Positions 1-21,111 of a stretch of 21,111 nt of DNA are shown here, one piece after another (position 1 is the first letter of the stretch; every line of letters begins with the position of its first letter). The stretch is from a virus: positions 1 to 21,111 of the IMG/VR virus record IMGVR_UViG_3300025769_001027; one strand, given 5' to 3'. Both the position numbers and the translations under genes were made by a program. The notes under the pieces are model-generated. The model had not been told where the DNA came from and did not search any database. It saw only the letters and a list, made by a program, of their open reading frames with translations.

Positions 1-1238
1 CTGTCTAGAAGCTTGCTGAGGGCCTCTTCTCCAGTAGACCCATTGGTTAGCTTACAGTCCATAATCCCCGTCAGAGAGACACCTAGAAGTGCTTCCTCCT
101 CCGTATTCTTCTTCCAAATGTTTCTCAAGTATCGAAAGTCCGTCAGAGTCGCTTGGAGCGTACCCATGATGGTAGCGAGACGTACTTTGTCCTTCAGAGT
201 ATTTTCTGTATCGTCTGCACGTACAACCACTTCAGATAGGTTACAGAATTGATAAGGCCTCAAGATAATTTCAGAACAAGGATTGGTTCCAAACTTATGA
301 GTCGCATCACGCCTTTCGTTACGTGCTGCTACCTTCTGTGCTGCTACACGGCTGAAGATTCCACGCTCGCCAGACTTAGATTCATAGAGTCTCTTCATCT
401 CAGATGAGTAAGTATCAAAGTCAGGCTTTTCAGAATAGACTGCGCTGTTGTTCGCCAACGCTCGCTGCCCATTAGTAAGATACCATTCGCCATTCTTGGC
501 ATTAGCCATCCGATTGTCTGTTACGTTGCTTAAACTAATAAGAGCAGACCTACGTACTCCACCTACTACAACAATGTCAGCTATCTTACAGACCAAATCG
601 TGACACTCAAGAGACGTAAGCTTGCGTCCAGCAGCAGACTTAAACAGGTCTACGGAAAAGTTAAACAGATCCGCAAGAGGCTCAGGACCAGACGCTCTGC
701 CACCAAAGGTCTTTAGCCTAGCTCCCGCTGGCCTAACGCGAGTCAAGTCACACTTAGGAATCTTTCCAGCGTACAACAAACTAATCAACTCTCTGAAGCC
801 ACTTGCCCAGCCTACCTTACTGTCAGACACAACAATGGTAGTCTCTGTGTCATGAAATGTGTCTGCCACTGTAGGCAACTGCTGCACGTAGTCTCTTTCG
901 ACACTGAAGCCAACACCTGTACCGTTGAGAAGTATATACATCAACTCATCAAAGGATCTGGGGCTGTCAATGGGCAGATACGAACAGTTAAACCCTGCTA
1001 CATTGTCTCTGTCCAGAGCAGGGCCAGCTGTCATCATACAGCGCATAGAAGGCATCACCTTCAGATCCAAAATGGCTTTCTTTATCTCTGCTGCAACATC
1101 AGACGTAATCTGTGCTCTATTTTTCCAAAAGTATTCGACGTATCGGTTTACAGTCTCTTCCCATGTTTCCCTACGTTGCTCGTCGTCCAAATACCTAGCG
1201 TATCTTGATTTATGTATGTATTGTTGATATTGGTCCAT
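1..1238 (-). CDS. nrdJ: Adenosylcobalamin-dependent (class II) ribonucleotide reductase, 5' part, runs off the window
   Basis: Reduces ribonucleotides to deoxyribonucleotides with a B12-derived radical, supplying precursors for phage DNA synthesis. The frame is open from the ATG at 1238 to the window edge, 412 codons; monomeric class II enzymes are about 700 residues, so roughly 60% is seen. Motifs match the monomeric RTPR type: MPSMRCMMTAGPAL at about 62-75, NGTGVGFSVE, FGGRASGPEPL, and VGGVRRSALISLSNV. C85 (in FNCSYLPI) and C332 (in QFCNLSEV) fit the redox pair, and C321 in NPCSEI fits the thiyl-radical cysteine; the 11-residue gap C321-C332 matches Cys408/Cys419 of the Lactobacillus leichmannii enzyme. 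The start overlaps the upstream stop by one base (TAATG). The family call is firm; substrate level (NTP or NDP) is inferred from similarity to RTPR. Confidence 0.95.
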   Translation of the reverse strand, partial: MDQYQQYIHKSRYARYLDDEQRRETWEETVNRYVEYFWKNRAQITSDVAAEIKKAILDLKVMPSMRCMMTAGPALDRDNVAGFNCSYLPIDSPRSFDELMYILLNGTGVGFSVERDYVQQLPTVADTFHDTETTIVVSDSKVGWASGFRELISLLYAGKIPKCDLTRVRPAGARLKTFGGRASGPEPLADLFNFSVDLFKSAAGRKLTSLECHDLVCKIADIVVVGGVRRSALISLSNVTDNRMANAKNGEWYLTNGQRALANNSAVYSEKPDFDTYSSEMKRLYESKSGERGIFSRVAAQKVAARNERRDATHKFGTNPCSEIILRPYQFCNLSEVVVRADDTENTLKDKVRLATIMGTLQATLTDFRYLRNIWKKNTEEEALLGVSLTGIMDCKLTNGSTGEEALSKLLD

Positions 1239-1468
1239 TAGATTTCGTAGTCTCCTCTTGTAATCAATGCTAGCTTAATTTGGTCCAGTAAAAAGTAAAG
1301 ATCCTGTGTGTCTATATTCGTAGAGATGACTACAAAGTCCTCTGATTTCACGATACAGAAGGCGTCCTCGTATTTCTCTAGATCCTCCACTGAAGTAACA
1401 GCTGAAAATACTGATGGTACTGGAATCTTTTCTGACTTCCCATTAAAATTTCCCTGTATTACTTTCAT
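1238..1468 (-). CDS. Small hypothetical protein, 76 aa
   Basis: I do not recognise this protein. It begins MKVIQGNFNGKSEKI and contains the stretch YEDAFCIVKSEDFVVIST, suggesting a small alpha/beta fold with no signal peptide, membrane segment or cysteine motif. It is supported as a gene by tight packing: its ATG overlaps the stop of the upstream DUF3310 gene by 4 bp (ATGA), its stop shares a base with the reductase ATG (TAATG), and a GGAAG stands about 8 nt before the start. Its place between DUF3310 and nrdJ suggests a link to nucleotide metabolism, but that is context only. Confidence 0.75.
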   Translation of the reverse strand: MKVIQGNFNGKSEKIPVPSVFSAVTSVEDLEKYEDAFCIVKSEDFVVISTNIDTQDLYFLLDQIKLALITRGDYEI

Positions 1469-1746
1469 TCATAGGCTTCCTGTTCTTTTATCATTCTGTC
1501 CAAGTACCACTGAGCCTTCTTTAGATCCTGTATGCCGTTCTTGTATCGCCATCTGTGTAGATATTTATGTACATTGCCTTCACAGTATTCCACAATACAC
1601 TCGCCTAATTGCTGCTTAATGTAGTCTATAGCTTCAATACCGCCTTTGTTATAGTGAGGAGGCTTATGCACCAGTGCGTCCCACTCTTCCGGCTTAGCGT
1701 TGTCTATAGCTGCATTGTCCAGCCTATACTTAGTCCTCTGTTTCAT
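1465..1746 (-). CDS. DUF3310 family protein (T7 gp1.7-like, proposed nucleotide kinase)
   Basis: A 93-residue protein with the DUF3310 signature: HKPPHYNKGGIEAIDYI at about 27-43, then CIVEYCEGNVHKYLHR and KNGIQDLKKAQWYLDRMI near the C-terminus. T7 gp1.7, which belongs to this family, has been described as a nucleotide kinase needed for sensitivity to dideoxythymidine; whether this shorter protein has the activity is inference. The C-terminal helix resembles the MazG-like all-helical architecture in spacing, but I see no complete EExxE motif. The ATG at 1746 has GAGG about 9 nt upstream, overlaps the end of the upstream gene by 17 bp, and fits the nucleotide-metabolism neighbourhood (nrdJ downstream, thyX in the same operon). 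Confidence 0.88.
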   Translation of the reverse strand: MKQRTKYRLDNAAIDNAKPEEWDALVHKPPHYNKGGIEAIDYIKQQLGECIVEYCEGNVHKYLHRWRYKNGIQDLKKAQWYLDRMIKEQEAYE

Positions 1747-1909
1747 CGAAGTATTCCTCTAAATCTTCAAACTTGTGTAGATTCTGTAATAGTCTGTACT
1801 CAAATGCGTCTAGTAGTTCTTCGGCACTGATGTCTAAAACCTCACACAGCAAATCTACGTCATATTCCTGTAGTATGCGTTCTTTTAGTTCGTCAACCAG
1901 CATTGGCAT
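1730..1909 (-). CDS. Small acidic hypothetical protein, 59 aa
   Basis: Short, strongly acidic, almost certainly all-helical: core residues LKERILQEYDVDLLCEVLD then ISAEELLDAFEYRLL, followed by an acidic tail ending DETED. The VLDISAEELLDAF segment resembles the second half of a helix-turn-helix (a regulator-type 'D-x-S-x-E-E-L' turn), but that is weak evidence for DNA binding in so acidic a protein. I chose the ATG at 1909; a TTG six bases earlier is open too and another ATG is at 1903, and no clear ribosome-binding site decides between them. It overlaps its neighbours on both sides (17 bp each), consistent with translational coupling. Confidence 0.7.
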   Translation of the reverse strand: MPMLVDELKERILQEYDVDLLCEVLDISAEELLDAFEYRLLQNLHKFEDLEEYFDETED

Positions 1910-2273
1910 AATCAATCAACTCATTAACTGTGGCTATGGTATAAAATTTAAATCCCTCTTTAGTACACCACTGGCCCATTGTCATCTTGGCCCCTTTACG
2001 TACCTTCTTGTTTGGGTCAGACAGGACAAAGACTAACTCTTGATCTGTGTCCAGACAGTTCCGTATGGACTTGTACTTGAGTACCTCTCCCTCCCTGAAG
2101 AACCCTTTACACTCTACAAACAACCAATCTTGAAAGACAAAATCAGGTTTGTACCTTCTTTCCATTACATAGTCTATGTCGTATGGTTCATACTCCATGA
2201 ACTTACGGGGCAGAGCTTCCGCAAACTTCTTCTCCAGCCCCGATCTATAGCGTCCATACTTTTTAGAAACCAT
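1893..2273 (-). CDS. T7 endonuclease I-like Holliday-junction resolvase
   Basis: A 126-residue nuclease of the T7 gp3 type, which cuts four-way junctions and branched DNA during phage recombination and concatemer processing. It has the family pattern in order: YRSGLE at 9-14 (E14), PDF at 43-45 (D44) and VECKG at 53-57 (E54, K56). These match the catalytic Glu20, Asp55, Glu65 and Lys67 of T7 endonuclease I. It is a little shorter than the 149-residue T7 protein; the T7 basic C-terminal tail is missing. The start is well placed: GGAGG sits 6 nt before the ATG at 2273, and the gene overlaps the end of the upstream exonuclease gene by 11 bp. Confidence 0.93.
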   Translation of the reverse strand: MVSKKYGRYRSGLEKKFAEALPRKFMEYEPYDIDYVMERRYKPDFVFQDWLFVECKGFFREGEVLKYKSIRNCLDTDQELVFVLSDPNKKVRKGAKMTMGQWCTKEGFKFYTIATVNELIDYANAG

Positions 2274-3129
2274 CTACTGCCTCCACAACGAAAGGTTCCT
2301 TAACGATCTTTGTGAAGAACTTTGGACCATTTGCGTAGATAAAAGTACGCAATTCTGGGTAACAATGTTCTTTGAATTGACAGTAAGAACAACCAACGTC
2401 TAAACGCATGTTTCCAGCTTTTCCATCCGGTACATCTGGATAACAGAAAGAGACCGGCTCCTCCTGCTCTACTAGCTTTTTTACGGAACGTACTCGCTCT
2501 GCAATATCTCCTTGCAGCAGCTCGTGCATAGGGTCCGTAGTGTCATCTAGATCGTGCATACAGAAGGTCAGATGTCCGTTTTGTTTGTCCATAGCCAACC
2601 AAGCAAACTTACGCTCACCTTCTGCATGGGCGTATGCTTTGATCTGATCGACATATCCAAACTGATCGTCTTCCGGTACTCTACGTTCTTTAAACTTCTT
2701 GAAGGCAAAGGTGCTGGCAGACTTAACGTCAGTGACTACTCCGTCTATCTTACAGTCCATGTGGCCTGCAATACCTTCCACTTCGCATCTCTTCTGCTCA
2801 CACGTAACCTCATGTCCAGACATGCGAGTCAAGAACAACAGCATCTCTTCAATCAGATGTCCATACATAAACTTGACGTATGTATGAGGCATAATCTCTT
2901 CTTTGACTGTCCCATGAAAGCTATTCCAGATGTATTTATCCGGTCTACCAATCATAGACAGTCTCAGTTTCCGCGTATCCTCTGTACGTTCTCTGCTAAA
3001 CTCAGACCGCATGAGGGACTTCATAGCCTCCCCAAACTTCTCAATCTCAGCTTCAACGTCTACGTTGTCCGGTACTTCATGTGTCGATACCAACCTATAG
3101 ATATCGTCTATTAATGTGTCTGTGCCCAT
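2263..3129 (-). CDS. PD-(D/E)XK exonuclease of the RecB/Cas4 type
   Basis: A 288-residue nuclease, probably the phage 5'-3' or end-processing exonuclease that stands where T7 has gp6 (inference from position). Core motifs are visible: a conserved His in YGHLIEE (H91), GHMDCKIDG with D125, the D-x-K catalytic pair D134/K136 in VTDVKSAS, and a RecB-type Q-x3-Y (Q162, Y166) in DQIKAYA. The C-terminus has C247-x2-C250-x5-C256, the spacing of the C-terminal cysteines that hold a 4Fe-4S cluster in AddB and Cas4. The usual fourth, N-terminal cysteine is not seen at the expected place, where the sequence reads GRPDKYIW. AGGAG lies about 4 nt before the ATG at 3129, inside the end of the polymerase gene. 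Confidence 0.88.
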   Translation of the reverse strand: MGTDTLIDDIYRLVSTHEVPDNVDVEAEIEKFGEAMKSLMRSEFSRERTEDTRKLRLSMIGRPDKYIWNSFHGTVKEEIMPHTYVKFMYGHLIEEMLLFLTRMSGHEVTCEQKRCEVEGIAGHMDCKIDGVVTDVKSASTFAFKKFKERRVPEDDQFGYVDQIKAYAHAEGERKFAWLAMDKQNGHLTFCMHDLDDTTDPMHELLQGDIAERVRSVKKLVEQEEPVSFCYPDVPDGKAGNMRLDVGCSYCQFKEHCYPELRTFIYANGPKFFTKIVKEPFVVEAVDGF

Positions 3130-4835
3130 GAGTCTCCTACCTTAAATTCACCGTCAAGTGGACAGTCTAACTTCCATTCTAGTCCGGCAGCTTGTATGCA
3201 GGAAACCGCAAGACCTCCAAAGATTACCGCCTTGTCCTCAATCACTTCTGCCTGTATCTCATCGTGAATGTTTCCAATAAACTTGTAATCTATACCCCAT
3301 AGTTTAGCATATTGATCCAGAAGAGTCAAAGCTTTTTTCATGACCAATGCACCTGCTGATTGCAATAAGGTATTCAGGGCTGCATGTTCTGATCTGATTA
3401 AAACTCTTCTACCGTCTAATCCTTTGACGTACCCTCCTCTTGCCTCTTTCGAAACTCTGTCTCTAAGATCTCTAAATGATGGGAGATTATTGAGGAAACG
3501 TCCTCTAAGCTCTGCACCATCTGCCCTGCCTCGTTCAACCACCGAACCAAGCTTCTCATCTCCTGCTCCGTATAGCAAGGCATAAATAAAAGTTTTTGCT
3601 TGATTTCTAGATTCAAGTCCTGCAAGCTTTTGATTAGCGGTGTGTATGTCTCCATTAACGATTTCATTAGTGTATCTCTCATCCTTCATATAGTGTGCCA
3701 ACATACGCAATTCTAAACCACTTGCGTCCACCCCAACTACTTTGTAACCTTCCGGTGCAATCCAGCAAGACCTACACTCTGTTCCGTATGGAGAGTACAC
3801 AGCGGGTACTTGAGCCATGTTAGGGCTAGAGTGAGTCATACGTCCCGTTACAGCCCCGTTAGAGTTCACGTACCCATGTACCCTACCGTCCTCCTGTACA
3901 GCGTCCAGCCAGCTTTGTACTTGTGCTATGCGCTTCTGCACCATAATGTACTCAGCGATTAGTTTGGCTTCCGGAATCCCCTCAACATTCTCAAGAGTAG
4001 ACTCGTCTACGATTGGGTGTCCTTTCTCTGTGAAGTTTTGGGGTTTCCAGCCAAAGTGCTGTAAGTACCTGCCGATCTGCTGTCTAGACCCAAGGTTAAA
4101 CGGTATGTAGTCCACACGGGAAAACGTACCGGATACTTGGGTCCATCCATCCCCTAAAAACTTTAGGCCGACTGTGGAAATCTCTCCGTCTTTTTTGATC
4201 TTCGGTACAATCTCCCGAACAAATGTCGGTAACGGTAGAAAAGTTTGTTGGACAGTTTCCTCAAGCTCATATAGCTTCTCCTTTAATTCTGCCAATAATA
4301 AATTTGCATGGCGTTGATCTATCAGCCAGCCGTTATTTATCTGCTGCTGAATGATTCGTTGTACGTCATGCTCCAGTTTTACGGACTCTTCGCTGAATCC
4401 AGCTAGTTCCGTTGTCAACTGCTGTAAGACTCGAACAGTTACGGCTACGTCCTGCTGACAGTATTTGACCATCTCACAGCTTAGTTTTGACCAGTCATTG
4501 TGCTCACCTTTGGGAAAGCCTAAGACTTCTCCCCACTGCTTCAGTGAGTGTCCCTTCTCACGAGATGGATTAGCCAAGCGAGAAAGGACCAGTGTGTCAT
4601 ACAGTTTGTAGGAAGACCAGTCTACATTCCACAGTCTCTCCATGACGGGAAAGTCAAACCCAATGCCATTGTGGGCAACCACTGCGTCTATGTCCTGATG
4701 CTGAGCCAGTTTAGTTTTAAATTCCTCCTCACTGTACACAGTCCCAAACAGATTCGTAGAGCAGCACCAGATCTTCGTAGAGTCCAGTCCGTCTGTCTCA
4801 ATGTCAAGAATTAGTGGTTTTCTCAAAAAGTTCAT
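3111..4835 (-). CDS. DNA polymerase, family A, T7 gp5-like with 3'-5' exonuclease
   Basis: Replicative polymerase of 574 residues. The proofreading domain has Exo I (D11, E13 in LDIETDG), Exo II (NGIGFD, D61) and Exo III (Y125-x3-D129). The polymerase domain has motif A VGVDASGLELR (D370), motif B R410-x3-K414-x3-Y418 in AKTFIYALLYGAGDEK, nearly identical to T7 gp5, and motif C IHDEIQ (H524, D525). Tyr at 418 is the residue that makes T7 polymerase accept dideoxynucleotides. It is about 130 residues shorter than T7 gp5 (704). Part of the loss is in the thumb, where T7 carries its thioredoxin-binding loop: only about 42 residues (207-248) lie between the helix and the FNLGSR segment. The gene overlaps the upstream one by 32 bp and has only a weak ribosome-binding site. 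Confidence 0.97.
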   Translation of the reverse strand: MNFLRKPLILDIETDGLDSTKIWCCSTNLFGTVYSEEEFKTKLAQHQDIDAVVAHNGIGFDFPVMERLWNVDWSSYKLYDTLVLSRLANPSREKGHSLKQWGEVLGFPKGEHNDWSKLSCEMVKYCQQDVAVTVRVLQQLTTELAGFSEESVKLEHDVQRIIQQQINNGWLIDQRHANLLLAELKEKLYELEETVQQTFLPLPTFVREIVPKIKKDGEISTVGLKFLGDGWTQVSGTFSRVDYIPFNLGSRQQIGRYLQHFGWKPQNFTEKGHPIVDESTLENVEGIPEAKLIAEYIMVQKRIAQVQSWLDAVQEDGRVHGYVNSNGAVTGRMTHSSPNMAQVPAVYSPYGTECRSCWIAPEGYKVVGVDASGLELRMLAHYMKDERYTNEIVNGDIHTANQKLAGLESRNQAKTFIYALLYGAGDEKLGSVVERGRADGAELRGRFLNNLPSFRDLRDRVSKEARGGYVKGLDGRRVLIRSEHAALNTLLQSAGALVMKKALTLLDQYAKLWGIDYKFIGNIHDEIQAEVIEDKAVIFGGLAVSCIQAAGLEWKLDCPLDGEFKVGDSWAQTH

Positions 4836-5346
4836 TAATAGGTCTCAACTCATTAATCGGAACATTGTAACAATCCGACTTTACTTTCCAACCATTAGAA
4901 GGATCAATCATACCCTTCTCCATTAAAGTAGCTGCGTCAAAGTAGTCTTTCTTTGGAAGGAATCCTAGAATCCAACCAACAGACATATCATTCTTGACAC
5001 GAGTAAAGACATAAACGTCACACTGCTGCTTTGTATTCAATGCAGTCACTGAGCATTCATAGTCTAACTTAGGCACGTACCCTGTCTTTTTAGACTTAAC
5101 GTCTATCGTCACCTCACCGTTTAATATTATATCATAGTCATAGGTGTTTGCCCAGCTAGACATCTGACTTTGTTCCAACAAATATTCATGAACCAAACCT
5201 TCTCCTACAAACCCAACTAAATTACCCTCCCCATTAGTTAAAGAATTACGTAATGCACCCATCTCCACAGATTTCTCATGTGCTTTAGTCATGATGGGAG
5301 TCGTTACAGCTCTCTCCACAACCTGATCCATACTAGAAATCACCAT
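4804..5346 (-). CDS. PD-(D/E)XK-fold putative nuclease
   Basis: A 180-residue protein with the minimal pattern of a restriction-type nuclease fold: E49 in GEGLVHEYL, then D72 in YDYDIILNG, and D82-x-K84 in TIDVKSKK. A Tyr/Phe-rich beta core follows (CDVYVFTRV, VGWILGFLP). No DNA-specificity domain is visible. It lies between the primase-helicase and the polymerase and overlaps both (14 and 32 bp), so it is co-expressed with the replisome; breakdown of host DNA or recombination is plausible but not shown. The start is unclear: GGAGG is only 3 nt before the ATG at 5346 but 6 nt before an in-frame GTG at 5343, so GTG may be used. Confidence 0.75.
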   Translation of the reverse strand: MVISSMDQVVERAVTTPIMTKAHEKSVEMGALRNSLTNGEGNLVGFVGEGLVHEYLLEQSQMSSWANTYDYDIILNGEVTIDVKSKKTGYVPKLDYECSVTALNTKQQCDVYVFTRVKNDMSVGWILGFLPKKDYFDAATLMEKGMIDPSNGWKVKSDCYNVPINELRPINELFEKTTNS

Positions 5347-6967
5347 TCACCTCCGCTGGTTTAACTGTCTCAAACATACGAGAAGTCTCCTTGTCGTACT
5401 TCAGATAACAAGCGGGTCCGGTGAGGCCCGTGTATCTGTTTTTAAGCACTCTGACTGTCGTCGTATTCCTAATGTTCTCATCCTCATTCTGTTGGTCTCT
5501 CTCAAGACCTAGAACAATGTCGGATAGCTGTGCAATGGACTGTGACCCCCTGAGTTCAGACAGCGATATCTTACCGCCTTCCTCGTGGGACGTACCGCCA
5601 CTGCGTTTTAAGTGTGAGACAAGAAACAAACCGACTCCTAACTCCTGCACGAGTGTTCTGAGTTTGGTCATGATTGCATCTATGTTCTTACGCTCATCTC
5701 CATGCTCTTGGCTGCTGACTACAATGGCTAGATGGTCCAAGATGATCCACTTACAGTCCAGAGCTTTGGCTAAGTACCGTATATGAGACATCAAGGTCTC
5801 TTCTCCAGTAGATCCCCAATGGTCCAGCAAATAAAATCTATTGGTTCCCATTGTTGCATCCCAGTACGGTTTGAAAGCCTCTGTATCTGCATCCTCATCT
5901 AGATGTAACGGCTTGTTAGCTGCCATAGACATCAAACCAAGAGTAGTGCGGGACAATGATTCCTCCAGTGACAGTATCCCAATGTTGTCTTCCGTAGCGT
6001 TAAACAGAAAGTATTCAATCTCTTTGATTAGCTGAGACTTGCCCATACCACTACCGGAAGTCACCGTGACTAGCTCGTAAGGTCTAACGCCTTTAACTAG
6101 ATCATTAAGACCAATCCAAGGGTACGGTATGGACTTGACTTTACGAGAGTTCATTAGGTGGTCCCAAGTGTCCACCCCAGCGACAATACCGTCCGGCCTA
6201 TGAGTCTTAGCGTCCCACCAGCTAGTCGTAAAGTCTTTGACTCTGTTAGCCATGAGCATGTCTGAGGCGTCTTTCAGGGGCAGTTTAACGATCTTCAGCT
6301 TGTTAGGGCTAAAGAGATCCTTAACACTGTCTACGGCAATCTGTCCTGCTTTATCGTTATCGAAACACAGAACCACATTGTCGTACCCTTCCAGCCACTC
6401 CAGCTGCTCTTTAATCTCTTTGGCTGCTGACTGTGCGCCGGTACGCAGTGACACTACGTCGTACTTCCTATCAAACATTTCAGCAACTGAGAGACAGTCC
6501 AGTTCTCCTTCTGTGATTGTGATAAACTTACCCAAGCCCCTACAGGTCTCCTGTCCAAAGAGACCTAAATTGCCTGTGTACGATCCGTTGATTGTAAATT
6601 GTTTGTCTATCACTCTGCGGACTTTGGTACAGAGTATGTCCCCTGTGTTTACGTCCGTAAAAGGATAGTGATGTTTGCTGATAATACCCTTCGAGTCGTA
6701 CTCCACGCGGACATTGTATTTTTTACAAGTCCGTTCAGAGATACGCCTGTCCGGTATCGCTGCGATAGTTCCTATCATTTCCGTTACCACTACCCTTTGC
6801 TGGGTTCCATTAGTCAATGAGGAAAACTCAGCGGTGGCAGGTTCAAAATAGTCGCATTCTGGGGAGAAACAGTATGCGTGTCCGTCTGAATAGCGTCCTA
6901 GATTGTTCCTGCTGCCGCATTGTGGACATTCCTCATGCCTAACGAATTTGTTTTCTTCACTAGACAT
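5333..6967 (-). CDS. T7 gp4-like DNA primase-helicase
   Basis: A bifunctional replisome protein of 544 residues (T7 gp4: 566). The N-terminal zinc-binding domain has C14-x2-C17-x15-C33-x4-C38; the last pair is two residues wider than in T7 (C-x2-C). The TOPRIM primase domain has TEGELD (E153, E155) and CFDNDKAG (D203, D205). The RecA-like helicase has Walker A GSGMGKS (305-311), LSLEES (about 332-337), Walker B WIILDH (D411), a SHLKR segment and GSQSIAQLSD near 474-483, followed by KNRYTGLTG. It should synthesise primers and unwind DNA as a ring on the lagging strand. A weak AGGA precedes the ATG at 6967. The C-terminus ends NGDF; a terminal aromatic or acidic tail is what contacts polymerase in T7. 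Confidence 0.96.
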   Translation of the reverse strand: MSSEENKFVRHEECPQCGSRNNLGRYSDGHAYCFSPECDYFEPATAEFSSLTNGTQQRVVVTEMIGTIAAIPDRRISERTCKKYNVRVEYDSKGIISKHHYPFTDVNTGDILCTKVRRVIDKQFTINGSYTGNLGLFGQETCRGLGKFITITEGELDCLSVAEMFDRKYDVVSLRTGAQSAAKEIKEQLEWLEGYDNVVLCFDNDKAGQIAVDSVKDLFSPNKLKIVKLPLKDASDMLMANRVKDFTTSWWDAKTHRPDGIVAGVDTWDHLMNSRKVKSIPYPWIGLNDLVKGVRPYELVTVTSGSGMGKSQLIKEIEYFLFNATEDNIGILSLEESLSRTTLGLMSMAANKPLHLDEDADTEAFKPYWDATMGTNRFYLLDHWGSTGEETLMSHIRYLAKALDCKWIILDHLAIVVSSQEHGDERKNIDAIMTKLRTLVQELGVGLFLVSHLKRSGGTSHEEGGKISLSELRGSQSIAQLSDIVLGLERDQQNEDENIRNTTTVRVLKNRYTGLTGPACYLKYDKETSRMFETVKPAEVNGDF

Positions 6968-6979
6968 GAGATGGGTTCC

Positions 6980-7357
6980 TTAAAATGAAGTGTCAGAGGC
7001 TGCTTCAGCAACTTCCAGCACTTTAACAGCGTTCAGGTACGTAGAGACTCCATGTACCGGATGGGAGTTCCCGTATTGGTACTGAATGCGGACTTTAGAT
7101 CCACGAGTCACATTGCCGTTAAACGGAGTACCGTCTGTATTGACAATGGGTACGGAGAATTTGCTGCTAAACTTGCGCTGAGAGTTACCTTCGTAGTCCT
7201 TCAGCTTAACCCCGTTTTCTTCCAACTCCTTTGCATTGTCTTCCGGCAATGTCAAGGTTAGTGTGTACTTACCTGTGGATTGACCGTTGAAGCTGTCGTG
7301 CTCTCGCAGTGATTGAAAGGCTACGGTTCCTTCAGTTACATATTTTTGTGCTGCCAT
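6980..7357 (-). CDS. Single-stranded DNA-binding protein, gp2.5-like (short form)
   Basis: A 125-residue beta-rich protein that fits an OB-fold ssDNA-binding protein: strands in TEGTVAFQSL, GKYTLTLTLP, FSSKFSVPIVN, SKVRIQYQYG and STYLNAVKVLEV. It directly precedes the primase-helicase and polymerase genes, as expected for the replisome SSB, and its C-terminal tail EVAEAASDTSF ends in phenylalanine, as in T7 gp2.5, where the terminal Phe and acidic tail contact polymerase and helicase. It is much shorter than T7 gp2.5 (232) and less acidic at the tail, so the assignment rests on fold, tail and position. GGAG is 10 nt before the ATG at 7357. Confidence 0.75.
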   Translation of the reverse strand: MAAQKYVTEGTVAFQSLREHDSFNGQSTGKYTLTLTLPEDNAKELEENGVKLKDYEGNSQRKFSSKFSVPIVNTDGTPFNGNVTRGSKVRIQYQYGNSHPVHGVSTYLNAVKVLEVAEAASDTSF

Positions 7358-7373
7358 AATGATGTATCTCCAA

Positions 7374-7631
7374 TTAGTAGTTATCTTCGTTGTTATCCAC
7401 GTTGTAGTAGATGCCTAATATTTTATCACGATTTTCTGTTATGTCTACCTCCATTTCTTCCATTAATTGTATGGTATCAATATCATTGATGTACCCCTCC
7501 ATCTCTACCAACGATTGTACGGACGCCATAAAACAACTTGTACACAGATCTGTATAATCTTTGGTGTTAGGATCTTTACGCTTCATCTCTGTATCGGACA
7601 TCAGGTTATTACAGGCTCTACACCGGCTCAT
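7374..7631 (-). CDS. Small zinc-finger-like protein, 85 aa
   Basis: Unrecognised family, but four cysteines form a clear zinc-binding pattern: C4-x2-C7 (SRCRACNN) and C30-x2-C33 (LCTSCF), 22 residues apart. The rest is acidic, ending in an Asn/Asp-rich tail. I place the start at the ATG at 7631, because GAGGTG lies 4 nt before it; the frame is open to a GTG at 7646 and another ATG at 7643, but those lack a Shine-Dalgarno. It overlaps the upstream gene by 14 bp and sits just upstream of the ssDNA-binding protein gene. A DNA- or protein-binding role in replication or early takeover is possible. Confidence 0.75.
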   Translation of the reverse strand: MSRCRACNNLMSDTEMKRKDPNTKDYTDLCTSCFMASVQSLVEMEGYINDIDTIQLMEEMEVDITENRDKILGIYYNVDNNEDNY

Positions 7632-7848
7632 CGAACACCTCATCACTGTATGTGTAATAGAACCGTTCTCTGTGCATAGTATACAGTTCTGTAGGTATCA
7701 TACGCTTGTATTTCTCTCTGAGCAAGTCCTTTAGAACAAACTGTAGGTCTGAAAAGGACAGGCTGTACATCTCGTCTATAGCTAAATCTTCAGCCATACG
7801 CTCTACGTCTACATTCGTTACGTACTCATCCATTATGTTCTCATCCAT
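7618..7848 (-). CDS. Small hypothetical protein, 76 aa
   Basis: I do not recognise it. It is acidic at both ends with a helical middle (LSFSDLQFVLKDLLREKYKRM) and no signal peptide, membrane segment or cysteine. AGGAG stands 7 nt before the ATG at 7848, a strong ribosome-binding site, and the gene overlaps the thyX stop by 8 bp and the next gene by 14 bp, so translation is probably coupled to thyX. A second in-frame ATG five codons in is a less likely start. Confidence 0.72.
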   Translation of the reverse strand: MDENIMDEYVTNVDVERMAEDLAIDEMYSLSFSDLQFVLKDLLREKYKRMIPTELYTMHRERFYYTYSDEVFDEPV

Positions 7849-8500
7849 TGAAATTCTCCTTGAGTGCTGTCCAACTTGTCTCTAAATCATACAGGGTTAT
7901 AATCTTCTCGTCAATAAGATTTGCAATCAATCTACATTCTAACTGTGCGTCCGGTGTAGACCTTAATTTTACTACACGAGCAAAGGCAGGTAAAGAGCCT
8001 GTCCAGTACCACTCCGTCATCATGGACTGCGGTAAGATCATACGGGCTTGCTCCGGTGCTATTTCTTTGTCTTCTATCATGTGCTGATACAGTTCCGCTG
8101 CCTTAGTCATGAGTTCCCAATACTCTTTGAAGACTAAAGAATCCTGCTCCAACACGTACTCAGAAGACCCCTGTTTTTTATTGTCTGCCTTGATACGCCA
8201 CAACTGAGGATTATAAAAATCCGGTGGGCTGTCTACGTACCTACGGCTGACTTCATTCCACACTAGCCCTACCTGATGCTTCACTAGCTGCCTAGCGACG
8301 AACACAGGTGCTTTGACCCTGAATTGTAGCTGTACGTGTCCAAAGGGGGTCCAATGATTATGCTCTGCAAGGTATTTAATCAACCCTACATCACCTACTG
8401 ACATTTTAGAATGATGCTTATTAAAAGACACTCTTGCTGCGTTGACCACTGTTAAATCTGAACCCATGTGGTCTAATAGGTCCACTGTCATATCCGTCAT
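7841..8500 (-). CDS. thyX: FAD-dependent thymidylate synthase ThyX, divergent motif
   Basis: Makes dTMP from dUMP using FAD and methylene-tetrahydrofolate, supplying thymidylate together with the class II reductase in the same operon. The protein is 219 residues, a normal length. The signature region reads VARQLVKHQVGLVWNEVSRRY (68-88): the canonical RHR-x7-S appears as KHQ-x8-S (K74, H75, Q76, S85), with one extra residue before the conserved Asn-Glu. The C-terminal half is typical, with ARMILP, TEWYWTGSLPAF and KLRSTPDAQ, where R180 matches the dUMP-contacting Arg. N-terminal AARVSFNK and HNHWTPFGH are also family-like. The ATG at 8500 overlaps the upstream stop by 4 bp (ATGA). Confidence 0.93.
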   Translation of the reverse strand: MTDMTVDLLDHMGSDLTVVNAARVSFNKHHSKMSVGDVGLIKYLAEHNHWTPFGHVQLQFRVKAPVFVARQLVKHQVGLVWNEVSRRYVDSPPDFYNPQLWRIKADNKKQGSSEYVLEQDSLVFKEYWELMTKAAELYQHMIEDKEIAPEQARMILPQSMMTEWYWTGSLPAFARVVKLRSTPDAQLECRLIANLIDEKIITLYDLETSWTALKENFNG

Positions 8501-8688
8501 ATATCAAACACTCCACACGTTGATTCCGTTAAAAATAAGATCACTATGGCCAACATTGCTAGACCAGTTCCGAACAAAACAATGTCCCAAATTTCATCAT
8601 TTGCCTTAACGTATCCTCCAGTAAAGTCTTCATAGATTAGTTTAAGTTCCACACAGAACCATTTGTATATTCTTTTAAAAATATTCAT
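8497..8688 (-). CDS. Small single-span membrane protein, 63 aa
   Basis: A hydrophobic segment at about residues 35-53 (DIVLFGTGLAMLAIVILFL) is a clear transmembrane helix, preceded by a basic/aromatic N-terminal stretch (FKRIYKWF) and followed by a short tail with one Cys. No family is recognised. It follows the lipoprotein gene with a TAATG overlap and precedes thyX with an ATGA overlap. Pairing of a small lipoprotein and a small membrane protein recalls spanins or superinfection-exclusion proteins, but neither is shown by sequence. Confidence 0.7.
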   Translation of the reverse strand: MNIFKRIYKWFCVELKLIYEDFTGGYVKANDEIWDIVLFGTGLAMLAIVILFLTESTCGVFDI

Positions 8689-8900
8689 TATACGTACCTT
8701 GCTTTACTGTGGTCTGCTAATGGATCTATGCACCAACAATTCTTAAATCTTTTGTCACAGACCAAGACTCTGAGTTTACCGCACACTGTCTCAGACTTGA
8801 TGGGTATTAGTTTTTGTTGTGGTATGTTGTTGGGGTTCTCAGCATAACCAGCACACCCTGCTGACAAGACAAAAACCGAAGCTATGATTAGTTTTTTCAT
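8688..8900 (-). CDS. Small predicted lipoprotein, cysteine-rich, 70 aa
   Basis: The N-terminus is a lipoprotein signal peptide: MKK, hydrophobic LIIASVFV, then lipobox LSAGC with C16 as the lipid-modified residue. The mature part, about 55 residues, has four more cysteines (C40, C48, C55, C57), which could form disulfides in the periplasm. I place the start at 8900, where ATG overlaps the upstream stop (ATGA); an ATG at 8915 is in frame but would put five extra residues before the signal. In early or mid operons such phage lipoproteins sometimes act in superinfection exclusion; small lipoproteins also serve as outer-membrane spanins. It implies a Gram-negative-type envelope if exported as predicted. 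Confidence 0.82.
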   Translation of the reverse strand: MKKLIIASVFVLSAGCAGYAENPNNIPQQKLIPIKSETVCGKLRVLVCDKRFKNCWCIDPLADHSKARYV

Positions 8901-9175
8901 ATACAGTTTATCCATTCATCTTTGATTACCAGTTTAACTGTGACCTCACCATCGGGATAAGTCTCATAAGCCTCCTTAAGTTTGTTCCTCAAGTCTAGCC
9001 ATGTCTTTAACTGCTCCTCCTCACCTATATCATAGTCTCTGTATCCAGCGATATAGGCCAAGCGAGTGACGCCAATGTCCTCTATAGTTTTGTCCTCGTT
9101 GATTTTATAGTCCTTTGTATAGGCTTCTAAATAATAGTCAGCCATTGTTTCGGTTATGTTTACTTCTACAGCCAT
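8897..9175 (-). CDS. Hypothetical acidic protein, 92 aa
   Basis: Unrecognised. It has a helical, acidic composition with a Tyr-rich N-terminal half (ADYYLEAYTKDY, YIAGYRDYDIG) and a predicted beta strand near the end (GEVTVKLVIKDEW). No signal, membrane or metal motif. The gene overlaps the upstream gene by 10 bp and the lipoprotein by 4 bp, which supports it as a real coupled gene. Confidence 0.7.
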   Translation of the reverse strand: MAVEVNITETMADYYLEAYTKDYKINEDKTIEDIGVTRLAYIAGYRDYDIGEEEQLKTWLDLRNKLKEAYETYPDGEVTVKLVIKDEWINCI

Positions 9176-9636
9176 GCTGGTTCCTCCCGTTTAGTCCATC
9201 TCATATCTATTTCATTGCGTCTCATACGGTAGTAGTCCCGATATGCTGCCACAGTGTCCGGACCTTTACATTCATCATAGACACACTGAGGAGGATCAAC
9301 AAAGGGCATAACGGGTAGTGCTTCCGGTATGTTAGACAAGTGATACAAAAGCCCTGAAGTCTTGTGGAGTTTGTTATAGCGTAGTTCGTATTCAAGCAAA
9401 AGACCACGTAAATGATGCAACCCGTGTTTATACGCAATCTGAGACGATCTGAGCCACTTTGTGCTAGGGTGGTTGGTATGGGTAGGCTTATAGACAAAAG
9501 GCGCTTGTGGCGTCTCTAGGAGCCTGTGAGCGGTACTCAGCATTTGGGCTGTCTCTAGGATCATTTTGACTACGTGTTTATCACACAGCATCCTAGCGGC
9601 TGTCATTGCGTCTTCATCCACATAAAAATAGTTCAT
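9166..9636 (-). CDS. Conserved phage protein of unknown function (DKHVVKM...NHPSTKW family)
   Basis: A 156-residue protein of a type I recognise from other environmental phages but cannot name with a proven function. Conserved-looking blocks are FYVDEDAMTAARMLCDKHVVKM, ETAQMLSTAHRLL, YKPTHTNHPSTKW, LEYELRYNKLHKT and PPQCVYDECKGPD, with the family end YRDYYRMRR..WTKREEPAWL. It is rich in His, Trp and Arg, suggesting nucleic-acid binding or an enzyme; I have the impression that relatives are sometimes labelled pyrimidine-dimer glycosylases, but no T4 DenV motif is evident here. The ATG at 9636 overlaps the upstream stop (ATGA). Confidence 0.85.
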   Translation of the reverse strand: MNYFYVDEDAMTAARMLCDKHVVKMILETAQMLSTAHRLLETPQAPFVYKPTHTNHPSTKWLRSSQIAYKHGLHHLRGLLLEYELRYNKLHKTSGLLYHLSNIPEALPVMPFVDPPQCVYDECKGPDTVAAYRDYYRMRRNEIDMRWTKREEPAWL

Positions 9637-9833
9637 AGCAATTCATACCTGTATTCTTCAAGATGGCTGATTATCTCTGAATATTGACTTGTGGTCAAGT
9701 CTTCATCATTCATAGGCTCACCGTCTACCCGCAGATTATCGAAGCGTAGCATATCGTCAGCAAAACAGTGCCTCAGATCAAAGCTATATTCGTTGAGTGA
9801 GTATTTACTAATGAAGGAATAGTGCTGGTTCAT
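9633..9833 (-). CDS. Small hypothetical protein, 66 aa
   Basis: Unrecognised. Tyr-, Asp- and Glu-rich, with SFDLRHCFADDMLRFDNLRVDG in the middle and a helical acidic end. It overlaps genes on both sides (26 and 4 bp). The nearest Shine-Dalgarno (GGAG) is about 13 nt before the ATG, too far for strong initiation, so coupling to the upstream gene is likely. Confidence 0.62.
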   Translation of the reverse strand: MNQHYSFISKYSLNEYSFDLRHCFADDMLRFDNLRVDGEPMNDEDLTTSQYSEIISHLEEYRYELL

Positions 9834-9996
9834 CTTTTAACAATTTCTCCAAGTCTTTGTGATCGTCTAGAAGCATTGGGTAGCCTTCAACTTCTACGAA
9901 GACATGCCTTTGCAATTCTTCCACCATGCCTTCTAGAAATGCCACGGCTTCTTTTTGCTGTGATGGGTGAAAGACTCTACCCTCAATGTTTATCAT
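9808..9996 (-). CDS. Small hypothetical protein, 62 aa
   Basis: Unrecognised. Mostly helical by composition (QQKEAVAFLEGMVEELQRHV, then DDHKDLEKLLKDEPALFLH), with a short beta-like segment between. The ATG at 9996 lies inside the end of the upstream gene (14 bp overlap), with no strong ribosome-binding site, so translation probably depends on the upstream gene. Confidence 0.6.
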   Translation of the reverse strand: MINIEGRVFHPSQQKEAVAFLEGMVEELQRHVFVEVEGYPMLLDDHKDLEKLLKDEPALFLH

Positions 9997-10147
9997 TTAA
10001 TAGCCTACTTTGCTCTTTGTCCACTAGGCGCAAAATGTCCGCTATCTTCTGGCATTGGTCTCTATCTGCTACCCCGTTGACCTGTAGTTTATACAGCGTG
10101 ATCCAAGTAGTCAAAAGTTCCTCTCGTTTTGGTTCAATCATTTTCAT
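9983..10147 (-). CDS. Small hypothetical protein, 54 aa
   Basis: Unrecognised helical protein (begins MKMIEPKREELLTTW, ends LLNDKH). I chose the ATG at 10147: GGAG lies 8 nt upstream and the start is 1 nt after the stop of the preceding tiny gene. The frame is open further to a TTG at 10174, which would overlap that tiny gene and lacks a ribosome-binding site. Confidence 0.65.
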   Translation of the reverse strand: MKMIEPKREELLTTWITLYKLQVNGVADRDQCQKIADILRLVDKEQSRLLNDKH

Positions 10148-10148
10148 G

Positions 10149-10226
10149 CTATTTGCTCCGGAAATGTTCTGCAATTTGATGTACCGTCATGACAACGACA
10201 CACAGTAGAAACAACCATAAAAACAT
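10149..10226 (-). CDS. Predicted 25-aa membrane peptide, first gene after the leftward promoter
   Basis: A short frame with a hydrophobic core (FLWLFLLCVVVM, residues 2-13) followed by a charged end (HQIAEHFRSK). GAGG lies about 9 nt before the ATG at 10226, and the stop ends one base before the next gene's ATG. It is the first open frame after the consensus leftward promoter. Size, hydrophobicity and coupling are consistent with a real micro-gene; no family can be named. Confidence 0.55.
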   Translation of the reverse strand: MFLWLFLLCVVVMTVHQIAEHFRSK

Positions 10227-10248
10227 ACTCTCAACCTCTCTAAAGTTT

Positions 10249-10314
10249 ACCTAAGAACCTTTAGAATATTATTCTATAGATTAATTTCTAAAGATTCTTA
10301 GGTGTTCTTAGGTT
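10249..10314. repeat. Inverted and tandem repeats over the leftward promoter start site
   Basis: Arm 10249-10266 (ACCTAAGAACCTTTAGAA) and arm 10286-10303 (TTCTAAAGATTCTTAGGT) are inverted repeats matching at 17 of 18 positions, 19 nt apart. A second TTCTTAGGT follows at 10305-10313, in tandem with the right arm and directly downstream of the -10 box. A further TCTAAAG at 10239-10245 could pair with 10259-10265, competing with the long stem. Position over the start site suggests an operator, or a 5' leader that can fold two ways; there is no T-run, so it is not a plain terminator. Confidence 0.75.
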
Positions 10315-10342
10315 ATTATATCAAGTCTTTTTGATCTGTCAA
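10315..10342 (-). promoter_or_regulatory. Strong sigma70-type leftward promoter
   Basis: Read on the minus strand, TTGACA (10342-10337), a 16-bp spacer and TATAAT (10320-10315): both hexamers match consensus. The start of transcription should be near 10308, about 80 nt before the 25-aa gene at 10226. The -35 box overlaps the stop codon of the upstream gene. It would drive the genes from 10226 leftward. Confidence 0.85.
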
Positions 10343-10575
10343 GCGTTTTTCATAAAAACATGACAGTTTTTTCTCGTTGGATGTTTGTAAAGCTTATATT
10401 TTCCTTTGAGATACGTTGCAGCCGCTTGAGAAACTTTGCCATAGTTTGTCTTTGTGACAATAAACCAATGTCCTTTTTCCATACTCTCAAACAAATCTTT
10501 CCATGTATTTGTTCTAGCTTTTTGAACTGAAGGGACAGGTGCTTTTCGAGTTCTTTGAATTCTAAATGTTGCCAT
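10339..10575 (-). CDS. Small basic protein, 78 aa, possible DNA-binding
   Basis: A very basic small protein: N-terminus RIQRTRKAPVPSVQKART, then WKDLFESMEKGHWFIV and YGKVSQAAATYLKGKYKLYKHPTRK, ending VFMKNA. The pattern 'GHWF-V...YGKVSQAA..YLKGKYKLYKHP' is one I associate with short proteins in other phages, of unproven function. High Lys/Arg content suggests nucleic-acid binding. GGAG is 8 nt before the ATG at 10575. Its stop codon is part of the -35 box of the leftward promoter, and CTGTCA/TGACAG with GTTTTT/AAAAAC make an inverted repeat over its last codons (10336-10366). Confidence 0.75.
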   Translation of the reverse strand: MATFRIQRTRKAPVPSVQKARTNTWKDLFESMEKGHWFIVTKTNYGKVSQAAATYLKGKYKLYKHPTRKNCHVFMKNA

Positions 10576-10616
10576 TGTATTTCTCCGTTAGTTTATCATT
10601 TTGAGTCAATACCCAG

Positions 10617-10665
10617 ACGTCCAGCTAAGGAGAGAAACTGGACGTTTCGCCGGAATTTCACCGGC
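10617..10665. repeat. Two adjacent stem-loops in the 10576-10676 gap
   Basis: ACGTCCAG (10617-10624) and CTGGACGT (10638-10645) form a perfect 8-bp stem with a 13-nt loop; GCCGG (10649-10653) and CCGGC (10661-10665) form a 5-bp stem with a 7-nt loop. They lie 42-90 nt before the ATG at 10575 on the minus strand, in its leader. No T-run follows on either strand, so a terminator is unlikely; a structured leader or processing site is possible. Confidence 0.65.
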
Positions 10666-10676
10666 TCGTCAGTAGG

Positions 10677-10982
10677 CTAGTCTATTTCTGCCGCACTGTA
10701 GAAAAAGATGGATTGTAGCACCGTATCGTCTGACAAGCAAACAGCCTTCGGAAACATGCCGTCATCCTCTAGTGCCTCGCTCATGCCTTCTAGGTCCACA
10801 GTATAAACACCGTCTTCTAGATTGTCTCTAATGTGGTCCGCTATGCTGTAGCGACCTGAGACAAACTTTAGCCATCCTAGTTCGCTATCTGTCAGCCTGT
10901 AGCGTTCGCCGTCTTCTAGCTGATAATGGTAGTTTTCAAAGTCACCATCTTGTGACCGTAGACTTTCGCTAGTGTGAATCAT
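10677..10982 (-). CDS. Hypothetical acidic protein, 101 aa
   Basis: Unrecognised. Asp/Glu- and Tyr-rich (YHYQLEDGERYRLTDSELGWL, then ADHIRDNLEDGVYTV), ending FFYSAAEID. The ATG at 10982 overlaps the upstream stop by 4 bp (ATGA). The three genes from 10677 to 11507 share a strongly acidic, small-protein character that differs from the basic protein downstream. Confidence 0.68.
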   Translation of the reverse strand: MIHTSESLRSQDGDFENYHYQLEDGERYRLTDSELGWLKFVSGRYSIADHIRDNLEDGVYTVDLEGMSEALEDDGMFPKAVCLSDDTVLQSIFFYSAAEID

Positions 10983-11245
10983 GCTTCCACCTCCACCATT
11001 CGGTATACTATTTCTACGTCGCAGACATCACCGGATAAGCCACCAAAGTCAGCGCGTGCAAAATACTGCTCACTCACGTTGCCAACGTGCCAGTTGCCTT
11101 GCCCATATTCACCGTCGAGCCATTCGCAGAGATTGTCCACGAACGCCTCGTCGTCGTCAAGTATTCCGGTGTAGTCATTGTTCACCAGCGCAGACAGTGC
11201 GAACGCTGGTATTTTGTAGGTGTCAGCTTCAAATTCAATTATCAT
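10979..11245 (-). CDS. Hypothetical acidic protein, 88 aa
   Basis: Unrecognised in function. Contains FVDNLCEWLDGEYGQGNWHV and EQYFARADFGGLSGDVCDV; the 'ARADFGG' stretch recalls small proteins of unknown function in other phages and plasmids. I use the ATG at 11245, with GAGG about 9 nt upstream; a TTG at 11254 is in frame but overlaps the upstream stop and is less likely. Confidence 0.68.
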   Translation of the reverse strand: MIIEFEADTYKIPAFALSALVNNDYTGILDDDEAFVDNLCEWLDGEYGQGNWHVGNVSEQYFARADFGGLSGDVCDVEIVYRMVEVEA

Positions 11246-11246
11246 G

Positions 11247-11507
11247 TTATGCAACCTCAGTTTGAAATTCTGTTTCTGTTGTGTAGTGGTCTGCTAGTTC
11301 TCGCCAATTGACAGAACCTAAGTCTATCATATCAGCGAACATAGGCGGTATGTCTGCCTCGTTGAACATGTCCCATACTGTCTCTTCGATGTAGTCAGCG
11401 AGCAGCTGTTGTCCTTCGTCTGACACTTCCTGAAAGAAATCACCCATCCATAGATTGATGACCCATGTCTCACGATTGGTCCAGCCGTTATATGTGTTGT
11501 CGCTCAT
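11247..11507 (-). CDS. NGWTNRETW-family protein of unknown function, 86 aa
   Basis: Begins with the recognisable block YNGWTNRETWVINLWMGD (5-22), shared by a family of short proteins widespread in phages and plasmids (I recall it as DUF7249, not checked). The rest is helical and acidic (DYIEETVWDMFNEADIPPM). Function is unknown. The ATG at 11507 lies just after the stop of the upstream gene (4-nt gap). Confidence 0.72.
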   Translation of the reverse strand: MSDNTYNGWTNRETWVINLWMGDFFQEVSDEGQQLLADYIEETVWDMFNEADIPPMFADMIDLGSVNWRELADHYTTETEFQTEVA

Positions 11508-11511
11508 ATGT

Positions 11512-11931
11512 TTATCCTCTCTTGAGATTGTCTTTGATTACTTCGCGCACCCATATGATACGCTTTCTGCTATTAGTGTCTGCCGCCCAGTCTACCATCT
11601 CACCATCATGGATGCAAGTGATATGTCTATGGGTCAAGATTAGAAACGTCCCACGCTTTGGACACTTCCGCTTAGCTGTGACTAGCGTCTTGCCCATTGG
11701 TATATCACAAGGCACTATCCTATAGCCAAGCTCCCGAAGCGCTTGTTCATATACATGATGCGGCGTGGCTTTTCGGTCTGGTCTGCCTAGCCTTTGCATT
11801 ATCCTATATGCTTTGCCGAAGGCTACCTGAGCCGCCGCTGCTACTGCAATCACTGCGCAGCAATTTGTCTCGCGGTAGTATTTAGTAGCAACGTGCCGAA
11901 GCTTGTCGAAATCATGCTTGTGCTGTTTCAT
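11512..11931 (-). CDS. Putative papain/C39-like cysteine peptidase-fold protein
   Basis: A 139-residue protein with a Cys-His-Asp order fitting a papain-like fold: C24/C25 in YYRETNCCAVIAVAAAA, at the start of a helix as in these peptidases, H101/H103 in FLILTHRHITCIHDG, and D114 in MVDW. Such proteins are frequent in phages and are generally unassigned. It is the most promoter-distal gene of the leftward arm toward the centre, so probably expressed among the first; attack on a host protein is one possibility (inference). GAGG is 7 nt before the ATG at 11931, and a 44-nt hairpin lies 21 nt upstream. Confidence 0.6.
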   Translation of the reverse strand: MKQHKHDFDKLRHVATKYYRETNCCAVIAVAAAAQVAFGKAYRIMQRLGRPDRKATPHHVYEQALRELGYRIVPCDIPMGKTLVTAKRKCPKRGTFLILTHRHITCIHDGEMVDWAADTNSRKRIIWVREVIKDNLKRG

Positions 11932-11951
11932 TGTCTAACCTCACTTTTCTA

Positions 11952-11995
11952 AGCGTTAAACTATAGCAAGCGCTTGCTTGCCATAGGCTAACGCT
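11952..11995. repeat. 44-nt near-perfect hairpin
   Basis: AGCGTTA pairs with TAACGCT (11952-11958/11989-11995), then a 2x2 mismatch, CTAT with ATAG (11961-11964/11983-11986), a 1x1 mismatch, and GCAAGC with GCTTGC (11966-11971/11976-11981) around a GCTT tetraloop. The symmetry is exact along the whole length. It sits 21 nt before the leftward ATG at 11931. Confidence 0.85.
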
Positions 11996-12072
11996 CAGCA
12001 ATGGACCCGCCTAACTCTTACACCAATCCAAAAGGACATTCTCAAGCCATGCTAGCGGATCCGCTGAGCGTT
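11990..12072. repeat. 10-bp inverted repeat AACGCTCAGC / GCTGAGCGTT with inner palindrome
   Basis: AACGCTCAGC (11990-11999) and GCTGAGCGTT (12063-12072) are perfect inverted repeats 63 nt apart. The right arm overlaps the 12-nt palindrome AGCGGATCCGCT (12054-12065). The left arm shares the AACGCT word with the 44-nt hairpin. Confidence 0.75.
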
Positions 12073-12075
12073 TAT

Positions 12076-12148
12076 CCCTAGCTAGTATGCTTCGCTCGGC
12101 TTACGGTATCCCGTGGCCTAGTATGCGTCGCTAAGCGCTATGCTAGGG
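12076..12148. repeat. Direct repeat CTAGTATGCkTCGCT within inverted CCCTAGC / GCTAGGG
   Basis: CTAGTATGCTTCGCT (12082-12096) and CTAGTATGCGTCGCT (12118-12132) differ at one base, 36 nt apart. They are enclosed by CCCTAGC (12076-12082) and GCTAGGG (12142-12148). Confidence 0.75.
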
Positions 12149-12172
12149 TGCCTTGTAGTGTTTGCTCGCTTG

Positions 12173-12213
12173 GTCTTAGGTAAACTCACGCACCACGGGT
12201 GCGACCCTAAGAC
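12173..12213. repeat. Nested stem-loop GTCTTAGG / CCTAAGAC
   Basis: Outer 8-bp arms at 12173-12180 and 12206-12213, inner 6-bp stem CGCACC/GGTGCG (12189-12194/12198-12203) with a 3-nt loop. The left arm contains TCTTAGGTAAACT (12174-12186), the exact reverse complement of 10244-10256 beside the leftward promoter. Confidence 0.8.
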
Positions 12214-12387
12214 TACTTGTTTCTCCCGCAAGCCTTTACCTCAAGGCATGGCTAAAGGATGGATCAAGGCCCTATGGTTTGTCAAGCGTTTTTTTAAATT
12301 TTTTTTGATTTTTTTGAAATGCCTTTCGATTCAATGGTTTATCGTTGAAATTTTTTTACACTTGCCGCGTCTTTGCCTTTCTTGAGG

Positions 12388-12419
12388 CTTGCTGAGGGCT
12401 TGCTTGTGATGTCAGCAAG
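12388..12419. repeat. Inverted repeat CTTGCTGA / TCAGCAAG
   Basis: Perfect 8-bp arms at 12388-12395 and 12412-12419 with a 16-nt loop that contains another GCTTGC word. It is one of several CTTGC/GCAAG repeats in this region. Further short inverted repeats lie at 12446-12451/12467-12472 (GGGATC/GATCCC) and 12555-12561/12588-12594 (CGTGTCT/AGACACG). Confidence 0.65.
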
Positions 12420-12643
12420 GCGGGCTTAGATTTGCCTTGTGAGATGGGATCGATGGGGTGCTATAGGATCCCGCTTAGCCTCTCGCATGTTTGCCTTGTG
12501 GCTACCGCATGGCCCGCTTTTGGCATGTCTTGCGCCTTACTCCGCGCCTGCCCGCGTGTCTCTAGACTTACTGAGGGGGTTTTTTTAAGACACGGGGGAG
12601 GGGAGATTACTTGACGGTTTATTTGTAGTAGCACCCCAAGCAC

Positions 12644-12747
12644 AAAATAGGTCAAATTTGAGTAAAAAATAGGTAAAAGTGAAGTTTATTCATGAATGAT
12701 ATCCCATTGATTCCTCTAAGGAATACGTAAGTTAGTGCTTACTAACT
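12644..12747. promoter_or_regulatory. Direct repeats and palindromes upstream of the rightward promoter
   Basis: AAAATAGGT occurs at 12644-12652 and 12666-12674, 22 bp apart, close to two helical turns. Downstream are TTCCT-cta-AGGAA (12711-12723) and AGTTAGT-gctt-ACTAACT (12730-12747). Same-face spacing and nearness to the promoter (60-165 bp upstream) fit activator or repressor sites; no protein can be named. Confidence 0.5.
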
Positions 12748-12808
12748 AAAGGCAAGCCCCTGTGTAAGACAAATCTACACTTTATTTACCAAAAGTAGCT
12801 AAAAGTTC

Positions 12809-12837
12809 TTGACTTTTGCTAAAAAATATGCTATAAT
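12809..12837 (+). promoter_or_regulatory. Strong extended -10 rightward promoter for the packaging operon
   Basis: TTGACT (12809-12814), 17-bp spacer, TATAAT (12832-12837), with TGC directly before the -10 (extended -10). Transcription should begin near 12844. The -35 lies in an inverted repeat AAAAGT-tcttg-ACTTTT (12801-12817), a possible operator. It would serve the genes from 12967 onward. Confidence 0.88.
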
Positions 12838-12851
12838 ATAAAGCATATACC

Positions 12852-12924
12852 ATAGGTTGCTTTCAGTTAGTTCTTTAATTAATAAATTAAGGAATAAACT
12901 AATCAACATTCTGAAGCAGCCTAT
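12852..12924 (+). promoter_or_regulatory. Structured 5' leader of the rightward operon
   Basis: ATAGGTTGCTTTCAG (12852-12866) pairs with CTGAAGCAGCCTAT (12911-12924): 14 pairs with one G-U and one bulged U. Inside, TTAGTT (12867-12872) pairs with AACTAA (12897-12902) and CTTTAATT (12873-12880) with AATTAAGG (12885-12892) around an AATA loop. It begins a few nucleotides after the predicted start of transcription and ends 30 nt before the Shine-Dalgarno, so it could stabilise or regulate the late mRNA. Confidence 0.7.
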
Positions 12925-12966
12925 AGTAACTTAAGTATCTCCAAAGAAAATACGGAGGGAATACTA

Positions 12967-13374
12967 TTGTCCGAAGAAAGTATAGAGTTAGAGAGTGTGT
13001 CTACTCCAAAGAGGCGGGGTAGACCTAAGAAAGATTTAGTTAAGTCCAATAAAAGAGGGTCTAGAGGGGCCATAGGTAGACCCAAAGGGGATGCAGCTAT
13101 CATCAACGAGTACAAAGCTCGTATGTTAGCAAGCCCTAAGTCCCAAAAAGTCTTAGATAGCATCATGAATGCTGCGCTTAATGATGACCATAAGAATCAA
13201 GCAGCAGCATGGAAATTACTAATGGACCGTATGTTGCCCATTAGTTACTTTGAAAAAGATAAGCTTAGTGGTGGTAGGAATAGTGTCTCCATTACGATAA
13301 CTGGGATTAACTCAGAAGCCACCATAGACACTAATAACACCATAGACGGAGACTACACAGAGTATGCCGAATAG
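12967..13374 (+). CDS. Putative terminase small subunit (TTG start)
   Basis: A 135-residue basic protein with two AT-hook-like stretches, RRGRPKK (16-22) and RGAIGRPKG (33-41), then a helical part: YKARMLASPKSQKVLDSIMNAAL, NDDHKNQAAAWKLLMDRMLPISYFEK. This layout matches the small protein before the large terminase in related podoviruses; it would recognise DNA for packaging. The call is from position and similarity in pattern, not a proven motif. The start is TTG at 12967, with a strong GGAGGGA ending 7 nt upstream; no ATG or GTG codon in this frame is better placed. Confidence 0.7.
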   Translation: MSEESIELESVSTPKRRGRPKKDLVKSNKRGSRGAIGRPKGDAAIINEYKARMLASPKSQKVLDSIMNAALNDDHKNQAAAWKLLMDRMLPISYFEKDKLSGGRNSVSITITGINSEATIDTNNTIDGDYTEYAE

Positions 13375-13720
13375 TGAGTTCAAATATTTTAACATTGATG
13401 AATTTAACTGTAAAGAGACAGGTAAGAATGAAATGTCCGATAAGTTTATTCATCACTTAGATGAACTCAGAGAAGCCTGTGGTTTCCCCTTTACAATTAC
13501 AAGCGGCTACAGATCACGAGAACATAGTGCCGAAGCACACAAGAAAACTGTCGGGCAGCATGTCCTTGGTGTAGCCGCTGACATTGCCGTAGCGGACGGT
13601 GTACAGCGTAGAAAGATTGTGGAAGAAGCCTTTAAATTAGGTTTTAAGGGCATAGGTGTAGCTAAAACCTTTGTCCACGTAGACGACAGACTAACAACTC
13701 CAGTCATGTGGACGTACTAA
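13364..13720 (+). CDS. Peptidase M15-type endolysin (zinc D-Ala-D-Ala/L-Ala-D-Glu peptidase-like)
   Basis: A 118-residue single-domain enzyme with the Peptidase M15 pattern: TSGYRSREH (46-54), GQHVLGVAADI with zinc ligands H66 and D73, and TFVHVDDR with the third ligand H105. It should cut the peptide bridges of peptidoglycan, for host lysis or entry. No signal peptide or membrane segment is seen, so a holin or other export route is needed. It overlaps the previous gene by 11 bp and has a weak ribosome-binding site. It is unusual in lying between the terminase small and large subunits rather than with a lysis cassette, although similar positions are known in podoviruses. Confidence 0.9.
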   Translation: MPNSEFKYFNIDEFNCKETGKNEMSDKFIHHLDELREACGFPFTITSGYRSREHSAEAHKKTVGQHVLGVAADIAVADGVQRRKIVEEAFKLGFKGIGVAKTFVHVDDRLTTPVMWTY

Positions 13721-13721
13721 G

Positions 13722-14084
13722 ATGTACTACACCAAACATAAAACTTTAGCAAACACTTCAGAAACAACTCTGTTCACAGTCCCTACTGGTTACGTTTTAT
13801 GGATAAACTACGTATTTATAGCTAACCACGGCGGCAGCACTAATAACGTGTCCTGTTGGTGGGAAGACGGTGCTAGTGTAGATCAGTTGTACTTTCTGGA
13901 CAACAATTCATTAAATAGCGGAGCCAAAGAAATCTTAGGTGGTCAAGCAGATGCACCAATCTTTGTACTACATAACGGAGACGTAGTAAAAGCACAAACA
14001 GGATCTGCTGGTAACGTAGAGATTGCCTTTACGTTTAAACTGATGAGTGAACCTGCGGCTTTTCCTAACTTTAATGGATCTTAA
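13722..14084 (+). CDS. Small beta-rich structural-type protein, 120 aa
   Basis: Unnamed, but the pattern is that of a beta sandwich: TTLFTVPTGYVLWINYVFIAN, then NNVSCWWEDGASV and GDVVKAQTGSAGNVEIAFTFKL. Proteins of this style ('-T-LFTVP-GY---I--VFI-N-GGSTN') occur near head genes in many phages and may decorate the head or tail. The ATG at 13722 is one base after the previous stop. Confidence 0.7.
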   Translation: MYYTKHKTLANTSETTLFTVPTGYVLWINYVFIANHGGSTNNVSCWWEDGASVDQLYFLDNNSLNSGAKEILGGQADAPIFVLHNGDVVKAQTGSAGNVEIAFTFKLMSEPAAFPNFNGS

Positions 14085-15327
14085 CATTGAGTTACTGCCT
14101 TGGCAGCAAGAAGTCTGGGAAGACCCTACAAGATTTAAGATTGTAGCAGCTGGTAGACGTACAGGTAAGTCTCGTTTAGCTGCTTGGATGTTGATTGTAA
14201 ATGCTTTACAGACGGACAGAGGAACTGTCTTTTACGTAGCGCCTACACAGGGCCAAGCTAGAGACATTATGTGGGAAACCCTAATGGACTTAGGACATCC
14301 CGTCATAGCCTCTAGCCATATTAACAATTTACAAATTAAACTGGTCAATGGTGCAACGATTAGTTTAAAAGGCGGAGACAGACCGGAAACTATGCGGGGT
14401 GTCTCTCTAAAGTTTTTGGTACTGGACGAATACGCTGACATTAAGCCGGACGTATGGGAACAGATTCTAAGACCTGCACTAGCTGACCAAAAGGGTCATG
14501 CACTGTTCATTGGTACGCCAATGGGCCGTAATCACTTTTACGAACTGTACAAGTACGCAGAGCTTAGTGACGATGAATCCTACAAGTCTTGGCATTTTAC
14601 TAGCTATGATAACCCATTGTTGGACGAGGAGGAAATTAATACCGCTAAGAAGTCCATGTCCAGCTATGCCTTCCGACAGGAGTTCATGGCGTCCTTTGAG
14701 GCCAAAGGCTCTGAGATGTTCAAGGAGGACTGGGTTAAGTTTAGTGATGACAAACCTAAATACTATGATTGCTACATTGCTGTGGATTTGGCGGGATTTC
14801 AAGACGTATCCAAAAAGAGAACAAAGAACAGTAAATTAGATAATACAGCCATAGCCGTTGTATTAGTCAATGAGGACGGTTGGTACGTAGACAATGTGAT
14901 CTACGGTAGGTGGACACTGGAGGAGACTGCACAGAAGATCTTTCAAGCCGTTAGGGACTATAAACCAATTAGCGTAGGCATAGAAAGAGGGATTGCCAAA
15001 CAAGCTGTCATGTCTCCCTTAATGGACATGATGAAGCGTTATGGGTTCTTTTTTAGAGTGGAAGAACTAACTCACGGCAATCAGAAGAAGACTGACCGTG
15101 TAATGTGGGCATTGCAGGGCCGCTTTGAGAATGGAATTGTTACTCTAAACAAAGGAGAATGGAACAGCAGATTCTTGGATGAATTGTTCCAGTTTCCAGA
15201 CCCACTGACTCATGATGACTTAGTAGACGCTTTAGCATACATAGATCAGTTAGCAAAAGTAGCGTACAGCGGAGACTTTGAAGAATTGGACGACTACGAA
15301 ATTTTAGACTCAGTATCGGGATACTAA
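14074..15327 (+). CDS. Terminase large subunit
   Basis: The packaging motor and cutter, 417 residues from the ATG at 14074. ATPase domain: Walker A AAGRRTGKS (25-33), Walker B LVLDE (D118, E119), coupling motif FIGTP (145-149). RuvC-like nuclease domain: D238 in YIAVDLAG, E304 in VGIERG, and DDLVDAL with D381/D382/D385. Only the C-terminal half is needed for cutting. It overlaps the previous gene by 11 bp (the same as the terminase-small/lysin overlap), suggesting coupling; a GTG at 14047 is open in frame but would overlap further. Overall size is at the small end for the family. Confidence 0.96.
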   Translation: MDLNIELLPWQQEVWEDPTRFKIVAAGRRTGKSRLAAWMLIVNALQTDRGTVFYVAPTQGQARDIMWETLMDLGHPVIASSHINNLQIKLVNGATISLKGGDRPETMRGVSLKFLVLDEYADIKPDVWEQILRPALADQKGHALFIGTPMGRNHFYELYKYAELSDDESYKSWHFTSYDNPLLDEEEINTAKKSMSSYAFRQEFMASFEAKGSEMFKEDWVKFSDDKPKYYDCYIAVDLAGFQDVSKKRTKNSKLDNTAIAVVLVNEDGWYVDNVIYGRWTLEETAQKIFQAVRDYKPISVGIERGIAKQAVMSPLMDMMKRYGFFFRVEELTHGNQKKTDRVMWALQGRFENGIVTLNKGEWNSRFLDELFQFPDPLTHDDLVDALAYIDQLAKVAYSGDFEELDDYEILDSVSGY

Positions 15328-15330
15328 TAT

Positions 15331-17295
15331 ATGGAAGATTACAACGAATCAACAGAGCCTTTAATCATTGAAGAAGCTCTGGAAGACTGGGTTATAACCA
15401 AATGCGACTCTTGGCGGGACCACTTTGAAGCCAACTACGCAGAGAAGTTTGATGAATACTATCGCCTATGGCGGGGCGTATGGGCTAGAGAGGACGTAAC
15501 TCGTGATTCGGAACGATCTAAAATTATTAGCCCAGCGCTGCAACAGGCCGTTGAAAGCTCTGTGGCAGAAATTGAGGAAGCTACGTTTGGCAGAGGCCGC
15601 TTCTTCGACATTAAAGACGATGCAAACGACCCTGATAAAGCTGACATTGTATATCTGCGTAACCAGCTGCATACGGATTTTGAGCGTACTAAGGTACGTA
15701 AAGCCGTTGCTGAATGCCTTATCAATTCGGCTGTCTTTGGTACAGGAATCGCTGAAGTCGTTATTTCCGAAGAAAAGGAAATGATGCCAGCTACTCAACC
15801 TATTATGGGTGGAGATCTAACGGCTGTAGGGGTCAACATTGTGGACAGAACGGTATGTAAACTCCGTCCTGTTATGCCTCAGAACTTCCTTATTGACCCT
15901 GTAGCCACCAGCATTGAAGACGCTTTGGGTGTCGCTGTGGATGAGTTTGTTTCTCGTCATTTGGTAGAACAACTGCAAGAATCCGGCGTATACTTTGACA
16001 CACCTTTAGGCAACGCCTCTCCAGACTTTGACATTGAGCCGGATCAAGACCTAACGGTGTTCTTAGACGATAAGATCCGTCTTACTAAATACTACGGCCT
16101 TGTACCTAGACACCTGCTCAAAAAGTCCCACGAGGAATCAGAAGACGAAGAAGAAGTCTTGCTGGTTGAGGAAGCGGAAGAAAATGGTTCTTATTACGTA
16201 GAAGCTGTTGTTGTTATCGCTAATGGTGGGGTACTTCTGAAGGCAGAAGAAAACCCCTACATGATGCAGGACAGACCAATCGTAGCATTCCCTTGGGACG
16301 TAGTACCGTCTCGCTTCTGGGGACGGGGTGTATGCGAGAAAGGCTACAACAGCCAAAAGGCTTTGGACGCTGAACTGCGTGCTCGTATTGACGCTCTAGC
16401 CCTCACAGTCCATCCCATGATGGCTATGGACGCTACTCGTATACCCAGAGGGTCTCGTCCAGAAATTAAAGCAGGTAAAGTTATTCTGACCAACGGTAGA
16501 CCATCAGAGATCTTACAGCCTTTTAATTTTGGTCAAGTCAATCAAATCACATTCGCACAGGCAGACGCCTTACAGAAGATGGTACAGACTTCTACAGGGG
16601 CTATTGACTCTGCGGGTATTGCAGGATCTATCAATGGTGAAGCTACGGCAGCTGGCATTTCTATGTCTCTTGGTGCTATTATTAAGCGCCACAAGCGCAC
16701 TCTGATTAACTTCCAAGAGTCTTTCCTAATTCCTTTTGTAACCAAAGCTGCACATCGTTACATGCAGTTTGACCCTGAGCATTACCCCGTTGCGGACTAT
16801 AAATTTAATGCTACGTCTACGTTAGGCATTATGGCTCGTGAATATGAAGTTACTCAGCTTGTTCAACTACTACAGACTATGAAGGCAGACTCTCCGTTGT
16901 ACGGTTCATTGATCTCAGCTATTATTGATAATATGAACATATCTAATCGTGAAGAACTCATTCAGCGTCTGGAACAAGCTTCTCAACCTACTCCGGAACA
17001 ACAACAAGCTGCTCAACAAGCTCAGCAAGCTCAGATGGAGTTCCAGCAGTCACAAACTGCGGCTCTTATGGGACAAGCACAAGAGTCTCAAGCAAGGGCG
17101 CAGAAGATTGCTGTGGAAACCCAGCTTATGCCTCAAGAGCTTGAGATTGACCGTGTTAAAGCAGTTACGACTAACCTTAAAGCGGGTACGGAGGACGACA
17201 GAGAGTTTGAGCGTAGGATGAAAGTCGCTGAGTTAATGCTTAAAGAAAAAGACTCTAAGCGTAAAAACAATACAGTCCCACTCCCACAACGGTAA
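15331..17295 (+). CDS. Portal (head-tail connector) protein
   Basis: A 654-residue protein directly after the large terminase, the standard place for the portal, which forms the dodecameric ring through which DNA is packed. Recognisable blocks are YYRLWRGVWARED and ESSVAEIEEATFGRGRFFDI at the N-terminus, RPVMPQNFLIDPVATSIEDA in the middle, and FPWDVVPSRFWGRGVCEKGYNSQKALDAELRARIDAL at about 328-365, as in podovirus portals. The C-terminal 106 residues are Gln/Ala-rich (549-590) and then charged helical, suggesting a coiled coil. There is no strong ribosome-binding site at 15331, three bases after the terminase stop. Confidence 0.92.
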   Translation: MEDYNESTEPLIIEEALEDWVITKCDSWRDHFEANYAEKFDEYYRLWRGVWAREDVTRDSERSKIISPALQQAVESSVAEIEEATFGRGRFFDIKDDANDPDKADIVYLRNQLHTDFERTKVRKAVAECLINSAVFGTGIAEVVISEEKEMMPATQPIMGGDLTAVGVNIVDRTVCKLRPVMPQNFLIDPVATSIEDALGVAVDEFVSRHLVEQLQESGVYFDTPLGNASPDFDIEPDQDLTVFLDDKIRLTKYYGLVPRHLLKKSHEESEDEEEVLLVEEAEENGSYYVEAVVVIANGGVLLKAEENPYMMQDRPIVAFPWDVVPSRFWGRGVCEKGYNSQKALDAELRARIDALALTVHPMMAMDATRIPRGSRPEIKAGKVILTNGRPSEILQPFNFGQVNQITFAQADALQKMVQTSTGAIDSAGIAGSINGEATAAGISMSLGAIIKRHKRTLINFQESFLIPFVTKAAHRYMQFDPEHYPVADYKFNATSTLGIMAREYEVTQLVQLLQTMKADSPLYGSLISAIIDNMNISNREELIQRLEQASQPTPEQQQAAQQAQQAQMEFQQSQTAALMGQAQESQARAQKIAVETQLMPQELEIDRVKAVTTNLKAGTEDDREFERRMKVAELMLKEKDSKRKNNTVPLPQR

Positions 17296-17300
17296 CATAT

Positions 17301-17474
17301 ATGATAACCCGTAGAGAACTAGAAGAAGTCGTTGCACAAGTCAACAGAAACTTTGATCTAATTTTTAAAAGATTGGAAGCCTTAGAAAATGCCAAAGAAG
17401 AAAGATCCGAAGCTAGAAAGAGCAGGAGTAAGCGGGTACAACAAGCCGAAGAGGACACCAAACCATCCGACTAA
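17301..17474 (+). CDS. Small coiled-coil protein, 57 aa
   Basis: Begins MITRRELEEVVAQVNRNFDL, then IFKRLEALENAKEERSEARK, ending in an acidic tail. The regular hydrophobic spacing and charge make it an alpha-helical coiled-coil. It starts 5 nt after the portal stop. Its last 86 nt overlap the next gene in another frame, so it may be real, or partly forced by that frame; short homologues in this position would settle it. Too short for a family call. Confidence 0.6.
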   Translation: MITRRELEEVVAQVNRNFDLIFKRLEALENAKEERSEARKSRSKRVQQAEEDTKPSD

Positions 17475-17673
17475 GAGCCACGTAGTCGTTGCTAAAGAAG
17501 GAGACAAAACAAAAACCATACGCTTTGGACAGCAAGGCGTAAGCGGTGCAGGTAAAAACCCGCAAACGGATAAAGAGAAAGCCAGACGTAAATCTTTCAA
17601 GGCTCGCCACGCTAAGAACATTAGCAAAGGCAAGATGTCAGCAGCGTATTGGGCAGACAAGGTAAAATGGTAA
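17389..17673 (+). CDS. Basic protein of the DUF6321 type, 94 aa
   Basis: A Lys/Arg-rich protein with a conserved layout: PKKKDPKLERAGVSGYNKPK, then TPNHPTKSHVVVAKEGDK, IRFGQQGVSGAGK, and FKARHAKNISKGKMSAAYWADKVKW at the end. I recognise this pattern from many phages (DUF6321, function unknown). The charge suggests DNA or RNA binding, perhaps in the packed head. GGAAG lies about 9 nt before the ATG at 17389. Confidence 0.85.
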   Translation: MPKKKDPKLERAGVSGYNKPKRTPNHPTKSHVVVAKEGDKTKTIRFGQQGVSGAGKNPQTDKEKARRKSFKARHAKNISKGKMSAAYWADKVKW

Positions 17674-17825
17674 TGGCTAAAAAAGGACTATATGCAAATA
17701 TACACGCTAAGCGCAAACGAATTGCTGCTGGTAGCGGCGAGAAGATGCGCCCAGCGGGTTCCAAAGGTAGACCCAGTGCAAAGGACTTCAAACAAGCAGC
17801 AAAAACAGCAAAGAGGAAAAAGTAA
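17673..17825 (+). CDS. Tiny basic protein, 50 aa
   Basis: Begins MAKKGLYANIHAKRKRIAAG, then SGEKMRPAGSKGRP and KDFKQAAKTAKRKK. Over a third of residues are Lys or Arg. The 'KKGLYANI-AKRKRIAAGSGEKMR' pattern is common in phages, function unknown. Its ATG shares a base with the previous stop (TAATG). Confidence 0.8.
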   Translation: MAKKGLYANIHAKRKRIAAGSGEKMRPAGSKGRPSAKDFKQAAKTAKRKK

Positions 17826-17941
17826 TGCCTAAAGTCGGTGGAAAACACTATTCGTACACTAAAGCTGGTATGGAGGCTGCTAAGAAGGAAGCCAAGCGTA
17901 CCGGCAAAAAAATGACCAAAGTAAAGAAACCTAAAAAATAA
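17825..17941 (+). CDS. Tiny basic protein, 38 aa
   Basis: Begins MPKVGGKHYSYTKAGMEAAK, ending TGKKMTKVKKPKK. Similar short 'PKVGGKHY-YTKAG' proteins occur in other phages beside the previous family. The ATG shares a base with the previous stop (TAATG). Its own stop ends two bases before the -35 box of the next promoter. Confidence 0.75.
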   Translation: MPKVGGKHYSYTKAGMEAAKKEAKRTGKKMTKVKKPKK

Positions 17942-17942
17942 C

Positions 17943-17971
17943 TTGACTTTTTGTCTATTTTATGGTATAAT
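17943..17971 (+). promoter_or_regulatory. Strong extended -10 promoter for the capsid operon
   Basis: TTGACT (17943-17948), 17-bp spacer, TATAAT (17966-17971), with TGG before the -10 (extended). Start near 17978, inside the inverted repeat ATGTAC-ataa-GTACAT (17976-17991). It closely resembles the promoter at 12809-12837. Confidence 0.88.
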
Positions 17972-18020
17972 AAAGATGTACATAAGTACATACCATTAAC
18001 TGTCCTACTAGGAGAAACAG

Positions 18021-18284
18021 ATGGAAGACAAAGATTTTGAAGAATACGTTCGGGCAATGCGTGAGATGTTTCGTAGTGAAGGTTGGAAATACTTTCAAAA
18101 TGACATCCGTAATAGCGTACCTAACGTAAACTCAGTGGAAGTAACCAAAGACGCTGAGGATCTATTCTTCAGAAAGGGACAATTAGCTGTAATGGCTAAT
18201 GTTCTAAATCTTGAAGCTCAGCTAGAAAGCGTTGTAGAACAACGTGAAAATGCTGAAGAAGTTGTTGAGGAGGAGGCTGCTTAA
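18021..18284 (+). CDS. Acidic hypothetical protein, 87 aa
   Basis: A helical acidic protein (EDKDFEEYVRAMREMFRSEGW, later VMANVLNLEAQLESVVEQREN, ending EEVVEEEAA). It has a strong AGGAG 6 nt before the ATG at 18021 and is the first gene of the capsid operon. The order, before a zinc-ribbon protein and the scaffold, is typical of podoviruses; a head-assembly role is inference. Confidence 0.75.
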   Translation: MEDKDFEEYVRAMREMFRSEGWKYFQNDIRNSVPNVNSVEVTKDAEDLFFRKGQLAVMANVLNLEAQLESVVEQRENAEEVVEEEAA

Positions 18285-18518
18285 ATGCGGCTACTCTTTG
18301 ACTTCAGATGTCCAGACAACCATATCACGGAGGCTCTTGTGGCCTCCGATGAGACGGAACATTTGTGTGGACTTTGTAGCAAAACGGCTACACGAATTAT
18401 ATCTCCTGTACGTTGCTCGCTTGATCCCGTTAGTGGAGACTTTGTAGGTGCGACAATGAAGTGGGCTAAGCAACGCCAACAGAAGATTAAACTAGAACGT
18501 AAGGCAAACTTAGAATAA
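18285..18518 (+). CDS. Zinc-ribbon-like protein, 77 aa
   Basis: Two possible metal-binding pairs: C9-x3-H13 in FRCPDNH and C28-x2-C31 in LCGLC, resembling a regulator-type FmdB-like zinc ribbon. Further C44 lies in the middle. The tail MKWAKQRQQKIKLERKANLE is a basic helix. Small Zn-ribbon proteins of this kind often precede the scaffold in phages of this type. The ATG directly follows the previous stop. Confidence 0.75.
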   Translation: MRLLFDFRCPDNHITEALVASDETEHLCGLCSKTATRIISPVRCSLDPVSGDFVGATMKWAKQRQQKIKLERKANLE

Positions 18519-18581
18519 TCTAAGACCTGTAGTAGACATATCAGCTACTCCACAATACTAGATTAGTACGGAGATTTAATA

Positions 18582-19367
18582 ATGGCTAAACTTTTAGACG
18601 AGCGTCCAGAAGACCAAGAGGAACAACAACCAACACAAGACCAGTTTGACTCTGACACAGAAGAGCAGGAAAATCAAGCTGTAGAAGAATTACCGGATAA
18701 GTACAAAAACAAGTCCATAGAGGATCTTGTTAGAATGCACCAAGAAGCTGAAAAACTTGTTGGTAGGCAAAGTGCAGAAGTCGGTGAATTAAGACAGGTT
18801 GTTGATTCGTATATTCAGACACAACTCTCGCAACAACAAGCACCACAACAACAAGAGCCTGTTGAAGATGTGGATTTCTTCTCAGACCCTGAAGCTGCCG
18901 TTAGACGGGCGATTGAAAATCACCCAAAGATTAAAGAAGCGGAAGAGATTAATACTCAGTATCGTAAGACTACTGCACTTAATCAACTCAAGGCTAATCA
19001 TCCAGACTTAGAACAAATTGTTCAAGACCCTAAGTTTGCTGATTGGATTAAAGCTTCTAAGATCCGGACTCAGTTATTTGCACAAGCTGACCGTAACTAT
19101 GACTATGAAGCTGCCAATGAACTATTTTCTTTGTGGAAGGAACGTAAACAAGTAGTTCAACAGACAGCTAAAGTAGAGCAGACGGAACGTAAGCAAGCAC
19201 TTAAAGCTGCGTCTACAGGCAATGCTAAAGGTAGCGGTGAAAAACCGGCTAGAAAGATCTACAGAAGGGCAGACATTATTAAACTAATGAGAACGGACCC
19301 TGAACGCTATCAGTCTTTATCAGATGAAATTATGAAGGCTTATCAAGAAGGAAGGGTCAGAAGCTAA
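18582..19367 (+). CDS. Capsid scaffolding protein
   Basis: A 261-residue, strongly helical, charged protein directly before the capsid gene. N-terminus is acidic and Gln-rich (EDQEEQQPTQDQFDSDTEE), a coiled-coil middle follows (MHQEAEKLVGRQSAEVGELRQ), then FFSDPEAAVRRAIENHP. The C-terminal end is basic (KPARKIYRRADIIKLMRTD), as in scaffolds that bind capsid subunits by a short C-terminal segment. GGAG is 8 nt before the ATG at 18582. No motif is diagnostic; position, charge and length make the case. Confidence 0.85.
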   Translation: MAKLLDERPEDQEEQQPTQDQFDSDTEEQENQAVEELPDKYKNKSIEDLVRMHQEAEKLVGRQSAEVGELRQVVDSYIQTQLSQQQAPQQQEPVEDVDFFSDPEAAVRRAIENHPKIKEAEEINTQYRKTTALNQLKANHPDLEQIVQDPKFADWIKASKIRTQLFAQADRNYDYEAANELFSLWKERKQVVQQTAKVEQTERKQALKAASTGNAKGSGEKPARKIYRRADIIKLMRTDPERYQSLSDEIMKAYQEGRVRS

Positions 19368-19389
19368 TCAAAATTGAGGATTAACTAAT

Positions 19390-20349
19390 ATGGCTTTAAC
19401 TACTTCAACCTATCCCGCTATGGGCGGGGCTGTAGACAACTCGTCTGCGGCTACTTTTATCCCCGAAATCTGGAGTGACGAAATTGTCGCTTCCTATCAG
19501 TCTAACCTTGTACTTGCTCCGCTCGTCAAGAAAATGTCCATGCAGGGCAAGAAAGGCGATACGATTCACGTACCTAAGCCTGTTCGTGGTACTGCAAATG
19601 CTAAAGTTGAAAACACTGCGGTAACGATTCAACAAGATACTGAAAGTGAAGTACAGATTGTTATTAACAAGCACTTTGAATATTCACGCTTGATTGAAGA
19701 CATCACCGAAGCACAAGCTTTGGCTTCTTTGCGTCAATTCTACACGGGTGACGCTGGTTACGCTCTTGCTAAGCAAGTAGACGATGACCTTTTCACTTTG
19801 GGCAAATCTTTGGGTGACAGCGACGGGGCTGACTGGGTACACAGTGCTTCTTACTACATTGACGCTTCAACAGGTTTAACTGCTTATGCAGTAGACACTG
19901 TTGCTTCTGCCGATGTATTTACGGACGCTGGTTTCCGCGCTTTGATTCAAAAGATGGACGACAACGATGTTCCTATGGACAATCGTTCTTTTGTGGTTCC
20001 TCCCTCACTGCGTAATGCCATCATGGGTGTTGACCGATACGTGTCTTCCGACTTCGTAGACGGACGCGGTGTAAATAATGGTAAGATCGGTAACTTGTAC
20101 GGCATTGACGTATATGTAACCAGCAATGTTCCTACCATTGAAACTGCTGGCGACAACGCTGCTGGCGGCGCTGTACGTGGCGCTCTCCTTGTACACCGTG
20201 ACGCTTTCGTTATGGCTGAACAAGTAGGTGTACGTTCACAGACTCAATACAAGCAAGAGTTCTTGGGTACGCTCTTTACGGCTGACACGCTTTATGGCGT
20301 TAAAGTCTTGCGTCCTGAAGCTGGCTTTGTACTGGCTGTAAACAACTAA
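19390..20349 (+). CDS. Major capsid protein
   Basis: A 319-residue protein that should build the head shell. Pattern fits a HK97-fold capsid: N-terminal arm, then IPEIWSDEIVASYQSNLVLAPLVKK (24-48), KGDTIHVPKP (about 54-63), YALAKQVDDDLF, RALIQKMDDNDVPMDNRSFVVPP (A-domain-like) and NLYGIDVYVTSNVP. The sequence has no cysteines I can see and good codon regularity, in line with high expression. It follows the scaffold by 22 nt, with GAGG about 10 nt before the start. The family is inferred from order and pattern. Confidence 0.92.
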   Translation: MALTTSTYPAMGGAVDNSSAATFIPEIWSDEIVASYQSNLVLAPLVKKMSMQGKKGDTIHVPKPVRGTANAKVENTAVTIQQDTESEVQIVINKHFEYSRLIEDITEAQALASLRQFYTGDAGYALAKQVDDDLFTLGKSLGDSDGADWVHSASYYIDASTGLTAYAVDTVASADVFTDAGFRALIQKMDDNDVPMDNRSFVVPPSLRNAIMGVDRYVSSDFVDGRGVNNGKIGNLYGIDVYVTSNVPTIETAGDNAAGGAVRGALLVHRDAFVMAEQVGVRSQTQYKQEFLGTLFTADTLYGVKVLRPEAGFVLAVNN

Positions 20350-20365
20350 GCCTGTCTCTAATAAC

Positions 20366-20417
20366 GGGTAGGGGGAAAGCTTTGGCAAGTACCCCTACTT
20401 GTCCTTTTTTTGTTTTT
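20366..20417 (+). terminator. Rho-independent terminator after the capsid gene
   Basis: GTAGGGG (20368-20374) and CCCCTAC (20392-20398) form a perfect 7-bp GC-rich stem, followed by TTGTCC and a run of seven T at 20405-20411 and five more after one G. It lies 17 nt after the capsid stop and 38 nt before the tail-fibre ATG, so it probably limits read-through. Confidence 0.8.
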
Positions 20418-20435
20418 GTAGCAGCGGAGTAAGCT

Positions 20436-21111
20436 ATGGCGTTATTTAGAGGTGACGGAGGGTCCGGAGACAGCACTACGGATGCTTACGCCAGTCAAAT
20501 AGCTACATACGCTCAAACTGCTACTACAAAAGCAAATGAAGCTTCAACGTCTGCTAGTGAAGCAGCCAACAGTGCAACTGATGCAGCTACTTCAGAATCT
20601 AATGCAGCAACCAGTGAAACTAACGCTGCATCAAGTGCTACCAATGCGGCAACTAGTGCTTCCAACGCATCTACATCAGCGACTAACGCATCTACTAGCG
20701 AGTCCAATGCGTCCACTAGCGAGACTAACGCAGCAACTTCGGCTACAAATGCAGCCAGTAGTGCTACAACAGCAACAACTAAAGCATCAGAAGCATCTAC
20801 TAGCGCAACCAACGCTGCAACTTCAGAAACTAACGCAGCAACCAGCGCTTCCAATGCTTCTACCAGTGCTACTAATGCAGCCACTAGCGAGACTAACGCA
20901 GCAGCGAGTGAAACGGCAGCAGCAGCCAGTGAGACAGCAGCAGCTACATCAGAAACTAATGCTGGTACTTCAGAAACAAACGCTGCAACCAGTGCAACTA
21001 GTGCTTCTACATCAGCAACTAATGCAGCAGCTAGTGCTACTAATGCAGCCACAAGTGAAACTAATGCTGGGACTTCAGCAACTAACGCAGCCTCAAGTGC
21101 TACAGCCGCAG
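20436..21111 (+). CDS. Tail fibre-type repeat protein, 5' part, runs off the window
   Basis: From the ATG at 20436 (GGAG 6 nt upstream) the frame is open to the edge, 225 codons. After a short Gly-rich head (MALFRGDGGSGDST) it becomes a long run of 7-residue repeats close to A-T-S-x-T-N-A (for example ATSETNA, STSATNA), built only from Ala, Ser, Thr, Asn and Glu, with 21-nt DNA periodicity. Such Ala/Ser/Thr heptads make fibrous shafts, like the phage tail-fibre repeat (PF03406) in lambda Stf, so this is likely the tail-fibre or side-fibre protein that contacts the host. The receptor-binding end is outside the window. Confidence 0.85.
   Translation, partial: MALFRGDGGSGDSTTDAYASQIATYAQTATTKANEASTSASEAANSATDAATSESNAATSETNAASSATNAATSASNASTSATNASTSESNASTSETNAATSATNAASSATTATTKASEASTSATNAATSETNAATSASNASTSATNAATSETNAAASETAAAASETAAATSETNAGTSETNAATSATSASTSATNAAASATNAATSETNAGTSATNAASSATAA

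Follow-up and report, generated by a model that had tools for sequence, protein, structure and literature searches.

The window analysed here, a 21,111-base virus record without annotation, carries two divergent gene arms separated by a gap of 1.04 kb without a plausible gene (11932–12966), and the question raised by this locus is what the gap encodes. It lies between a leftward gene at 11931–11512 and the rightward start, at 12967, of a putative TerS gene, assigned from its position and with no PHROG match. The leftward genes include a PolA-type DNA polymerase, a primase-helicase and a Cas4-type exonuclease, as well as an ORF at 7841–8500 which we take to be a ThyX-type thymidylate synthase, and the rightward genes include an endolysin-like gene, TerL (also identified by homology) and a portal gene. 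The closest named relatives of the polymerase are the Pelagibacter phages HTVC103P, HTVC104P and HTVC115P, which are distant (48–50%); the portal gave weak HMO-2011-type matches, and TerL at 82–91% identity is encoded by many IMG/VR contigs.

The preliminary description had regarded 11932–12660 as a gene-less, repeat-dense centre, and perfect inverted repeats (at least 7 bp, loop at most 80 nt) were counted against 100 shuffles per interval. The whole interval holds nine such repeats compared with 2.3 in shuffled sequence, a number reached by 0 of 100 shuffles. However, the enrichment is confined to the left part: 11946–12250 holds six repeats (1.2 shuffled, reached by 1 of 100), whereas the two repeats in 12251–12660 are at chance level (1.24 shuffled, reached by 34 of 100). 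Similarly, 11901–12326 aligns with the loci of the relatives L003 and L004 at 76%, while BLASTN against relatives gave nothing useful for 12327–12575 and only a weak 73% block from 12576 onwards; L003 and L004 carry unrelated short tandem repeats where the window has 12327–12575. Since the alignment ends at the same boundary as the repeat enrichment, the repeats at 12388–12594 were placed outside the feature. The gap is real and its left part exceeds shuffled expectation, aligns with relatives and has stems that compensate; the repeats reported in the right part (12388–12419, 12446–12472 and 12555–12594) are not above chance and stand in a stretch of which BLASTN recovers next to nothing in relatives.

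Compensatory changes in the left part show selection for pairing at the RNA level, on the minus strand (Table 1; RNA position n corresponds to window position 12251 − n). In an alignment of nine close members (A7) the declared structure is 98.5% paired, with both sides changed in 26 of the 65 pairs, and the covariation score was 0.447 compared with 0.205 shuffled (reached by 0 of 500) and at most 0.083 in slid controls; P7, which is misaligned between subgroups in A7, was left out of this count. A covariance-model alignment of the 21 best hits gave 93.0% paired cells, changes on both sides in 31 of 34 pairs and a score of 0.764 (0.202 shuffled; slid controls at most 0.142), with the pairing somewhat inflated because the rows are fitted to the model, which only nine of them built and 12 of the 21 did not. 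The helices of domain 1 are 90–96% paired in alignment A11 (20 distinct rows), with changes on both sides in 25 of 27 pairs, and P5 in domain 2 is 92.8% paired, with both sides changed at six of its seven pairs. P3, for example, reads GUCUUAGG/CCUAAGAC in the window, UUUUGAGG/CCUCAAAG in L003 and UUUAAGGG/CCCUUAAG in L083, the pairing being kept and the sequence changed; likewise, P4 occurs in several sequence versions, every one paired. The unpaired boxes CGGGAGnAAUACUUAG, AUAGCG and CAUACUAGC recur across the family alignment.

Table 1 Features of the leader RNA locus in window coordinates, all on the minus strand
Feature	Position	Strand	Details
−35 hexamer TTGACA, leftward promoter	12280–12285	−	Sequence and conservation
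−10-like hexamer CATCCT	12256–12261	−	18 nt after the −35 hexamer; ends 5 nt before the conserved RNA 5′ end
Structured leader RNA	11945–12250	−	~306 nt (about 310); alignment, covariation, RNAalifold, folding z-score
Domain 1	12149–12248	−	Closed by P1 (12248–12242 with 12155–12149)
P2	12233–12228/12169–12164	−	Domain 1
Internal-loop box CGGGAGAAACAAGUA	12214–12228	−	Conserved in A11; CGGGAGnAAUACUUAG in most distant members
P3	12213–12206/12180–12173	−	Domain 1
P4 hairpin	12203–12189	−	Domain 1
PK1	12110–12199	−	P4 loop CCCGUGG (12199–12193) with CCACGGG (12116–12110); complementarity kept across family
Domain 2	12076–12148	−	Closed by P5 (12148–12142 with 12082–12076)
Conserved box AUAGCG	12141–12136	−	Domain 2, A11
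Conserved box CAUACUAGC	12089–12081	−	Domain 2, A11
A:B	11990–12072	−	Arm A AACGCUCAGC (12072–12063) with arm B GCUGAGCGUU (11999–11990); closes domain 3
P7	12062–12055/12010–12003	−	Domain 3
P8	12048–12044/12017–12013	−	Domain 3
B:C	11952–11995	−	Arm B part AGCGUUA (11995–11989) with arm C UAACGCU (11958–11952); excludes A:B
P10 hairpin	11986–11976/11971–11961	−	Extends B:C; covariation with B:C
Shine-Dalgarno GUGAGG	11939–11944	−	7 nt downstream of arm C, 7 nt before the AUG at 11931
Downstream gene	11512–11931	−	139 aa; PHROG_3754 (unknown function), PHROGs E 3.6e-11

The strand assignment is supported by several measures. The RNAalifold energy is −176.5 for the minus strand compared with −147.8 for the plus strand, and the folding z-scores of 11932–12250 are −6.2 and −4.2, respectively; the sense strand also scores better than the opposite strand in groups G3–G6. 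G-U pairs suit the minus strand as well; for example, the U-G at the third P1 pair in L083 and L114 would, on the plus strand, read as mismatched C-A. In combination with covariation across the family and a covariance model that reaches distant members, these data support the structured RNA that the preliminary description had listed as one of three options, where it gave neither the strand, nor the promoter, nor the tie to one downstream gene. Four of its inverted repeats (11952–11995, 11990–12072, 12076–12148 and 12173–12213) correspond to the helices B:C, A:B, P5 and P3, with compensatory changes in all four, and the CTTGC/GCAAG words that it saw recurring throughout fall, inside the RNA, mostly in stems P2 and P10; no periodic iteron array was found.

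The two helical domains are joined by a loop–loop (kissing) pairing, PK1, as shown by covarying complementarity between the P4 loop and a segment ~83 nt downstream within domain 2 (6–7 bp). All PK1 pairs are kept in A7, and at least 12 different complementary versions are present in the family at matching positions: CCCGUGG/CCACGGG, CCCAUGG/CCAUGGG, CCCUUGG/CCAAGGG, CAGUGG/CCACUG, CCUAGG/CCUAGG, CCAAGG/CCUUGG, CCACGG/CCGUGG, CCGAGG/CCUCGG, GCCGCGGU/GCCGCGGC, CUACGG/CCGUAG, CCACAGG/CCUGUGG and GCCAAGGG/CCCUUGGC. The family search takes the best of many candidates, and the argument is carried by the constant place of the segment and by its flanks, which match (CAAUAGC or GAUACCG) in many members, with near-constant spacing.

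Downstream of these domains, compensatory changes show that two mutually exclusive pairings of arm B are both kept. Among the close copies A:B is 97.8% paired, with both sides changed at four of ten pairs, and B:C together with P10 is 98.1% paired with eight doubly changed pairs (covariation 0.545 compared with 0.269 shuffled; slid controls at most 0.137). Both are also kept in L086, L114, L117, L123, L139, L147, L158 and L188, and A:B equivalents are found in many distant leaders; arms A, B and C in diverged groups read GAAUAACC, GGUUAUUCAC and GUGAAUAACU and similar. Conservation of both pairings suggests that A:B and B:C are alternative functional states. Forced folds gave closely similar energies for A:B and B:C in the window (−145.2 vs −145.0 kcal/mol), L123 (−102.2 vs −103.1 kcal/mol) and L139 (−118.6 vs −120.8 kcal/mol). 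In several members (L003, L129) B:C is favoured by up to 15 kcal/mol, and given this advantage B:C may simply be the final fold. With the B:C fold the Shine-Dalgarno sequence is predicted to be more open in the window, L003 and L086, and less open in L117, L118 and L139. As we read the forced folds, a freed arm C is able to cover the Shine-Dalgarno sequence in the window and L003 (CGCUU/AAGUG, CACUU/GAGUG). Consequently, A:B would be the off state there; L117, L118 and L139 do not follow this pattern.

A putative leftward promoter precedes the RNA. Its −35 hexamer TTGACA is kept in L003, L004, L083, L087 and L089 and reads TTGCAA in L086/L088. The −10-like hexamer of the window matches TATAAT at only 3/6 positions; the corresponding hexamer is TATTCT, CATTCT or CATACT in close relatives and TATAAT, TATACT or TATAGT in distant ones, and L117 has the full consensus, TTGACA-16-TATAAT. 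Promoter scores of at least 9/12 were obtained for 27 of 43 leaders, compared with 8.8 expected from shuffles. Promoter position and conservation would place the RNA 5′ end at about 12250. At the other end, GAGG followed by 7 nt and ATG is kept in most close relatives. No intrinsic terminator was predicted at B:C, and the 3′ hairpin was rejected as a terminator candidate; nor was one predicted between RNA and gene in the window.

The RNA was found to be tied to a single gene. A total of 47 distinct leaders of this gene were collected, and iterative nhmmer searches starting from nine close copies joined 43 of them into one RNA family, recruiting L139/L140, then L121, L123 and L127-type leaders, and then the rest; no decoy scored below E 2.8 at any round in 699,254 bases of TerL relatives without the gene. 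The family claim leaves out four leaders (L029/L119, L122, L131 and L134). These are likewise long and have a 3′ hairpin ahead of the Shine-Dalgarno sequence, but the sequence profile did not join them; either they have diverged extremely far, or the gene has a second class of leader. The family members are all from metagenomic contigs, some of them near-duplicates. A covariance model of domains 1 and 2 built only from the nine close copies (R1) found 12 full-length members outside its training set, each upstream of the gene, at E values from 7e-17 to 0.008 (L139/L140 7e-17 and 4e-16; L190 2.5e-12; L183 3e-5; also L162/L164/L160, L128, L179/L196 and L127/L129, below 0.01), and no match below E 0.01 among the gene-less relatives searched.

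The gene is present at every locus carrying the RNA, and TerL relatives without the gene are also without the RNA (L006, L008, L010, L011, L015 and L049). L006 matches L004 at 93% identity across its right flank, from L006:1823 onwards, but the promoter, the RNA and the gene are missing together, and the first leftward gene is a homologue of the window's 11247 gene. Wherever a locus extends far enough to include TerS, the cassette comes first among the leftward genes and points away from TerS. Linkage to the gene and homology across divergent phages are thus shown by these comparisons, and they are best read as gain and loss of the RNA together with its gene. The RNA leads directly into the Shine-Dalgarno sequence of the gene in the leaders examined other than L087, where a 42-codon ORF (MITLIVFVAIMAG..., 1800–1935) is inserted between the Shine-Dalgarno sequence of the RNA and the peptidase start. 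The inserted ORF uses the Shine-Dalgarno region of the RNA and stops just before the peptidase start, which implies that the output of the RNA need not be the peptidase-like gene alone.

The gene product probably has a papain-like peptidase fold. Its AlphaFold2 model (pLDDT 84.7) gave as best Foldseek matches Josephin domains, the pseudomurein endoisopeptidase PeiR and C39 peptidase domains (probability ~0.9, E 0.04 or more), and no Pfam family and no convincing PDB sequence match were found for the protein. Cys25, His103 and Asp114 are invariant in 18 homologues, and a protein profile search gave homologues down to 29–38% identity. The protein may be an active peptidase. A distant homologue occurs in Pakpunavirus phages of Pseudomonas; the copy in PaP1 (L137, 2489–2971) was set aside from the leader set. 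There it lies second in its gene run, following a divergent gap of ~700 bp, and R1 gave no match at threshold at this locus.

Searches beyond the family gave little. There was no nucleotide match to the element in 50,697 phage records, and conserved-word patterns found five new loci in viral contigs (later pattern variants gave chance matches only) and none in 84,980 species genomes; no member of the protein family was confirmed among genome contigs. Rfam 15 gave no match in the window at gathering score and, at E ≤ 5, only chance-like mir-515 and snoR10 hits, the former covering only the hairpin 11946–12001 and dismissed as such; twelve distant loci gave no match at E ≤ 2. No tRNA or tmRNA was found. 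The searchable literature held no description of the RNA, with most subscription journals outside this coverage and novelty hence not proven. From these comparisons, the RNA is best read as a previously undescribed family, forming a new class of switch-like phage leader RNA.

On balance, we consider it probable, to a moderate degree, that the left part of the gap is a ~310-nt leader RNA acting as a cis switch on translation of the peptidase-like gene. Leftward transcription from the sigma-70-type promoter at 12285–12256 would produce this RNA as the 5′ leader of an mRNA whose first gene is the peptidase-like one. Its fold would comprise two helical domains, linked through PK1, and a third domain that A:B closes; alternatively, arm B would pair with arm C, immediately before the Shine-Dalgarno sequence. 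The decision between A:B and B:C could be taken by a metabolite, by a protein (perhaps the gene's own product) or by co-transcriptional timing, and the choice of pairing would set translation of the gene. We infer both the transcription start and translation of this gene as the output; if the RNA is a switch, translation is the likelier output, since no intrinsic terminator is predicted at B:C. Two points that count against the switch reading are the differing direction in which Shine-Dalgarno accessibility changes among members and the size of the RNA, since riboswitch aptamers of 310 nt would be unusually large. Size and kissing architecture, exceeding those of most cis-regulators, speak instead for a stand-alone RNA processed from the mRNA and acting in trans with the gene as partner, as an RNA–protein particle with the peptidase-like protein or as a decoy or counter-defence RNA; in that case A:B would represent the mature fold, and B:C would serve as a hairpin for processing. 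That RNA and gene come and go together at the start of the leftward operon fits this proposal, as does the L087 insertion, which parts the gene from the RNA with the RNA kept. However, the other leaders examined run straight into the gene's Shine-Dalgarno sequence and no terminator separates RNA and gene in the window, and we regard a stand-alone RNA as rather unlikely.

The RNA also stands at the head of a long run of leftward genes, replication genes among them, and it might serve the operon as a whole, by put/nut-like antitermination of RNA polymerase or by stabilising the whole ~11-kb leftward transcript. This is improbable, as close relatives have the same operon without the RNA, which follows the peptidase gene and not the operon, and as the put sites of HK022 are far smaller than ~310 nt. 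A self-cleaving or self-splicing ribozyme is more improbable still: the unpaired boxes and the pseudoknot resemble a catalytic core, but no Rfam ribozyme or intron model matched at E 2 (twelve distant loci) or E 5 (window), and the RNA starts just after the promoter and so leaves no 5′ exon. Least credible, and disfavoured, are the remaining options of the preliminary description, an iteron-type replication origin or a set of DNA sites bound by a regulator. An AT-rich tract (12288–12320) and a change of GC-skew sign at ~12250 would suit an origin. The sign change does exist, but it follows the divergent gene orientation; furthermore, no iteron array was found, close relatives that share the replication gene types are without the element, and the feature does not extend into the right half of the interval. 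Helix sequences that vary with the pairing kept are the opposite of the conservation of protein sites.

The proposed leader switch resembles several known systems in part. Riboswitches with kissing loops and alternative expression-platform helices include the lysine and cobalamin classes, which the phage RNA would match in leader position, multi-helix domain, loop–loop pairing and exclusive helices by the Shine-Dalgarno sequence; in contrast, it is larger, has no Rfam match and precedes a phage peptidase-like gene. The put antiterminator RNAs of HK022 are likewise cis-encoded structured RNAs at the start of an early phage operon, but the present RNA has about 310 nt and a pseudoknot, and follows one gene. 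In type III toxin-antitoxin systems (ToxIN) a structured RNA adjoins, and is co-inherited with, one small protein gene; such a system does not fit here, as neither short tandem RNA repeats nor a terminator before the gene were found and the protein is predicted to be papain-like and not an RNase. GOLLD, a large RNA, occurs in phages. Like it, the leader RNA is large and highly structured, as are ROOL and OLE, but it is smaller than these, has no Rfam match and is bound to one downstream gene and its Shine-Dalgarno sequence. GOLLD, ROOL and OLE are large ornate phage and bacterial RNAs of unknown function (PMC12286853).

It is rare to find large structured RNAs that covary deeply and belong to no known family, and most of those whose role is understood are riboswitches, ribozymes or RNA–protein machines. 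The present RNA is compact, and with its 47 leaders, its defined promoter and start codon and its one partner gene it lends itself to direct tests of ligand, partner and switching. The cassette is gained and lost at the first-transcribed position in a group of uncultivated podovirus-like phages, a position at which one would expect functions in host takeover or counter-defence. Tentatively, the element might be an RNA machine of a kind new to phages: bistable, ~310 nt long, with a kissing loop, and moving together with a papain-like peptidase. If so, it could act early in infection, either by sensing the host or the state of its defences or as an RNA–protein effector.

The remainder of the window showed further features. 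A second conserved non-coding block on the plus strand (12576–12678; CGGGGGAGGG, about 30 nt, then GTAGTA) was detected in 15 of 28 relatives, both ones that carry the RNA cassette and ones that do not, and could be a packaging or rightward regulatory site. A strong extended promoter at 12809–12837 (plus strand; TTGACT-17-TATAAT, 11/12, with TG before the −10) drives the rightward TerS side; BLASTN shows it to be conserved in many relatives, and several relatives have further, similar copies at other places; the window has a single copy. The rightward TerS leader (12800–12949, plus strand) folds better than shuffled sequence (z −4.3), with an AT-rich hairpin at ~12867–12902. Finally, a low-complexity repetitive stretch with strong AT and GC skew (20513–21052) lies opposite an ALVALVAAL-repeat ORF, likely a repetitive coiled-coil-type protein running off the right end.
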